From positions 434,001 to 498,000 of the forward strand of contig NZ_CP097121.1 of the NCBI RefSeq assembly GCF_024029675.1: a stretch of DNA of 64,000 bases, given 5' to 3'. Under the pieces are notes generated by a model, which did no database searches, was not told the origin of the DNA, and saw only the letters and a program-made list of their open reading frames with translations. This DNA is from Fructilactobacillus carniphilus. Its GTDB lineage: Bacteria > Bacillota > Bacilli > Lactobacillales > Lactobacillaceae. This document shows positions 1 to 64,000 of the stretch, piece by piece; position 1 is the stretch's first letter, and each line of letters starts with the position of its first letter. Made by a program: the position numbers and the translations under genes.

Positions 1-98
1 GGAAGTAAAAAATAATTAAGGTTCGTGATATTTTACTGGTATTCTACAATCAAGTAGGATAAAATGGTCGTAGAGTAGTTTCAAGGAGGAAATGTTTG

Positions 99-1307
99 AT
101 GAGTGAAAATGAAAACAAACAATTATTAGATGCGCTTGATAATATCAAGCAGGTAAACGTTGGGGACGTTGTGGACGGTGAGATTTTAGCCGTTGATAAT
201 GATCAACAATTAATGGTCGGAATCGAAGGGGCCGGTGTCGAAGGTGTGATTCCGCGTCGCGAAGTTTCCGGAGATCCAGACGAAAACATTGCTGATAACT
301 ATAAAGTAGGTGACCAAGTTAAGGTTGTCGTTGTTTCCAAAATTGGTGACGACAAGGAAAACGGTAGTTACTTACTTTCAATTCGTCGCTTAGAAGCTTT
401 GAAGGTTTGGGATGAAATCAAGGAAAAAGCTGAAAAAGATGAAACCATTACTGTTAAAGTAACCCGTCCAGTTAAGGGTGGATTAGTAGTTAATGCTGAT
501 GGTGTACGTGGTTTTATTCCTGCTTCAATGATTACTGACCACTTTGTTAGTGATTTGAACCAATACAAGGGTCAAGAATTAGAAGTTAAAATTATCGAGG
601 TTGTTCCGGAAGAAAACCGGTTAATTCTTTCTCATCGTGCCATTGCTGAAAAGGATCGTGCTGCGGCTCGTGAAAAGATTATGAGCTCAATTAAGCCGGG
701 TGACGTTATTGAAGGAACAGTTGCTCGTTTAACTAACTTTGGAGCTTTCATTGATTTAGGCGGAATGGACGGATTAGTTCACATTTCTGAAATTTCCTAT
801 GATCACGTTAGCAAAGCTGCTGACGTCTTAGAAGTTGGCGAAAAAGTTAAGGTTAAGGTGCTTTCTGTTGATCCAGACCGCGACCGGATTTCACTTTCCA
901 TCAAACAATTACAACCAGGTCCTTGGGATGACATCGAAGAAAAAGCACCAGTTGGTAGTGTCTTAGACGGAAAAGTAAAACGTTTAGTTGACTTTGGAGC
1001 TTTCGTGGAAGTCTTCCCTGGTGTGGAAGGATTAGTTCACATCTCCCAAATTTCTCACAAACACATTGACAAGCCAAGTGATGCATTGAAGTCTGGCGAA
1101 GATATCAAAGTGAAGGTTCTTTCAATTGATCCAGAAGAACACCGGTTAGCATTGTCAATGAAAGCATTAGAAGAAGCTCCTGCTGAAGAGCACAAACAAG
1201 CTCCTAAGCACAACGTTGACGATAACTCAACTGCAAACGCTCCTGAAGAAGAAAGTGGCTTTACTTTAGGTGATATCTTAGGTGGAGACATTAATTCGCA
1301 AAACTAA
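99..1307 (+). CDS. rpsA: 30S ribosomal protein S1-like protein, four S1 domains
   Basis: An RNA-binding protein of the S1 family, which helps the 30S subunit bind mRNA. The 402-residue product holds four consecutive S1 (OB-fold) repeats, roughly residues 18-90, 105-172, 190-260 and 275-345. The last two share the FGAF(I/V) and GLVHIS(E/Q)IS motifs. An acidic, low-complexity tail follows. Four repeats and about 400 residues are normal for Bacillota, against six in E. coli. The ATG at 99 lies 8 nt after AAGGAGGA (83-90). A TTG three bases upstream also keeps the frame but is too close to the Shine-Dalgarno. A strong terminator follows, so the gene is probably monocistronic. TACAAT (45-50) is a possible -10 box. 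Confidence 0.95.
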   Translation: MSENENKQLLDALDNIKQVNVGDVVDGEILAVDNDQQLMVGIEGAGVEGVIPRREVSGDPDENIADNYKVGDQVKVVVVSKIGDDKENGSYLLSIRRLEALKVWDEIKEKAEKDETITVKVTRPVKGGLVVNADGVRGFIPASMITDHFVSDLNQYKGQELEVKIIEVVPEENRLILSHRAIAEKDRAAAREKIMSSIKPGDVIEGTVARLTNFGAFIDLGGMDGLVHISEISYDHVSKAADVLEVGEKVKVKVLSVDPDRDRISLSIKQLQPGPWDDIEEKAPVGSVLDGKVKRLVDFGAFVEVFPGVEGLVHISQISHKHIDKPSDALKSGEDIKVKVLSIDPEEHRLALSMKALEEAPAEEHKQAPKHNVDDNSTANAPEEESGFTLGDILGGDINSQN

Positions 1308-1313
1308 TTAATT

Positions 1314-1349
1314 AAAAAAGTCCTTCATTGCAAAATGAAGGATTTTTTT
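1314..1349 (+). terminator. Rho-independent terminator after rpsA
   Basis: A perfect 9-bp stem TCCTTCATT (1321-1329)/AATGAAGGA (1334-1342) with a GCAA loop, followed by seven T. An A run precedes the stem. It separates rpsA from der. Confidence 0.93.
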
Positions 1350-1371
1350 ATTTTAAAAAGGAGGTAACAAA

Positions 1372-2679
1372 ATGGCAAATCCAACCGTTGCAATCGTGGG
1401 ACGACCGAACGTGGGGAAATCCACCATCTTTAACCGCATTGCCGGAGAACGAATTTCGATTGTCGAGGATACTCCAGGGGTAACTCGAGATCGAATTTAC
1501 GCGCACGGCGAATGGCTCGGCCATAATTTTAATTTGATTGATACCGGAGGAATTGAAGTTTTTGACCAACCGTTTATGCAACAAATTACAGCACAAGCTG
1601 AAGTTGCCATCGATGAAGCAGACGTCATCATCTTTATGGTGAACGGGCGCCAAGGAATCACAGATGCGGACGAACGGGTCGCACAATTGTTGTATCGTGC
1701 TGATAAGCCAGTTGTGCTTGCGGTTAACAAAATTGATAACTTCGAGAGTCGAGCGAACATTTATGATTTTTACGCCCTCGGTTTTGGGGATCCGAATCCG
1801 ATTTCAGGGGCCCATGGACTCGGATTGGGTGATTTACTCGATGAAGTAATTAAGAATTTCCCTGAAGTCCCAGATCCAGCACCAGATGATAGTATTCGCT
1901 TTAGCCTGATTGGCCGACCCAACGTGGGCAAGTCATCCCTGGTTAACGCCATTTTAGGTGACCAACGGGTAATTGTATCTGAAGTGGCTGGAACCACTCG
2001 AGATGCGATTGACACCAAGTTTGTTCACGATGGTCAGGAATTCACCATTGTCGATACCGCGGGAATTAGAAAGCGCGGGAAGGTTTACGAAAAAACCGAA
2101 AAATATAGCGTGATGCGAGCCATGAAGGCGATTGACGAGAGTAACGTTGTGTTGGTCGTGTTAAACGCTGAAGAAGGAATTCGCGAACAAGATAAGCGAG
2201 TGGCCGGCTATGCCCATGAAGCCGGTAAGGGGATCATTATTGTAGTTAACAAGTGGGATACCTTAAAGAAGGATAATCACACGCAGAAACAGTTTGAGGC
2301 TCAAATTCGGCTGGAATTTAAGTATTTGGATTATGCGCCGATTATTTTTGTGTCCGCTAAAACGAAGCAGCGGTTACAACAACTGCCAGAATTAATTGAA
2401 CGAGTTAATGCCAACCATGATAAAAGAATTAGTTCGTCAACTTTGAATGAAGTTATCATGGATGCCGTGGCCATGACACCGACTCCAACGATTAAAACTC
2501 GGAAACTGCGGATTTACTACGCAACTCAAGTAGCCACCGCGCCGCCCACCATCGTGGTGTTTGTCAATGATCCGGAGTTACTCCACTTCTCGTACAAACG
2601 GTACTTGGAAAACCAAATTCGAAAAAACTTTGACTTCACTGGGACCCCCATTCATATTATTGCTCGAAGCCGAAAATAG
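1372..2679 (+). CDS. der: Ribosome-assembly GTPase Der (EngA)
   Basis: An essential GTPase with two tandem G domains that acts in 50S subunit maturation. The first G domain shows GRPNVGKS near residue 10, DTPG and NKID. The second starts near residue 178 with GRPNVGKSS, then [10 protein letters not shown] and NKWD. A C-terminal KH-like domain follows, containing the [21 protein letters not shown] region. The length of 435 is standard. AAGGAGGT (1358-1365) lies 6 nt before the ATG. In Bacillus the gene is also close to an S1-like gene and the HU gene. Confidence 0.97.
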
Positions 2680-2721
2680 GGCTTGTTAACTATAATCCCT
2701 TAAGATTGTGTTAAAATGCCG

Positions 2722-2750
2722 TTGCAATCACGGTTTCCGTGTGCTATCTT
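2722..2750 (+). promoter_or_regulatory. Probable hup promoter
   Basis: TTGCAA (2722-2727), 17 bp, then TATCTT (2745-2750) preceded by TGC, which makes an extended -10. The spacer contains the inverted repeat CACGG-TTT-CCGTG (2729-2741), a possible operator. Confidence 0.6.
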
Positions 2751-2783
2751 TAAATACGAGATGATGCTTGTATTGTGTCATCT

Positions 2784-2837
2784 AGTGTTCTGATTATATG
2801 AGAACACTTAGAAGTCGATGTTTGAATTTCAAACATC
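2784..2837 (+). promoter_or_regulatory. Structured 5' leader of hup with two strong inverted repeats
   Basis: Two consecutive hairpins occupy the leader. AGTGTTCT (2784-2791) pairs with AGAACACT (2801-2808). GATGTTTGA (2817-2825) pairs with TCAAACATC (2829-2837) and is followed by TTTT and then the ribosome-binding site AGGAGGTG (2843-2850). A weaker GATGA/TCATC pairing lies upstream. The last hairpin ends 5 nt before the Shine-Dalgarno, so it could affect translation, mRNA stability or premature termination. The role is inferred. Confidence 0.55.
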
Positions 2838-2858
2838 TTTTCAGGAGGTGAATCACTC

Positions 2859-3134
2859 ATGGCCAACAAAGCAGAATTAGTAGACGATGTTGCACAAGCA
2901 ACTGGTTTAACTAAAAAGGATGCTACGGCAGCGATGGACGCTGTTTTTGATGCAATCCAAGCACAACTTGCAAAAGGTGAACGTGTTCAATTAATCGGTT
3001 TTGGTAGTTTTGAAGTTCGTGAACGTGCTGCACGTAAAGGACGTAACCCACAAACTGGTAAGGAAATTGAAATCCCTGCAAGTAAAGTACCTGCCTTTAA
3101 ACCTGGTAAAGCTTTAAAGGATGCTGTTAAATAA
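2859..3134 (+). CDS. hup: DNA-binding protein HU
   Basis: A 91-residue nucleoid protein of the HU/IHF family that dimerises and bends DNA. The signature is intact: residues 45-64 read [20 protein letters not shown], the DNA-binding beta arm follows (residues 55-75), and the end is [15 protein letters not shown]. The length is exactly that of Bacillus HBsu-type proteins. The ATG lies 8 nt after AGGAGGTG. It has its own promoter, structured leader and terminator, fitting an abundant monocistronic message. Confidence 0.98.
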
Positions 3135-3149
3135 ACTCTATTTAGCAGA

Positions 3150-3181
3150 AGTCGGTTCGCATGTGCGAACTGGCTTTTTTT
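3150..3181 (+). terminator. Rho-independent terminator after hup
   Basis: A 12-bp stem with two G-U pairs: 3150-3161 pairs with 3164-3175 over a very short loop, followed by seven T. It overlaps the longer open frame of the next gene, so that gene must start downstream. Confidence 0.92.
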
Positions 3182-3202
3182 GTTAGAAAAGAGAGGTTGA
3201 CA

Positions 3203-4465
3203 ATGAGTTATTCAGAACAAGCGCTAGATGCGCTTCAAAATCATGATTTAGAGGGATACCAAAAAAACTTAGAATTAGCAGAAGAAAATGATGAAAGCGA
3301 TCTCTTGTTTTCGTTGGCAGAAGAAATCTACTCGTTAGGGTTTGCTGACGACGCTTTGCAGCTGTACCGGCAACTATTAAAGCAATATCCAGATGAGGAC
3401 CAGCTGCGGACTTACATTGCGGATATTTTGATTGCCCAGGATGAAACCGATGAAGCTTTGGATTATCTCCACCAGATTCAACCCGATTCAGAGTTCTACC
3501 TAAATTCCCTGTTAGGACAAGCGGATTTATACCAAACTCAGGGACTAACGGTCGTTAGTGAACAAAAACTGAAGGAAGCCACTCGAATTGCTCCGGATGA
3601 ACCGGTGGTAAAATTTGCGTTAGCCGAACTTTACTTTTCGGAGGGAAAATATGCCGAAGTCATTCCCTTATACCTTGATTTAATTAAGAGTGGGCAGTTA
3701 AACATTTCAAACGTGAACCTCGTGGAACGGATTGGGGTGGCCTATGCCAACGTGGGCAACTTTGAGAACGCAATTGGTTATTTAGAACAGATTCAGCCCA
3801 GCGAAATGTCTCCTGACGTGCAATTTGAAACGGGCTTTACCTATTTCCAGCTTGGCGACTTTAAAAAGGCCATTGCCATGTTTGAGACGTTACGGGATAC
3901 TGATCCGCAGTACAGTTCGTTATACCCCTATTTAGGGCAGGCGTTAGAGGCGGATCATCAGCTTGAGGCAGCCTTACGCGTCTATCAGGAGGGAATTGGC
4001 GTTGATGAGTATAATGTGGCCCTGTACCTGTTAACGGCGAAATTAGCCGAACAACAGGGCGATTCTGCATTAGCCATCGATTACTTACAACGTGGACACG
4101 AGGCTAATCCAGATAATTTAGCGGTGATTACGCAACTAGCCGCTGCTTATTTACGTAACCAGCAAAATCAAGCGGTCGTAGATCTTTTAGATCCTTATCG
4201 TCAGGACCACGAAACCGATGGTCAGTTAGACTGGGATTTAGCGGTTGCCAACGCCCGGTTAGAAAATTGGGATGCGGCTGCTAGTGATTATGAGCAGGCC
4301 TATCCGAGCTTCAAAGACGATCCAGAGTTTTTAAAGGAATACATTTTATTCCTCAGAGAAACAGGCGAAGTTCAGGCAACCTTACCGCTGTTACGTCGGT
4401 ACGTTAAGTTAGCGCCTAATGATGACGAAATGATTTACATGTTAGAGGATTTAGAGGAACAATAA
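3203..4465 (+). CDS. Tetratricopeptide-repeat protein, YpiA-like
   Basis: A 420-residue cytoplasmic protein made almost wholly of TPR-like helix pairs, for example ALAELYFSEGKYAEVIPLY and ETGFTYFQLGDFKKAIAMFE. The sequence is strongly acidic and shows no signal peptide or membrane segment. Such proteins act as protein-protein scaffolds; the specific partner is unknown. Its position after the HU gene and before cca resembles the Bacillus ypiA neighbourhood. The open frame could begin at 3161 inside the hup terminator, but the ATG at 3203 after GAGAGGT (3191-3197) is the credible start. Confidence 0.85.
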   Translation: MSYSEQALDALQNHDLEGYQKNLELAEENDESDLLFSLAEEIYSLGFADDALQLYRQLLKQYPDEDQLRTYIADILIAQDETDEALDYLHQIQPDSEFYLNSLLGQADLYQTQGLTVVSEQKLKEATRIAPDEPVVKFALAELYFSEGKYAEVIPLYLDLIKSGQLNISNVNLVERIGVAYANVGNFENAIGYLEQIQPSEMSPDVQFETGFTYFQLGDFKKAIAMFETLRDTDPQYSSLYPYLGQALEADHQLEAALRVYQEGIGVDEYNVALYLLTAKLAEQQGDSALAIDYLQRGHEANPDNLAVITQLAAAYLRNQQNQAVVDLLDPYRQDHETDGQLDWDLAVANARLENWDAAASDYEQAYPSFKDDPEFLKEYILFLRETGEVQATLPLLRRYVKLAPNDDEMIYMLEDLEEQ

Positions 4466-4472
4466 GCCCCAA

Positions 4473-4511
4473 AATGAAAGCCGCATTGCCGTTCGCAGTG
4501 CGGCTTTCATT
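4473..4511. terminator. Strong hairpin after the TPR gene
   Basis: A perfect 13-bp stem (4473-4485 with 4499-4511) around a 13-nt loop that can pair further (TTGC/GCAG). There is no T run on the + strand, so termination there is uncertain. On the - strand the stem is followed by TTTT. Confidence 0.5.
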
Positions 4512-4516
4512 GTCAA

Positions 4517-4547
4517 GGGACAAATTAAGCTAGTTTCTTGGTATAAT
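4517..4547 (+). promoter_or_regulatory. Probable promoter of the cca operon
   Basis: A perfect TATAAT (4542-4547) preceded by TGG, an extended -10. The -35 element is poor (GGGACA 4517-4522, 19-bp spacer). It would drive cca and the genes coupled to it. Confidence 0.6.
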
Positions 4548-4578
4548 TAACAAAAAGACGAGAAAGAAGTGGCAGTGG

Positions 4579-5787
4579 TTGCGCATCGAAAAATTACCAG
4601 CCGCCTTCATTGGGGCTCAGCAAGTATTACAAGTGATTGAAGAACATGGTTATGAAGCCTATTTTGTCGGGGGCAGCGTTCGTGATACCTTATTAAACCT
4701 CCCGATTCATGACGTGGATTTAGCGACGTCGGCATATCCGGCCGAAATCAAACAAATCTTTCCGCGGACGATTGATACCGGAATTGAACACGGTACCGTG
4801 ACCGTGTTACATCACAAGCACAGCTACGAGATTACGACCTTTCGAACTGAATCTGGTTATCAGGACTACCGCCGACCGGACCAGGTGACCTTTGTGCGTT
4901 CTTTAAAGGAAGACCTGATGCGCCGGGATTTTACGGTGAATGCCTTGGCCATGCGTGAAAACGGGGAGGTTATTGACCTCTTTTCTGGAATCTCTGATTT
5001 ACACCACCACATCATTCGGGCAGTGGGGAATCCTACCGAACGGTTTCATGAGGATGCCCTACGAATGATGCGGGCGGTTCGCTTTGGCAGTCAACTAGAT
5101 TTTACAATTGAAGCAGCCACGATGGCGGCCATTCAGACCAATAGTCCGCTGTTAGAAAGGATTGCGGTGGAACGGATTCACGTGGAATTTGTCAAAATGT
5201 TATTAGGCATTGCACCCTTACGTGGCCTGCAACAGATGCTGACGACTGATTTACTTCGGTATGTCCCGGTTTTAAAGGATGAGATTGATTCAGTTACCGC
5301 ATTGGTTAAGCGCCCGTTAGCCCAGCAATTGGTAGACGAAACGCAAGTTTGGAGTTGGTTGGCATTTAGTTTAGGCTGGGATGCTCCGCAGATTCGCAAA
5401 ACGCTCCAGGCTTGGAAGAGTTCTAAGCAACTCATGGCGGCGGTTACCAGTGTGACAATGGCTGTACGGTCACTGTTAGACCACCAGCTAACGAATTGGC
5501 AGTTGTATGAAACTGGAGCTCAGAACTTGGCTACGGCCGCGCAAGTAGCCGTGGTATTGGGACATGCTGATGAAAATCAATCGTTACAACAGCGCTACAA
5601 GCAACTTCCGATTCACAATAAGCATGAGCTGGCCATTAACGGGAAGCAACTCATTCAAGCTGGAATTAAGCCCGGTCCCCATTTAGGACAACTCTTAAAT
5701 CAATTAGAACAACAAGTAGTGGCTGGAACAATTGCAAACGAGCAAAATCAATTGTTGACAGCCGCACAAACTCAAAGTGAGGCATAA
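4579..5787 (+). CDS. cca: CCA tRNA nucleotidyltransferase
   Basis: Adds or repairs the 3' CCA end of tRNA, using CTP and ATP without a template. This is the class II (bacterial) form: the head motif is YFVGGSVRDTLLNLPIHDVDLATSA (residues about 30-54), with the metal-binding DVD. RRDFTVNALA follows near residue 115, and the neck region begins EDALRMMRAVRFGSQLDF. The length of 402 is typical. The start is TTG at 4579 with a weak AAGTGG Shine-Dalgarno; no ATG in frame gives a better N-terminus. The ABC-F gene begins 6 nt after the stop. Confidence 0.96.
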   Translation: MRIEKLPAAFIGAQQVLQVIEEHGYEAYFVGGSVRDTLLNLPIHDVDLATSAYPAEIKQIFPRTIDTGIEHGTVTVLHHKHSYEITTFRTESGYQDYRRPDQVTFVRSLKEDLMRRDFTVNALAMRENGEVIDLFSGISDLHHHIIRAVGNPTERFHEDALRMMRAVRFGSQLDFTIEAATMAAIQTNSPLLERIAVERIHVEFVKMLLGIAPLRGLQQMLTTDLLRYVPVLKDEIDSVTALVKRPLAQQLVDETQVWSWLAFSLGWDAPQIRKTLQAWKSSKQLMAAVTSVTMAVRSLLDHQLTNWQLYETGAQNLATAAQVAVVLGHADENQSLQQRYKQLPIHNKHELAINGKQLIQAGIKPGPHLGQLLNQLEQQVVAGTIANEQNQLLTAAQTQSEA

Positions 5788-5793
5788 AAAAGG

Positions 5794-7707
5794 ATGGTAG
5801 AAACGTTACGAGCCGAACATTTAACGAAAACCTATGGAGAAAAAACGCTTTTCCATGATTTAAATTTTATCATTAACGAGCACGATCGAATTGGTCTGAT
5901 TGGGACCAACGGAAGTGGGAAATCCTCGCTTTTAAATGCTATTGCCCAGTTAGATCATGACGTGACCGGCGAAATTATTACTTCCAAAATCTATACCATT
6001 GGTTATTTAAAACAGCATCCGGAATTACCAGCAGATAAAACGGTGTTAGAAGCCGTGTTTGCTGGTAATCAGGCCATCTTTCGGGTGATTCGGTGGTATG
6101 AAGATACATTGGCCGCTTACTCCGCTCATCCTGAATCTGCCGATGCGGAACGAGCCTACCTCGCAGCTGAGGCCAAGATGAACGAGATGGATGCTTGGAC
6201 GGCTGAGAGCCAAGTTAAAACAATTTTAACCCAGCTTAAAATCACGGACTTGAACCAAACGATTAAAACGATGTCTGGGGGAATGCAAAAGCGGGTGGGC
6301 CTAGCCCAGGTTTTAATTCAAGCACCCAACCTGTTATTACTGGATGAACCGACCAACCACTTGGACTTTGATTCGATTGCCTGGTTAGAGCAATACCTGA
6401 GTCGTTATCACGGTTCGTTACTGGTAGTTACCCATGATCGCTACTTCTTAGACCAGGTTACCAACCACATTTGGGAACTCTCGTTTGGAAAGTTACACGA
6501 ATACGAGGGGAACTATCAAACCTACGTAGCCAAAAAGGCCGAACGGGTGGATCAAGAAATCGCAGCGGGACATAAACAGCAACAACTATATAAACAAGAA
6601 TTACAATGGATGAAAGCCGGTGCAAAGGCGCGATCTACCAAGCAAAATGCTCGAATTGAACGGTTCCAGGAACTCAAACAAGAGGTTGATCAAGGAACCC
6701 CCGTTGAAGAAGACGTAAACATCAGCATGGGGCAGCAACGCTTAGGTAAAAAGGTAATTGAAATGAAGGACGTCAACCTTACCGTGGCCGATCATCCGAT
6801 TTTGCGGGACTTTAATTTAATCGTCCAAAACGGCCAACGTCTGGGGATTAGTGGGGAAAATGGGACCGGGAAATCCAGTTTTTTAAATGCGATTGCCGGG
6901 AAGTTACCCCTAGATTCCGGAACCATTGAACTTGGTGAAACGGTGAAATTGGGATACTACACCCAGCAAATGGAACCAATCCCAGAGGATAAGCGAGTCA
7001 TTAGTTACTTAACGGATGTGGGTCAAAAAGTTGTGGACAAGGATGGCAATCAGATTAGCGTTACGAATTTGCTGGAACAGTTCCTGTTTCCCAAATCGAC
7101 CCATGGAACTTTGATTCGCAAGCTTTCTGGTGGTGAAAAACGACGCCTCTATTTGCTCAAATTGCTAATGGAACAACCGAATGTCTTGTTACTAGATGAA
7201 CCAACCAATAACTTGGACATTAGTACGTTGACCGTTTTAGAAAACTACATTGAAAACTTTAACGGAACGACGATTACGGTGTCTCATGATCGTTATTTTT
7301 TGGATAAGGTTGCCGATCACCTGTTGATGTTTAAGGGTGACGCGCAAATTAATCGCTATACAGGATCATTGTCTGGCTACCTAGCAGAACAGCAACAACA
7401 AACGAAAGCGGAAGAGAGCGCGGTCAAACGACAAACAGCTGCAAAACAAAAACCAGGCGCTTCGGATAAGAAATCCCAGTCTAAAACCAAGTTAACCTAC
7501 GCGGAAAAATTAGAGTGGGAGCAAATGGACCAAAAACTGGCCGATAACGAAGCAGCCGTGACCAAGGTGCAAACGGAAATGCAGCAAAATGCCGCGGATT
7601 ATAACAAGTTAGCAGAACTACAACGACAACTAGACGATTTAAATGCCCAGGGTGATCAGTTAGTCGAACGCTGGGACTATTTAAGTCAGTACGTGGATCA
7701 GGACTAG
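5794..7707 (+). CDS. ABC-F ribosome-associated ATPase, Uup/YfmR type
   Basis: A soluble twin-ATPase ABC-F protein with no membrane domain. ABC-F factors bind the ribosomal E site and act on stalled translation. Domain 1 has Walker [10 protein letters not shown], signature [12 protein letters not shown] and [12 protein letters not shown]. Domain 2 has [21 protein letters not shown] and [12 protein letters not shown]. The inter-domain arm (about residues 250-305) is present. A lysine/glutamine-rich linker and a C-terminal coiled coil (about 560-637) place it with Uup/YfmR rather than EttA. The ATG immediately follows AGG, and an AGTGAGG 12 nt upstream lies inside cca, suggesting translational coupling. 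An antibiotic-resistance role is less likely from its housekeeping setting. Confidence 0.9.
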
Positions 7708-7720
7708 GACGGAGGAACGA

Positions 7721-8671
7721 ATGCTAGAAGAACAGTATCTAAACTTAGCCCGGTTTGTGCTTGAAAACGGCCAAGCCAAGGGTGATCGGACGGGGACCGG
7801 GACCATTAGTTGCTTTGGTTATCAAATGCGTTTTAACCTGGCAGAAGGATTTCCTTTACTCACAACTAAAAGCGTTCCGTTTCGGTTAATTAAGAGCGAA
7901 TTACTCTGGTTCTTACGGGGTGATACTAACATCCGGTATCTGCTTCAAAACAATAACCACATCTGGGACGAATGGGCCTTTAAAAACTGGGTTGAATCTG
8001 ATGAATACCAAGGACCTGATATGACTGACTTTGGCTTACGGTCCCAAACTGATCCGGAGTTTAAAGCAGAGTATCTGAAGCAAAAAGAGTGGTTCTGTCA
8101 ACAAATTCTGGCTGATGCAGATTTTGCCGCTCGTTATGGTGATCTAGGCTTGGTCTATGGAAGTCAGTGGCGTAGTTGGCAAACTGCTGACGGCCAAACG
8201 GTGGATCAAATTCAAAAGGTAATTGAACAGATTAAAACTAATCCAGATTCCCGGCGTTTGATTGTTTCTGCTTGGAATCCGGGAGACGTTGATGACGTGG
8301 CTTTACCGCCGTGTCATACGCTGTTTCAATTTTATGTAAATGATGGCAAGTTAAGTTGTCAACTGTACCAAAGGAGTGGAGATATTTTCCTAGGCGTGCC
8401 GTTTAACATTGCTAGTTATGCATTGTTAACTAGTTTAATTGCCAAGGAGTGTGGCTTAGTACCAGGCGAATTCATCCATACCTTGGGTGACGCTCATATT
8501 TACCAAAATCACGTGGTCCAAGTCCAAGAGCAACTAACGCGAACTCCATATCCAGCTCCTCAACTATGGTTAAATCCGGAGAAACAAAGTATTTTTGATT
8601 ATGACATTGATGATATTAAAATCGAAAATTATCACCACCATCCGCGCATCAAAGGGGCAGTGGCCGTTTAG
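7721..8671 (+). CDS. thyA: Thymidylate synthase
   Basis: Converts dUMP to dTMP using methylene-tetrahydrofolate, making dihydrofolate. The catalytic cysteine lies in [13 protein letters not shown] (about residue 198). Also visible are GDRTGTGT at the N-terminus, the YGSQWRSW region, and the folate-binding [20 protein letters not shown]. At 316 residues it carries the insertion typical of the Lactobacillus/Staphylococcus long form. GGAGG lies before the ATG. The dihydrofolate reductase gene follows after 12 nt; together they close the folate cycle. Confidence 0.98.
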
Positions 8672-8683
8672 GAGGGATTAGTA

Positions 8684-9175
8684 ATGTTAGCATTTATTTG
8701 GGCAGAAGCGCACCAGCACGTGATTGGTAAAGACGGAACGTTACCATGGCACCTTCCTGATGATATGCACTTTTTTAAAGAGCAAACCACTGGTCATCCG
8801 ATTTTAGCGGGAAGCCGGACGTTTGCGAGCTTCGGTCGCCCGCTTCCTCATCGCAAAAACATGATATTAACCCGGCAACCAGCGGATTGTTTCCCAACGG
8901 GAGTGGAGGTCTTTCCAACTACAAGTAGTTTCTTGCAATATGCAAATGAGCATCAGGACGAGCTTATTTTCGTAGTCGGGGGGAGTCAAGTTTTTAAGGC
9001 ATTGCTCCCAAATGTCGATCAGTTGTATCGTACAGTCATTGATGCCGATGTGGCTGGCGATACCTGGATGCCCCAAATTGATTATTCTCAGTTTGAACTG
9101 ATCCAAGAACGGCCGGGAGCAACCGACTCTCAATATCCGCACCATTTTGAAATTTGGCGTCGAAAGGAAGCATAG
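8684..9175 (+). CDS. dfrA: Dihydrofolate reductase
   Basis: Reduces dihydrofolate to tetrahydrofolate with NADPH. The 163-residue product has the expected order: AxxHVIGKDGTLPWHLPDDMHFFK, with the catalytic acid in the LPDDM segment, then GSRTFASFGRPLPHRKN, then the NADPH site FVVGGSQVFKALLP. The usual GRKT before the FESF-like motif reads GSRT here. It lies 12 nt after thyA and one base before the YozE-like gene, so the three are one transcript. The housekeeping location makes it the chromosomal trimethoprim target. Confidence 0.97.
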   Translation: MLAFIWAEAHQHVIGKDGTLPWHLPDDMHFFKEQTTGHPILAGSRTFASFGRPLPHRKNMILTRQPADCFPTGVEVFPTTSSFLQYANEHQDELIFVVGGSQVFKALLPNVDQLYRTVIDADVAGDTWMPQIDYSQFELIQERPGATDSQYPHHFEIWRRKEA

Positions 9176-9176
9176 T

Positions 9177-9398
9177 ATGCGAAAAAGTTTTTACGAATAT
9201 TTAATGACCGAACGTAATCCCAACAGTCATGATGAAATTGCGGAGTTTGCCAACAATGCCTTTTTTGACCAAAGCTTTCCCAAACACACTGATAATTTCG
9301 ACGAAATCTCGAAATACTTAGAGGAAAATGCAGGTTATTTGCCAAGCCTCACCATCTTTGACGATGCTTGGCAGAAGTACCTCGCTTATCTAAATTAA
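9177..9398 (+). CDS. YozE-family small protein (UPF0346)
   Basis: A 73-residue protein of the YozE SAM-like helical family: it opens with MRKSFYEYLMTERNP, has the central NAFFDQSFPKHTDNFDEISKYLE, and ends with the DDAWQKYLAYL segment. The biochemical role of the family is unknown. AAAGGAAG (9163-9170) lies 6 nt before the ATG and overlaps the end of dfrA. An upstream in-frame start inside dfrA is not needed. rbgA follows after 11 nt. Confidence 0.9.
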   Translation: MRKSFYEYLMTERNPNSHDEIAEFANNAFFDQSFPKHTDNFDEISKYLEENAGYLPSLTIFDDAWQKYLAYLN

Positions 9399-9409
9399 GG
9401 AGGCAGGTT

Positions 9410-10273
9410 ATGCAGAGTAACATTCAATGGTTCCCCGGCCACATGGCGAAGGCCATTCGCCAGTTTGAAGAAAACATCAAACTGGTTGACATTGTGTTTG
9501 AATTAGTCGATGCGCGAATTCCATTTACTTCCATCAATCCCGAAGTTAGTCGGATTAGTCAGGGTAAGCCCCGGCTCATGATTTTAACCAAGGCGGACTT
9601 GGCCAATCCTAATCTGACGCAGCAATGGTTAGCTTACTTTCGCCAGCAGGGGTTTGCGGCGCTAGCGGTGGATTCGAAGGTCAGTGGGGTGGCAAAAAAA
9701 ATTGAAAAAGCTGCTCAGGATCAGTTAACCAGTAAACTAACGGCCCAGAGTGAACGGGGGTTAGAGCGAAAGAGTTTGAAGGCCATTTGCGTGGGTGTGC
9801 CTAACGTGGGTAAATCTACTCTCTTAAATCAGCTGGTTAAACGGCGTTCGGCTCCGGTGGGTAACCGACCGGGAGTAACGAAGGGGCAACAGTGGTTAAC
9901 CGGTAACGGTCACTTAGAACTGTTGGATACTCCGGGAATTTTGTGGCCGAAATTTCAAAATCAGACGGTAGCCGAAAAATTAGCTTTGACGGGGGCAATT
10001 CGGGAAAGTTCCTATCATAGTGATGATGTGGCATTATACGCCCTTCGCTTTTTTAAAGCTCATCACCGCGCGGAACTAATGAAGCGGTATCGGCTTACTG
10101 ATGCTGATTTAACTCTTCCGGATCCTGATCTATTGCTGACCATTACCGCTAACTTAGGAATGCGTGATGACTACGAACGAGCCTCCGATCGAATTATTAA
10201 TGACGTCCGCAAGGGCAAACTCGGGCGCTTTACGCTGGATGACCCTCAGGATTTAGATTCCGATGAAAATTAG
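9410..10273 (+). CDS. rbgA: Ribosome biogenesis GTPase RbgA (YlqF)
   Basis: A circularly permuted GTPase needed for late 50S assembly. Motif order is the permuted one: G4 TKADLA (about residue 60), G1 GVPNVGKSTLLNQL (about 128), G3 DTPGILWP (about 177). The N-terminal IQWFPGHMAKAIRQF signature is present. The 287-residue length fits. AAGGAGG (9397-9403) places the start at 9410; the open frame running back into the previous gene is not used. Its stop overlaps the start of rnhB by 11 nt, the same pair as in Bacillus. Confidence 0.96.
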   Translation: MQSNIQWFPGHMAKAIRQFEENIKLVDIVFELVDARIPFTSINPEVSRISQGKPRLMILTKADLANPNLTQQWLAYFRQQGFAALAVDSKVSGVAKKIEKAAQDQLTSKLTAQSERGLERKSLKAICVGVPNVGKSTLLNQLVKRRSAPVGNRPGVTKGQQWLTGNGHLELLDTPGILWPKFQNQTVAEKLALTGAIRESSYHSDDVALYALRFFKAHHRAELMKRYRLTDADLTLPDPDLLLTITANLGMRDDYERASDRIINDVRKGKLGRFTLDDPQDLDSDEN

Positions 10274-11024
10274 TGAAGTTAAGGAAGTACTGGCTCAAGT
10301 AACGACGGAAACGGATCCTCAATTAGTAGCTTATGAAGCTGATCCACGCAAGGGAGTCCAGCGCTTAGTGCAGCAAACCAAACGTCGGTTAACCAAGCAA
10401 CGAGAAGCAAAAGCTGCTTTTGAACAACGGTTACACTTTGAAAAAGAACTGTGGCAGCAAGGAATTCAATCCGTTGCGGGCGTGGATGAAGTAGGCCGAG
10501 GACCGTTAGCTGGTCCGGTTGTTATCGGAGCCGTGATTTTACCCCATGATTTTGCGTTAGTGAACGTTAACGATTCCAAGCAACTCACTGACCACGAACG
10601 GCGCATCCTGGCACCATTAATTAAGCAAGCAGCTGTTGCTTACCAATTAGTGAGCATTAGTCCCCAAACGATTGATCAAATTAATATTTACGAAGCCAGT
10701 CGCCTGGGAATGAAGCAAGCGGTTGAACAATTGCAACCGACTTCCGAACACCTCTTGGTCGATGCCATGGTCATTAATACCGATTTACCCCAAACCAAGT
10801 TAATCAAGGGAGACGCTAAATCAGCTAGTATCGCTGCAGCCAGCATCCTGGCTAAGGTTGCACGGGATGATCTCATGATTAAGTACGCAGCCCAATATCC
10901 AGAGTACGGTTTTGACCATAACGATGGCTATGGGACTAAGGAACATTTACAGGCGTTACGGCAATTTGGCGCGACGCCGATTCATCGAAAAAGTTTTGCA
11001 CCCGTGCGTGATTTGGGCCGTTAA
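10263..11024 (+). CDS. rnhB: Ribonuclease HII
   Basis: Cleaves the RNA strand of RNA-DNA hybrids and removes misincorporated ribonucleotides. The catalytic Asp-Glu pair is in VAGVDEVGRGPLAGPV (about residue 75). Further acids are in HLLVDAMVI and the KGDAKSASIAAASILAKVARD segment. The 253-residue protein carries the N-terminal extension (about 65 residues) common to Bacillota RNase HII. The ATG overlaps the end of rbgA, indicating coupling. An RNase HI-like gene on the other side of dif complements it. Confidence 0.96.
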   Translation: MKISEVKEVLAQVTTETDPQLVAYEADPRKGVQRLVQQTKRRLTKQREAKAAFEQRLHFEKELWQQGIQSVAGVDEVGRGPLAGPVVIGAVILPHDFALVNVNDSKQLTDHERRILAPLIKQAAVAYQLVSISPQTIDQINIYEASRLGMKQAVEQLQPTSEHLLVDAMVINTDLPQTKLIKGDAKSASIAAASILAKVARDDLMIKYAAQYPEYGFDHNDGYGTKEHLQALRQFGATPIHRKSFAPVRDLGR

Positions 11025-11056
11025 CTACGTATCTCTTCTAAAAGGGGAGAACGACG

Positions 11057-11935
11057 ATGGATAAACGAGAATTTTTACTACGGGTTAAACTATGTCCCGG
11101 TGTGGGATTAAAGGGTGAAAGTTTAATTTATGAATGGTTACTACAAGAACAGCATTTTAGCCGTTATTCACTAGCCGGCTTATTACAACCATTGGCGGCT
11201 TTACTGCGAAAACACCGGCTGAAAACTAGTCCTTTCATTCACCATTTTTTGACTCCCGAACTAACCGAACGGGTCCGTGCCAATCAACAAGGTGGGTGGC
11301 TGACGATTTTAGATGCTGAATATCCAGAACAACTTAAAGAAATTTTTTTGCCACCGATTGTCTTATTTTACGCGGGCAATTGGCAGTGCCTAACGAATAC
11401 TCCGGTATTAGGGATTGTAGGCTCCCGGAACTGTTCAGCATACGCGGTGAAATCCTTAAAGCGCACGGTTACAAGTGAGGTGGTAAGCCGCTACTTAATT
11501 GTTTCTGGACTAGCGGCGGGAGTTGATACACTCGGGCATCAGTTAGCTTTGGCGTATCACGGGAAAACCGTGGCCGTTTTAGGAACGGGTTTAGATCACT
11601 ACTATCCAGCTACTAATCGAAATCTACAACGTGACTTAGCCCAGCACCAACTGGTGATTACGGAATATCCCAAAGGAGCCGGTCCCCGCCGGTACCAGTT
11701 TGTGGAACGGAATCGAATTATTGCCGGTCTCTGCCAAAAACTGCTAGTCGTGGAAGCCCGCAAGAAATCAGGAAGTTTGATCACGGCGAGCCTAGCGTTA
11801 CAGTCGAATCGAGATGTACTAGCCATTCCAGGTAACATCAACAGTCAACTATCTTTAGGTGCCAATGAATTAATTGCGGCGGGTGCGCAACCGTGCATTG
11901 ATACGCAGGATTTGTTAGGACGAATTATGCTTTAA
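11057..11935 (+). CDS. dprA: DNA-processing protein DprA (Smf)
   Basis: Binds incoming single-stranded DNA during transformation and loads RecA. The Rossmann-like DprA core spans about residues 105-285: GIVGSRNCSAYA, SGLAAGVDTLGHQLAL, GTGLDHYYPATNR, VERNRIIAGL and the SGSLITASLAL segment. An N-terminal helical region precedes it. The length of 292 is normal and nothing is broken, so DNA uptake or recombination may be functional. AAAGGGGAG precedes the ATG. It is the last gene before a bidirectional terminator. Confidence 0.95.
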   Translation: MDKREFLLRVKLCPGVGLKGESLIYEWLLQEQHFSRYSLAGLLQPLAALLRKHRLKTSPFIHHFLTPELTERVRANQQGGWLTILDAEYPEQLKEIFLPPIVLFYAGNWQCLTNTPVLGIVGSRNCSAYAVKSLKRTVTSEVVSRYLIVSGLAAGVDTLGHQLALAYHGKTVAVLGTGLDHYYPATNRNLQRDLAQHQLVITEYPKGAGPRRYQFVERNRIIAGLCQKLLVVEARKKSGSLITASLALQSNRDVLAIPGNINSQLSLGANELIAAGAQPCIDTQDLLGRIML

Positions 11936-11941
11936 ATCATG

Positions 11942-11977
11942 AAAAAAAGATGCTAACCATTGGCTAGCATCTTTTTT
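11942..11977. terminator. Bidirectional terminator between dprA and a convergent membrane gene
   Basis: AAAAAAAGATGCTA (11942-11955) pairs with TAGCATCTTTTTT (11965-11977). A run on one side and T run on the other allow termination in both directions. Confidence 0.9.
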
Positions 11978-11994
11978 AGACAACCGAAAATAAT

Positions 11995-12909
11995 TTAAAG
12001 AGAAGTTAACACCTTGACTTCTAATTGTCCGTTTTTAAAATTTTTAATGTAGGGACGCAAGAAATGAATTTGAATCTTAAAGTATTTAATCCGTTTATCG
12101 GTAAATTTTTCGCGTGGAAACAGGTATATTTGATTGGTGTCTGTGAAGTTACTAAGGTCAGGATTAGGAATTTGGTTATTTTTAGTGGCTTCCATGTATC
12201 GCTCGTTTAGCTTAATTAAGAAAAAATACTCCTGATCGTTTCCAACAATACAATATTTTTTTTCGTTAATTTCTAGCAGGGGCAAATAAGTATTGGGGAA
12301 AAAGAGACGTTTCATGAAAGGGACAATTAGTTTAAACAGCAGGTGAAACGAGGCTAGGAATAAGACGAGCACGATTAGCAGTAAACAAAGACAAATAATA
12401 CTAATTAGTACAATTCCAATTACCGTGGGTAAACGGAGAAAAATGGGAAGACACGAAATCAGAATCAAGAAAAACAAACGGAGCAAATAATAGGAATAAA
12501 AGTAATTTAGTAGGGGAATCAAAACAATCGAAATGGCTAAGACAAACAAAAAGGTCACATCTTGTTTATGGTAAAGAACATTAATGAGTTTGATGGGATT
12601 GCTTAGTGACACATTATGCGTTTCTGAATTTTTATAGTTGTTGTAAAATTTCAGGACTGAGATTACCGGTGTCAGAATGGCAAAAATTGAAAAAATAGTA
12701 AATGAATTATTGAAAACGACTTTAACGAGATTCACTAAGTTAGCTTTAATTACGCTTAACGGATCGACGGGAATATATTTGCCACTAGCAAATCCATAAA
12801 TAATGATGATGTAGGGAACAATCATGAGCAAAATCATAATTAAATTGTACAACATGAAATAGATGGCAAAGTGATTATTTAATTTGGGTTTACGGATGTT
12901 CGAAAACAT
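11995..12909 (-). CDS. Polytopic membrane protein of unknown function
   Basis: A 304-residue protein I do not recognise. About five to six hydrophobic segments are visible, near residues 15-42, 68-90, 120-140, 142-160 and 160-195. A hydrophilic C-terminal domain of about 100 residues follows, which looks cytosolic. AAGGAGGA precedes the ATG. It is AT-rich and runs against the surrounding + strand operons. Together with the next gene it sits between dprA and topA, which are normally adjacent in Bacillota, suggesting an insertion. No catalytic motif is evident. Confidence 0.75.
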   Translation of the reverse strand: MFSNIRKPKLNNHFAIYFMLYNLIMILLMIVPYIIIIYGFASGKYIPVDPLSVIKANLVNLVKVVFNNSFTIFSIFAILTPVISVLKFYNNYKNSETHNVSLSNPIKLINVLYHKQDVTFLFVLAISIVLIPLLNYFYSYYLLRLFFLILISCLPIFLRLPTVIGIVLISIICLCLLLIVLVLFLASFHLLFKLIVPFMKRLFFPNTYLPLLEINEKKYCIVGNDQEYFFLIKLNERYMEATKNNQIPNPDLSNFTDTNQIYLFPREKFTDKRIKYFKIQIHFLRPYIKNFKNGQLEVKVLTSL

Positions 12910-13061
12910 ACCAATCCTCCTTACAGAATTACAATGATTACTAGTCAGTCATTTGTCATTAATTGACGTTAATTAATAATTTTACACTTATCTTTTCGGA
13001 TAAACCACTGGCCAGTTTTTATCAATAAGACTTAGAAGCCCAAGCAGCCGTTAATTATGTG

Positions 13062-13067
13062 TATAAT
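13062..13067 (+). promoter_or_regulatory. Candidate -10 of the small membrane-protein gene
   Basis: A perfect TATAAT 38 nt before the ATG at 13106, but with no good -35 at the normal distance. The 196 bases between the two divergent membrane genes hold nothing else I can identify. Confidence 0.4.
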
Positions 13068-13105
13068 GAGAATAGCAAGTATTTTAATGGCAAAGGGGAA
13101 GTAGT

Positions 13106-13420
13106 ATGTTTAATTTTCTTATTAGTGTTAATTCATTAGAATTTTTAGCGGTTACGAACATCTTATTGTGGATCATTACTGCTCTGTTATGGGGGATTGA
13201 CCGCCTTATAAAGAAGCCGGCCCATAAGCTGGCCTGGGCTGATTGTGGGCAAATCTTATGTTTCATTGACACTGTGATTCTGATTTTCAGTATTTGGTTC
13301 TATGGAATTATCTTGACGTTAGGATTATCCGTTCCCGACGTAATTTTATTGTTAATTTCCATTTTTGTTTTGGTTGCCGCCTTTATGGGTGGAGTAATCT
13401 GGAAATTTTTGAATAAATAG
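13106..13420 (+). CDS. Small membrane protein of unknown function
   Basis: A 104-residue, very hydrophobic protein with three likely transmembrane helices, near residues 5-30, 46-72 and 78-102. A short basic loop DRLIKKPAHK lies between the first two. AAAGGGGAA lies 7 nt before the ATG, and a clear terminator follows, so it is a complete transcription unit. I do not recognise a family. It is divergent from the 304-residue membrane protein and may belong to the same insertion. Confidence 0.7.
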   Translation: MFNFLISVNSLEFLAVTNILLWIITALLWGIDRLIKKPAHKLAWADCGQILCFIDTVILIFSIWFYGIILTLGLSVPDVILLLISIFVLVAAFMGGVIWKFLNK

Positions 13421-13452
13421 TCTAATTTAACCGACGATAGTTCATGCGTTTG

Positions 13453-13480
13453 CCTTCCAATTAAAGTTGGAAGGTTTTTT
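13453..13480 (+). terminator. Rho-independent terminator
   Basis: CCTTCCAA (13453-13460) and TTGGAAGG (13467-13474) around a 6-nt loop, then six T. It ends the small membrane-protein gene. Confidence 0.92.
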
Positions 13481-13496
13481 GCTTGCTGTATTTAAT

Positions 13497-13525
13497 TTGA
13501 CACTTAGAAAAAATTGCAATATGCT
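13497..13525 (+). promoter_or_regulatory. Probable topA promoter
   Basis: A perfect TTGACA (13497-13502), 17 bp, then TATGCT (13520-13525). The distance of about 75 nt to the ATG leaves a short leader. Confidence 0.6.
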
Positions 13526-13599
13526 TTGTTAGAATTTCATTGCACGTTGGTTGTGATGAAAGCTTATATATAGTAGAAAAGTGACGAGGGATAAATTGA

Positions 13600-15717
13600 A
13601 TGGCCACTAAAACAACGACAAAAAAGAAAACAACCAAACGAAAACGGAGTACCACTAAAAAGAAATTAGTCATCGTGGAGTCTCCAGCTAAGGCAAAAAC
13701 GATTAGCAAGTATCTCGGCCGGACTTACAGCGTCATCGCTAGTAAAGGTCACATCCGGGATTTACCGAAAAGTCGGATGGGAATTGAAATTGATAATGAT
13801 TTTACGCCTGATTACATTTCCATTCGGGGTAAGGGTGATACCATTAAAACTTTGAAAGCCGAAGCCAAAAAGGCGAAGGAAGTCTTTCTGGCATCTGACC
13901 CGGACCGGGAAGGAGAAGCGATTGCTTGGCACGTGGCGCATATCCTCAACCTGGATGTTAACGACCATAACCGCGTAACCTTTAATGAAATTACGAAGGA
14001 AACCGTCAAGGATGCGTTTAAACATCCCCGTACGATTGATATGAATCTGGTGAATGCCCAACAAGCACGTCGGATCATTGACCGCCTCGTGGGTTACTCA
14101 ATTTCCCCCATTTTATGGAAAAAGGTGAAGAAGGGGCTAAGTGCTGGACGAGTACAATCGGTTGCTCTGTGGATTATCATTCAACGAGAGCGAGAAATTC
14201 AAAAATTCCAACCAGAAGAATACTGGACCATTGATGGGGTCTTTAAAAAGGGACGTTCTCAATTCAAGGCGAGCTTCTACGGGTTAGACGGAAAAAAAAC
14301 GGCGTTGAAAAACAATGACGCGGTTCAGGCAGTCTTGAGCCGGATTGATCCGAAGGATGACTTTACCATCACTGACGTAAAAAAACGGGAAAAGAAACGA
14401 CAACCACCTCGCCCCTTTACCACCAGTACGTTACAGCAGGATGCCAACAAAAAGCTCCGGTTTCGGACCGGTCGAACCATGATGGCAGCGCAACAACTTT
14501 ATGAAGGAATTAACATTGGTAAAGAGGGTAGCCAAGGATTAATCACTTACATGCGGACGGATTCCACCCGAATTTCTGCCGGAGCTAAGCACGAGGCGGC
14601 CACCTTCTTACACGAAAATTATGGAGCAGAGTATGCAGCTAACCATCCGCGTAAGGGTAAATTACCCGAAGGAGCGCAGGATGCACACGAAGCGGTTCGA
14701 CCAACGTCCGTGTTGCGGACGCCCAAATCGATTGAAAAGTATCTAACTAAGGATCAGTACAAGTTATACAATTTGATTTGGAGCCGGTTTGTGGCGAGTC
14801 AGATGACCCCGGCAATCGTGGATACCGAAACGGTTACCATTGACCAAAATGGTGTGAACTATCGCGCTAATGGATCAAAGCTCAAGTTTGAAGGATATCT
14901 AAAGGTTTATGCCGCCGGCAAAGAAAAGGATAACGTTTTACCGGATTTAAAACCGAATGACAGCGTTCGCTTAGTTAACAATCAACCGGATCAGCATTTT
15001 ACCCAGCCGCCAGCTCGCTATACAGAAGCAGCTTTGATTAAAACGTTAGAAGAAAACGGTGTGGGTCGGCCTTCTACATACGCACCAACGTTAATGACGA
15101 TTCAAAAACGTTATTACGTTAAGCTGGAAGCTCGCCGCTTTGTGCCAACTGAATTGGGAGAAATTGTCGATAAACTGATTGAAGAGTACTTCCCAGACAT
15201 TGTGAACGTAGATTTTACGGCTGACATTGAAGGCCAACTAGATGAAATTGAAGAGGCCAAGCGGAAATGGGTGGCGGTAGTGAACGAATTTTACCAACCA
15301 TTTTCCAAAGAAGTTAGTCATGCTGAAAAGGAAATGGAAGACGTCCAAATTAAAGAGCCACTGGCTGGCTTTAACTGTGAAATCTGTGGGGCTCCGATGG
15401 TCGAAAAAATGGGGAAGTATGGAAAATTCTTTGCTTGTTCCCGTTTCCCAGATTGTCGCAATACCCAAACCATTGTGAAAGAAATTGGGGTTACTTGTCC
15501 TAAGTGTCATCAGGGCCAGGTAATTGAGCGCAAGACTAAGAAAAAACGGACCTTTTATGGTTGTTCCCGTTATCCTGATTGTGACTTTGTTTCATGGGAT
15601 AAACCGGTGGGTCGTGATTGTCCCAAGTGTCACCACTTCCTGGTCAACAAAAAGGTCCGCGGTGGTTGGCAAATTCTGTGCCCCAATGGCGATTATGAAG
15701 AAAGTATCATTAAATAA
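13600..15717 (+). CDS. topA: DNA topoisomerase I
   Basis: Type IA topoisomerase that relaxes negative supercoils. A lysine-rich N-terminal tail (about 20 residues) precedes the TOPRIM domain, which shows [17 protein letters not shown] and [14 protein letters not shown]. The active-site tyrosine is in [14 protein letters not shown] (about residue 319). The C-terminus carries zinc-finger modules. Two are complete ([17 protein letters not shown] and [16 protein letters not shown]). The third ends CPNGDYEES and lacks its last cysteine. The length of 705 is normal. A GAGGG Shine-Dalgarno lies 9-10 nt before the ATG. Confidence 0.97.
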
Positions 15718-15723
15718 ACTAAC

Positions 15724-15754
15724 AAAGGCGGTTCCTCGCGAACCAGCCTTTTTT
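15724..15754 (+). terminator. Terminator between topA and xerC
   Basis: AAGGC+GGTTC pairs with GAACC+GCCTT with one bulged A, a 5-nt loop and a T run (15749-15754). xerC starts 17 nt later with its own strong Shine-Dalgarno, so some readthrough is likely. Confidence 0.85.
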
Positions 15755-15770
15755 GTAATGGAGGTGCGCC

Positions 15771-16691
15771 ATGCAACCCAAGAAAACGAATCAAGAATTA
15801 ATCGTGTTGTTTGAACGCTATCTAGATGGTGAACGACAGTATTCTCATTTGACCATCCGCGCTTATCGCGATGACTTGGACCAATTTGAGAATTTCTTAC
15901 AGACAACGGGGAAGAGCATTTCCTTTACCAAGGTTGAACCATTCGATGTGGAGGTCTATTTGAGTGAGTTACATGATCAAGGAGACGGAACCAATACGGT
16001 GGCTCGCAAGGTTTCAGCGCTAAGTTCATTCTATAATTTTTTGGTCAATAATCGGTTAACCGCAGAAAATCCGTTTCGCTACGTCCAAATCAAACGGCAG
16101 CAACCCCGCTTACCTCGGTTTTTCTACGATCAGGAACTGAATAAATTGTTTGCGACGGCTAAACAAAATCCAAAGCCAGAATTAGCCGAGCGGGATACGG
16201 TGTTATTAGAAGTTTTGTATGGCACCGGAATTCGAGTGAGTGAATGTGCTAAGCTCACTTTACGCCAAATTGATTTAGACAATAATATGATGTTAGTCCA
16301 CGGAAAGGGAAATAAGGATCGTTATTTACCCTTTGGTAGGTATGCCCATGAAGCAATTGAAACCTTTGTACACCGGGGTCGTCAGACGTTAATGCAAAAA
16401 ACGCACCAGAATCATGATTATCTGATGGTCGATTATCGGGGGTTGCCGTTAACGGATCGGGGGATTGAATATGCGTTAAACCAGGTTATGAAACGAAGTG
16501 GTTTACACAGCAGCATCCATCCCCATATGTTGCGGCACTCCTTTGCTACCCAAATGCTAAATAACGGGGCTGATTTACGAACGGTTCAGGAATTGTTAGG
16601 GCACAGTAACCTAGCTACGACTCAAATTTATACGCACGTTACTAAGGAAAAATTACTCCAAAACTATCAACAGTTCTTTAAGCGGGATTAA
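15771..16691 (+). CDS. xerC: Tyrosine recombinase XerC
   Basis: Site-specific recombinase that, with XerD, resolves chromosome dimers at dif. The 306-residue protein has the N-terminal SAM-like domain (about 1-95) and the catalytic domain with all six residues visible: R in YGTGIRVSE, K in HGKGNKDR, H-x-x-R in HMLRHSFATQ, H in LLGHSNL, and Y in TTQIYTHV. GGAGGTG lies before the ATG. Its usual companions trmFO, hslVU and codY are not next to it. Its probable target, a dif-like site, lies at 43,472 in this window. Confidence 0.95.
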   Translation: MQPKKTNQELIVLFERYLDGERQYSHLTIRAYRDDLDQFENFLQTTGKSISFTKVEPFDVEVYLSELHDQGDGTNTVARKVSALSSFYNFLVNNRLTAENPFRYVQIKRQQPRLPRFFYDQELNKLFATAKQNPKPELAERDTVLLEVLYGTGIRVSECAKLTLRQIDLDNNMMLVHGKGNKDRYLPFGRYAHEAIETFVHRGRQTLMQKTHQNHDYLMVDYRGLPLTDRGIEYALNQVMKRSGLHSSIHPHMLRHSFATQMLNNGADLRTVQELLGHSNLATTQIYTHVTKEKLLQNYQQFFKRD

Positions 16692-16715
16692 TCGGCAAAG
16701 ATAATTCTTTTTTAT

Positions 16716-16793
16716 TCGCTCCAATTATTATAGAATTGAACTAAGTAGACCCAAGAACGACTCAAAGGGATAAAATAAATTAAATTGGAGCGA
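16716..16793 (+). promoter_or_regulatory. 11-bp inverted repeat spanning the epimerase-gene leader
   Basis: TCGCTCCAATT (16716-16726) is the exact reverse complement of AATTGGAGCGA (16783-16793). The right arm contains the GGAG Shine-Dalgarno (16787-16790) of the next gene. If transcription starts upstream, the stem would hide the ribosome-binding site; otherwise the arms could be protein-binding sites. Which applies is unknown. Confidence 0.45.
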
Positions 16794-16798
16794 GAATC

Positions 16799-17671
16799 AT
16801 GACTGTTGAATTACGTAATGACCAATTGACCATTAAGATCGATGAACTCGGGGCAGAATTGACCTCCGTGGTTCGTGCTGGTCACGAGTACATTTGGAAT
16901 GCTGATCCGGCTCACTGGAAACGCCATGCTCCAATTTTATTTCCGATTGTGGGAAAACTAAAAAATAATCAGTATCAATATCAGGGACAAACCTATCGGA
17001 TGTTTCAGCACGGTTTTGCTAGAGATCAGCAGTTTCAAGTGATTAGTAAAACGGCTGATCAAGCGGTCTTTTTACTAGAACCAAATGATGAAACCAAGGA
17101 AATGTATCCCTTCGACTTTGAATTAGTGGTTAGTTATACTCTGCGCCATGCTCACGTGGAGGTGCAAATGACGGTTCTCAATGCGAGTGAGTCAGACGAG
17201 CTACTGTACGCAATCGGGGCTCATCCAGGCTTTCGGGTTCCCTTAGAAAAAGACGTCACACCGGCAACGTTGACGGTTACACCAGCGACTGCATACCAGC
17301 GAATTAAACTAGGTACGGACGGTTTAACTAAAACGGAACAAACAACCGATTTATTTCAACAACCGGTTTCATTACAACATTCACTATTTCAGGATGACGC
17401 CCAAATTCTTAACGTGAAAATGAATCCAAAGACGGAAGTTACCATTGCTGCCACTGATCATAAGTGGGGGGTCACCTTAACTGGGATTCACAATGACTAC
17501 CTAGGGATTTGGTCCACGTATCCACCGGTTTCCAACTTTGTCTGCTTGGAACCGTGGTGGGGAGTTGCTGATTCTGAAACGGTTTCTGGTAATTTAGCGG
17601 ATAAGCCTGACATTCGTAAGTTACGGCCAGGGGCTAAAAAGACGTTTGAATTTCAGTTGAAATTTTTCTAA
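16799..17671 (+). CDS. Aldose 1-epimerase-like protein (LacX/YihR-like)
   Basis: A galactose-mutarotase-like beta-sandwich protein of 290 residues, expected to act on the anomeric carbon of a hexose or hexose phosphate. Visible family features are HAPILFPIVGKLKNNQY near residue 40, FQHGFARD near 70, the HPGF segment (IGAHPGFRVPL near 142), and a C-terminal FVCLEPWWG with the likely catalytic glutamate. These match the LacX branch rather than classical GalM. GGAG lies 8 nt before the ATG. It is monocistronic. The natural substrate is not evident. Confidence 0.85.
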   Translation: MTVELRNDQLTIKIDELGAELTSVVRAGHEYIWNADPAHWKRHAPILFPIVGKLKNNQYQYQGQTYRMFQHGFARDQQFQVISKTADQAVFLLEPNDETKEMYPFDFELVVSYTLRHAHVEVQMTVLNASESDELLYAIGAHPGFRVPLEKDVTPATLTVTPATAYQRIKLGTDGLTKTEQTTDLFQQPVSLQHSLFQDDAQILNVKMNPKTEVTIAATDHKWGVTLTGIHNDYLGIWSTYPPVSNFVCLEPWWGVADSETVSGNLADKPDIRKLRPGAKKTFEFQLKFF

Positions 17672-17673
17672 CT

Positions 17674-17755
17674 AAAAAAGGACTTCGAAGTGGAAGTCAC
17701 AGCGGAATATCAGTTTAGTTCTGATTTGCTGGACTTGCGGACTCGGTCCTTTTTT
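17674..17755. terminator. Long branched structure between convergent genes
   Basis: A 10-bp outer stem joins 17674-17683 (AAAAAAGGAC) with 17746-17755 (GTCCTTTTTT). Inside lie GACTTC/GAAGTC (17681-17686 with 17693-17698) and ATCAG/CTGAT (17709-17713 with 17721-17725). GGAC at 17731 competes for the closing GTCC. The U-runs at both ends fit bidirectional termination. The branched 62-nt interior is unusual. Confidence 0.6.
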
Positions 17756-17761
17756 ATTATG

Positions 17762-18397
17762 TTATTTTTTCTGTTGTCTTGCTTTTTTGGATTGTAAATA
17801 CCAGTAGTATAATCCAAATGGGAGAATATTTTCGGTTCCGTTCATGATTTTTTTGATGTTATTGCGGTGGCGATAAATGGTAAAGATGGTCAGGACCAAT
17901 GCTACAATTTGGAGCGCTACGTCAGAAGTAGTTAACGAGACCAGGAAAATAATGATGAACCCCAGAATACTCCCTAAACTCATCATGCTGGTAACAAAGA
18001 CCGAAGTGAAGGCCGTTACCACTGCGATTAAGAAGAACCCAAAGTTGTAGGCCATCAACATTCCAGCACTAGTAGCCACAGCCTTGCCCCCCTTAAAGTG
18101 GTCAAAAATGGAAAAGGTATGGCCCAAGACAGCCATGATGCCAAAAATCAAAGGGTACCAGGAATGAATTCCCAGTTGCATTGGTAACCAGGTCGCTAGC
18201 CATCCCTTTCCGATGTCTAATAGCATCACAATGGTTCCAGCCACGGGCCCCAAAACTCGCAGGGTATTGGTGGCCCCAATGTTTTTAGAGCCGTGCCGCC
18301 GGATATCAACGTGAAAAAAAAGCTTCCCAATCCAAATTCCATTGGGAATGGAGCCTAACAAATAGGCAATAATTAAAAGTAGCACTATTTTAACCAT
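17762..18397 (-). CDS. plsY: Glycerol-3-phosphate acyltransferase PlsY
   Basis: Integral membrane enzyme that transfers an acyl group from acyl-phosphate to glycerol-3-phosphate, the first step of phospholipid synthesis. Three conserved cytoplasmic motifs are present: GSIPNG near residue 14, RRHGSKNIGATN near 35, and KGGKAVATSAG near 100. About five transmembrane helices make up its 211 residues. The start at 18397 follows GCAGGAGGA; an upstream in-frame extension has no Shine-Dalgarno. It is divergent from parE, the same pair as in many Bacillota. Confidence 0.95.
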   Translation of the reverse strand: MVKIVLLLIIAYLLGSIPNGIWIGKLFFHVDIRRHGSKNIGATNTLRVLGPVAGTIVMLLDIGKGWLATWLPMQLGIHSWYPLIFGIMAVLGHTFSIFDHFKGGKAVATSAGMLMAYNFGFFLIAVVTAFTSVFVTSMMSLGSILGFIIIFLVSLTTSDVALQIVALVLTIFTIYRHRNNIKKIMNGTENILPFGLYYWYLQSKKARQQKK

Positions 18398-18490
18398 TTT
18401 TCCTCCTGCTTTGAAAAAACCAACAACCGTTATTTTAGCATTTATTCTAACAAGAAAACAGCACCACTGATTAACAGCTGACCTCGATTG

Positions 18491-18518
18491 TTGCAATCCC
18501 AGTTAAATCGGGTATGAT
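18491..18518 (+). promoter_or_regulatory. Probable parE promoter
   Basis: TTGCAA (18491-18496), 16 bp, then TATGAT (18513-18518), in the intergenic region shared with plsY. Confidence 0.55.
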
Positions 18519-18547
18519 GAGAATGGCAAAAAAAGGAGTAATGAACG

Positions 18548-20509
18548 ATGACGAAAAAAAAGGAAACCCAAGCTTATGATGCTTCCTCAATTCAAGTTTT
18601 ACATGGTTTAGAAGCCGTCCGCAAACGGCCCGGAATGTACATCGGCTCGACCGATAGCCGGGGACTCCATCATTTAGTTTATGAAATTGTTGATAATGCC
18701 GTTGATGAGGCTATTGCCGGTTACGGTGATGCCATTAATGTCACAATTAATGCTGATAATAGTATTACCGTTGAAGACCACGGTCGGGGGATGCCGGTTG
18801 AGATGCACGCATCTGGTAAACCGACTCCAGAAGTAATTCTGACGGTCCTGCACGCTGGGGGTAAATTTGGCCAGGGTGGCTATAAAACTTCTGGAGGACT
18901 GCATGGGGTTGGTTCGAGTGTTGTGAACGCTTTATCAACTAAGCTCACGGTTCAAATCGTCCGGGACCATCAGTTGTACGAAGAACAATTCGTGGATGGT
19001 GGTCAACCGGTGGGAACTTTGAAGAAACTGGGAAAGACCACGAAGCCCACGGGAACCACAATTACATTTAAACCGGATCCGACGATTTTTACCACGGTGG
19101 TTTATAACTTCGATACGTTAGCAACCCGCTTAAGGGAGGCTGCCTTTTTATTAAAGGGGGTTAAAATTACCCTTACTGATAAACGAGCGGGACAAGAACG
19201 TCAAGAAGTTTATCAATTTGATGAAGGAATTAAAGAGTTTGTTACGTATTTAAATGAAAGCAAGAGCACTTTAGGTCCAGTGATGGATTTTGATACCACT
19301 AAGGATGGAATCGAAGTGGAAGTTGCCGCACAATACAACGATGGTTACACAGAAACGATGATTTCCTTTGTTAACAACGTACGGACTAATGACGGGGGAA
19401 CCCATGAAGCTGGGTTTCGGAGTGGTTGGACGAAGGCGATGAACGAATACGCGCGTAAGGTCGGATTATTAAAGGAAAAAGATAAAAATCTGGACGGATC
19501 TGATGTGCGAGAAGGTCTCACAGCAGTGATTTCTTTGCGGGTTCCAGAAGAGGATTTACAATTTGAAGGGCAAACCAAAGGTAAACTAGGGACCCCAGCG
19601 GCTCGGTCAATTGTAGACAGCGTGATTTCAGAACAACTGGTCTATTTTTTGATGGAGAACGGGGATTTTGCAAATACCTTAGTCCAAAAAGCCTTGCGAG
19701 CTCGTAAAGCGCGAGAAGCCGCTAAAAAAGCTCGTGATGAAAGCCGACGCGGAAAAAAGAAGAAAAAAAGTGAACGGTTGTTATCCGGGAAGTTAACTCC
19801 AGCCCAGTCTAAGGATGCCAGTAAAAACGAGTTATTCCTTGTCGAAGGGGATTCAGCGGGTGGATCTGCTAAACAGGGACGAGACCGGAAACACCAGGCG
19901 ATTTTACCGTTACGAGGGAAGGTTTTGAATACCGAAAAAGCCAGCGTTACGGACATTTTAAAGAACGAAGAAATCAGTACGATTATGTACACGGTTGGGG
20001 CTGGCATGGGGAGTGACTTTTCGCTTTCAGATGCCAACTACGATAAGATTATCATCATGACGGACGCGGATGATGATGGGGCCCACATTCAAATCTTGTT
20101 ACTGACGTTCTTTTACAAGTACATGCGCCCGATGATTGAAGCTGGTCGAGTTTACGTGGCGTTGCCGCCGTTGTACAAGTTGCAAGCTGGTAAAGGCAAA
20201 CAGACCAAGGTTGAGTACGCCTGGACCAATGAAGAACTTGAACGCTTACGTCCTGATTTTCCTAAGGGAATGACATTGCAACGCTTTAAAGGGCTCGGAG
20301 AAATGAACGCGGACCAGTTGTGGGAAACTACGATGGATCCAGACCACCGGACCTTAATTCGGGTCCAAATTGATGATGCGGCGATGGCCGAAAAACAGGT
20401 TTCGACTTTAATGGGAACTAAGGTGGAACCGCGGAGAAATTGGATTGAAAGTAACGTTCAATTTACCTTAGAAGATGAAGGTAGTATCTTAGATAAAACT
20501 TTGGATTAG
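18548..20509 (+). CDS. parE: DNA topoisomerase IV subunit B
   Basis: ATPase subunit of topoisomerase IV, which unlinks daughter chromosomes. The GHKL ATPase domain shows EIVDNAVDEA, DHGRGMPVE and TSGGLHGVGSSVVNALS; this last form is typical of ParE rather than GyrB. The TOPRIM domain has LVEGDSAGGSAKQGRDR and MTDADDDGAHI. A basic stretch (RRGKKKKKSERL, about residue 400) links the halves. The 653-residue length fits. AAGGAG lies 9 nt before the ATG, and parC follows after 11 nt. Confidence 0.97.
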   Translation: MTKKKETQAYDASSIQVLHGLEAVRKRPGMYIGSTDSRGLHHLVYEIVDNAVDEAIAGYGDAINVTINADNSITVEDHGRGMPVEMHASGKPTPEVILTVLHAGGKFGQGGYKTSGGLHGVGSSVVNALSTKLTVQIVRDHQLYEEQFVDGGQPVGTLKKLGKTTKPTGTTITFKPDPTIFTTVVYNFDTLATRLREAAFLLKGVKITLTDKRAGQERQEVYQFDEGIKEFVTYLNESKSTLGPVMDFDTTKDGIEVEVAAQYNDGYTETMISFVNNVRTNDGGTHEAGFRSGWTKAMNEYARKVGLLKEKDKNLDGSDVREGLTAVISLRVPEEDLQFEGQTKGKLGTPAARSIVDSVISEQLVYFLMENGDFANTLVQKALRARKAREAAKKARDESRRGKKKKKSERLLSGKLTPAQSKDASKNELFLVEGDSAGGSAKQGRDRKHQAILPLRGKVLNTEKASVTDILKNEEISTIMYTVGAGMGSDFSLSDANYDKIIIMTDADDDGAHIQILLLTFFYKYMRPMIEAGRVYVALPPLYKLQAGKGKQTKVEYAWTNEELERLRPDFPKGMTLQRFKGLGEMNADQLWETTMDPDHRTLIRVQIDDAAMAEKQVSTLMGTKVEPRRNWIESNVQFTLEDEGSILDKTLD

Positions 20510-20520
20510 AAGGTGAACAA

Positions 20521-22971
20521 ATGGCAAAGCATGCCGAAATTAAAGACTTATCGTTAGCATCTGTCATGGATGAACGCTTTAGTCGTTATTCCAAGGCCAT
20601 CATTCAAGAACGAGCCTTACCAGACGTTCGTGATGGGTTAAAACCGGTCCAACGTCGGATTTTGTATTCCATGAATAAGGATGGCAATACTTACGATAAG
20701 GGCTTTCGGAAGTCGGCTAAATCAGTCGGAAACGTCATGGGGAATTTTCACCCCCACGGTGATAGTTCCATCTATGATGCCATGGTTCGGATGAGTCAGG
20801 ATTGGAAACTGCGGGCGCCCTTAATTGATATGCACGGAAATAATGGTTCGATGGATGGTGATCCGCCGGCAGCCATGCGGTATACAGAAGCACGTTTGAG
20901 TAAGATTGCGGGCGAAATGCTGCGTGACATCGATAAAGATACGGTCAGTTGGGTTTTAAACTTTGACGATACCGAATCCGAACCGACTGTGTTACCAGCC
21001 CGGATTCCCAACCTACTGGTAAACGGAGCTACCGGGATTTCGGCTGGATACGCGACGGAAATTCCGCCGCACAATCTGAGTGAAGTCGTGGATGCCTTGA
21101 TTTACTTACAAGCGCATCCAGATGCGACGTTAGATCAACTGATGCAGTTCATTCAGGGCCCAGATTTCCCAACTGGTGGAATTGTTCAAGGGTTAGATGG
21201 CATTAAGCAGGCTTATGAAACGGGGCACGGTCGGGTTGTGATTCGTTCCCGTTCTACCATTAGTGAGATGCGTGGTGGCAAGAAACTAGTACAGGTCACA
21301 GAAATTCCGTACGAAGTAAATAAAGCCCAACTTGTGAAGCAAATTGACGAAATTCGGTTAAACAAAAAAATTGAAGGAATTGCCGAAGTCCGAGATGACT
21401 CAGACCGTTCCGGCTTAATGATTTCAATTGAATTAAAACGAAACGTGGATGAACGTGGGATTTTAAACTATCTGTATAAAAATACGGACCTGCAAATTTC
21501 ATATAACTTTAACGTGGTCGCCATCAAGGACATGCGGCCCGAACGGTTATCGTTAAAAGACATTTTAGACACTTATTTGGCTTATCAGCGTTCCGTGTTA
21601 ACCAAACGAACCCAGTTTGATTTGAAAAAGGCGCAAGATCGTCAACACATTGTTTTAGGGCTGATTAAAGCCTTATCGATTTTAGACCAAGTTATTAAAA
21701 CGATTCGAGCTAGTCAAAATCGAAAAAACGCTCGCGATAACCTAGTTACCACCTATGACTTTACCGAGAAACAGGCGGATGCCATCGTTGCTTTACAATT
21801 GTACCGGTTAACGAATACTGATGTGACTAAGTTAAATGAAGAAAATGCGGATTTAGCGGCGCAAATTGCAGAGTATGAAACCATTTTGGCAGACCCAAGT
21901 GAACTAGATCGGGTGTTGAAACAAGAATTACAGGAAATTGCTGCAGAATACAAAACGCCACGACGGTCGACCATCCAACCAGAGATTGAAAGCTTAAACA
22001 TTAGTAAGCAGGTAACCGTTCCGGATGAACAAGTAATGGTGCTCGTTTCGCGTGATGGTTATTTGAAACGAACCAGTTTACGTTCCTTTGGCGCCACTGA
22101 TTTAACGGATAATGGTTTAAAAGAGGATGATCATCCAGTTTTTATCCAGCAACTTAGTACCCGGGACTCGATTTACATTTTCACTGACGGCGGTAACTTG
22201 ATTTATCGGCCTGTGCATGAAATTGAAGATAGTAAATGGAAAGATACTGGGGAACATATTTCCCAGTTAACTGGATTGCAGCCAACCGAAAAAGTAATTA
22301 CGGTCCAAGCCTTTGGCTCTCTGAAGCAAACTGGAAACTTTGTGATTGCTACGCGGGCTGGACACATTAAACAGGTTGAATTTGCCAAGTTACTGCCGGG
22401 ACGAACCTACCGCAGTCGAGCAATGATGTTTACCAAGTTAAAAGATGAGTTAGATGCCGTCGTTAACGTAACTTATTTAGAACCAAACGAAACTCAGGAC
22501 GTTTTAATCATGACGGAACAAGGGCTCGGGTTAAGATATGCACTGGATGAGGTATCCAGTAACGGACCGCGGACCGTAGGAGTCAAAGCCATTAATTTAG
22601 GTTCAGACGATCATGTAATCAATGCTCAGCTTGTGCAAGAGACTGATGACTTAGCAATGGTCTTTCAAAATGGTAATTTCAAAAAAATGCAAGTGGTTGA
22701 TATTCCACAAACTGCTAGGGCTCGAAAAGGAATTAAGGTACTCCGCGATTTAAAGACTAAACCAAATTTGCTGGCGGACTTCATGTGCTTAGATTCCGCC
22801 GAATCCATGATTCGAGTTTATACGGACACGCGCCATGCGCAAGATGTATTCGTGGCTGATTATCAAGTAGCCCCGAGAACGTCGAACGGGTCGAAGCTCC
22901 TGGATGTTACTAAAGATGGAACTCCGGTCCTATTAGCGAATATTCCAGAAACACAGTTTGTCGAGGAGTAG
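20521..22971 (+). CDS. parC: DNA topoisomerase IV subunit A
   Basis: DNA-cleaving subunit of topoisomerase IV. The catalytic tyrosine is in AAMRYTEARLSKI (about residue 121). The quinolone-determining region reads HPHGDSSIYDAMVRMSQ with the usual serine and an Asp at the acidic position, so no classic resistance change is visible. The C-terminal beta-pinwheel (about residues 495-800) has repeated blades. The length of 816 is normal. AGAAGGTG precedes the ATG. It forms an operon with parE. Confidence 0.97.
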   Translation: MAKHAEIKDLSLASVMDERFSRYSKAIIQERALPDVRDGLKPVQRRILYSMNKDGNTYDKGFRKSAKSVGNVMGNFHPHGDSSIYDAMVRMSQDWKLRAPLIDMHGNNGSMDGDPPAAMRYTEARLSKIAGEMLRDIDKDTVSWVLNFDDTESEPTVLPARIPNLLVNGATGISAGYATEIPPHNLSEVVDALIYLQAHPDATLDQLMQFIQGPDFPTGGIVQGLDGIKQAYETGHGRVVIRSRSTISEMRGGKKLVQVTEIPYEVNKAQLVKQIDEIRLNKKIEGIAEVRDDSDRSGLMISIELKRNVDERGILNYLYKNTDLQISYNFNVVAIKDMRPERLSLKDILDTYLAYQRSVLTKRTQFDLKKAQDRQHIVLGLIKALSILDQVIKTIRASQNRKNARDNLVTTYDFTEKQADAIVALQLYRLTNTDVTKLNEENADLAAQIAEYETILADPSELDRVLKQELQEIAAEYKTPRRSTIQPEIESLNISKQVTVPDEQVMVLVSRDGYLKRTSLRSFGATDLTDNGLKEDDHPVFIQQLSTRDSIYIFTDGGNLIYRPVHEIEDSKWKDTGEHISQLTGLQPTEKVITVQAFGSLKQTGNFVIATRAGHIKQVEFAKLLPGRTYRSRAMMFTKLKDELDAVVNVTYLEPNETQDVLIMTEQGLGLRYALDEVSSNGPRTVGVKAINLGSDDHVINAQLVQETDDLAMVFQNGNFKKMQVVDIPQTARARKGIKVLRDLKTKPNLLADFMCLDSAESMIRVYTDTRHAQDVFVADYQVAPRTSNGSKLLDVTKDGTPVLLANIPETQFVEE

Positions 22972-23003
22972 GGTAAGTTTAGCGACCCTCAGGGAACAAA
23001 ATA

Positions 23004-23012
23004 TGGTAAAGT
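23004..23012 (+). promoter_or_regulatory. Candidate extended -10 for ppaC
   Basis: TGG followed by TAAAGT (23007-23012), 33 nt before the ATG, with no clear -35. Confidence 0.35.
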
Positions 23013-23044
23013 AAAAGTAGCAGGTGAATAAAGGAGATTTTTTC

Positions 23045-23986
23045 ATGACAAAAGAATTAGTTTTTGGCCATCAAAATCCAGATACAGATGCAATTGCAGC
23101 GGCGATTGCATTAGCATACTTAGAAAAACAAGATGGCTATGATACAGAAGCAGTTGCATTGGGATCAGTTAACCCTGAAACGCAGTTTGTCTTAGATTAC
23201 TTCGGCGTTAAAGCCCCCCGTGTGGTAGAACACGCCAAGCCAGAAACAGATTTGGTAATGTTGGTTGATCACAACGAACCCCAACAAAGTATCGCAGATA
23301 TCGCTGATTTAACGGTTACTCACGTAGTTGATCACCACCGGATTAACGGATTTGATACTTCCAAACCCCTTTACTACAGAGCTGCACCTTACGGTTGTTG
23401 TTCAACAATCATTACCCAAATGTTTTCAGAAGAAGGGGTTACGATTCCTAAGGAAATTGCGGGATTAATGATGTCAGCGATTATTTCTGATACGTTACTC
23501 TTAAAGTCACCAACCACAACTGACGTTGATCGCGATGCCTTACAAGCATTGGCTGAAATTGCTGGAGTTGATAACTATGAAGACTACGGCGTGCAAATGC
23601 TGAAAGCAGGAACGAACGTGGATGCTAAATCAGCAGAAGAATTAATTGATAGTGATGCGAAGTCCTTCACCCTGGGTGGTAAAAACGTTCGAATTGATCA
23701 AATTAACGTGGTTGATTTAGAAGACGTTAATAAGCGTTTATCTGAAATCAAGCAAGCGATGGAAGTGGAAGCTCAAAGCGAAAACTATGATTTATTCTTA
23801 GTCTTGGTTACGAACGTCTTAACCAGTAATTCAGAACTAATTACGGTAGGAGAACCAAAGGACGTAGTTGCCCAAGCCTTTAACAACCAATTTGACGAAA
23901 ACGATGTAATGAATTTACCTGGCGTTGTTTCCAGAAAGAAACAAGTCGTTCCGCCATTAACCACGCAATTAGAAGCAAATAACTAA
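23045..23986 (+). CDS. ppaC: Manganese-dependent (family II) inorganic pyrophosphatase
   Basis: Hydrolyses pyrophosphate to phosphate, pulling biosynthetic reactions forward. This is the DHH-superfamily type. Metal-binding motifs are visible: FGHQNPDTDAI (residues about 6-16), MLVDHNEPQQS, and the DHH-type VVDHHRI (about 97). The C-terminal DHHA2-like end has SRKKQVVPPL. The length of 313 fits. An AAAGGAGA 7 nt before 23045 decides the start over an upstream ATG that lacks one. It has its own terminator. Confidence 0.97.
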   Translation: MTKELVFGHQNPDTDAIAAAIALAYLEKQDGYDTEAVALGSVNPETQFVLDYFGVKAPRVVEHAKPETDLVMLVDHNEPQQSIADIADLTVTHVVDHHRINGFDTSKPLYYRAAPYGCCSTIITQMFSEEGVTIPKEIAGLMMSAIISDTLLLKSPTTTDVDRDALQALAEIAGVDNYEDYGVQMLKAGTNVDAKSAEELIDSDAKSFTLGGKNVRIDQINVVDLEDVNKRLSEIKQAMEVEAQSENYDLFLVLVTNVLTSNSELITVGEPKDVVAQAFNNQFDENDVMNLPGVVSRKKQVVPPLTTQLEANN

Positions 23987-23994
23987 TTTACCCG

Positions 23995-24027
23995 AATAGC
24001 CGGATCGTTTGGATTCGGCTATTTTTT
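23995..24027 (+). terminator. Rho-independent terminator after ppaC
   Basis: AATAGCCG (23995-24002) and CGGCTATT (24016-24023) with a 13-nt loop, then a T run to 24027. Confidence 0.9.
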
Positions 24028-24044
24028 AATTGTGAGCAATATAT

Positions 24045-24072
24045 TTGCAATTGATGGATATATCATTAGAAT
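24045..24072 (+). promoter_or_regulatory. Probable msrB-msrA promoter
   Basis: TTGCAA (24045-24050), 16 bp, then TAGAAT (24067-24072), 33 nt before the msrB start. Confidence 0.6.
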
Positions 24073-24104
24073 AAAGGTTAGTAAATGTCAAGGAGGAATT
24101 TGTG

Positions 24105-24554
24105 ATGAACAAAGATGAATTAAAGCAAAAATTAACCCCAGAAGAATACGCAGTTACTCAAGAGGCCGCTACGGAACCAGCCTTCACTGGTAAGTACGAC
24201 CAATTCTTTAAAAAGGGAATATACGTGGATGTTGTGAGTGGAGAACCACTGTTCAGTTCCGCTGATAAGTATGATTCTGGTTGTGGTTGGCCTGCATTCA
24301 CTAAGCCAATTAAGAAAGAAAACTTAAAGAGCAAAACCGATACTTCCTTTGGCATGATTAGAGAAGAAGTTGAAAGTTCTGACGCCGGTTCCCACTTGGG
24401 TCACGTTTTCCCAGATGGCCCTGCCGATAAGGGTGGACTCCGGTATTGCATTAACTCCGCCGCTTTGAAGTTCATTCCGTATGACGAAATGGATGCTGCT
24501 GGTTACGGTCAGTACAAGGCTCAAGTTGACGAAAATGGAGGTCCTAACGAATGA
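24105..24554 (+). CDS. msrB: Peptide-methionine (R)-S-oxide reductase
   Basis: Repairs the R form of oxidised methionine in proteins. Family motifs are [25 protein letters not shown], the [10 protein letters not shown] segment and [11 protein letters not shown], which holds the catalytic cysteine. The two CxxC pairs that bind structural zinc in many MsrB proteins are absent, so this is the zinc-free form. The ATG at 24105 is 8 nt after AGGAGG; a GTG three bases upstream is also in frame but closer. The stop overlaps msrA by 4 nt. Confidence 0.96.
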
Positions 24555-25072
24555 AAAAAGAAGAAACAGCAATCTTTGCCGGAGGATGCTTCTGGTGCAT
24601 GGTCAAACCATTTGAAGAAACTCCGGGAATCATTTCCGTAGTGTCTGGGTATACCGGTGGCCATGTGCCGAACCCAACTTACGAACAGGTTTGCAGCCAT
24701 ACCACCGGTCATACGGAAGCCGTAAAGATTACGTTTGACCCTAGTGTTATTTCTTACAAGGATTTAGTGGAGATTTACTGGCGACAAACGGATCCAACCG
24801 ATGCCATGGGTCAATTCCAGGACCGTGGTGACAGTTACCGGCCGGTTATCTTTGTGAACAGTCCGGAACAAAGAAAAGTGGCAGAAGCTTCGAAGCAAGC
24901 TTTGGAAGAATCAGGCCAGTTTGATGCTCCCATTGTAACTAAGATTGAACCTGCCCAACCATTCTATCCAGCCGAAGACTACCACCAAGATTTCTACAAA
25001 AAGAACCCATTACGAGCTCAAATTGAAGAAATGGGTGGTCGTGAACAATTCATCAAAGAACACTGGAAATAA
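24551..25072 (+). CDS. msrA: Peptide-methionine (S)-S-oxide reductase
   Basis: Repairs the S form of methionine sulfoxide, complementing the MsrB encoded just upstream. The catalytic motif is AGGCFWCM (residues about 11-18). Further conserved stretches are [26 protein letters not shown], and a C-terminal [12 protein letters not shown]. The length is 173. Start and stop codons overlap (ATGA), so translation is coupled. A hairpin terminator follows directly. Confidence 0.97.
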
Positions 25073-25077
25073 TTGAT

Positions 25078-25113
25078 AAACTCCTGTCATCTACTGATGA
25101 TGGGAGTTTTTTT
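25078..25113 (+). terminator. Rho-independent terminator after msrA
   Basis: AAACTCC followed by GTCATC pairs with GATGAT and GGAGTTT over a short loop, with seven T (25107-25113). Confidence 0.88.
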
Positions 25114-25198
25114 AAGCTTATTTCGGGTTAAATCCGGACATTATGATTTCTTGGTACCCAATTTCTAAATTTTATCCGAATTAAATTTAAAAAAAGGG

Positions 25199-25226
25199 TT
25201 GCATTATCTCGAATCCATGCTATGAT
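25199..25226 (+). promoter_or_regulatory. Promoter of the T-box operon
   Basis: TTGCAT (25199-25204), 16 bp, then TATGAT (25221-25226) with a TGC extended -10. Transcription would begin near 25233, just before stem I of the T-box. About 85 bases between the msrA terminator and this promoter show nothing else. Confidence 0.75.
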
Positions 25227-25239
25227 AAATAAAAATTAC

Positions 25240-25507
25240 AAAAGCAAAGCGTTAGTTAGGAAGTAGTAGTCCAAGCGGAAGCCCGCAGTGAGATGTTGGT
25301 TAGTGCGAAACATCATGTGGAAGCTTCGATGAACGTCACCTAATTGTTGTATGCGATTGCAAACCATACTGGGTGCTCCCATTACAGAGCCAACGATTCG
25401 AAGCTGGATCGTGAGAGATGTTGATTTTTTGGGTCAGCATAATAAAGGTGGTACCGCGTACAAAGCGTCCTTTAGTCAAGGTAAATTGACTAAGGGGCGC
25501 TTTTTTT
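25240..25507 (+). promoter_or_regulatory. T-box riboswitch leader with intrinsic terminator
   Basis: A tRNA-sensing transcription attenuator. The hallmark T-box sequence AAAGGTGGTACCGCG is at 25444-25458. The terminator is an 18-bp stem (25462-25479 with 25486-25503) followed by seven T. Stem I is visible: TTAGG (25256-25260) pairs with CCTAA (25339-25343), and an AGTA/GAA S-turn (25265-25268, 25331-25333) borders the specifier loop. The distal arm GATGTT/AACATC is present. The specifier is GTC (25335-25337) if aligned to the GAA-N-NNN-A pattern, or CGT (25334-25336) in the neighbouring register. Downstream genes concern amino-acid uptake and arginine synthesis. Confidence 0.95.
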
Positions 25508-25546
25508 GTTGGCGTAATAAGTTGAAAAGATGGAGGAGTAAAGGAA

Positions 25547-27001
25547 ATGCAGAAAAAATGGTGGAAGTGGTTGTTACTGACCATCATGCTGATTGTGGGA
25601 ATCAGCGTTACCGGTAACAGCGTGCATGCGGATGACTCACTGCAAAAAGTGAAGGATAAGGGAGTATTAACGGTGGCAACCTCGCCCGATTATCCTCCGT
25701 TTGAGTTTCAGGTTAACCAGCACGGCCATTCCAAGGACGTTGGAATGGACATTGAGTTAGCCAAACAAATTGCTAAGGATTTAGGAGTGAAGCTTCAGAT
25801 TAAGAATATGGATTTTAACTCCCTCTTAGTGGCCATTCAGACCGGGAAGGCTGACATGGCCATTGGTGGAATTAATCCTTCTCCAGAACGGAAACAAAAT
25901 GCGGATTTTTCCCAGATTTATTACTACGGGGGTGAATCATTTTTAATCAATAAAGCAGATACAGAAAAGTTGAAAAATCAAGCTGCTCTAAAGGGATTAA
26001 AAGTGGGAACCCAAACCGGATCCATGCAACAAAGTTTGGCCAAAAAGAATTTAAATGGTACCAAAGTGGTCACCATGGATAAAAATACCGATTTAATTCT
26101 GGCTTTAAAAACTCACAAAGTTGATGCCGTGGGAGTAGAAACCCCCGTAGCGCAAGCTTACGTGCAAAATGATCCGGACCTCAAAATGGTTAAAGCTAAC
26201 TATCACTTAAACAAACAGGATACTGGTTCTGCGGTGGCCTTACCGAAGGGCGCCACGACTTTACAAACGGCTGTGAATCAGTCAATTGACAAAGCCAAAG
26301 CCCAGCACTTGATGCCTCAGTATCTAAAAAAAGCCGGTAAGTATATGAAGGTTAACACCGCTGATACATCGATGATGCATTACTGGAAGTACTTCTTTAA
26401 CGGGTTAAAGTACACGCTGTTAATTTCTGTCTGTGCCGTTGCGGGTGGAATTATCCTGGGAATCATATTAGCCCTGATGCGGTTGAGTAATTTTAAGTGG
26501 CTGAGTTGGCCCGCCGTTAGTTACGTCGAAGTGGTCCGTGGCACTCCGATGATGGTGCAAGTGCTCCTAGTATACTTTGGTCTGGGAGTGTTAGTTAATA
26601 TTCCGGCCCTTCCGGCTGGGATGATTGCGGTGACTTTAAACAGTGCTGCCTATGTCAGTGAAATCATCCGGGGTGGAATCAACTCCGTTGCCAAGGGGCA
26701 AAAGGAAGCGGCCAAGAGTCTCGGCTTATCCAAAACTGATGCATTACGTTTCATTGTTTTACCCCAAGCCTTTAAGAACATCTGGCCAGCCCTTGGAAAT
26801 GAATTTATTTCGGTCATCAAGGAAAGTTCGATTGTCTCGATTATCGGAGTTACGGATTTAGTTTACGAACTAAACGTCGTAAGGGCTGATACCTACCGAG
26901 GAGTGGCGCCCATTGTCGTGGTAATGGCCATCTACTTCATCATTACCTTTACGCTAACCAGACTATTAAATTACATGGAAAGAAGAATGAAACACGATTA
27001 A
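25547..27001 (+). CDS. Fused amino-acid ABC transporter binding protein/permease, copy 1
   Basis: A single 484-residue chain joins an extracellular substrate-binding domain to a membrane permease. Residues 1-28 are a signal peptide/anchor. A polar-amino-acid-type binding domain spans about 32-270 ([30 protein letters not shown], the DMAIGGI segment). The His/Glu/Gln/Arg-type permease spans about 285-484, with the EAA loop [29 protein letters not shown] that contacts the ATPase. A GGAGGAG lies 8 nt before the ATG. The substrate is not provable from sequence; co-transcription with argGH suggests arginine, ornithine/citrulline or glutamine. Confidence 0.9.
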   Translation: MQKKWWKWLLLTIMLIVGISVTGNSVHADDSLQKVKDKGVLTVATSPDYPPFEFQVNQHGHSKDVGMDIELAKQIAKDLGVKLQIKNMDFNSLLVAIQTGKADMAIGGINPSPERKQNADFSQIYYYGGESFLINKADTEKLKNQAALKGLKVGTQTGSMQQSLAKKNLNGTKVVTMDKNTDLILALKTHKVDAVGVETPVAQAYVQNDPDLKMVKANYHLNKQDTGSAVALPKGATTLQTAVNQSIDKAKAQHLMPQYLKKAGKYMKVNTADTSMMHYWKYFFNGLKYTLLISVCAVAGGIILGIILALMRLSNFKWLSWPAVSYVEVVRGTPMMVQVLLVYFGLGVLVNIPALPAGMIAVTLNSAAYVSEIIRGGINSVAKGQKEAAKSLGLSKTDALRFIVLPQAFKNIWPALGNEFISVIKESSIVSIIGVTDLVYELNVVRADTYRGVAPIVVVMAIYFIITFTLTRLLNYMERRMKHD

Positions 27002-27019
27002 ACGGAGGAGGAACTAGCG

Positions 27020-28474
27020 ATGCAGAAAAAATGGCTCAAGTGGTTCTTGGTCATGGTAACGGTTGTGTTAGGGAGCACCCTGGCTAAAGCAACCGTCCAT
27101 GCTGATGACTCACTGCAAAAAGTGAAAGAACAAGGCGTATTAAAAGTAGCGGTTGCTCCCGATTATCCGCCGTTTGCCTTTCAGGTTAACGAACACGGCA
27201 AGTCTAAAGACGTGGGAATGGATATTGAAGTGGCGAAACAAATTGCCAAAGACCTCCACGTGAAGCTCCAACTAAAGAACATGGATTTTAACTCCGTCTT
27301 AGTAGCCGTTCAAACTGGAAAAGTTGATTTAGCATTAGGAGGAATTAATCCGACTCCCGCCCGGGAACAAAATGCCGATTTTTCTAAAATCTATTACTAC
27401 GGAGGCCAAAGCTTCCTGATTAACAAAACTGATGCTAACAAGTTAAAGAACCAAAAGAGTTTGAAGGGTGAAAAAGTCGGAACCCAAACTGGTTCGATGC
27501 AACAAACCTTAGCCAAAAAGCATTTAACCGATAGTAAGTTAGTTAGCATGGATAAGACCACGGACTTAGTCTTAGCAATCAAGACTCACAAGGTTAACGC
27601 TGTGGGAGTGGAAAAGCCAGTGGCGCAGGCCTACGTGGAAAATGATCCGGATTTAAAGATGATTCCCGCTGACTATAAGTTAGACAAGAAAGAAACCGGC
27701 TTTGCGATTGCTATGCCGAAGGGAGCTACGACCCTCCAAACGGCTGTGAACCAATCGATGGACAAGATTGCCCAACAACACTTAATTCCACAGTATCTAA
27801 AAACGGCCGCTAAGTACATGAAGGTTAACACCGCCAACACTTCGATGTGGCACTACTGGAAGTACTTCTTTGATGGCTTAAAATACACGTTTTTAATTTC
27901 TGTTTGTGCGGTTGCTGGCGGAATTATCCTGGGAGTATTGCTAGCCCTGATGCGGTTAAGCAACGTGAAATGGTTAAGTTGGCCCGCCATTAGCTACGTC
28001 GAAGTAGTCCGGGGCACTCCGATGATGGTGCAGGTACTATTAGTCTACTTTGGTCTCGGAATTTTGATTAACATTCCTGCATTACCTGCCGGGATTATCG
28101 CGGTGACCCTCAATAGTGCCGCTTATGTTAGTGAAATTATCAGAGGAGGAATCAACTCCGTGGCGAAGGGGCAAAAGGAAGCTGCTAAGAGCCTCGGTTT
28201 ATCAAAGCATGATGCTCTCCGGTTCATTATCCTACCGCAAGCCTTTAAGAACATTTGGCCTGCGCTAGGAAATGAGTTTATCTCAGTTATTAAGGAAAGC
28301 TCAATTGTTTCGATTATCGGAGTAACGGACTTGGTTTACGAACTAAACGTCGTGAGAGCTGATACCTATCGGGGAGTTGCTCCCATTGTCGTGGTAATGG
28401 CCATCTACTTTATCATCACGTTTACGCTCACAAGACTATTAAATTACTGGGAAGGAAAGATGAAACATGACTAA
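27020..28474 (+). CDS. Fused amino-acid ABC transporter binding protein/permease, copy 2
   Basis: A tandem paralogue of the preceding gene with the same length (484) and the same layout. The permease half is nearly identical by eye. More changes lie in the signal peptide and binding domain (for example [15 protein letters not shown] and [14 protein letters not shown]), so the pair may differ in affinity or substrate while sharing one ATPase. It begins 18 nt after copy 1 with CGGAGGAGG before the ATG. Its stop overlaps the ATPase start by 8 nt. A heterodimeric permease made of both copies is possible; this is inference. Confidence 0.9.
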
Positions 28475-29210
28475 TCCATTGATTAAAATTGACCACATTC
28501 AAAAACAATTTGAAAAAAACGAAGTACTAAAGGACATTAACGGAGAAGTAAATAAAGGTGAGGTAGTGTGCATCATTGGACCATCTGGTTCTGGTAAAAG
28601 TACCTTATTACGGTGCATTAACCAGTTAGAAACGCCAACTAGCGGAGCGGTTTGGTTCAACGGCAAAGATTTAACTAAGGAAACGGCCCAACAGCTTTCA
28701 ACGCTAGGTGAATCAATTGGGATGGTATTTCAGAACTTTAACCTGTTCCCCAATCTAACGGTGATTGAAAACCTCACGTTAGCACCAATTCGGGTAAAAA
28801 AGATGAGTCAAGCTGAGGCCAAAAAAATTGGAATGAAGTATTTAACTAGAGTTGGTTTGGCAGAAAAGGCGGATGCCTATCCAGCTAGTCTGTCCGGGGG
28901 ACAACAACAACGGGTGGCCATTGCGCGGGCCCTTTCAATGAATCCGGAAGTGATGCTATTTGACGAACCAACGAGTGCTCTAGATCCAGAAATGGTCGGA
29001 GAAGTGCTCCAGGTAATGCAAGAACTGGCGGATGAAAAGATGACCATGATTGTGGTGACTCATGAAATGGGCTTTGCCAAAAAGGTAGCTGATCAAGTCT
29101 GGTTTATGGACGGGGGGTACTTATTAGAAAAGGATACGCCCGAGGAAATCTTTGACCATCCGAAAGAGGAACGGACGAAAGACTTCATTAATAAAATTAT
29201 TGTCGATTAA
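28467..29210 (+). CDS. glnQ: Amino-acid ABC transporter ATP-binding protein, GlnQ-like
   Basis: Cytoplasmic ATPase that powers the two fused transporters encoded upstream. All motifs are present in 247 residues: Walker [10 protein letters not shown] (about 38), Q-loop region [13 protein letters not shown], signature [15 protein letters not shown], Walker [15 protein letters not shown], and the switch histidine in [10 protein letters not shown]. It belongs to the polar amino-acid uptake group. It is translationally coupled to copy 2. argG follows after 22 nt with no terminator, so the T-box should control argGH as well. Confidence 0.94.
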
Positions 29211-29232
29211 AAAGCAGAAGGAGGAAATTACA

Positions 29233-30444
29233 ATGGCTCAACCAAAAGTAGTATTAGCATATTCAGGTGGATTAGATACGTCGGTAGCCATCGCTTGGTT
29301 AACTGACCAAGGTTACGACGTGGTGGCTTGTTGTGTAAACGTTGGTGAAGAAAAAGACGCGGCAATGTTAGAAGCCAAGGCGCTCAAAACCGGAGCGGTA
29401 GCTGCGTACGTAATTGATGCTAAGGATGAATTTGCCGATAACTATTTAACGTTAGCACTACAGGGAAACGTTTTGTATGAAGGAGTTTACCCACTGGTTT
29501 CCGCATTATCACGGCCGTTAATCGTGCAGAAGTTAGTGGAAGTTGCTCAGCAAGAAGGGGCGACGGCGATTGCTCATGGTTGTACCGGGAAAGGAAATGA
29601 TCAGGTGCGGTTTGAAGTTGCCATTCACGCGCTTGCTCCCGACGTTGAAGTCCTTAGTCCCGTTCGGGATTGGCATTGGTCGCGGGAAGAAGAAATTGAC
29701 TACGCCAAAGAGCATGACATTGAAATCCCAATTAACTTGGATTCGCCATACTCCATTGATGCCAACATCTGGGGTCGGGCTAACGAAGCAGGTGTGTTAG
29801 AAGACCCGTGGGTCAGCGCCCCGGCGGATGCCTTTGCGCTGACCAATTCGATTGCGGATGCACCCGATCAACCCACAGAGTTAGTTATTAGCTTTGAACA
29901 TGGAAAGCCAGTTGCTCTAGATGGTCAGAAAATGGCTTTTGCTCCATTAATTGAAACGCTCAACCAAATTGCGGGAGAAAATGGAGTGGGTCGGATCGAC
30001 CACATTGAAAACCGATTAGTGGGAATCAAATCGAGAGAAATTTATGAAGCACCGGCAGCGATGGTTTTGATTAAAGCGCATCAAGCATTAGAAAACCTCA
30101 CCTTGGAACGGGATTTGGCGCACTCCAAGTTAAACATCGAAAAAGAATTGGCCGAATTAATTTACAACGGGCTCTGGTTCTCTCCGTTAATGCAAGCTTT
30201 GCAGGCCTTTATTACAAAGAGCCAACAAGTAGTAAATGGAGATGTTCGGCTTAGTCTATACAAAGGCAATATTACCATCCTAGGGCGGCAATCTAACTGG
30301 AGCTTGTATGACAAAGATTTGGCTACTTACACCGCTGCTGATTCGTTTGATCAAGAAGCAGCCAAAGGATTCATCAAGTTGTGGGGCTTACCAACCCAAG
30401 TAGCGGCTCAGGTAGCACAAAAAGAGGCAGATCATCATGAGTAA
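29233..30444 (+). CDS. argG: Argininosuccinate synthase
   Basis: Joins citrulline and aspartate using ATP, the penultimate step of arginine synthesis. The N-terminal PP-loop [15 protein letters not shown] (about residue 7) binds [16 protein letters not shown] and [17 protein letters not shown] are family signatures. The length of 403 is normal. AAGGAGG (29218-29224) places the start at 29233, not at the ATG inside glnQ. The argH start overlaps its stop. No argF, argJ or other upstream arginine genes are in the window, so citrulline must come from elsewhere. Confidence 0.97.
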
Positions 30445-31822
30445 AAAGTTATGGGGCGGTCGGTTCCAAGCAGAAACTGATCAACTGGTGGATGAGTTTG
30501 GCGCTTCAATCGGTTTTGATCAATTAATGGCCGAAGAAGATTTGTTAGGGTCGTTAGCGCACGTCAAAATGTTAGGCAAGACTGGAATTCTCACTGCAAC
30601 TGAAGTAGAACAAATTACGGCAGGGTTACATGATTTACAAAATGATTTAGCCGCCGGAAAGCTTCAATTTTCTACGGCTAACGAAGACATTCACATGAAT
30701 CTGGAAGCATTGCTGACGGAACGAATTGGATCAGTAGCCGGGAAACTTCATACAGCAAGATCGCGGAATGATCAGGTGGCCACCGATTTTCATCTTTACG
30801 TTAAGCGGCGGTTACCGCAGGTTCTGACTGCAATCAAACAGCTACAAACGGTTTTATTGCAATTAGCAAGTGAAAACGTCGAAACCGTAATGCCGGGGTA
30901 TACTCACCTGCAACATGCGCAACCCATTTCATTAGCTCAATCATTTTTAGCCTATTTAAACATGTTGCAACGAGATTACGAACGCTTTGAATTTAACCAA
31001 AAACATACGGATTTATTACCGCTTGGTTCAGCAGCTTTGGCTGGAACCACGTTTCCGATTGACCGCGAATTTACGGCTCACGAATTAGGTTTTCAGGCCG
31101 TTTACTCTAACTCGTTGGATGCCGTTTCTGATCGGGACTTTGCGCTCGAATTTTTAAGTAATGCTTCGATGCTCATGATGCATCTCTCCCGGTTCTGTGA
31201 GGAACTTAGTCTGTGGGTCAGTCAGGAATTTAACTTTGTAGAGTTAAGCGATGCTTACACCACCGGTAGTTCAATCATGCCACAAAAGAAAAATCCAGAT
31301 ATGGTTGAACTAATTCGAGGGAAAATTGGTCGGGTTTACGGTCATCTAATGGGATTGTTAACGACAATGAAGGGACTTCCGTTAGCCTACAATAAGGACT
31401 TACAGGAAGATAAAGAAGGCGTTTTTGATACCGCTCATACAATTTTACCAACTCTGAAGATTTTTACCGGAATGCTAAAAACGATGAAAATTAATCGGAA
31501 ACAAATGTATGCTAGTACGGAAAATGATTATTCCAACGCCACCGAATTAGCTGACTACCTGGCTAACAAGGGTATGCCGTTTCGAGAGGCCCACGGGATT
31601 GTCGGCCAGCTGGTGTTTAAAGGCATCCAAGAGCATCGTAATCTGCAGGATATGGCATTAGACGAATTACAAGCTGCTTCACCGTTAATTGAAGCTGATG
31701 TTTATCATGAGTTACAGCCAGAGGTAGCCGTAGAACGACGTAATTCATTAGGTGGGACCGGATTTAGATCAATTAAACAGCAAATTGAACAGGCACAACA
31801 ACTTCTTAATAATGAAGCATAA
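30437..31822 (+). CDS. argH: Argininosuccinate lyase
   Basis: Splits argininosuccinate into arginine and fumarate, completing the pathway begun by the upstream argG. The fumarase/aspartase-superfamily signature [17 protein letters not shown] is present (about residue 275-290). The N-terminal KLWGGRF and the [16 protein letters not shown] and [10 protein letters not shown] segments are also intact. The length of 461 is standard. The ATGAGTAA overlap with argG indicates coupled translation. It is the last gene of the T-box operon. Confidence 0.97.
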
Positions 31823-31824
31823 TT

Positions 31825-31859
31825 AAAAAACTGCTAACTCAATTGAGTTAGCAGTTTTT
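31825..31859. terminator. Bidirectional terminator between argH and a convergent gene
   Basis: A perfect palindrome: 12 bases at 31831-31842 mirror 31843-31854, flanked by A6 on the left and T5 on the right. It serves argH (+) and the gene ending at 31867 (-). Confidence 0.92.
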
Positions 31860-31866
31860 GTTTGAT

Positions 31867-32496
31867 CTAAAAGTTAACGACTTCGGGAGCATCACGGAAG
31901 GATTCAATCACAGCGGAAGTGATGGTGATTTCTAGGACTGCTTGGTTGGTAATGTTATCGTTAAAACCTTGTAAAGCAGTAGTGGAATTTACTAATTCCG
32001 TAATGGCTGGTTTGCCTTGGATTACTCGGGCCGTTGCTTGATTAGAAGAGAAGCGCGTCCCCAGTTTGGGATCATATAAGCTGGCGATGGCGACTTGGGG
32101 ATGATTAACAGCATTTTGAGCTCGTTTTGTTTTGGGATCAGTGACGACGTATAACACATTTTCTTGTTTTTCAGATTGAGTATAAGTAACAATTGAATTA
32201 CTGATATTACCAGCAGAATCACTGGTAGCAAGATAGAAGTTTCCAGGTAGTTTCGCTAGCACCTGGCTGAATTTGGATTGGGCTGGTTGGTTTTCCCCGC
32301 TGGCGGTTTCCCGCTTGGTCATTTTGCGAATGGTCATAATGGTTAGTGGAATGACCAAGACGATGTAGCCAATGATTCCACCAAGCAAAATTAAGAACCA
32401 ATAACTAGTAAAGAAGTTCCAACCGTAAATTAAACTTCCCAGGATAAAGGAAATTACATAGACAATAAATAGTTCGACGAATCTTTTTAAATACAT
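31867..32496 (-). CDS. Membrane-anchored split-barrel (pyridoxamine-phosphate-oxidase-like) protein
   Basis: A 209-residue protein with two N-terminal transmembrane helices (about 8-28 and 33-56) and a charged linker. The cytosolic C-terminal domain (about 77-205) resembles FMN-binding split barrels of the pyridoxamine 5'-phosphate oxidase superfamily: LPGNFYLATSDSAGNISNSIV, YVVTDPKTKRAQNAVNHPQVAIASL and the C-terminal strand LEITITSAVIESF. An enzyme activity is not provable. GAGGTG lies 7 nt before the ATG. It is monocistronic, convergent with argH. Confidence 0.7.
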   Translation of the reverse strand: MYLKRFVELFIVYVISFILGSLIYGWNFFTSYWFLILLGGIIGYIVLVIPLTIMTIRKMTKRETASGENQPAQSKFSQVLAKLPGNFYLATSDSAGNISNSIVTYTQSEKQENVLYVVTDPKTKRAQNAVNHPQVAIASLYDPKLGTRFSSNQATARVIQGKPAITELVNSTTALQGFNDNITNQAVLEITITSAVIESFRDAPEVVNF

Positions 32497-32577
32497 CAGC
32501 GCACCTCATTTAAATTTACTACTATATATTGTAAGTCCTTTAAATGAATTTTGATACTCTGATTAATGAATTAATAC

Positions 32578-32615
32578 AAAAAAGGTAGATGCATTAAATT
32601 AATCGCATCTACCTT
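32578..32615 (-). terminator. Terminator of the 14-codon peptide gene
   Basis: On the - strand, AAGGTAGATGC (32615-32605) pairs with GCATCTACCTT (32592-32582) over a 12-nt loop, followed by a U run from 32583 to 32578. It lies 24 nt after the peptide stop codon and faces no other gene, so it supports a real short transcript. Confidence 0.88.
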
Positions 32616-32639
32616 ATTGTTACTTATTAATTGATTAAA

Positions 32640-32684
32640 TTAGAATTTAAAGAACCACGTAAAAATGTTAAAGATTGATGGCAT
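32640..32684 (-). CDS. Leaderless hydrophobic signalling-type peptide, 14 residues
   Basis: A tiny gene encoding MPSIFNIFTWFFKF, divergent from the rgg-type gene. AAGGAGGTG (32699-32691) is close to a perfect Shine-Dalgarno and ends 6 nt before the ATG. A TATAGT -10 (32719-32714) lies upstream, and a strong terminator follows. The peptide has seven aromatic residues and no signal sequence. In streptococci, Rgg-family regulators sense short hydrophobic peptides encoded beside them, including leaderless ones such as that of RopB. By position and composition this is a likely ligand of the adjacent regulator. Expression, export and binding are inferred. Confidence 0.72.
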   Translation of the reverse strand: MPSIFNIFTWFFKF

Positions 32685-32713
32685 AGTTAACACCTCCTTA
32701 GTTATCTAAATAC

Positions 32714-32759
32714 ACTATAACTTAGATTTAGGAATCTTTAACCAAATGTAGTAAATCTA
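32714..32759 (-). promoter_or_regulatory. Promoter of the peptide gene with an inverted-repeat operator
   Basis: On the - strand, TATAGT (32719-32714) is the -10; the -35 is weak, as expected for an activated promoter. Immediately upstream, TAGATTTA (32723-32730) and TAAATCTA (32752-32759) form a perfect 8-bp inverted repeat with centres 29 bp apart. It is the best candidate binding site for the Rgg regulator. Confidence 0.6.
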
Positions 32760-32791
32760 CTTCATTTTTCAGATTAACTAGTTAGCCAGTG

Positions 32792-32800
32792 TGTTACAAT
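32792..32800 (+). promoter_or_regulatory. Candidate rgg promoter (extended -10)
   Basis: TGT followed by TACAAT (32795-32800), 57 nt before the TTG start of the regulator. No good -35 is seen. It diverges from the peptide promoter. Confidence 0.5.
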
Positions 32801-32857
32801 ACTCACCAAATTGTTGTCATGCAATTAGGATGATTTTAATATTAAGGAGGAGCTATT

Positions 32858-33718
32858 TTGACAGAGTTTGGAAAATTATTGAAATACTTACGTACAAGCC
32901 GTCAGGTTACCCAAAGCCAGTTGGCGCATAACCTAATTTCACGTGATACGGTAGTACGAATTGAAAATAAACATCAAAGTCCTTCTTTTGAAACAGGAAC
33001 TGAAATACTGGAAAAATTAGGTATTTCTCTAAGTGATTTTGATAAGCAGCGAGCTGCCTATAATCCTAATAGTTTTTCTGAGTTAAGTCAGTTGTTTTTA
33101 TATCAACTAAGTAGTTCTGGTGATCATCAAACCCTAGAAAGAATCAAAGGATTAGCACGGAAAATTTATCAAAAAGATGAGAACAACACTGCGAGAAATA
33201 TCATGTTAGCTGTAGAAGCAATGATGAAAATTGATGATGAGAATTTTGACGTGCAAAAACTAAAATCATTACGGCGTTTACTAAAACCAGTCTGGAATGA
33301 TTTATCGAAAATTGATGAGTGGTGCATGTTGGACTTACGAATTTTAGATGCGAGCCTGTTTTTCTTTGAATTAGAAACGGCCCGCGAGATTATGTACCAC
33401 GCTTTTCGAATTATTGATAAAAAATATCCGACATTAGCAGGATTAAAAGCAGCATTTAGTGCTAATTACTGTTACTTATTAATTTTAAACCAAAAAATTA
33501 AAGCACCATTTTTAGAATTAGCAGAATCACGGAAAATTGCTTCACAGACTGGTAGATATGATTTAGTTTTAGTGGCTGATATTCGCCGGATTGTCTTAGA
33601 ACATTTACCTGATTATGAAATTAAGGTAAATCATAAGTTAGCCATTTTAAATGATTTGGGTGCCCAAAAGTTAGTTATATCGTTACGAAAGGAAATTAAT
33701 ACTATTTTAGCTAGGTAA
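32858..33718 (+). CDS. Rgg/RopB/GadR-type transcriptional regulator
   Basis: A 286-residue regulator with an N-terminal XRE helix-turn-helix (about residues 5-62: GKLLKYLRTSRQVTQSQLAHNLISRDTVVRIENKHQSPS). A long all-helical C-terminal domain (about 70-286) is of the kind that binds peptides in the Rgg family. The start is TTG at 32858, 5 nt after AAGGAGGAG. Rgg was first named as regulator of a streptococcal glucosyltransferase gene; here a glucansucrase gene follows 90 nt downstream and a short hydrophobic peptide gene lies divergently upstream. A quorum-controlled glucan-production role is an inference from this layout. Confidence 0.85.
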   Translation: MTEFGKLLKYLRTSRQVTQSQLAHNLISRDTVVRIENKHQSPSFETGTEILEKLGISLSDFDKQRAAYNPNSFSELSQLFLYQLSSSGDHQTLERIKGLARKIYQKDENNTARNIMLAVEAMMKIDDENFDVQKLKSLRRLLKPVWNDLSKIDEWCMLDLRILDASLFFFELETAREIMYHAFRIIDKKYPTLAGLKAAFSANYCYLLILNQKIKAPFLELAESRKIASQTGRYDLVLVADIRRIVLEHLPDYEIKVNHKLAILNDLGAQKLVISLRKEINTILAR

Positions 33719-33740
33719 TTGTAATAATTTTGCTACAATC

Positions 33741-33769
33741 TTAAAATATTTTCGATAAAGTTTTAGAAT
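33741..33769 (+). promoter_or_regulatory. Candidate glucansucrase promoter
   Basis: TTAAAA (33741-33746), 17 bp, then TAGAAT (33764-33769). The -10 is flanked by TAAAGTT (33756-33762) and AACTTTA (33770-33776), a 7-bp inverted repeat that could be an operator. An alternative extended -10, TGC-TACAAT, lies at 33731-33739. Confidence 0.4.
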
Positions 33770-33808
33770 AACTTTAATCAACTCAAACAAACCGGAAGGG
33801 GATTATAG

Positions 33809-36800
33809 ATGTTTAATAAAACTTGTCGAAAAAAGATGTACAAAGCGGGGAAGTCCTGGGTAATTGGGGCAATTTTCACCATTACGTTAGCTGGAGTTAC
33901 CGTAGTTGGTGGGAACCAGGTCTCTGCTGCTGATAATCAGAATGAACCAGCTACTAGTATAACTAAACAGGTTGATTCTAATGAAGCGAATAAAGCTGAT
34001 GATAGTCAACAGACGCCAGATCAAAAGCAACCTGATGTAAAAGCTGCTGAGGAAAATCCAACAGTTACGCAACTAGCAACCAAAACTGATGCTGCCACTG
34101 GAAATACGCAAACGGAAGCAGCTCAAACGGAAAAGCAGGAAAGTCAGTCAGAAAAAAGTAGCGTTGCTGCAGAAGCTCCGCAGCAAGCAGCTAATTTAGA
34201 ACAAGATGCTGCTAATAATGCTTCAGATCAACAAAAGGCGGTTCAATCAACATCAGAACAAACACAAACTGATGCTAATGCTAAAGAGACGAACGTCGAG
34301 TCACAAACTAATCAATTAGATTCAAAGGCTAGTTCTGATCAAGCAGATTCCGAAAAACAAAACTCGGAAAGTGGCGAACAACCAGATTCAAAGAATGAAC
34401 TTCGTCATGACTCCAAAGAAACAAAAAATACAGATTCTAACCAGCAACCCGAATCAGCAAAAACTGATGATGAAGAACAAGATGAAGAAGAGACTGATTC
34501 TAACAAACAAAATAAATTACCGGAAAAACCAGGACAGTATCTTGATAAAAATGGTGATTTTTACTATCAATATGATGATGGTAGCTATGCTAAAGGTTTA
34601 ACCACGATTAGTGGATTCACTCAATACTTTGATTCTGACGGAAAACAAGTAAAAGGTAACTACGCTACGATTGATGGTAAAAATTATTACTTTAAGCCCG
34701 GGAGTGGTAATCTTGCCACTGGAATTCAAACGATTAATTCCCAAAAAATTGCATTTAATAAAGATGGTAGTCGAGTGCAAAACTCATTTTATGAATCTGA
34801 TAAGCAAAAAGCATTGAATAATTTAGATGCTTTAAAATTGCAACCAGACGATGATGACGAAACTGGGAATAGCGCTAGTTCAAATAGTAACCCTTATTAT
34901 CACCAACGGAAAAAAGAAAATGACAAAAATAAAGTATCCGGAAATATTTATTATGTCGATCAAAACGGTGAAATTGTAACAGGATTACAAACGGTTGATA
35001 AAAAAACTTACTATTTTGACGGTAGCGGAATTATGCGGCGGGGATTCTCAGGAGTCTTTAATGGAGAATTACTTTATTTTGATGCTAAGACTGGAATTGC
35101 AACGGAAACTAAAAATTCCAAAATCAAAGAAGGAATTAATGATCAGACCACTGCATACACACCTCATAATGCTGTCAATGGAACCTCAAAGGATAATTTT
35201 AAAAACATTGATGGATATTTAACTGCTGAGTCATGGTATCGACCAAAAGAAATTTTGGCTGAGGGGAAAGACTGGCGGGCATCGACAGCTAATGACTATC
35301 GTCCGATTCTAATGACTTGGTGGCCAGACAAAAAGACGGAAGTTAACTATTTAAATTATATGGTTAAAGCCGGCTTAATTGATAACCAGCAAGGGTTTAA
35401 ACTTGATGATGATCAACATTTATTAAATGAATCAGTTACCGCTGTGCAAAAAGCGATTGAAACTAAAATTAGTCAACGGAATGATACAGAATGGTTACGT
35501 GAATTGATGAAAGATTTCATCAAAGAACAACCACAGTGGAATATTATTAGTGAAACTCCTAATCATGATCACTTGCAACGAGGAGCGTTAAGTTTCGTTA
35601 ACAGTAAATTGACGCCTGACTCTAATTCAAACTTCCGTTTGATGAATCGGACGCCAACGAACCAAACTGGAAAAGAAAAGTATGACGTTGATAAAAGTAA
35701 GGGTGGATTTGAGTTACTATTAGCTGATGATGTTGATAATTCCAATCCTGTGGTTCAAGCGGAACAATTAAACTGGTTACATTTCTTAATGCACTTTGGT
35801 TCCATTACTAATAATGATCCAGATGCTAATTTTGATGGAATTAGAATTGATGCCGTTGATAACGTTGATGCTGATTTACTCAATATTTCTGCCAAGTACT
35901 TTGATTCCTTATATGGGGTAAAAAAATCTGATAAAAATGCGATGAGTCATTTGTCCATTTTAGAGGATTGGAGTCATAATGATCCGCTTTACATGCGTGA
36001 TCATGGTCAAGGTCAGCTTAGTATGGATGATTATAGCCATACGCAGTTAATCTGGTCACTAACTAAACCAGATAAACTGCGGGGTGCGATGAAACGATTC
36101 TTAGAATATAAAATGGTAGATCGAAGCCGAGATAATCAAGATAATCAAGCTCTACCTAATTACTCTTTCGTAAGAGCACACGATAGTGAGGTGCAAACGG
36201 TCATTGCGCAAATTATCGAGGATTTATATCCTGGGGTGAAAAATAGTTTGGCACCAACCCAAGCTCAGCTTGATGCTGCTTTCAAAGTTTACAATGAGGA
36301 TATGAAGCAGGCTAAGAAAAAGTATACTCATTACAATATGCCGAGTGCATATGCAATGATGCTTACCAACAAAGACACGATTCCTCGGATTTACTATGGA
36401 GATTTGTATACTGATGATGGGGCATTCATGGAAACCAAATCACCGTACTTTGAAGCAATCGATAATTTCCTTAAGACCAGAATGAAATATGTAGCTGGTG
36501 GGCAAACGATGGATGTCGATAAAAATGATGTCTTAACCAGCGTTCGCTTTGGAAAAGGGGCTATGAATGTCGATGACCAAGGGACTGATGAAACTAGAAC
36601 CGAAGGAATTGGAGTAATTGTCAGCAATAATCACGATTTGAAGTTAAATGAATCTGATCAAGTTGTATTGCACATGGGAGCTGCCCATCGAAACCAAGCC
36701 TTTAGAGCAGTAATTTTAACGACGACCGATGGCTTACAAAATTATGCTACTGATGAACAGGCTCCCGTTCGTTGGACAAATGAAAATGGAGATTTAATTT

Positions 36801-38668
36801 TCACTGGTAATGAAATTAAGGGTTATCTCAATCCGCAAGTTTCTGGATATCTTTCTGCATGGGTTCCGGTTGGGGCAGCCGCAAATCAAGATGCAAGAAC
36901 TAACGCCAGTGACCAACAGAATAACGATGGGAATACTTTCCGGTCTAATTCGGCTTTAGATTCACAAGTTATTTTTGAAGGATTTTCAAATTTTCAAGCA
37001 ATGCCGAAAACGATTGATGAATTTGCTAACGTTCGGATTGCTAAAAATGCTCAAATGTTCCGTGATTGGGGAATTACTAGTATGCAGCTTGCACCACAGT
37101 ATCGGTCTAGTGAAGACGACACTTTCCTAGACTCAATCGTTAAAAATGGATACGCATTTTCAGACCGATACGATCTTGGATTCAATACGCCAACTAAATA
37201 TGGAACTGATGGACAGTTGCGTGATGCAATTAAGGCGCTTCATGCCCAAGGAATTCAAGTTATGGCTGACTTTGTTCCTGACCAACTTTACAACATGAAA
37301 AAGCAGGAACTAACGACGGTCAATCGGACGGACTCCCTAGGAAAGCAGAATACTGATTCTGATATGCAGGGAGACCTATATGTTTCTAATACCCGTGGTG
37401 GTGGAGCTTACCAAGAAAAATTTGGTGGAGAATTCTTAGATCAATTGCAAAAAGATTATCCAGAATTATTTAAGGATAAACAGATTTCAACTGGTCAACC
37501 AATTGATCCAAGCACTAAAATTAAGGAATGGTCTGCTAAATACTTCAATGGAAGTAACATTGAAGGTAAGGGTAAAGATTTCGTCTTAAAGGATCCTTCT
37601 ACTGGTCATTACTTCAAGGTGGTTGATAATGGGAACGGTAATGGCTATCTGCCAAAACAATTGGTTAACCTACCTTCTTCCGCCGGATTTACTCGTGATC
37701 AACAAGGAATTATTTACTTTGATACGAGCGGTTATCAAGCTAAGCATTCTATCATTAAAGATGACTTAGATAATTACTACTACTTTGATGACAGTGGTCA
37801 TTTAGCAACGGGAGAACAAACGATTAATGGTTCCAAGTATTACTTTTTACCAAATGGAACTGAACTAAGAAGTTCATTCTTCCAGGGGCAAGATGGCAAT
37901 ACGTATTATTACACCGGTTCAGGAAAACAAGCGCGTAACCAATACGTTCTAGATAAGGGTGGTAATGCCTACTACTTTGGTGATGATGGGAAGATGTTGA
38001 CTAATCAACTATATTCCGTTGAAGGACGGTATACCCAATATTTTGACCAGAATGGGGTGGAAGCTAAAGACCGCTTTGTTAAAACTCCCGATGGTCACGT
38101 TCATTACTTTGATGATGGAAGCGGAAACTTAGTTGCTAATCGTTATGCTGGTGATCATGATGGTAACTGGTATTACATTGATAGGAACGGAAATGCTGCG
38201 ACTGGACTGATTGAGCTAGATGGAGTGAAAAAATATTTCCACGACAATGGAATTCAAAGTAAGGGTGAATTTATTGACCTTGGAAATAATCAATTTTTCT
38301 ATACCGATGCAAGAGACGGACACATTGTTTCTGGATATCAAGTAATTAATGGACATCCACATTATTTCGATCCTAAGACTTCAATTCAAGTTAAAGGTGA
38401 TTTTGCTACTAATCCGGAAACCGGTAAAACTTATTACTTTGATGTAAATAATGGTACTCCGGTAGAAAATCAATATATTACCAAAGATGGTAAAACTTAT
38501 TATCTTAATGCTGCTGGTGAAAAGGTATACGGAACCCAAGTGATTGGGGGAAAAACCGTTAACTTTGATCCACAAACGGGAGCATTGTTACAAGAAACTG
38601 TAGATGACAAACCTGAAGCTACTACGGTTACTAATAACGATGAAGCCAAAACAGCAGTTACTAATTAA
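33809..38668 (+). CDS. Glucansucrase (GH70), probable dextransucrase
   Basis: A secreted enzyme that polymerises the glucose of sucrose into alpha-glucan. Residues 1-40 form a long signal peptide with the KxYKxGKxW motif (KMYKAGKSW). A Gln/Ser/Asp-rich variable region follows (about 41-235), then N-terminal glucan-binding repeats. The permuted catalytic core is about 455-1240. The order is II (nucleophile D681 in [11 protein letters not shown]), III (acid/base E719 in ILEDWSH), IV (D792 in [13 protein letters not shown]), then I ([10 protein letters not shown], about 1152), which proves circular permutation. SEVQT after D792 is typical of alpha-1,6 dextransucrases. About ten C-terminal YYFD-type glucan-binding repeats run to the end; no LPxTG anchor is present. 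Confidence 0.95.
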
Positions 38669-38684
38669 TAATTAACACGTATTT

Positions 38685-38716
38685 AAGGAAGTAGTTTAAA
38701 AGCTACTTCCTTTTTT
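38685..38716 (+). terminator. Rho-independent terminator after the glucansucrase
   Basis: GGAAGTAG (38687-38694) pairs with CTACTTCC (38703-38710) over an 8-nt loop, then six T. An A/T pair extension lengthens the stem. Confidence 0.92.
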
Positions 38717-38864
38717 ATTGGTTGAAAACGTTGATATAAAGCGATTGCAACCCATCGTTGCGAGCTTGTCAGCGAAACAGAGCTAGAGATTCCCTAGTAT
38801 ATTAATCATTTGATTTGCTATATTGAGGACAGTAAAGTTAATCAACTTAGAGAGGACAGCGCAA

Positions 38865-39758
38865 ATGCAAAATAATTCATTAGGGAAGCAAATTATTCGA
38901 TTGCGACAACGACAACAATTATCTCAAGCTCAATTAGCGGAACGCTTATTTGTGTCTAGACAAGCAATCTCGAAATGGGAAAATGGGGACGCGGAACCGG
39001 ATTTAGATAAATTAGTGCAACTAAGTCAAATTTTTAATGTCGATTTAGACTATTTAGTTTTAAATCAACCGATGCGACAAACGTCAATTTTGGCATTAAC
39101 AAAGATTAGTAAAAGCTACAATCAACCGATTTTAAAAAATGTAAGCTTTAGTTTACATAACCATGAGCGAGTCGCTTTATTAGGAAGTAATGGAGCAGGG
39201 AAAACCACGCTCGTTAACTTAATTGCCGGCCGAATTAAACCAGATGCGGGAAACATTGAAAGACATTATCAACCTAAATTAGAGTTTAGTTTAATGCCAC
39301 AAAAAAACGTATTAATTGGGCCAATGCGCGTGCAAGAAATGATTGAGCTAGAAGTTAGCATTGCCAACTTAAAAATGATCGATATTGACGGGTTACTAAA
39401 AAGTGCCAACTTATGGGAACAACGACAACAAGTAGTCGATTCATTATCCGGTGGGCAACAACGAAAACTGATGTTTTTGTTGACGATGATGAAATCCGCT
39501 CAATTATTTATTTTCGATGAACCTACCGTGGGGATGGATTTAGAGACCATTGACCGCTTTTGGCAGCGCTTGGACCAAATTTCTGGGACCACATTGGTGA
39601 TCACCCATGATTTTAATCAGATTGATCATTATTTTGACCGGGTGTTGCTATTAAAAAACGGAGTTATCGCTGCTGATGAACAGGTCGCTATGATTCACGC
39701 GCATAATCAAGATTTAGATGCCTGGTATCGTGGTCATAATCAAGTGCAGGAGGACTAA
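38865..39758 (+). CDS. XRE helix-turn-helix domain fused to an ABC transporter ATPase
   Basis: A 297-residue chimera. Residues about 5-62 are an XRE-family DNA-binding domain (GKQIIRLRQRQQLSQAQLAERLFVSRQAISKWENGDAEPDLDKLVQL). Residues about 78-285 are an ABC ATPase with Walker A GSNGAGKTT, signature SLSGGQQRKLMFLL, Walker B LFIFDEPTVGMDLE and switch His in VITHDFNQID. The ATG at 38865 follows GAGAGGA; an upstream ATG lacks a ribosome-binding site. A permease gene starts one base after its stop. The fusion suggests that transporter occupancy or ATP state could be tied to gene control, probably autoregulation; this is inference. Confidence 0.88.
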   Translation: MQNNSLGKQIIRLRQRQQLSQAQLAERLFVSRQAISKWENGDAEPDLDKLVQLSQIFNVDLDYLVLNQPMRQTSILALTKISKSYNQPILKNVSFSLHNHERVALLGSNGAGKTTLVNLIAGRIKPDAGNIERHYQPKLEFSLMPQKNVLIGPMRVQEMIELEVSIANLKMIDIDGLLKSANLWEQRQQVVDSLSGGQQRKLMFLLTMMKSAQLFIFDEPTVGMDLETIDRFWQRLDQISGTTLVITHDFNQIDHYFDRVLLLKNGVIAADEQVAMIHAHNQDLDAWYRGHNQVQED

Positions 39759-39759
39759 C

Positions 39760-40485
39760 ATGAACAATTACTTAACGCTCAAAATGACCTTTCGAAATCG
39801 GCGTTTTCTTTTTTTCACGATGATAACTCCGCTTTTATTCTATTTATTGATGCACTTAATTAATCGTAATGATGCGTCTGCTGGTTCTAATTCGTTATTA
39901 ATGGTTACTTGTTCTGTTGTAATGGGAATTGCTGGTAATTCCTTAGTGACATTCGCCAAATCATTTAATTACACGAAAAACTTTTATTTACTCCAGATGG
40001 AGACGTCACCATACACCATTAAACAATGGATTTTTGATGATCTTTTGTGCCAAACCATTCTTAACGCTGTAATTGCAATTGTAGTAATAATTTTTGGAAT
40101 GTTACTGGGTGACTACGGATTGTCTGGGAAGTTATTAATTTTGTTTTTGCTACTGCTGTATCTTGGAATTTACCTCAGTTTATTTGGTTTTTTAATTGGG
40201 CAATGGCTAGATGCCCAAACTCTTGATGCCACTAGTTTCTTTTTAATGTTTGCAGTGATGTTTTTATTGATCCCATTTCATGAATTTGCAAACGGAAAAT
40301 TTGAACAAATTATTACGAAAATTCAGCAATTATTTCCACCTTATTACCTATATCAAGTGATTACGGCTAAATTTCTCGGTCAAACCTGGATGATTAACGT
40401 GGGCTGGTTCATTGGGATTAGCTTATTGACGGGGATTCCAGTAATCATTGGCATTTATTACTTACTAAAAAAACAAACCGTATAG
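39760..40485 (+). CDS. ABC-2-type transporter permease
   Basis: A 241-residue integral membrane protein with about six helices (near 15-35, 48-68, 98-125, 128-152, 160-182 and 215-238), the layout of ABC-2 export permeases. GGAGGA lies 6 nt before the ATG at 39760, inside the end of the ATPase gene, so the two are translated together. Its only ATPase partner is the HTH-ABC chimera. The exported substrate is unknown; such pairs often handle antimicrobial peptides or lipids. Confidence 0.82.
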   Translation: MNNYLTLKMTFRNRRFLFFTMITPLLFYLLMHLINRNDASAGSNSLLMVTCSVVMGIAGNSLVTFAKSFNYTKNFYLLQMETSPYTIKQWIFDDLLCQTILNAVIAIVVIIFGMLLGDYGLSGKLLILFLLLLYLGIYLSLFGFLIGQWLDAQTLDATSFFLMFAVMFLLIPFHEFANGKFEQIITKIQQLFPPYYLYQVITAKFLGQTWMINVGWFIGISLLTGIPVIIGIYYLLKKQTV

Positions 40486-40511
40486 CAGTTCAACGATAGG
40501 AAGGTTTTATA

Positions 40512-40856
40512 ATGGCAGATAAACATAATTGGAATGAGATTCATGATTGGCTGAAACACAAGTACGAAGCAGGACATTTCCAGCAACCTTATGATTGGAA
40601 ACAGCAAGCAAAGTTTACAAATGCAAATTATAATGAGTCAACAACTTCTAAACGAAAAAGTGATTGGGAGTTAGGAAGTAAACAAGCTCAGCAAGAGTGG
40701 CAGACGAACCAACATTATCAGTGGCACTGGATTGTTTTGGGAGCCGTTTTCCGCTGGATTAATCCCTTATTTCGGGGCCGATTTCAAGAAATTATTGATT
40801 ATATAACTGGATATAAAGAAACTTGGAAGCGATTAAAGCAACACAATTGGCTTTAA
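40512..40856 (+). CDS. Tryptophan-rich small protein of unknown function
   Basis: A 114-residue protein with ten tryptophans, spread from NWNEIHDWLK at the start to HNWL at the end. It is mainly hydrophilic with one weakly hydrophobic patch (WHWIVLGAVFRWI, about 71-83). I do not recognise a family. A GGAAGG lies 8 nt before the ATG and it starts 26 nt after the permease gene. It is therefore the third gene of the XRE-ABC operon and may be an accessory or immunity component; this is inference. Confidence 0.7.
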   Translation: MADKHNWNEIHDWLKHKYEAGHFQQPYDWKQQAKFTNANYNESTTSKRKSDWELGSKQAQQEWQTNQHYQWHWIVLGAVFRWINPLFRGRFQEIIDYITGYKETWKRLKQHNWL

Positions 40857-40881
40857 GATTATTAGTTATTAAATAAAAAGC

Positions 40882-40919
40882 AAAAATCCAACTATTATTA
40901 AATAGATAGTTGGATTTTT
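40882..40919. terminator. Bidirectional terminator
   Basis: AAAAATCCAACTAT (40882-40895) is the exact complement of ATAGTTGGATTTTT (40906-40919), loop 10 nt. It lies between the Trp-rich gene (+) and the MFS exporter (-). Confidence 0.92.
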
Positions 40920-40936
40920 GGGGGTATAAGGTTAAT

Positions 40937-42670
40937 TTATTTTCTCTTTTTAAATGTAAAAACGGGAATAACTAATAGTGATAGGAAGGGCATCCAGATC
41001 ATTGAGCGATAAACCTTGAGGAATGCCACTTTAAGTTGTCTTTTAATTGTTTTTTGGAAATGGTTTATGAAGTTTTTAATTTCCTCACTTTCAGCGTTAA
41101 TTTTACTTTCGACGGTTTGGTTCACCTGCGCTTTAATCTGATTTTTAACTGGTTCAGGGAGACTGTTAGGACTAACTCCTTTTGTGGCTGCAATCTGTTT
41201 AACCGCAATTTGATAGTTTCGCTCTTCGATCATTTGAATTTTAGTTACCGGAATCGTATCCGCTGTTTTATTTGAGGAAGCTTTATTTTGCGAAACTTGA
41301 TTACTGTTAGGATCTAATTTTTGCTTAATTGTATGATTAAGCTTTTGTTTTACTGTTCCTGGTACTTTTAGGTTGGTAATTTGTTGTTGGCCATCATTAA
41401 TTAAATTGGTCTTAGCCGTTTTGATATTGTTGGTCAGTAACGAAGCAAAAATGGCAATTGCAAGCACCATTCCAACTTGTCTTAACACATTAGCAACACT
41501 ATTAGAATCGGTTAGTAGTTGGCCGTGAAAATTAGACGCAGCCAAAATATTGGCGGTTGAAGCTACGATTCCGTAGCCGATTCCGAGCGTGATCCCGGCA
41601 TAAACCAGTGGAAGCGAACTGTGATCTAGATTTAAATTAGATAATTGATAATAAGCAAATCCCATCAAAATAAAGCCAATCGCAAGCATTAATTTTTGAT
41701 TTAGTTTTTTGATTGCTAATGATGAGAAAATCACCGAAAACATTACGGCAATCGAATAGGGCGTAATCAGCAAAGCGGCTGAAAGCTCACTATGATTATA
41801 TATTTTGGTTAAAAAGGTGGGAATTATAACTGCGAACCCACCTAGTAAATAATTACACAGGACCAGAGAAATAGCGGAACCGGTAAAATTTCGATCACGA
41901 AAGAGGTTTAAATTAATCATTGGATTCGTTACTTTACTTTCGACTACAACAAATGTAATTAAAGCTACCAACGCAATGATTAATAAGCTGATAATCTTTG
42001 CAGAAAGCCAGCCCCAATCTTTTCCTTCGATCAGTGCTAATGAAAAGGAAGCAAGGAGAATAATGCTCAGAATGGTTCCTAACCAATCAATGTTAACAGA
42101 TTTTTGGATTTTTTCATTTTTAACGGGCAAGACTAAATTAAAAATTATTAAAACAATGATAATAACGGGAACGTTGATGAAGAACACCCAACGCCACCCG
42201 AAAAATTGAGAAACAAAACCCCCAATTGCAGGTCCTAATGCCACTGCTAATCCTTGTGAACCAGCCAGAATCCCAATCGTTTTATTGCGGTTTTGATCAT
42301 CAGTTAGTTCCATCGCAGTGACCATGCTGGTCGGAATAATCATTGCTGCACCAAGACTCTGAATTGCTCTAGCAACTAGCATGAACGATAAATTGGGGGA
42401 AAGCCCCGTTAATAGTGAGCCTATTCCAAAAATAATTAAACCGGTGAAAATAAATTTATTTTTTCCTAGCTTATCTGAAAGTCGTCCAAACGGAATGATC
42501 ATACTTGCAAAAATAATGGTATAGACATTGAGAGCCCACGATAAATTATTTAGGTTGGTTTTAAAGGCGGTTTGGATCTCTGGTAACACAATGGTCATAA
42601 TCGAAACGTCCATCATACACAAGAGATTAACAATGATTAAAATAGGTAAAACTGCTTTCACTTTTTTCAT
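40937..42670 (-). CDS. MFS drug exporter, DHA2/QacA-like (14 helices)
   Basis: A 577-residue proton-driven exporter. Motifs of the DHA2 family are visible: LCMMDVSIMTIVLPEIQ in helix 1, GRLSDKLGKNKFIFTG (motif A), and the motif C region GSQGLAVALGPAIGGFVSQFFGWRWVFFINVP. Between the last two helices lies an extracytoplasmic insert of about 120 residues rich in Gln/Asn/Lys, with helical heptads (about 425-545), comparable to the large loop of QacA. The start ATG at 42670 is 12 nt after AAGGAG; the longer frame lacks a ribosome-binding site. It is divergent from a TetR-type gene, which likely represses it. Confidence 0.88.
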   Translation of the reverse strand: MKKVKAVLPILIIVNLLCMMDVSIMTIVLPEIQTAFKTNLNNLSWALNVYTIIFASMIIPFGRLSDKLGKNKFIFTGLIIFGIGSLLTGLSPNLSFMLVARAIQSLGAAMIIPTSMVTAMELTDDQNRNKTIGILAGSQGLAVALGPAIGGFVSQFFGWRWVFFINVPVIIIVLIIFNLVLPVKNEKIQKSVNIDWLGTILSIILLASFSLALIEGKDWGWLSAKIISLLIIALVALITFVVVESKVTNPMINLNLFRDRNFTGSAISLVLCNYLLGGFAVIIPTFLTKIYNHSELSAALLITPYSIAVMFSVIFSSLAIKKLNQKLMLAIGFILMGFAYYQLSNLNLDHSSLPLVYAGITLGIGYGIVASTANILAASNFHGQLLTDSNSVANVLRQVGMVLAIAIFASLLTNNIKTAKTNLINDGQQQITNLKVPGTVKQKLNHTIKQKLDPNSNQVSQNKASSNKTADTIPVTKIQMIEERNYQIAVKQIAATKGVSPNSLPEPVKNQIKAQVNQTVESKINAESEEIKNFINHFQKTIKRQLKVAFLKVYRSMIWMPFLSLLVIPVFTFKKRK

Positions 42671-42697
42671 AGCTTCTATTACTCCTTTTATTTTTGG

Positions 42698-42757
42698 CAC
42701 ATGTGTGACATTATTTTTAATAAAAGCATAGTGCAAACTAGTTGAGCAGTCTATAAT
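42698..42757. promoter_or_regulatory. Divergent control region of the exporter and its TetR regulator
   Basis: TATAAT (42752-42757) is the probable -10 for the regulator. Two palindromes could be operators: CACATGTG (42698-42705), near the exporter start, and AACTAGTT (42736-42743), just upstream of the regulator -10. Confidence 0.45.
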
Positions 42758-42810
42758 AATTCTAAAAATGAAACGAAAATCGTTAATTTGTGACTAAAAA
42801 GGAGCTAAAA

Positions 42811-43356
42811 ATGAGTAAAACGACAGATCGAACAAAACAATGGTTAATTAACGCACTATTTATAAAGTTAAAAACGAAACCATACGCTAAAATCACGATT
42901 AAAGACATCACAGAGCAAGCAAATGTAGCCAGAAGAACATTTTACCGGTTATTTAATAACAAAGATGAGGTATTGGATTACTATTGTGACGAGCTTTTTA
43001 CTGAGTATTTTGCCTTTTTACACGAGAAAGCAAAAGATCAATTGACATTTCGACAGATGTTAGTTAATTTTTTTACTTTCTGGTACGAAAAAAGAGATAA
43101 AACTAGAATTTTAATTCAAAATGATTTATTTGTGCCGTTAATGTTAAAAAGGACAGCAATGACCGTCAAGGTATATCAGTCATTTGATGTTACTTGGCAC
43201 GGTGAAGTCAGTGAGCAAGAAGCACGATATATCATGGATTTCTTTGTGGGTGGCTATTGGAACTTAATTTCTAATTGGATTAATAAGAAAGAACCAGAAG
43301 AGCCAGCCGTAGTTGCTAAAATGTTAGCTAAAGCACTGGAAAGATTAGCGCAATAA
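42811..43356 (+). CDS. TetR/AcrR family transcriptional regulator
   Basis: A 181-residue repressor. The N-terminal helix-turn-helix is clear (about residues 8-55: TKQWLINALFIKLKTKPYAKITIKDITEQANVARRTFYRLFNNKDEVLDYY). The helical C-terminal domain (about 75-181) should bind an effector and dimerise. AAAAAGGAGC lies 5 nt before the ATG at 42811; a GTG 21 bases upstream is in frame but lies before this Shine-Dalgarno. Divergent placement to the QacA-like exporter suggests it represses that gene and itself. It is the last gene before the dif-like site. Confidence 0.88.
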   Translation: MSKTTDRTKQWLINALFIKLKTKPYAKITIKDITEQANVARRTFYRLFNNKDEVLDYYCDELFTEYFAFLHEKAKDQLTFRQMLVNFFTFWYEKRDKTRILIQNDLFVPLMLKRTAMTVKVYQSFDVTWHGEVSEQEARYIMDFFVGGYWNLISNWINKKEPEEPAVVAKMLAKALERLAQ

Positions 43357-43471
43357 TGATTCAAATTGACTAAATGAACTAATGGTTCATTAATTTGCCA
43401 TGAATCCATGGAGCTAGAAGAATAAATGAGGAAATTTGCTTAAGATGCTGGTTTTATTAGATTTAATAATT

Positions 43472-43499
43472 ACTTCGTATAATATATATTATGTAAACT
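43472..43499. other. Chromosomal dif site (XerC/XerD recombination site)
   Basis: A 28-bp site with the dif layout: left arm ACTTCGTATAA (43472-43482), central TATATA (43483-43488), right arm TTATGTAAACT (43489-43499). Compared with the B. subtilis dif sequence as I know it, only positions 6 and 9 differ. The right (XerD) arm is identical. It lies in a 231-bp gene-free gap where the main coding direction switches from + to -, as expected at a replication terminus. xerC is in the same window. Confidence 0.92.
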
Positions 43500-43561
43500 A
43501 AAACATGTAATTAAGGGAAACTAACTTCATGGATTACGCCCCACTTATATGTACGCAAAAT

Positions 43562-43587
43562 AAAAAGAACGAATCTTAAATTCGTTC
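43562..43587 (-). terminator. Terminator of the marR-degV operon
   Basis: On the - strand, GAACGAAT (43587-43580) pairs with ATTCGTTC (43574-43567) over 5 nt, then five U (43566-43562). The stem begins at the degV stop codon. Confidence 0.85.
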
Positions 43588-44460
43588 CTAATCTTTTAAT
43601 TTATGAATATTTCGTTCCCAGCCTAACGCTAAAGCTCCTGAACCCAAATGCGTTCCGATGACTGAACCAATCTCTGCTTGCGTAAACTCTACTTCTGGAA
43701 ATTCATGCTTAAGGTGCTTCATCCATTGTTTTCCAGTTTGGCTAGCGTTAGCATCCAACACGAATGCTTTAATTGGATAATCTAATTGCGCTGTTTTTTC
43801 GTTAAATAGCTGCTCAACTCGTTTTAAAGCTCGTTTCATCGTGCGCACCTTATCAAAAGCTATAATTTCATCAGTTTGCTTATCAAAGGTTAAAATTGGC
43901 TTGATGTTCAATAATCCACCAATAAATGAAGATGCGTTTGATAACCGACCGCCTTTAACTAAGTTCTTTAGATCATCTACCACAAAAAGTTCATCAATCG
44001 TAGCACGTTGTTCCTTTAATTTGGCAATAATTGTATCCGGATCAGTATTAGCAGCTGCCAACTGAGCTGCATAAATTGCTAAATCTCCCATTAATCCTAG
44101 AGTAATTTCTGAATCAAATGGAATTACACGTAGATTGGAGACCATACTTGCAATGTTCCCAATTTGATTATAAAAACCCGAAATGGTTCCAGCCAGCGTA
44201 ATTGTGATAACGTTCTCATATCCTTCATCTGCTAATTGATTGTATAGTTCAATTAGTTTTCCAGTAGCTGGTTGGGAGGTCGTCGGTAATTCTGATGCTT
44301 CCGCTAACTTAGGATAAAAATCCTTGCTAGTAATATCAACATTTTCTAAGTATTCAGTTGCTCCAAACAAAATCTCAAGTGGAATAATATGGATGTGATA
44401 CTTCTTAATTTCCTTTTTAGAAAGATAGCAGGTACTATCAGTTACAATGGCTGTTTTCAA
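43588..44460 (-). CDS. DegV-family fatty-acid-binding protein
   Basis: A 290-residue DegV protein. The family binds a fatty acid and, as FakB, presents it to the FakA kinase for phosphorylation and phospholipid synthesis. Visible features are KTAIVTDSTCYL at the start, TTSQPATG near residue 60 at the ligand entrance, and the C-terminal IGTHLGSGALALGW. The start is probably TTG at 44460, 6 nt after GAGGTG, which gives the normal MKTAIVTDS N-terminus; a GTG at 44469 lies inside that Shine-Dalgarno. It is downstream of, and probably co-transcribed with, a MarR-type gene. Confidence 0.9.
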   Translation of the reverse strand: MKTAIVTDSTCYLSKKEIKKYHIHIIPLEILFGATEYLENVDITSKDFYPKLAEASELPTTSQPATGKLIELYNQLADEGYENVITITLAGTISGFYNQIGNIASMVSNLRVIPFDSEITLGLMGDLAIYAAQLAAANTDPDTIIAKLKEQRATIDELFVVDDLKNLVKGGRLSNASSFIGGLLNIKPILTFDKQTDEIIAFDKVRTMKRALKRVEQLFNEKTAQLDYPIKAFVLDANASQTGKQWMKHLKHEFPEVEFTQAEIGSVIGTHLGSGALALGWERNIHKLKD

Positions 44461-44470
44461 TCTATGCACC

Positions 44471-44890
44471 TCATTTATTCAATCTTTTCATACTAGTTGC
44501 TAATCGATTTAATAGGATTTTTAACAGGTTCGATTCATCTTCTGTCCATTGAGCAAAAATTTGTTGTTGGAGTTGATCATAAGCAGCATTAATCTGCTTT
44601 AGTGCATTAATACCCACGTGCGTTAATTGGTAAATTAACTGACGTCGATCTTGACCAACGGCATGTTTAATTATCATCTCTTTGACTAGCAAGCGTTTTA
44701 ATTGCCGTGAAAGCGTTGACGTATCTAAATTCATTGTATGTGCCAACTTTTCTTGAGTATCGCTTCCATCGTCAATTGCAATTAACAATTGCCACTCTGA
44801 AATAGTTAAATTTTGTTCCTTCGTAATTACTTGCAATTGGTGTTGATGAATTTTACTAACGTCACGCAATGCCTCTAAACTATTTTTCAT
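44471..44890 (-). CDS. MarR family transcriptional regulator
   Basis: A 139-residue winged-helix repressor. The DNA-binding region is LTISEWQLLIAIDDGSDTQEKLAHTMNLDTSTLSRQLKRLLVKEMIIKHAVGQDRRQLIYQLT (about residues 29-91), including the wing with the DRR turn. Helices for dimerisation lie at each end. A GGAGGA lies 8 nt before the ATG. Its stop overlaps the degV ribosome-binding region, so the two form an operon. Control of a fatty-acid-related gene would fit, as FabT is also a MarR protein, but this is inference. Confidence 0.87.
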   Translation of the reverse strand: MKNSLEALRDVSKIHQHQLQVITKEQNLTISEWQLLIAIDDGSDTQEKLAHTMNLDTSTLSRQLKRLLVKEMIIKHAVGQDRRQLIYQLTHVGINALKQINAAYDQLQQQIFAQWTEDESNLLKILLNRLATSMKRLNK

Positions 44891-44910
44891 CGTTAAATCC
44901 TCCGCTAATC

Positions 44911-44919
44911 ATTATAGCA
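44911..44919 (-). promoter_or_regulatory. Probable marR-degV promoter (extended -10)
   Basis: On the - strand, TGC followed by a perfect TATAAT (44916-44911), 21 nt before the marR start. The -35 is not clear. Confidence 0.55.
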
Positions 44920-45019
44920 TTAATTGCCTGTTACAAGTTTACGCTTTTTCTTATCGCTGTTAGTTATAGGATTTATAAGCTATACTAAAAATAACGCTAA
45001 ATTTAAAAGGAGACGAATT

Positions 45020-46732
45020 ATGTCAATTGATGGTTCCTTTACCCATGCAATGGTCAACGAATTACAAGCAGAATTAATTGGAGGACGGATCACTAAAATT
45101 AGTGAACCCTATTCCAATGAAATCATCATGACGGTTAGAGCTCAGCAGCAAAATTACCAGGTATTGTTGTCTGCTAATCCTACCTATGCACGCATTCAAA
45201 CTACGGAAATTCCCTTTCAAAATCCCCCAATTCCCAATAACTTTACGATGACGTTACGCAAGCACCTTCAAGGTAGTTTTATCAACCAAATTCATCAGGT
45301 TGATAACGATCGGATTGTTCATCTCCACATTAATACCCGCAATGAAATTGGAGACTTGGAGGAACTAGTTCTGGTCATTGAAATCATGGCTCGGCATAGT
45401 AACATTATGCTGGTCGAAGCCCAAAATCGAAACATTATTGACGCCATCAAACGGATTGGCCCTGACAAAAATCGATTCCGCACTATTTTACCTGGTTCAA
45501 AATACGTAAATCCACCTCAACAAGATTTATTAAATCCGTTTCAGTTATCTGACTTTAGTGTAATTGAACGTTTGGATCATGATTTTCCCAACCTAGAAGT
45601 CCTAGCCGGTGAATTACGAAAGCATTTACAGGGATTAGGAACTGATACCTCACTTGCTCTTGCAGAGGCCCTGCATCAATCTGGAGGAAGTCTGCAAACC
45701 AAGTATGCTGATTTTTGGCAAAAGTTTGATCATCCTGCACCCGTAACTACCCTCACTAAGGAGGGGAAACTAGGGTTTGCCCCTTTTCCCTTCCCTCCCT
45801 TGCAAGTTGATCAACATTTCACCTCATTGAGCACAATGTTAGATCAATTCTACCAAACTAAGGTTCAAAGAGAACGAGTTCGAGAACAAGGCGCCCAATT
45901 AATTCAAATCACTAGAAATGAATTAAAGAAAAATCGTAAGAAAATTAAACGATTAGAAAAAGATGAAACGGACGCTGCTAATGCTAATCAATATCGGATT
46001 AAAGGTGAAGTTTTAATGACTTATCTTCATCAAGTAAAGCCCGGAATGAAAAAGATTTCGTTACCTAACTTTTATGACAATAATCAAACGATTGAGATTA
46101 ACTTAAAGGTTGAACTATCCCCATCTGCAAATGCCCAGTGGTACTTCAAACAGTTCCAAAAGAAAAAGAATGCTGGTCAATACATTCAACAGCAAATTAA
46201 AAACGCCCAAGCTGAGATTGACTACTTTGAAAACATTGAGAGTCAAATTGAACTGGCTAATCCCGAAAATTTGGCTGACATTAAAACCGAGCTCCAACAA
46301 GCTGGCTATCTAAAACGCCAGACGGGACGCCAAAAGAAAAAAGTTCAAGTTAGTCAACCAGAAAAATTTGTGGCAACCGATGGGACGGTCATTTTAGTCG
46401 GGAAAAATAACTTGCAAAATGACAAGTTAACCCTCAAGACCGCTGACAAACGGGAAACCTGGCTACACACTCAGAAAATTCATGGCTCGCACGTAATTAT
46501 TCGTTCATTCAATCCAAGTGAACAGACCATTCTAGAAGCTGCTAATTTAGCCGCTTACTTTTCTAAGGCCCGCGATTCAGCGAATGTCCCCGTTGACTAC
46601 GACTTAGTCAAACGAGTTAAAAAGCCCAATGGTGCCAAACCCGGATTGGTTCATTATACCGGTCAAAAAACCGTCTATGTTACTCCTAAACAAGAACTAG
46701 TTGAACAACTTCGGCTTAATGCGAAAAAATAA
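45020..46732 (+). CDS. rqcH: Rqc2/RqcH homologue (NFACT protein, FbpA-like)
   Basis: Binds stalled 50S-peptidyl-tRNA and adds C-terminal alanine tails for degradation; older names are fibronectin-binding protein FbpA. The 570-residue protein has an NFACT-N domain (about 1-215: SFTHAMVNELQAELIGGRITKI, MARHSNIMLVE), helix-hairpin-helix and coiled-coil regions (about 270-440), and the NFACT-R domain (about 450-555: GTVILVGKNNLQNDKLTLKTADKRETWLHTQKIHGSHVII). AAAAGGAG lies before the ATG at 45020, which the internal MSIDGSFTH start supports. TATACT (44981-44986) is a possible -10. It is one of few + strand genes right of dif. Confidence 0.93.
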   Translation: MSIDGSFTHAMVNELQAELIGGRITKISEPYSNEIIMTVRAQQQNYQVLLSANPTYARIQTTEIPFQNPPIPNNFTMTLRKHLQGSFINQIHQVDNDRIVHLHINTRNEIGDLEELVLVIEIMARHSNIMLVEAQNRNIIDAIKRIGPDKNRFRTILPGSKYVNPPQQDLLNPFQLSDFSVIERLDHDFPNLEVLAGELRKHLQGLGTDTSLALAEALHQSGGSLQTKYADFWQKFDHPAPVTTLTKEGKLGFAPFPFPPLQVDQHFTSLSTMLDQFYQTKVQRERVREQGAQLIQITRNELKKNRKKIKRLEKDETDAANANQYRIKGEVLMTYLHQVKPGMKKISLPNFYDNNQTIEINLKVELSPSANAQWYFKQFQKKKNAGQYIQQQIKNAQAEIDYFENIESQIELANPENLADIKTELQQAGYLKRQTGRQKKKVQVSQPEKFVATDGTVILVGKNNLQNDKLTLKTADKRETWLHTQKIHGSHVIIRSFNPSEQTILEAANLAAYFSKARDSANVPVDYDLVKRVKKPNGAKPGLVHYTGQKTVYVTPKQELVEQLRLNAKK

Positions 46733-46736
46733 AACT

Positions 46737-46777
46737 AAAATAATCCTATGGCTCCTTGTTAGTCATGGGATTATTTT
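46737..46777. terminator. Bidirectional terminator between rqcH and an MFS gene
   Basis: A 14-bp stem (46737-46750 with 46764-46777, one G-U pair) with A/T-rich ends in both directions. It contains the stop codon of the convergent MFS gene. Confidence 0.85.
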
Positions 46778-47952
46778 CTAGGTTGCGCTAAATTAAAGAT
46801 GATAATCATCGTTATAATCGCCAGAATGGTGAATCCAGCCACAATCCCTAGCATTGCAATTACTCCTAATTTAGTCATTAGGACACTAATTAAAGGGTTT
46901 ACTAAAATGGTTAAAATCGTCGTTAAAAACGCCAAACCTGAAAGAAAGGTGGCTCGTTCACGATCCCTAACCCAATTATTCAAAATGGTCATTACAAGGG
47001 GATCTAGAAAATCAACTGTAATATACAAGATTCCTAAACCACCAAAAAACAAGCACGGTAGCGATTGTAATTGTAATAAGAAGCCAACGCCAATCATCAC
47101 AATAATTAATTCCATAATCCGAGTAATTTTCCAGTTCAATAACCGATAAGATTGCGTCGCAACTAACCCACCTACAAAACTAAACAACATAAAAATCAGT
47201 CCATTTGCCGTTGCCGAATAGCCAATTTTAGCAACCGTTTGCGGCATAAAACTAAAAATAGTATTCACGACCGCTGTAATCATTCCGGTCAATAAAAAGG
47301 TAGCCAGAATGGTTTTATTAGTAAACATTGAACGAAAAACAAGTAACGGTTGCCAAAAATCAGTTTTATTCTGCTTCCCTATTGCTTTTGGTTCAACGGG
47401 CAGACTACTGATTAATAAGATAGTCAATAACAAACATCCAATCTGAGCTATGTAAGGCAAGATAAAATTCACAGTAAACAAAAATCCACCCACAAACGTT
47501 GCTATTCCCGTGACGAGTGCCGTTACTAACTGTACTTGCCCCCGAATGCGATCATAAAATTCTAAATCATGATCTGTCCGTAACGCTTCAAAAAAGTAAG
47601 CAGTGTCAGAGCCACTCAGAAGTGCATTACCTACTCCCTCAAGAATGGCTGCCAATAAAATAATTAACAGCGGATGAGCCAAAATGACCGCACTAACCAT
47701 GATTAAGGGAGAAATACTCAGAATCATCAGCCCGCTTACAATAATTTTACGACGAGCGACTAAATCACTGATAATCCCAGCTGGTAATTCCATGATTAGT
47801 TGAGCAACCAAGAAAGTCGATTGAAACAACGCAAACTGAAGCAAGGTTAAGTGGAGAATTTGCAGACAAAACAAAATATTAATGATGCGAGTGAAGCGAG
47901 CTTTCACTCCCACTGTATAAAGATAATAATTAAACCGCGCTGATAAATTAAT
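46771..47952 (-). CDS. MFS transporter with a probable ATT initiator
   Basis: A 12-helix-type major facilitator; substrate unknown. The sequence FQSTFLVAQLIMELPAGIISDLVARRKIIVSG is the helix 2-motif A region seen in small peptide/drug MFS exporters. The first conventional start is GTG at 47913, but it has no Shine-Dalgarno and cuts into the first membrane segment. The frame stays open upstream (NLSARFNYYLYT, a normal MFS N-terminus) to an ATT at 47952, 7 nt after GGAGG (47964-47960). From there the product has 393 residues. Either ATT is used or the initiator has mutated. A good promoter lies upstream. Confidence 0.75.
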   Translation of the reverse strand: MNLSARFNYYLYTVGVKARFTRIINILFCLQILHLTLLQFALFQSTFLVAQLIMELPAGIISDLVARRKIIVSGLMILSISPLIMVSAVILAHPLLIILLAAILEGVGNALLSGSDTAYFFEALRTDHDLEFYDRIRGQVQLVTALVTGIATFVGGFLFTVNFILPYIAQIGCLLLTILLISSLPVEPKAIGKQNKTDFWQPLLVFRSMFTNKTILATFLLTGMITAVVNTIFSFMPQTVAKIGYSATANGLIFMLFSFVGGLVATQSYRLLNWKITRIMELIIVMIGVGFLLQLQSLPCLFFGGLGILYITVDFLDPLVMTILNNWVRDRERATFLSGLAFLTTILTILVNPLISVLMTKLGVIAMLGIVAGFTILAIITMIIIFNLAQPRK

Positions 47953-47987
47953 TGGACCCCCTCCGCTTCTTAACGAAAATTGCTCTT

Positions 47988-48016
47988 AGTATATGGATAA
48001 TGACAACTATTGTCAA
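47988..48016 (-). promoter_or_regulatory. Strong promoter with palindromic operator for the MFS gene
   Basis: On the - strand, a perfect TTGACA (48016-48011), 17 bp, TATACT (47993-47988). TGACAA-CTA-TTGTCA (48001-48015) is a 15-bp palindrome overlapping the -35, a classic repressor position. The regulator is not identified. Confidence 0.75.
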
Positions 48017-48025
48017 TTGCAATAA

Positions 48026-48066
48026 AAAATAAGAGAAACTTGCATTTCGCAAGTTTCTCTTATTTT
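48026..48066. terminator. Long perfect terminator hairpin
   Basis: An 18-bp perfect stem (48026-48043 with 48049-48066), 5-nt loop, A/T tails on both sides. It ends the ebsA-to-carB operon on the - strand and contains the last codons of the carB-like gene. Confidence 0.93.
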
Positions 48067-50606
48067 AGTAAATTAGTGGTAGAGTCATCTAACGTGGGAC
48101 CAAAAGAAAGTTTTGCCCCAATTTCATACCGTCGGCGTTTGGGAACATTGCTAATTCCCAGGTGTTTAAACGGAAATGTAATTTGCATAATCGCAAATCG
48201 ACTCGCTGAATCAATTTGAGGAATTAACTTCCGAATAAACATTGGATCAAAATGACCTGTATACATTTGCATTAAAATCCGAATCCAGTTAATCCCAGTT
48301 ACCTGGTTTAAAAAGATGGTTTCTGTGATTCGAAGCGGGGTAATCCCGGTTGTCACGTAATTCCCCTTTTCATCAATGGTGAATAAGATCTGAATTAAAC
48401 CAGTTAACGGATGTTGCTTAATCTCAGCCCGAGCCAACTCTTCCACTCGTTCCGAATCCAACTGCTGGTTAGCATAAGGAATGTAATAACTGGTTTGATT
48501 TTCTAACTGATTATCGTCATTTTCCATTTGCGAACGAAAGCCTACCGTTGCAATGGGGATTATTCCCTGAGGACTCACCAACACGTTTAACGCAAAATCA
48601 GCGTGATCTTGATAGACAGTTCCGGTTTCTTGATCTGGAGGAAGAATTACTAATTTAAAGCTTCCAGCAATCTTTTGCAGTTCCCGAATCAAGAAATGAC
48701 GATTACCTGGTAAAAACACGTACTGGGGTTGTTCTAATTCAATTACATTTAAAATTTCGCCCAGCTGAACTGGTTCAATGTATTGTTTATCACTAATGGC
48801 CGGAATTAAAGAAACCGAATTGGGGTTATTATTTAAAATAATGGTTTTATAACCTAATTTATGCAGTTGAATTAACATTTCCGCCGTATAAGTATCAGCA
48901 GCGGTATTCGGACCTAAGTGATTCCGCCCTTTTCCGATGACTAAGGCACTATGATCACTCAACTTTTGGGTATCGTTTTCAAATTCATAACTACCATAGA
49001 AGGAATTAATTTTTTCTGGAAATTCCCCCGCCGTGGGATCTATCATCTTATAAGTCTTAGCATGCTTTAGTTTTTTTTGCATGGCCACGATGGTTGCGTT
49101 ATCAGTCTTCCAAAAATGGCAAAACATTCCATTTCCAAACCCATACCGATTACCAGCTAAAAGTGCTTCTGCTTGTAGAGGATGTTGTTGCACTTGTTCA
49201 ATCACTGTCAGCAAATTCTTCATAATGACAAAGTAAAATTCGTCAATTTTAGTTAACTCACTTAAGTCACTGGCGGAATACCCCCGCCGCACGGCTTCAA
49301 ACAAAATTAGAATTTGCTGGTCGGTCGGATGAATCAATTGATTAATTAAATCATCTTCGCTCAAATCAGCATATTCAGGGAGAACATCTTGCGGACTACG
49401 TAGTCCAATCATTAATGCTGCTTCAGCACTACGTCCTACTCCGATTGCAGCTCCGGTGGCTTTCGCATGCGTACCCAAATGATTATCCGCCATATCTAAA
49501 TAATCAAATGACCAAATTGGCATCTTAACCGTAACATGATCACTTAAAGGCTGTAAGATGGTCGTCAACGGATTAAACCGCGGTGGTAATTTTACTTTGG
49601 TTAGCGGAATATCTAATAATAATGAAGCTGCCACCTTGGCCAGCGGATAACCAGTGGATTTGGCCGCTAATGACGTTTCTGAATTAAAAACCGGATTTAC
49701 TTTAATTACATAAACCTCATCAGTCGCACCATTTACGGCAAATTGCAGATGACAAATTCCCTTAATTCCTAAACAGTCTAAAACGTCAAACGTAATTGAA
49801 CGTAATCGTTTCAATTGATAATCGTTCAAGGTCTGAGCCGGGGCAAAAATAACCGAATCAGTCGCATTAATCTTCACCGGATTCATATCTTCCAGCGAAG
49901 AAATCAGCATTTTATTGCCTTCAACGTCTCTGATAGCCACCATTCCAATTTCTTGGTAATTACCAACTTCTCGTTCTAACGAGAGCTTTTGTTCCGGCGA
50001 CTCCTGAAATAAATCATCAATTTCGTTATTGAGGCTTTCCATGTTTTGAAAAATCCGTCGTTGCCGCTTTTTGTTGGTACTTAACGGTTTAATGGAAACG
50101 GGAAATTGAATCCGTTCGATGTTATTCCGTAAATCAGTAAAATTACTAATGATTTGCGACGCCACAATGGGAATGTGATTATCAGCTAATCGATTAGCTA
50201 ACGCGGTATTTTGTTCAGCAGCTTCGGTTTCCGTTCCAAATAAGTATAAATTATTGGTGTTCAATCCAATTAACTGGACTTGTAATTCTTGTAACACCTG
50301 GTTTTTTTCTAACCTTTGCACAACCGTTAGCGCAGCTTTAGTCCCAAAAATGGGGGTAATCCCGTCAATATGGTGTTCCCGTAATAAATCAGCTACGGTT
50401 TGGGTTGTAATACTCCTTACAAAGGTATGCTGGGGATCAATTTCCTGTAATAACAGTGAATATGGATTATTGTCAATTACATAAGGTTCAATCCCTAACC
50501 GACGCCAAACTGAAATTGCTTGAAAAGCAGCCGCATCTTGTTCACTTTCATGATCAATGTTAGAAGCTCCTCCACCCAGAATCAGAATTTTTTTAATTTG
50601 CTTCAT
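48060..50606 (-). CDS. Degenerate carbamoyl-phosphate synthase large-subunit-like protein
   Basis: An 848-residue relative of CarB, about 200 residues shorter than normal. The overall plan is recognisable: a pre-ATP-grasp region (KKILILGGG), an N-terminal synthetase half with APAQTLNDYQLKRLRS and KSTGYPLAKVAA, then a second half beginning GRNHLGPNTAADTYTAE. Key residues are lost. The glycine-rich ATP loop is replaced by KPLSTNKKRQRR (about 173-184). The IEVNPR motif reads IKVNPV (301-306), so the metal-binding glutamate is lysine. The second ATP-grasp domain is shrunken, and no C-terminal allosteric domain is seen. Synthesis of carbamoyl phosphate looks impossible. It overlaps the carA-like gene by 14 nt. 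Confidence 0.8.
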   Translation of the reverse strand: MKQIKKILILGGGASNIDHESEQDAAAFQAISVWRRLGIEPYVIDNNPYSLLLQEIDPQHTFVRSITTQTVADLLREHHIDGITPIFGTKAALTVVQRLEKNQVLQELQVQLIGLNTNNLYLFGTETEAAEQNTALANRLADNHIPIVASQIISNFTDLRNNIERIQFPVSIKPLSTNKKRQRRIFQNMESLNNEIDDLFQESPEQKLSLEREVGNYQEIGMVAIRDVEGNKMLISSLEDMNPVKINATDSVIFAPAQTLNDYQLKRLRSITFDVLDCLGIKGICHLQFAVNGATDEVYVIKVNPVFNSETSLAAKSTGYPLAKVAASLLLDIPLTKVKLPPRFNPLTTILQPLSDHVTVKMPIWSFDYLDMADNHLGTHAKATGAAIGVGRSAEAALMIGLRSPQDVLPEYADLSEDDLINQLIHPTDQQILILFEAVRRGYSASDLSELTKIDEFYFVIMKNLLTVIEQVQQHPLQAEALLAGNRYGFGNGMFCHFWKTDNATIVAMQKKLKHAKTYKMIDPTAGEFPEKINSFYGSYEFENDTQKLSDHSALVIGKGRNHLGPNTAADTYTAEMLIQLHKLGYKTIILNNNPNSVSLIPAISDKQYIEPVQLGEILNVIELEQPQYVFLPGNRHFLIRELQKIAGSFKLVILPPDQETGTVYQDHADFALNVLVSPQGIIPIATVGFRSQMENDDNQLENQTSYYIPYANQQLDSERVEELARAEIKQHPLTGLIQILFTIDEKGNYVTTGITPLRITETIFLNQVTGINWIRILMQMYTGHFDPMFIRKLIPQIDSASRFAIMQITFPFKHLGISNVPKRRRYEIGAKLSFGPTLDDSTTNLLK

Positions 50607-51684
50607 GAGTTGATCTCCTGTGTGCAATAATGCTCTCAACAAATTCTTCAAATAAATCGAAGCCGTCAACCATTCCCCCAGAGCCATCGGGAGAGAATTG
50701 AACGGAGAAAGTCGGAAAATCTCGACTCCGAATTCCCTGGATAGTTCCATTAATAATATCTTTGTAAGTTACAATTAAACGATTGTGGTCTACAGAATCG
50801 TTTACAATCGCATAAGCCTGCGCCTGATTAGGATAAATCAACTCGTTGGTAATAATTTTCCGTACCGGATGATTACTGCCATAGTTACCAATTGGCATTC
50901 TGGCTACTCGGGCCCCATTCGCAATTGCAATTAATTCATGACCTAACCCAATTCCAAATAACGGTAAGTGCTCCTGAATTATTTGAATGGTTTCAATGAC
51001 GCTTGCATCAATTTCATCTGGAGAACCTGGTCCTGATGAGAGCACTACTCCTTCAGGATCCAAGTTCTTAATTTCAGCAAACGTGGTATTCCAAGGCACG
51101 ACAATCATGTTGCAATTTAACTTCGCTAACTGCCGAATGATGGATTCCCGTAATCCAAAATCGATTACCACAATCGTAACTCCAGTCCCCGGTACCAAAT
51201 ATGGTTTCGGCGTGGCAACGGCTTGAATTTGTTGATTACTTAACACCGCTGCCTGTAATTGATCAAAAGCGTGGTCATCATTAGTACTGACAATGCTGGC
51301 CTTTTTTACGTTGTGTTGTCGCACATGTTTCTGCAATTGACGGGTATCAATTTGACTAATCCCTGGAATATGTCGTTCCTTTAAAAAGGAATCCAATGAC
51401 AGATCCTTTAATTGCGAAAAAGAAATATTTTCGCTTTGATGCACGACAATCCCCTTTGCGGACGTCAAAATGGATTCATAATTTTTGGGGTTAATTCCAA
51501 CGTTTCCAATGGAGGGCTGCAAAAAAGTAACAATTTGATTATGGTAAGTTGGATCAGTTAAAGCCTCTTGATAATAATTTAAATTAGTATTAATTGCTAG
51601 TTCTCCAGTGGTACTGGTTAAATCACCAAATGCTTCTCCTGCAAATGAGGTTCCGTCATCTAGAACTAAATATCGTTTAACCAC
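50593..51684 (-). CDS. Degenerate carbamoyl-phosphate synthase small-subunit-like protein
   Basis: A 363-residue CarA-type protein of normal length: N-terminal CPSase-small domain (about 1-140) plus a class I glutamine amidotransferase domain (about 168-355). The glutaminase triad is gone. The nucleophile motif FGICLGHQ reads FGIGLGHE, with Gly at 246 for Cys. The HPE motif reads SPD, with Ser331 for His and Asp333 for Glu. It therefore cannot release ammonia from glutamine. The start is GTG at 51684, 5 nt after GGAAGGAG. It lies 28 nt after pyrR, with no room for a PyrR attenuator. Confidence 0.85.
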   Translation of the reverse strand: MVKRYLVLDDGTSFAGEAFGDLTSTTGELAINTNLNYYQEALTDPTYHNQIVTFLQPSIGNVGINPKNYESILTSAKGIVVHQSENISFSQLKDLSLDSFLKERHIPGISQIDTRQLQKHVRQHNVKKASIVSTNDDHAFDQLQAAVLSNQQIQAVATPKPYLVPGTGVTIVVIDFGLRESIIRQLAKLNCNMIVVPWNTTFAEIKNLDPEGVVLSSGPGSPDEIDASVIETIQIIQEHLPLFGIGLGHELIAIANGARVARMPIGNYGSNHPVRKIITNELIYPNQAQAYAIVNDSVDHNRLIVTYKDIINGTIQGIRSRDFPTFSVQFSPDGSGGMVDGFDLFEEFVESIIAHRRSTHEAN

Positions 51685-51712
51685 ATAAACTCCTTCCTAC
51701 CTAAGGTCATTG

Positions 51713-52243
51713 CTATTTTTGCTTAATTTCGACCCCATCTCGATCATCAATTTCAGATACTAGTACTTTGATCGTTTCATCTTTTGAACTCGGAATGTTT
51801 TTACCCACAAAATCTGCTCTAATCGGTAATTCCCGATGACCGCGATCTACCAAAACAGCCAAATTAATCCGTTTAGGTCGACCAATTTCATTGATGGCTC
51901 CTAAGGCTGCCCGAACCGTTCGCCCTGTAAATAATACATCATCGACGAGAACCACGTTTTTATCATCAATGGGAACTACGTTTTCTGCTACCGATTGATT
52001 ACTGGCAGCAGCTGCTTGGTCATCTCGATACTTGGTGATATCCAGTGAAATTACCGGTACATCAGTGTCTTCCAACTTTTTCAGACGATTGGAAATCCGT
52101 TCTGCAAGGTAAACTCCGCGCGTCTTAATTCCAATTAAAACGAGGTTTTGGACCCCTTTATTCTTTTCGATGATTTCATAGGTAATGCGAGTCAATGCCC
52201 GTTGCATTGACATGCTATCTAAAACAACTTTTTCACCATTCAT
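51713..52243 (-). CDS. pyrR: Pyrimidine operon regulator PyrR / uracil phosphoribosyltransferase
   Basis: A bifunctional protein: binds pyr mRNA in response to UMP and makes UMP from uracil and PRPP. The PRPP motif [18 protein letters not shown] (about residue 97) is intact, as are the N-terminal [14 protein letters not shown] and the [22 protein letters not shown] segments. The length of 176 is standard. AGGAGGAAG lies 9 nt before the ATG, inside rluD; the two genes overlap by 11 nt. It normally heads a pyrimidine operon, but here the only pyr-like genes downstream are the two degenerate synthase subunits. Confidence 0.96.
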
Positions 52244-53177
52244 GCTTGGCTTCCTCCTCTAAATTTGTAACACCGTATTGTTTGGCTAACTTAGCTAATG
52301 TTTGCTGAAAAATGGGTGGCAAGGGACTGTGAAAATCTAACGCTTTCCCCGTCGTAGGATGCGTAAACCCTAATTCGGAAGCATGCAAAAATTGACCATT
52401 CCCCTTAATCGTTTTCCGGGGTCCATAGAGAGGATCTCCGACTAGCGGATGATTAATGTATTGCATGTGCACCCGAATCTGATGCGTCCGGCCGGTTTCT
52501 AACTGGCATTCCACTAACGTATAATCTGAACCAAACCGTTGTAGTACCCGAAAATGAGTAACCGCATGGCGCCCATCTGGAACCACCGCTTGTTTCTTAC
52601 GATCCTTAGACGAACGACCTAACGAGGCATCGATAGTTCCCTGGTCTTCACGAATGTTGCCATGAACAAGTGCCAAATATTTGCGCCGACTAGTCTTTTC
52701 TTGGAGTTGCTTCGTTAACGATTGGTGGGCCACGTCGGTCTTAGCCACCATTAGTAAGCCTGAGGTGTCCTTATCAATCCGATGCACAATTCCCGGACGA
52801 ACCGTCCCGTTAATGCTAGATAACTTGGTATGTGCAAGTAAAGCGTTAACCAACGTATGATTGGGGTGTCCCGGAGCGGGATGAACTACCATGCCTTGCG
52901 GTTTGTTAACGACAATCACCTGATCATCTTCATAAACCACGTCCAACGGAATTGCTTCGGGAGTGACATCTAATTGCTCGGGAGTTGGAATCTTAATCGT
53001 AATCTGATCATGCAATTGAGCTTGATACTTGGGTTTTTGGACCCGCTGATTAACTAAAACGGCTCCATCTTTGATTAGTTTACTAACTCGCGAACGAGTT
53101 AAATCCGGAAATTGATTAGCAATTAATTTATCTAACCGCGTATCTGGTTGGTCAACCGTAAATTGGCGTTCTTCCAT
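52233..53177 (-). CDS. rluD: RluD-family 23S rRNA pseudouridine synthase
   Basis: Converts uridines of large-subunit rRNA to pseudouridine. An S4 RNA-binding domain spans about 12-65 ([31 protein letters not shown]). The catalytic domain has [18 protein letters not shown], the aspartate being catalytic (about residue 136), and [26 protein letters not shown]. The length of 314 is typical (B. subtilis YlyB). It starts 4 nt after the lspA stop. The lspA-rluD-pyrR order is conserved in Bacillota. Confidence 0.95.
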
Positions 53178-53181
53178 TAGT

Positions 53182-53661
53182 CTAGTCCTCCTGTAAAACG
53201 AGTCGAATTAGGATTAATCCCACGCCGAGCGTAAGGTAACAATCTGCTAGGTTAAAAATCGGAAATTGGATAAAATCGAACTGAATCATATCAGTAACCG
53301 CACCAAAGAAAATTCGATCCAATAAATTACCAATGGTTCCCGCTAACATTAATCCTAAAGCAATTACAATCCAGTGCTGTCGTTGGTTTTTAGCCATTAA
53401 CCAGATAAAAAGGAGGCTAGCGATTCCTGCAATTACGATAAAAATCCACGAATTACCCGCTAAAAAACTCCAAGCAGCACCTGAGTTGGTAATGTTTGTA
53501 ATTGATAATACGTGGGGAATCAAATTGATGCTCTCACCTGGTTTAACTTGGGTTCGCACTATTTGTTTAACCCATTGATCAATAATAATTAAAAGTAATG
53601 TTCCCGTAAACGTAAGAATGAGGAATAACTGAGGGAACCGTGACTTACTTGTCTTACTCAT
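53182..53661 (-). CDS. lspA: Lipoprotein signal peptidase (signal peptidase II)
   Basis: Membrane aspartyl protease that cuts the signal peptide from prolipoproteins. Four transmembrane helices are visible (about 12-32, 68-85, 90-110 and 130-155). The two catalytic aspartates lie in GTIGNLLDRIFFGAVTDMIQF and IFNLADCYLTLGVGLI. The length of 159 fits. Its start overlaps the end of the EbsA-like gene by 8 nt, and rluD follows after 4 nt, so the block is one operon. Confidence 0.95.
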   Translation of the reverse strand: MSKTSKSRFPQLFLILTFTGTLLLIIIDQWVKQIVRTQVKPGESINLIPHVLSITNITNSGAAWSFLAGNSWIFIVIAGIASLLFIWLMAKNQRQHWIVIALGLMLAGTIGNLLDRIFFGAVTDMIQFDFIQFPIFNLADCYLTLGVGLILIRLVLQED

Positions 53662-54052
53662 GCTGGCGATCCTTGGTTAATAGTTCTTCTAGTTCAATTA
53701 CAGAGTTCGCTGGTAATAAAAACTTATACCGACGGCCCCCGGCGTTAAATGCAATGCTATTTCGCTGAGCTTGCACTCGTGAAATGGACTGCAGACTAAT
53801 CTTTTTCCCAAATGGATTTAAGACCTGTCTAATCTCAATCGTATCAGACCAGACTAACATCTTGCGGAAATAAATCTGGATCCAGGTCAAAGCCACAAAC
53901 GCTAGAAAAAACATAAAAGTGATATTTTGAAATTGGGTGATTTCAAGCCAAATAATGACTCCGACCAATAAAACAATAAGCGTCCAACTCCAACAAATAA
54001 TGCTAGTGGTGGGTTGCGGTTGATATAAAAATTTTCTTTTCTGCGTTATCAT
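53654..54052 (-). CDS. EbsA-like membrane protein
   Basis: A 132-residue protein with two N-terminal membrane helices (about 18-40 and 45-65) and a compact C-terminal domain (about 70-125: VWSDTIEIRQVLNPFGKKISLQSISRVQAQRNSIAFNAGGRRYKFLLP) that looks like a PH-type fold. It resembles EbsA of enterococci and lactobacilli, whose role is obscure. AAGGGG precedes the ATG by a short T-rich spacer. It opens the ebsA-lspA-rluD-pyrR-carA-carB-like operon; the promoter must lie within the divergent RNase HI gene. Confidence 0.75.
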   Translation of the reverse strand: MITQKRKFLYQPQPTTSIICWSWTLIVLLVGVIIWLEITQFQNITFMFFLAFVALTWIQIYFRKMLVWSDTIEIRQVLNPFGKKISLQSISRVQAQRNSIAFNAGGRRYKFLLPANSVIELEELLTKDRQHE

Positions 54053-54083
54053 AAAAAATACCCCTTACAAGATGGAGATTACC

Positions 54084-54494
54084 ATGTACATTAAAGTTTA
54101 TTCTGATGCGGCGGAGCAGCCGCAGACCCAGCAATGTAGCGCTGGGGTTTTAATTATTGTTAATCACAAACAGTATCCAGTAAAACGGTTGCTCAATGCA
54201 ACCAATAACCATGAAGCTGAGTTTCAAGCCTGTGAATTGGCATTGAAAACCTTACAACAACAGTTAACGAAGGCAGAGCAACACACTGCCATCGTTAACT
54301 ATTATACTGATAGTAAAATCGTTGCTGATAGTATTCAAAAAAACTATGCCAAGCACTACCAAGAATACGTTGATTGCATTCAGCAATTGCAACAATCATT
54401 TTCTATTTTCTTTGTGAATTGGATTCCAGATCGAGATAACCAAGGAGCCCATCAATTAGCACTACAAGCCCTTCATCGCTCCGAGCGTAAATAG
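54084..54494 (+). CDS. RNase HI-like protein
   Basis: A 136-residue reduced RNase H fold protein. Acidic catalytic positions are recognisable: Asp in VYSDAAE (residue 8), Glu in NNHEAEFQACELAL, Asp in YYTDSKIV, and Asp in PDRDNQGAHQLALQAL. It should cleave RNA in RNA-DNA hybrids and complements the RNase HII on the left side. The ATG at 54084 is 6 nt after GGAG; a first ATG 12 nt upstream overlaps that Shine-Dalgarno. Its end overlaps the convergent oxidoreductase gene by 22 nt. Confidence 0.85.
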   Translation: MYIKVYSDAAEQPQTQQCSAGVLIIVNHKQYPVKRLLNATNNHEAEFQACELALKTLQQQLTKAEQHTAIVNYYTDSKIVADSIQKNYAKHYQEYVDCIQQLQQSFSIFFVNWIPDRDNQGAHQLALQALHRSERK

Positions 54495-55588
54495 TTCGTA
54501 ACTGGTTTAGAGTAAGTGGTTAAATCTACTGTTTGATCTAATGCTAATTGCGCTAAGAGCTTCCCGACTAATGGTCCGGTGGTTAATCCAGATGATCCTA
54601 GCCCGGTTCCCACTAAAAGATCAGCATGTTCTGGCACTGATCCGATAAATGGGCCGTAATCAGAGGTATAGGCCCTGGTTCCAACCCTCTTTAGAATAAC
54701 ATTTTCTGAGCTAATTCCTGCAATTAAGTGTTTAGCGGTTTGTAACAGGTCTGTCGTTGCTGCTGGAGTTTCAGTAAGATCAAAACCCTGATCATCTTCA
54801 TGAGTTGCTCCGATAATCAATCGATCTGAAGCAACCGGAATAAAATCGTACTCTGACTCCGGCATCAGTACCGGTCGATTCGGTAAGGTAGCATGGGGTA
54901 ATTGGAGCTCAATTAACTGGCCCTTTTGCGGACGAATATCAGCTTTAACGTTGATTGATTGCAACAACTGCTTCGTCCATGCTCCCGTAGCCACAATAAT
55001 CTTATCAAACCGTTGAACTCCTCCGGTAGTGATTAATTGATGCTCATCAGCCAACGTTACTTGTTCTGAGACAACGTGAACCATTGCTTGTGCACATTGG
55101 GCTAACAGATGTTGACAGAAACGATTCCCATCAATCCAACTCCCCCCGCTTATGAATAAGCCCGGTTGTTGCATGTTAGTTAACATGGGTAACAGTTGCT
55201 TAATTTCACTAGGATTTAAGGACCGAATCTCCCCCATCAAGGGGGCTAATTGTTTTCGTTCCCGCGCCAATTGTTCTAAGTCAAAAACTTGTGCGGCATC
55301 TTTGCGCGTAATGATAGTTCCGTTATTAGCATAGGTCTGCGTATCCATCTTAGTCGCCGTTGCCAATTGCTTCACTACGACTGCTCCGTCTCTAGCTAAA
55401 TGATACCAATGCTGATTGCGACGCTTTGATAACCAAGGAGAAATAATTCCCGCAGCTGCTTTCGTTGCTTGTCCGGTTCCATTGTCAAACAGTGTCACTT
55501 GCACCTGATCAGCGGGTGCCAGCTGGTTTAAAAAGTAAGCAGCACTAGTCCCTACGATTCCACCACCAATAATTGCTACTCGTTTCGT
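54473..55588 (-). CDS. FAD-dependent oxidoreductase (DAO/glycine-oxidase-like) with a probable ACG initiator
   Basis: A 371-residue D-amino-acid-oxidase-fold flavoprotein. The dinucleotide motif KRVAIIGGGIVGTSAAYFLNQ is at the very N-terminus, with KIIVATGAWT mid-protein and a C-terminal GTGLGSSGLTTGP for FAD binding. The substrate is probably an amine or amino acid. No ATG, GTG or TTG precedes the Rossmann motif in frame: a TGA lies at 55594-55592. The ACG at 55588 is 8 nt after AGGAGG and gives the natural start MKRVAIIGGG. An out-of-frame ATG at 55595 is 1 nt from the Shine-Dalgarno. The gene may use ACG, or be newly damaged. rlmL ends 12 nt upstream. Confidence 0.8.
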   Translation of the reverse strand, partial: TKRVAIIGGGIVGTSAAYFLNQLAPADQVQVTLFDNGTGQATKAAAGIISPWLSKRRNQHWYHLARDGAVVVKQLATATKMDTQTYANNGTIITRKDAAQVFDLEQLARERKQLAPLMGEIRSLNPSEIKQLLPMLTNMQQPGLFISGGSWIDGNRFCQHLLAQCAQAMVHVVSEQVTLADEHQLITTGGVQRFDKIIVATGAWTKQLLQSINVKADIRPQKGQLIELQLPHATLPNRPVLMPESEYDFIPVASDRLIIGATHEDDQGFDLTETPAATTDLLQTAKHLIAGISSENVILKRVGTRAYTSDYGPFIGSVPEHADLLVGTGLGSSGLTTGPLVGKLLAQLALDQTVDLTTYSKPVTNYLRSER

Positions 55589-55600
55589 AAGTCATTCCTC

Positions 55601-56731
55601 CTAGGCTTTGGTTCCCCAATACTGGAAATAATCAGTTCGAATCTGACCGTTATAAAGCTTCCGGCGCTTCGTTGCCTTTTGTCCATATGCTTTTTCAAAA
55701 TTTAAATCACTGGTTAAATAGTATTTCGACCACGTTGTTAACGGCCGAAAAACTTGTCCTAAATCACGATACAAATTCGTAGCGGCTTCCTGATCGCCCA
55801 ATCGTTGTCCATAAGGCGGGTTAGTGACTACTACCCCATCGGTAGAAGTTGTCTTAAAATCTTGAACGGCTAATTGTTTGAATTGAATATCATGCAAAAG
55901 TCCCATCGCTTGTGCATTGACTTTAGCATGATTAATCATTTCTCCGTTCACATCAGAAGCCTGAATGTGCAGTTCTCCTTCATCTTTAATAACGCTCACG
56001 GCCTCATCCCGAATATTTTGAACTAGGTCGGAACTAATCCAATCCCATTCTTCAAACGCAAAGGACCGTTTAATTCCCGGAGCAACGTTTCTAGCAATCA
56101 TCGCCGCTTCAATCGGAATGGTTCCAGATCCGCACATTGGATCTAAGAATGGCATCGTTTCTGGATGCCAATTGGTTAATAGGATCAAGGCTGCGGCCAT
56201 ATTTTCTTTTAAAGGAGCTTCTCCTTTGGCAATTCGATAACCTCGCTTAAACAAACTAGGACCGGTCGTATCTAACAGCTCCAGCACGTGGTTCTTATTA
56301 ATGCGAACTTCTAGGGGATATAATCCCCCGGTTTCTGGTAACCGGGTTCTCCGGTGGTAAAAACTAGCTAGTTTAGTGGCAATCGCCTTTTTGGTAATCG
56401 CTTGTACGTCAGGGACACTATGTAATAACGACTTTTTCGAGCGACCAGCAACCGGAAATTCTCCGTCCATCGGAATTAGGCTTTCCCATGGTAGAGCCTT
56501 GGTGCCTTCAAACAATTCATCAAAGGTCTGAGCTTCAAATTCCCCGACAATTATTTTGATCCGATCGGCCGTTCGCAACCACAAATTGGTTTTGATAATA
56601 TCAGTCACCGTTCCAGAAAACAAAACCATTCCATTCAAAACGTTGACCTGGTATCCCATTTGTTTTAATTCATTGGCGGTCACTGCTTCAATTCCCGCAG
56701 CACAAGTAGCCATTAAGTTAAATTTTTGCAT
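55601..56731 (-). CDS. rlmL: THUMP-domain rRNA guanine-N2 methyltransferase, RlmL/YpsC-like
   Basis: Methylates a guanine of 23S rRNA with S-adenosylmethionine. The N-terminal THUMP domain (about 45-160) recognises RNA. The Rossmann methyltransferase part has FLDPMCGSGTIPIEAAMIARN (about 190-210) and the catalytic NPPYGQRLGD (about 300). The 376-residue length matches Bacillus YpsC and the N-terminal half of E. coli RlmL. AAAGGG precedes the ATG at 56731; the longer frame runs back into rnpB and is not used. It adjoins rnpB, as in Bacillus. Confidence 0.93.
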   Translation of the reverse strand: MQKFNLMATCAAGIEAVTANELKQMGYQVNVLNGMVLFSGTVTDIIKTNLWLRTADRIKIIVGEFEAQTFDELFEGTKALPWESLIPMDGEFPVAGRSKKSLLHSVPDVQAITKKAIATKLASFYHRRTRLPETGGLYPLEVRINKNHVLELLDTTGPSLFKRGYRIAKGEAPLKENMAAALILLTNWHPETMPFLDPMCGSGTIPIEAAMIARNVAPGIKRSFAFEEWDWISSDLVQNIRDEAVSVIKDEGELHIQASDVNGEMINHAKVNAQAMGLLHDIQFKQLAVQDFKTTSTDGVVVTNPPYGQRLGDQEAATNLYRDLGQVFRPLTTWSKYYLTSDLNFEKAYGQKATKRRKLYNGQIRTDYFQYWGTKA

Positions 56732-56753
56732 GTTATGCCCTTTCTCACGATAT

Positions 56754-56780
56754 AAAAAAAGAGTGGGAAAAAACCCACTC
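56754..56780 (-). terminator. Terminator of rnpB
   Basis: On the - strand GAGTGGG (56780-56774) pairs with CCCACTC (56767-56761) over six U, then seven U (56760-56754). Confidence 0.92.
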
Positions 56781-56787
56781 TTCCTGA

Positions 56788-57184
56788 TTGGTGCAGGCTC
56801 CTGTAAGCCATGTTTTGTGCTTAATTGAAAGATCAGGACTAACAATCAAGTAGTAATCATCTATCTCAAGAATCATAATGATTCTTGCCCTACACTTGGT
56901 TCAATTTCCGTGTGTAAAGCTCCCCTACCAAAGTTTGGGTTTCCCGCTCGCGGGGTTTACTGCGTTCCAGTAATTCAATTTCTTGAATTAATCGTCTCTA
57001 TAGCACCTTAGGAAGTACTGAGGCCTAGAAAATCCGTAGCCATTTCCTTCGCCGTAATTGTGTAACACAATCCCTCGGCTTATTTTTTCACCGGGCACGA
57101 ACACTACAAGCATCTCAGCTTGTGCGAGAGTGGACTTTCCTCAGCCAGCAATTGCTGACCGCGATTACTCAGAACCTGCACCAA
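56788..57184 (-). ncRNA. rnpB: RNase P RNA, type B
   Basis: The catalytic RNA that trims the 5' leader of tRNA precursors. Read on the - strand it begins TTGGTGCAGGTTC (57184-57172) and ends GAGCCTGCACCAA (56800-56788), forming helix P1. Universally conserved segments are present: GAGGAAAGTCC near the start, the GTAAACCCCGCGAGCGGGAAACCCAA region in the middle, and ACAAAACATGGCTTACAG near the 3' end. The size of about 397 nt and internal layout fit the Bacillus type. It sits between gpsB and rlmL. The exact ends are inferred from P1. Confidence 0.95.
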
Positions 57185-57190
57185 TAATAA

Positions 57191-57544
57191 CTAATTTTGT
57201 GGTCCATCACCAAAAACACGTTGCTCCAGATTGGATAATCGTTTCAAAATATCCATCGTGGTGGCATCAGAAGGTTTAGACTCATTAACAGGTTGTTGCG
57301 GTTGCACAACTGGTTCCGGCTGTGGTTGTTGCACTGTCGCATTCAGCTTAGTTTTCAATTGGTTATTTTCAGCCACTAATTGAGCAATTTGCTGATCCTT
57401 ATCGTTGAGTTCCGTTTGGAAGGTTTCATAATCCTTAATAATTTCATCCAGAAAAGAATCAACATCAGTTTGATCATAACCGCGCATCTTTTGACGGAAT
57501 TCTTTTTGGAGAATATCTTTCGGCGTAAAGTTAACGTTATCCAT
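57191..57544 (-). CDS. gpsB: Cell-cycle protein GpsB
   Basis: A 117-residue DivIVA-like adaptor that shuttles penicillin-binding proteins between septum and side wall. The N-terminal DivIVA lipid-binding/coiled-coil domain reads FTPKDILQKEFRQKMRGYDQTDVDSFLDEIIKDYETF (about 6-43). A Gln/Pro-rich linker (about 70-95) leads to a short C-terminal trimerisation helix (MDILKRLSNLEQRVFG). AAGAGGTG lies 7 nt before the ATG at 57544; a GTG inside that Shine-Dalgarno is not the start. The pbp1A gene, whose product is a known GpsB partner in Bacillus, is nearby. Confidence 0.95.
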   Translation of the reverse strand: MDNVNFTPKDILQKEFRQKMRGYDQTDVDSFLDEIIKDYETFQTELNDKDQQIAQLVAENNQLKTKLNATVQQPQPEPVVQPQQPVNESKPSDATTMDILKRLSNLEQRVFGDGPQN

Positions 57545-57589
57545 AATCTGCACCTCTTATCGTTTGGTAACTATCAAAGTATAACATAG

Positions 57590-58159
57590 TCACTCGAAAA
57601 ATTCAGAATTAATTTCTGTCTCATATTGATCAGCTTCCTCCTGTAAATCATCAAAATCGATAAATTGGCAGGTATACGGATGCTGTTGTTGAAATGCTTC
57701 AATCGCATGCACATCATACTGTGCCTTTCCTTCATTTTCTGAATCATATAATAACAGAGCCCCATCAGTATGCGTTAGCATAAACTGCTGATAATTTTTT
57801 AGCTGTTGTGGTGAATGGTAAGGAACTTGACTAACAGTGGCAGAAAAATCAGCTAGTGCAAGCGTTTGCTGTAATCGCAATTGATTCGTTTCATTCCATT
57901 GCTTACCAAATTCTGCAAAGGGTAACATCACCGCGATTTGAAAATGATTTGGAAACTGTTTCTTTAAATCAGCCGCCAGTTCTACGGTCCACTGTTCCGT
58001 TCCTAGTTGTGCGCCGGTAATAATCCAATCACAACCATTATCAATTAACCCAATAAGCTGATTGCGCAAAGAACGTTTGATGATTTGAATTTTCGGGCTT
58101 TTTTCATCGAACGCCCCCAATTCATAGCTCCGATATCCAGTTATCCATTGTCTACTCAT
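57590..58159 (-). CDS. YpsA-like SLOG-family protein (DUF1273)
   Basis: A 189-residue protein of the YpsA family, within the SLOG superfamily of nucleotide-ligand-binding Rossmann folds. Family features are the N-terminal WITGYRSYELGAF, GCDWIITGAQLGTEQWTVELA (about 42-62), MLPFAEFGKQWNE and the acidic C-terminal tail. YpsA affects cell division in Bacillus; the ligand is not settled. It lies 45 nt upstream of gpsB in the same direction, and divergent from recU. Confidence 0.88.
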   Translation of the reverse strand: MSRQWITGYRSYELGAFDEKSPKIQIIKRSLRNQLIGLIDNGCDWIITGAQLGTEQWTVELAADLKKQFPNHFQIAVMLPFAEFGKQWNETNQLRLQQTLALADFSATVSQVPYHSPQQLKNYQQFMLTHTDGALLLYDSENEGKAQYDVHAIEAFQQQHPYTCQFIDFDDLQEEADQYETEINSEFFE

Positions 58160-58206
58160 AAAGTCACCTGACTTGAATTAGTATAATTTTATTCCCCGGG
58201 TGGAAT

Positions 58207-58215
58207 TGCTATAAT
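58207..58215 (+). promoter_or_regulatory. Probable recU-pbp1A promoter (extended -10)
   Basis: TGC followed by a perfect TATAAT (58210-58215). On the - strand TATACT (58185-58180) is a candidate -10 for ypsA, so the two promoters are divergent and only about 25 bp apart. Confidence 0.6.
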
Positions 58216-58280
58216 AGAAATATCATTTGTTGTAATATACCACGCTTCAAATTAATTACTCAATTAGTAAGGAGGTTAAT

Positions 58281-58904
58281 TTGACAATCAACTATCCTAA
58301 CGGTCAACCATTTCGTACTGCTCATAATGGTAAGAAGCCGTCTTCATTGCCTACCACCAACTATGCCGATCGGGGGATGTCTTTAGAAGCAGAAATTAAT
58401 CAAAGTAATCAATTTTACCGCGAACATCAAATTGCGGTCGTCCACAAAAAGCCCACCCCCATCCAAATTGTAAACGTTGACTATCCGAAGCGAAGTGCAG
58501 CTGTGATTAAGGAAGCCTACTTTAAACAAGCTTCGACAACTGATTACAATGGTATTTTTGCCGGTTATTATTTAGACTTTGATGCAAAAGAAACCACCAA
58601 TCTTCATTCTTTTCCCCTAGCTAACTTTCATGAACACCAAATCGAACATATGCAAAGTTGTTACCAAATGGGGGGGATTTGTTTCGCTTTAATTCGCTTT
58701 GTAAAGCGAAATGAAATATACTTGCTAAACGGACCGGATTTGTTTCATTTCTGGGAACGTCAATTTCATGGGGGTCGCAAGTCAATTACCCAAGTTGAGA
58801 TAGCCAACCATGGTTATCTAATTCAACCACAGCTTAATCCTTTGATTCCCTATCTGGATGCCGTCCAAATCATTATTGATAAAAGTAAAGGAGACCTAGA
58901 ATGA
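58281..58904 (+). CDS. recU: Holliday junction resolvase RecU
   Basis: Cuts four-way DNA junctions during recombination and segregation. The 207-residue protein has the RecU motifs: NYADRGMSLEAEINQSNQFY (about 26-45), then TDYNGIFAGYYLDFDAKET (about 86-106) with the metal-binding Asp/Glu and Lys of the nuclease core, and the FALIRFVKRNEIYLL strand. The start is TTG at 58281, 3 nt after AAGGAGGTT. Its stop overlaps the pbp1A start by 4 nt, a pair conserved in Bacillota. Confidence 0.95.
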   Translation: MTINYPNGQPFRTAHNGKKPSSLPTTNYADRGMSLEAEINQSNQFYREHQIAVVHKKPTPIQIVNVDYPKRSAAVIKEAYFKQASTTDYNGIFAGYYLDFDAKETTNLHSFPLANFHEHQIEHMQSCYQMGGICFALIRFVKRNEIYLLNGPDLFHFWERQFHGGRKSITQVEIANHGYLIQPQLNPLIPYLDAVQIIIDKSKGDLE

Positions 58905-61252
58905 GTTCCGATGAAGTTTATAGCCGTTTAAAGAAAAGTCGCAAAAAGAAGCACGGCCCCATTTTTCAAATTACGATGTGGGTGCTTTTTTTCCTAGTTG
59001 TGCTTTTTTTCATTGGATGTGGAGTATTTGCCTACTACGCTTCCACGGCCCCAAACATATCCTACAAAACCCTTTCCAGTGATAATTCCACTACCATCTA
59101 TGATCGTAATGGAAAAGTCATTTCGAGGTTAGGGATGCAAAATCGGGATTACGTAAAACAAGAGGATATCCCCGATAATCTAAAAAATGCCATTATCTCA
59201 GTTGAAGACCGGCATTTCTACACCGACAAAGGAGTGGATCCAGTTCGAATCGCTGGAGCTGCTGTTAATAACGTTTTTGGTGGCGGAGGGCTTCAAGGTG
59301 GAAGTACCTTGACTCAACAACTAGTAAAGCTTTCGGTTTTCTCTACCAAAGCTTCGGACCAAACCTTGAAACGAAAAGCACAAGAAGCTTGGCTCGCCAC
59401 TAAGGTTAATCGCGAATACAGTAAGCAACAGATTTTAGAGTTTTACATTAATAAGGTTTATATGGGTAATAACGCATACGGGATGCAAACCGCTTCAGAA
59501 GTTATGTACCACAAACCACTTAGTAAGCTTGATTTGTCCCAAATCGCTTTATTAGCTGGACTTCCTCAGGCTCCGGTTGCATATAACCCCGTTCACAACC
59601 CGAAATACGCTACGGCCAGAAGAAACCAAGTGTTAGAGGCCATGGTGAAAAATAAATCAATTTCCCGCGCTCAAGCCGATCAAGCTGAAAAAGAAGACGT
59701 TCAAACGGGAATCGACAAGAAAAACGTAGATAAAACGCCAACCCAAAAGGACGAAAAATATGCTGACGCTTACATCGGTCAGGTACTGCAAGAAATGAAC
59801 CAAAAGGGTTATAAATTAAACGCCGGTAACAAAGTCTACACGAACATTGATATGGACGTGCAAAAGAAAATGTACAACCTGGCTAACGACGAAAATTCTG
59901 ATTTGAACTTCCCGAATAATGATTTCCAAATTGGAGCAACCATGACTAACCCTAACAACGGAAAAGTAGTGGCCATGCTCGGGAGTCGGAAGCAAAACGT
60001 CCAATTCGGTTTAAACCGGGCCGTGCAAACTGATCATTCCAGCGGTTCCACAATGAAACCCCTCATGGATTACGGACCCGCCATTGAATATCTCAACTAC
60101 CCTACTTACCAACCATTAAAAGATACGCCATATACCTACCCAGGCACCGACCGCAAATTACATGATTTCGATAATCGGTACGAAGGAACGATTACCATGC
60201 AAAAGGCGCTCGTGGAATCACGAAACATTCCCGCCATTCGAACGTTAGAGGCCGTTGGAGTTCCCCGAGCGACTGAGTTCCTAAAGGGCTTGGGAATGAC
60301 CTTTAAAGACCCACTTAACCTCCAAAACGGGATTGGGGCTTACATTTCAACTGAACAAGAAGCAGCTGCATACGGAGCCTTTGCTAACGGTGGAACTTAC
60401 TACAAACCCTATACCATTTCTAAAGTAGAAACCCCAACGGGTGAAACTAATCATTACGAGTCCAAAGGAAAAGAAGCAATGTCTGATTCCACGGCCTTCA
60501 TGATGACAGAAATGCTCAAAGGCGTTATGACTGATCCGAACGGTTCGGGAACCGCGGCTAACATTCCAGGTTTAAACCAAGCCGGAAAAACAGGAACAAC
60601 GCAATTCCCAGATGACTGGCTTAGTTCAGTTCCCGATGGTTCCAGCATGGATTCTTGGTTTACTGGTTATACCAAGAATCTCTCCCTCTCCGTTTGGACT
60701 GGGTATGATCACCCACTAGAACCAGGACACTATATTTCTCAATCACAAGCAAAAATTTCCCAACTTTTCTATAAAGAAGTAATGGAAGATGCTTCGCAAG
60801 ATCTTCCAAACGACAACTGGACCAAGCCAGCTGATGTAATTAAAACGAGAATGGATAACCAGACGCAATACTACATCGCTGGTCACGGTGGAGAAGCCAA
60901 GGAAAACGTGATTAAAAACAGTACCCAGTCTGGTCAAACTGCTGATAATAAGGCGGTTGCAAATTTGAATAACAGCCAAACAAACAAGCAGGATGAGCAA
61001 ACAACCGATAAAAACACGAATAATGGAACGACTGCTAACAACGAGCAAAAGCCAACGGCTGATACTAAAACCAACGGCACGCAGGCTACTACTTCCACCC
61101 AGACTGGAAATACTGATAATAAGCAAGCTAACACCACGGCAACTACTAACGAGCAGAAGCCAACCACTAATTCTCAAACAACCACGGGACAAACTAATCA
61201 AACGACTACTAATCCCGCTACTAATAATAACCAGCCAACTAACAATAACTAG
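58901..61252 (+). CDS. pbp1A: Class A penicillin-binding protein 1A
   Basis: A bifunctional cell-wall synthase of 783 residues. A basic cytoplasmic tail and one membrane helix (about 24-50) lead to the glycosyltransferase-51 domain with E102 in ISVEDRHFYTDKGVD and GGSTLTQQLVK. The transpeptidase domain has the active serine S383 in SSGSTMKP, SRN, and KTGTT near residue 566. The last 95 residues are a Thr/Asn/Gln-rich low-complexity tail, likely outside the cell. An AAAGGAG lies before the ATG, which overlaps the recU stop. Confidence 0.95.
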   Translation: MSSDEVYSRLKKSRKKKHGPIFQITMWVLFFLVVLFFIGCGVFAYYASTAPNISYKTLSSDNSTTIYDRNGKVISRLGMQNRDYVKQEDIPDNLKNAIISVEDRHFYTDKGVDPVRIAGAAVNNVFGGGGLQGGSTLTQQLVKLSVFSTKASDQTLKRKAQEAWLATKVNREYSKQQILEFYINKVYMGNNAYGMQTASEVMYHKPLSKLDLSQIALLAGLPQAPVAYNPVHNPKYATARRNQVLEAMVKNKSISRAQADQAEKEDVQTGIDKKNVDKTPTQKDEKYADAYIGQVLQEMNQKGYKLNAGNKVYTNIDMDVQKKMYNLANDENSDLNFPNNDFQIGATMTNPNNGKVVAMLGSRKQNVQFGLNRAVQTDHSSGSTMKPLMDYGPAIEYLNYPTYQPLKDTPYTYPGTDRKLHDFDNRYEGTITMQKALVESRNIPAIRTLEAVGVPRATEFLKGLGMTFKDPLNLQNGIGAYISTEQEAAAYGAFANGGTYYKPYTISKVETPTGETNHYESKGKEAMSDSTAFMMTEMLKGVMTDPNGSGTAANIPGLNQAGKTGTTQFPDDWLSSVPDGSSMDSWFTGYTKNLSLSVWTGYDHPLEPGHYISQSQAKISQLFYKEVMEDASQDLPNDNWTKPADVIKTRMDNQTQYYIAGHGGEAKENVIKNSTQSGQTADNKAVANLNNSQTNKQDEQTTDKNTNNGTTANNEQKPTADTKTNGTQATTSTQTGNTDNKQANTTATTNEQKPTTNSQTTTGQTNQTTTNPATNNNQPTNNN

Positions 61253-61275
61253 AACGGCAGATTTATTTACAACTT

Positions 61276-61313
61276 AAAAAAGAGGCTCACATGAAAATGT
61301 GAGCCTCCTTTTT
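61276..61313. terminator. Bidirectional terminator between pbp1A and dnaD
   Basis: GAGGCTCACAT (61282-61292) pairs with ATGTGAGCCTC (61297-61307), GAAA loop, with A6 upstream and CTTTTT downstream. Confidence 0.93.
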
Positions 61314-61323
61314 ACTTCCCTGA

Positions 61324-62043
61324 TTATGCCTGACCTTGATCTTTTTTAATCTTGAAAAGCGGTACTTTTGGTAACGGCTGTCGGGATCCCTTACTAGTTT
61401 GTTGTTGTCGTTGCTCCCGCTGAACTTCAACTTGAGCGGCTGACTGGACGTTGTGCTTTTTCCAATTTAAGAGAATTCGATCCATGTACTTTAAGTTATA
61501 AACTTGATTTAAGACGGCTTCTCGTAACGCTAACTGCACTAATTCGGCTGAATAATGATCCTTTTCAAACCAATCTTTAATCATCTCTAATTCAATTGGA
61601 GACAGCATCCGTCCAAACTCGTGATTAATCATCTTAAATGTTTGTTCCCGGTCGCTAATGCTCTCGGTTTTCTGATTCGATATTGAGGTTTTGTCGGTCA
61701 TATTCGCTGATTGCGTTTTTTCTTGTCCTAACAATTCGTTTAACTTGGCTACTAACGGCGCAAAGCTGTATTCATCTTTGCCATCCGTACTGGTCGTAAT
61801 TACGATCAGCTTTTTACTAACTAATTGATGTAATATTTCATAAACGTTATCTTCTGAAAAACCAGTGACTTTAGCAAGCTTGGGTGCCGCTGGAAAACGT
61901 TCTCCCTGACTGCGAAAATACTGGAGTTCCAATAAGATGGTTAATTCAGCAGCATTAATTTTCAATGTTGCTAAATTAGTTAATAAAAAACCGGATACAT
62001 TAATTGATCCGGAATTTAAATATTCTGCTAATGGATTACTCAT
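61324..62043 (-). CDS. dnaD: DNA replication initiation protein DnaD
   Basis: A primosomal protein that helps load the replicative helicase in Bacillota. The N-terminal winged-helix domain (about 1-100) has ITVSG-like SINVSGFLLTNLATLKINAAELTILLELQYF. The C-terminal DnaD/DnaB2 domain (about 135-205) holds FGRMLSPIELEMIKDWFEKDHYSAELVQLALREAVLN and the YMDRILLNWKK motif. A basic Gln/Arg/Lys-rich tail ends the 239 residues. It lies 12 nt after the tseB-like gene. The usual nth neighbour is absent here. Confidence 0.93.
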   Translation of the reverse strand: MSNPLAEYLNSGSINVSGFLLTNLATLKINAAELTILLELQYFRSQGERFPAAPKLAKVTGFSEDNVYEILHQLVSKKLIVITTSTDGKDEYSFAPLVAKLNELLGQEKTQSANMTDKTSISNQKTESISDREQTFKMINHEFGRMLSPIELEMIKDWFEKDHYSAELVQLALREAVLNQVYNLKYMDRILLNWKKHNVQSAAQVEVQREQRQQQTSKGSRQPLPKVPLFKIKKDQGQA

Positions 62044-62055
62044 CCTAAGCTCCTT

Positions 62056-62553
62056 TTACAAATCAATTTTCTTAATGAGTTTTCCCGATTTGAAGTTAAT
62101 CAATACGTAGTGCAGTTGATCACCATTTTGAATGGTAACCGCCCACGTTGGCTTCTTTTTATTGATTAATAATCCGGCGTTGGTTACCTTCCCCTTGACG
62201 TGTTGTTGGGCAATGGCACTCGCTTTTTCTGCGGTAATTCCATCATTTTGCTTCATCACTTGAATGTGTTTCCAATCGCCACTAACCACGGCATAAACGG
62301 GTTGATTAGAACTGTTTTTCCCAACCACGGTGTAATATGGTTGTTTTCCAACATTTGCTTTATACGTCCGTTGCACGTTATGAATTTGGGCATGCTGTTC
62401 TACTAACTGCGTAGCTGTCTTTAAGGTATGTTTTTGCGGTAACTTGGAAATGAAGACAATCACCATGAGGGCGATAAACAAGACCAATAATATCCCTGCA
62501 ATCCAGCTTAACCAGCGTCGAATCAGGATTCTTCGTTTTCTTTCTTCTCGCAT
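62056..62553 (-). CDS. TseB/YpmB-like membrane-anchored protein
   Basis: A 165-residue protein with a basic cytoplasmic start, one membrane helix (about 13-38), and an extracellular part with two PepSY-like repeats (YTVVGKNSSNQPVYAVVSGDWKHIQVMKQ and the final WAVTIQNGDQLHYVLINFKSGKLIKKI). In Bacillus this relative modulates the activity of an elongation-type penicillin-binding protein. GGAAGGAA lies 6 nt before the ATG at 62553, which decides it over the longer frame starting at 62586. It lies between dinG and dnaD, as in Bacillus, where aspB and asnS intervene. Confidence 0.85.
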   Translation of the reverse strand: MREERKRRILIRRWLSWIAGILLVLFIALMVIVFISKLPQKHTLKTATQLVEQHAQIHNVQRTYKANVGKQPYYTVVGKNSSNQPVYAVVSGDWKHIQVMKQNDGITAEKASAIAQQHVKGKVTNAGLLINKKKPTWAVTIQNGDQLHYVLINFKSGKLIKKIDL

Positions 62554-62595
62554 TTTAGATTCCTTCCGTAAGCGTACTAGCTTCATTATAGCAAA

Positions 62596-64000
62596 TCATT
62601 TTCGTTGATTGTGCTTTAGCAAAAACTCTTTTTGCTGTTGCTGAATCTCTGCAATGGACCCCGTTTTAGCGGTTAGATTTTCTTCCAAAGCCGTTAAAAT
62701 TTGATTGCCATACCGCTTGGTTAAAATTCGATTATCGAGGATGGTAATGATGCCATAGTCATCACTACGGCGTAGCAACCGTCCAATTCCTTGCTTCATT
62801 TCAATAATGGCATGAGGCAAGGAATAGCTGGTAAATGGATTTTTGTTTTGTTGTTTTAAATAGTGGGCGCGAGCCTGCATCAATGGACTATCCGGGGCGG
62901 CAAACGGAATTCGGGGAATAATGATGGATTTTAAATAGTTAGGGGGAAAATCAACCCCCTCCCAAAAACCATTGGCACCTAAAATAATGGGCGCTGTTTT
63001 TCCTTCCGAACGCCGTATAATCTTACTTTGGCTCCCAGAAATTCCGGCTGCTAAAACTGTGCCGATTCCCGCTTGATCATGCAGTTTATCATAAACTGCT
63101 TGAATTAACTCTAAGGAATTAAAGAGGACCAATGTCGGAACTGGTTGCGCATGATAAATTTTTTGGATGGAATTGGCGACGAAGGCAACGTATTCCTCAT
63201 TTTCAACCCCAGCCGGCATCGGTGTATTTTCCGTAATCATTAACTGGACCTGATTTTGATAGTCAAAGTCAGCTGCCAGCCGTTTCATCCGGGTGTTATT
63301 CCGGCGTAAGTCTAACTGATCATAGATATACTGTGATTTTTTCGAGGTAAAGAGCACGGCTCCCGTAAAAATAATTGGTTTAAATGATTGATAAATTTGT
63401 TTATGCAAGCGCGTACTGGTGTCAAACCGCGCTAACTCTAGGCGCATGTTGTTAGGGTCATGGTCGGCCCCGTACCGTAACCAAAATCCGTCAACACTTT
63501 GCTGCTCAGTTACAGACTGTAAAAATGTTTGCATCTGTTCTAAACCTTGTAGCACTTGATGCACGTGTTCGTTAAAGCGTAAAAAAGTTTCGTATTCAGA
63601 AGCCAACCACTGACCATCCGTCTGCCCGAGACTTTGATTAATCGTGGTTAAAAGTTGCTCTAACCGCCGGGCTTGTTGTTCTTGATGCTTTAATTCTACC
63701 TGCTGTTGTTGCATAAACTGGTGTAGTTTTGCTGCTGAAATTCCAATTACATTCGCTTGCTGGGTAAACCGAACTTGCAGCGACTGTATCAAATTTTGTA
63801 ACAATTGCTGCTGTCGTTCTTCGATTTCCGTTAAAGAATCCACCAATCTTTGTAAATTAGAGCTTAAATTCCGATTGTGGTGCACAATCTCCATTAGATT
63901 CTGCTCATGAGTTTGAAAGATATCGTTCCGCACTCGCCCTACGTTTGCTTTGACGGCGCCTAACCACCATTCTTGGCGTTGAGCGGCAAAAGCTACTTCT
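62596..64000 (-). CDS. dinG: DinG-family helicase, C-terminal part (gene runs off the window)
   Basis: A superfamily 2 helicase of the DinG/XPD type, cut by the window edge: the frame is open to base 64000 with no stop, so 468 or so C-terminal residues are seen. Motifs of the second RecA-like domain are clear: VLFNSLELIQAVYDKL, GANGFWEGVDFPPNYLKSIIIPRIPFAAPDSPLMQAR, and motif VI IEMKQGIGRLLRRSDDYGIITILDNR. Upstream parts form the long helical arch domain. A GTG at 63933 is not the true start. In Bacillota DinG the missing part normally includes an exonuclease domain. Confidence 0.92.
   Translation of the reverse strand, partial: EVAFAAQRQEWWLGAVKANVGRVRNDIFQTHEQNLMEIVHHNRNLSSNLQRLVDSLTEIEERQQQLLQNLIQSLQVRFTQQANVIGISAAKLHQFMQQQQVELKHQEQQARRLEQLLTTINQSLGQTDGQWLASEYETFLRFNEHVHQVLQGLEQMQTFLQSVTEQQSVDGFWLRYGADHDPNNMRLELARFDTSTRLHKQIYQSFKPIIFTGAVLFTSKKSQYIYDQLDLRRNNTRMKRLAADFDYQNQVQLMITENTPMPAGVENEEYVAFVANSIQKIYHAQPVPTLVLFNSLELIQAVYDKLHDQAGIGTVLAAGISGSQSKIIRRSEGKTAPIILGANGFWEGVDFPPNYLKSIIIPRIPFAAPDSPLMQARAHYLKQQNKNPFTSYSLPHAIIEMKQGIGRLLRRSDDYGIITILDNRILTKRYGNQILTALEENLTAKTGSIAEIQQQQKEFLLKHNQRK

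Follow-up and report, generated by a model that had tools for sequence, protein, structure and literature searches.

The Rgg family of regulators is named after the regulation of a glucosyltransferase, and in Streptococcus gordonii rgg sits adjacent to its glucosyltransferase gene. This founding Rgg regulates gtfG; the account in PMC13361665 leaves its cognate peptide unnamed and describes orthologs elsewhere as using SHPs, in which a leader is present and processed. A second group, the RopB/leaderless communication peptide (LCP) systems reported in 2023, includes SIP of S. pyogenes, LCPss of S. salivarius, LCPem of E. malodoratus, and LCPlr of L. reuteri, with peptides mostly of 8–10 hydrophobic residues and a few exceptions in length (PMC10518010). 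Receptors of that group were selected by TIGR01716 matches with E below 1e-5, an identity to RopB of 25% or more across 70% of the length, and a place in the tree's RopB clan, and in the case of RopBss a palindrome lies just upstream of the peptide-promoter -35 (PMC10518010). The words "Fructilactobacillus" and "glucan" are absent from the main text of that report, and in the open-access literature (subscription journals lay outside the search) we found no paper that describes this locus or connects a known Rgg peptide with a glucansucrase.

We analyzed a 64-kb stretch of Fructilactobacillus carniphilus DNA (the window), which carries a trio consisting of a minus-strand mini-gene of 14 codons, a divergent gene for an Rgg-like regulator, and a GH70 glucansucrase gene directly downstream of the regulator. 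We think it likely that this trio is a self-contained unit that switches glucan synthesis under the control of a peptide. As in LCP-RopB systems, an ultra-short ORF rich in aromatic and aliphatic residues, with a strong Shine-Dalgarno sequence, diverges from the gene of a receptor made of an HTH and a C-terminal domain, and the presumed target gene follows the receptor gene, as the target does in E. malodoratus, there in convergent orientation (PMC10518010). Unlike in those systems, the peptide has 14 residues including a lysine, rather than mostly 8–10; its gene ends at its own terminator, with the target presumably reached through a second copy of an upstream element placed before the glucansucrase; and the receptor does not match TIGR01716, the filter that defines the published set. 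For this last reason we do not file the trio as a member of the RopB clan, although it would work like one. With S. gordonii Rgg-gtfG the locus shares an Rgg-type regulator beside the gene of a glucan-making enzyme and is set apart from it by the peptide gene and the element common to the two promoters; with the Rgg/SHP systems (Rgg2/Rgg3 of streptococci) it shares a hydrophobic peptide ORF adjoining an Rgg-family gene, the ORF here differing in having 14 codons and no obvious leader. We regard the trio as a concrete candidate for a peptide-controlled glucansucrase, apparently a variant of LCP-like systems. If this is true, a glucansucrase is under a dedicated peptide signal, and because peptide, receptor, operator-like elements, and enzyme lie in one 6-kb unit, peptide control of glucansucrases becomes directly testable with one synthetic peptide.

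The mini-gene (32640–32684, minus strand) runs from an ATG at 32684–32682 to a TAA at 32642–32640 and encodes the candidate signal peptide MPSIFNIFTWFFKF, as read directly and rechecked. Its near-ideal Shine-Dalgarno sequence AAGGAGG (32693–32699, minus strand) lies 8 nt before the ATG, and both sequence and spacing are identical in all four genomes found to carry the trio. The window has 13 instances of AGGAGG followed by 5–10 nt and an ATG, and the remaining 12 mark the starts of ORFs of 91–484 aa, leaving the mini-gene as the sole short ORF in the window with an AGGAGG-type ribosome site. Sequence reading places the -10 box of the peptide promoter, TATAGT, at 32714–32719 (minus strand), with a hexamer, GTTAAA, 17 nt further upstream that makes a poor -35 and would be compatible with an activator-dependent promoter. 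Directly 3′ of the mini-gene, folding reveals a terminator hairpin with a T-run (32578–32615, minus strand; -22.6 kcal/mol, z -6.8; for a shorter stretch -19.3 kcal/mol, z -6.0), and a hairpin with a T-run follows the mini-gene in the other three carriers as well, similar in sequence in genome G004 and clearly different in G001 and G007. A preliminary description of this DNA had claimed a mini-gene with a near-perfect Shine-Dalgarno sequence, a -10 box, and a dedicated terminator, and all of these are confirmed, coordinates included. We considered a leader-peptide attenuator and rejected it: the mini-gene has its own terminator, and the next gene on the same strand begins 140 nt beyond with its own start, although transcription may read through. 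A structured RNA in place of a coding gene was likewise rejected, with just two Rfam matches (E 0.13 and 0.52) that fall far below the gathering scores.

The reading frame of the mini-gene is conserved in relatives. We compared the window's own genome (G000) with a genus set (10 genomes) and a family set (397 genomes). The ORF has 14 codons in all four carriers and encodes MPSIFNIFTWFFKF in the window and G004, MPSIFNVFTWFFKF in G001, and MSPFFNIFTWFFKF in G007, with a common C-terminus FN[IV]FTWFFKF. Across codons 5–14, seven columns vary among the four carriers, six of them at silent third positions and one exchanging I for V; under a random-placement null, which ignores phylogeny, as few changing columns arose in 3 of 20,000 trials. 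Coding-frame conservation, which the preliminary description had named as a check, holds in 4/4 carriers. At codons 2–4 the differences all change amino acids, and all of them are in G007. A DNA pattern for FN[IV]FTWFFKF, allowing up to 3 mismatches, found matches in 25 of the 397 family genomes and was exact only in the four carriers. The inexact matches (23 sites with 2–3 mismatches, in 21 family genomes) had no GGAGG-type ribosome site at any of the nine that we inspected, and one near match (L035), a 23-codon ORF with AAGGA 12 nt before its ATG, was judged to be chance.

The peptide itself is hydrophobic, mostly aromatic and aliphatic, with one Lys and without an obvious or charged leader. 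Trimming is possible, since G007 differs at residues 2–4 but preserves the final ten, and the amino-acid changes at codons 2–4 would suit a short pro-peptide like SHP or ComS whose first residues are removed, the C-terminal 8–10-mer being the signal and regulation otherwise unchanged. The LCP authors also propose longer precursor forms for their peptides (PMC10518010). There would be only four extra residues to remove, however, with no charged leader among them, and no protease gene is found among the three genes of the cassette, so that we rate a pro-peptide as a serious but less probable alternative to direct use of the 14-residue form.

The regulator gene (32858–33718, plus strand) starts 173 nt from the mini-gene on the opposite strand with a TTG codon and encodes 286 aa; a possible extended -10 of its own promoter, TGT-TACAAT, lies at 32795–32800 (plus strand) by consensus match alone. 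Profile searches identified an N-terminal HTH_3 domain (PF01381, 34.6 bits; cut-off 23) and a C-terminal domain weakly similar to Rgg_C and RopB. Rgg_C (PF21259) matched the window regulator at E 0.0066, below the cut-off, and matched the C-terminal pieces of 9 of 10 homologs at E up to 1 (best 5.1e-7). TIGR01716, the Rgg C-terminus model, gave no match at E up to 10 to the regulator protein or anywhere in its genome, and matched five of the ten members of the homolog alignment at E up to 1 (best 4.5e-5). Among solved structures, a profile of the whole regulator matched Lmo0325, PlcR, PrgX, ComR, chains titled "Transcriptional regulator" and "MutR family" (which we take to be Rgg2/Rgg3), and many plain HTH proteins, some of these matches being by the HTH only. 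With a profile of the C-terminal domain, the best two solved chains were both RopB, at an E-value of 0.014 that is weak alone, over 115 of 207 positions. We read this weak alignment by hand at the RopB contact positions listed in PMC6565748. RopB N192 corresponds to N203 and Y176 to Y190, neither of which varies among the 10 homologs, and F155 corresponds to F168; contact residue N152 corresponds to A165, the histidine switch H144 to M157, and R188 lies in a gap.

Aligning the intergenic regions of the four carriers, we found that a conserved block 5′ of the mini-gene reappears 5′ of the glucansucrase. In the peptide promoter it forms a 22-bp element, a putative regulator operator (AATGAAGTAGATTTACTACATT, 32745–32766, minus strand), and the second copy, ATTGTAATAATTTTGCTACAAT, lies in the glucansucrase promoter (33718–33739, plus strand), upstream of a -10 box, TAGAAT, read from the sequence alignment at 33764–33769 (plus strand). 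TTT[AG]CTACA is the part kept in all eight sites, two promoters in each of four carriers, and the distance from the end of CTACA to the -10 box is nearly constant: the peptide promoters have 27, 27, 27, and 26 nt, the glucansucrase promoters 26, 27, 26, and 26 nt (window, G004, G001, and G007, respectively). At the sequence level, the element lies just upstream of the peptide-promoter -35 in 4/4 carriers, a position that may parallel the LCP-RopB layout. Its dyad pairs, out of 11, number 9 and 8 on the peptide and enzyme sides in the window, 10 and 8 in G004, 7 and 6 in G001, and 6 and 6 in G007. At least 8 pairs occur in 121 of the 63,979 22-mers of the window and at least 6 in 2,606 (4%), and against this background the symmetry is notable in the window species and G004, is weak in G001 and G007, and is not notable in the last of these.

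Exact sites of a degenerate pattern of the element numbered eight in the ten genus genomes, one for each of the two promoters in every carrier; the six genomes that lack the regulator had none. Since these eight sites were the ones used to make the pattern, the result demonstrates specificity, not discovery, and with up to 2 mismatches the pattern was not commoner than its reversed control. In a less circular test, we built a matrix from the peptide-side sites only and searched the 64 kb of the window and 19 kb each of G004, G001, and G007. When the matrix was symmetrized, the glucansucrase site ranked 3rd, 3rd, 3rd, and 2nd among distinct sites (window, G004, G001, and G007); with the own species left out, it ranked 3rd in the window, beyond third in G004, 3rd in G001, and 2nd in G007; and without symmetrization it ranked 6th, 5th, 4th, and 3rd, in the same order. 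A 21-base element pattern with up to 2 mismatches had four matches in the window versus 0.52 expected, one of which is the peptide-side site read on its opposite strand, and TTT[AG]CTACA alone occurred three times in the window versus 1.5 expected. This motif was absent from 13-kb stretches surrounding two further GH70 genes, the second one of G004 and that of G005, and from the 4,032-base contig of G008. The preliminary description had pointed to an 8-bp inverted repeat upstream of the mini-gene (TAGATTTA at 32723–32730 and TAAATCTA at 32752–32759). This repeat exists in the window, but the alignment shows that it is not preserved in G001 or G007; we rejected it as the operator, which it probably is not, and the conserved element is the one at 32745–32766.

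The presumed regulated output is a 1619-aa glucansucrase (33809–38668, plus strand) for which a domain search identified a KxYKxGKxW signal, a GH70 catalytic domain (PF02324, 1051.5 bits), and choline-binding-type repeats. Its ATG lies 90 nt after the end of the regulator gene (33718 to 33809), as had been noted before, and the solved chains closest to it are titled Glucosyltransferase-S, DsrV, DSR-M, and Alternansucrase. The second GH70 enzyme of G004 carries MucBP domains; a GH70 survey includes a single MucBP-bearing GH70 enzyme, from Fructilactobacillus hinvesii (PMC11299179).

The regulator was found at E up to 0.001 in four of the ten genus genomes (G000, and at 96%, 81%, and 72% identity in G004, G001, and G007). 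In the family set, 13 of the 397 genomes had a match with an E-value of 1e-15 or less, the nine beyond the four carriers at 23–39% identity. All four genus genomes with the regulator carry the complete trio, with the mini-gene divergent from the regulator and the GH70 gene directly downstream, the association that the preliminary description had proposed to look for in relatives; since the four carriers are close relatives, this conservation is not independent. Comparison in 400-nt bins suggested that the trio has a history of its own. Against G004, the interval from about 32.54 to 38.68 kb is 90–99% identical at the DNA level and the flanks 65–82%, and against G001, which is the closest genome to the window in the flanks (86–96%), the same interval is 56–89% identical. 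One border of this block falls close to the terminator of the mini-gene and the other close to the stop codon of the glucansucrase gene (38668), and the block, a unit of about 6 kb, holds only the mini-gene, the regulator, and the GH70 gene. Most simply, this pattern reflects a joint exchange of mini-gene, elements, regulator, and enzyme between two lineages. The trio of G007 has a different position, across the neighboring ABC-transporter pair from where it is otherwise found, but it stays together there too. We lean toward a wider interpretation, in which the trio is an exchangeable pheromone-receptor-glucansucrase cassette and recombination passes the entire unit (signal, receptor, two operators, and enzyme) between Fructilactobacillus-like species, with glucan production and peptide dialect moving together. 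Such a locus would offer a natural case of apparent between-species exchange of a whole candidate signaling unit.

Together, the conserved frame and gene order, the shared element at the same promoter position, the dedicated terminator, the co-inheritance, and the presence of oligopeptide-binding proteins support, at the sequence level, a mechanism in which the mini-gene would be translated into a 14-residue hydrophobic peptide with a conserved part FN[IV]FTWFFKF. This peptide, either after leaving and re-entering the cell or without ever leaving the cytosol, would bind the C-terminal domain of the regulator. The loaded regulator would then bind the 22-bp element just upstream of the weak peptide-promoter -35, giving positive feedback, and the second copy 5′ of the glucansucrase promoter, turning glucan production on. 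Binding of the peptide by the regulator and of the element by the regulator, activation rather than repression, secretion and uptake, and the mature length of the peptide are the steps that we infer. In the carriers, a very short signal peptide probably governs glucan production. Of the quorum-sensing cassette originally proposed, the regulatory cassette is retained, on the strength of the conserved frame, the shared operator-like element, and the apparent block exchange, and the repeat named as its operator is replaced by a different element.

Whether the peptide leaves the cell bears on how the proposed switch would be used. It has no leader, no exporter gene lies inside the exchanged block, and signal and receptor are produced in one cell, all of which would suit a purely intracellular co-activator through which a cell senses its own expression and sends no signal to others. 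However, a published leaderless peptide is secreted and re-imported (PMC10518010), and a candidate exporter is at hand: in 4/4 carriers the trio is adjoined by a gene pair (38823–40485 in the window), judged by eye to encode a permease and an ATPase whose ABC domain is fused to an HTH-like stretch at the N-terminus. This pair lies outside the exchanged block and is possibly an exporter or immunity pair. The window's genome also encodes two SBP_bac_5 oligopeptide-binding proteins, although S. salivarius imports its LCP without needing Opp (PMC10518010) and these proteins are not tied to the trio, as at least one occurs in 10/10 genus genomes. On balance we find an exclusively intracellular role unlikely. 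It is far less probable that the mini-gene encodes a toxin or bacteriocin, a small peptide acting on membranes that is merely co-regulated with the glucansucrase: the peptide is indeed hydrophobic and aromatic-rich with one Lys, and a distant plasmid homolog of the regulator lies near helveticin-type genes, but the exchanged block has no further ORF able to give immunity, Rfam RNA families match at chance level only, and, in keeping with the arrangement published for LCP systems, the peptide lies opposite its regulator and comes with an operator-like element of its own. About equally improbable is that the shared element, a prediction from DNA sequence, serves another regulator and that the Rgg-like protein and mini-gene are bystanders of the glucansucrase locus, given that exact sites occur in the four regulator-bearing genomes and in 0/6 others (with a pattern built from the eight sites) and that the trio was apparently exchanged as one block.

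Beyond the genus, we looked for the peptide beside distant relatives of the regulator. A first scan of genome contigs found no relative of the regulator, and a second found seven loci, on contigs titled Weissella, Lactobacillus ruminis, Ligilactobacillus, and Lacticaseibacillus. No FNIFTWFFKF-like ORF led by a Shine-Dalgarno sequence was present within about 600 nt of the distant relatives in 12 loci, nor in five of six named distant-relative loci, the sixth (L060) being left out as its gene is broken. At two loci, in Weissella viridescens (L055:4370–6828) and Lactobacillus ruminis (L058:4776–6840), the distant relative faces a ThiF-family gene preceded by a short Shine-Dalgarno-led ORF ending in Asn (MKIKEVKEVQEKKMTRGEGGN and MDVDEKDVREIHHRCLRMN, respectively); these clusters presumably resemble the microcin-C type, with an MccA ending in Asn and MccB. 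In W. viridescens a further divergent ORF, encoding a hydrophobic peptide of 19 aa (MQGYIPSLMTTILIWVHAG), faces the regulator relative. The only plasmid homolog of the regulator (25% identity; L098:6001–11069) is on pIBH002-1 of Lactobacillus helsingborgensis, a honeybee isolate, close to two genes that carry the annotation helveticin J family bacteriocin.

Several minor features of the surrounding DNA were also recorded. Near the usual site of the trio, G007 has two ORFs without a match in the window (L047:11685–17209), one of which starts like what we take to be a restriction-modification specificity subunit (MIEKQNKPKIRFKDF...). Elsewhere in the window, 25547–28474 contains two tandem genes of 484 aa each, identical at 395 of 484 positions, which look like amino-acid ABC proteins with substrate-binding and permease parts fused; a single ATPase gene comes after them. 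The G001 ortholog of 29152–30444, argininosuccinate-synthase-like by eye, is split into two ORFs (L046:4605–5833), as is the G004 ortholog of 31867–32496 (L045:7498–8127), which suggests frameshifts or assembly errors.
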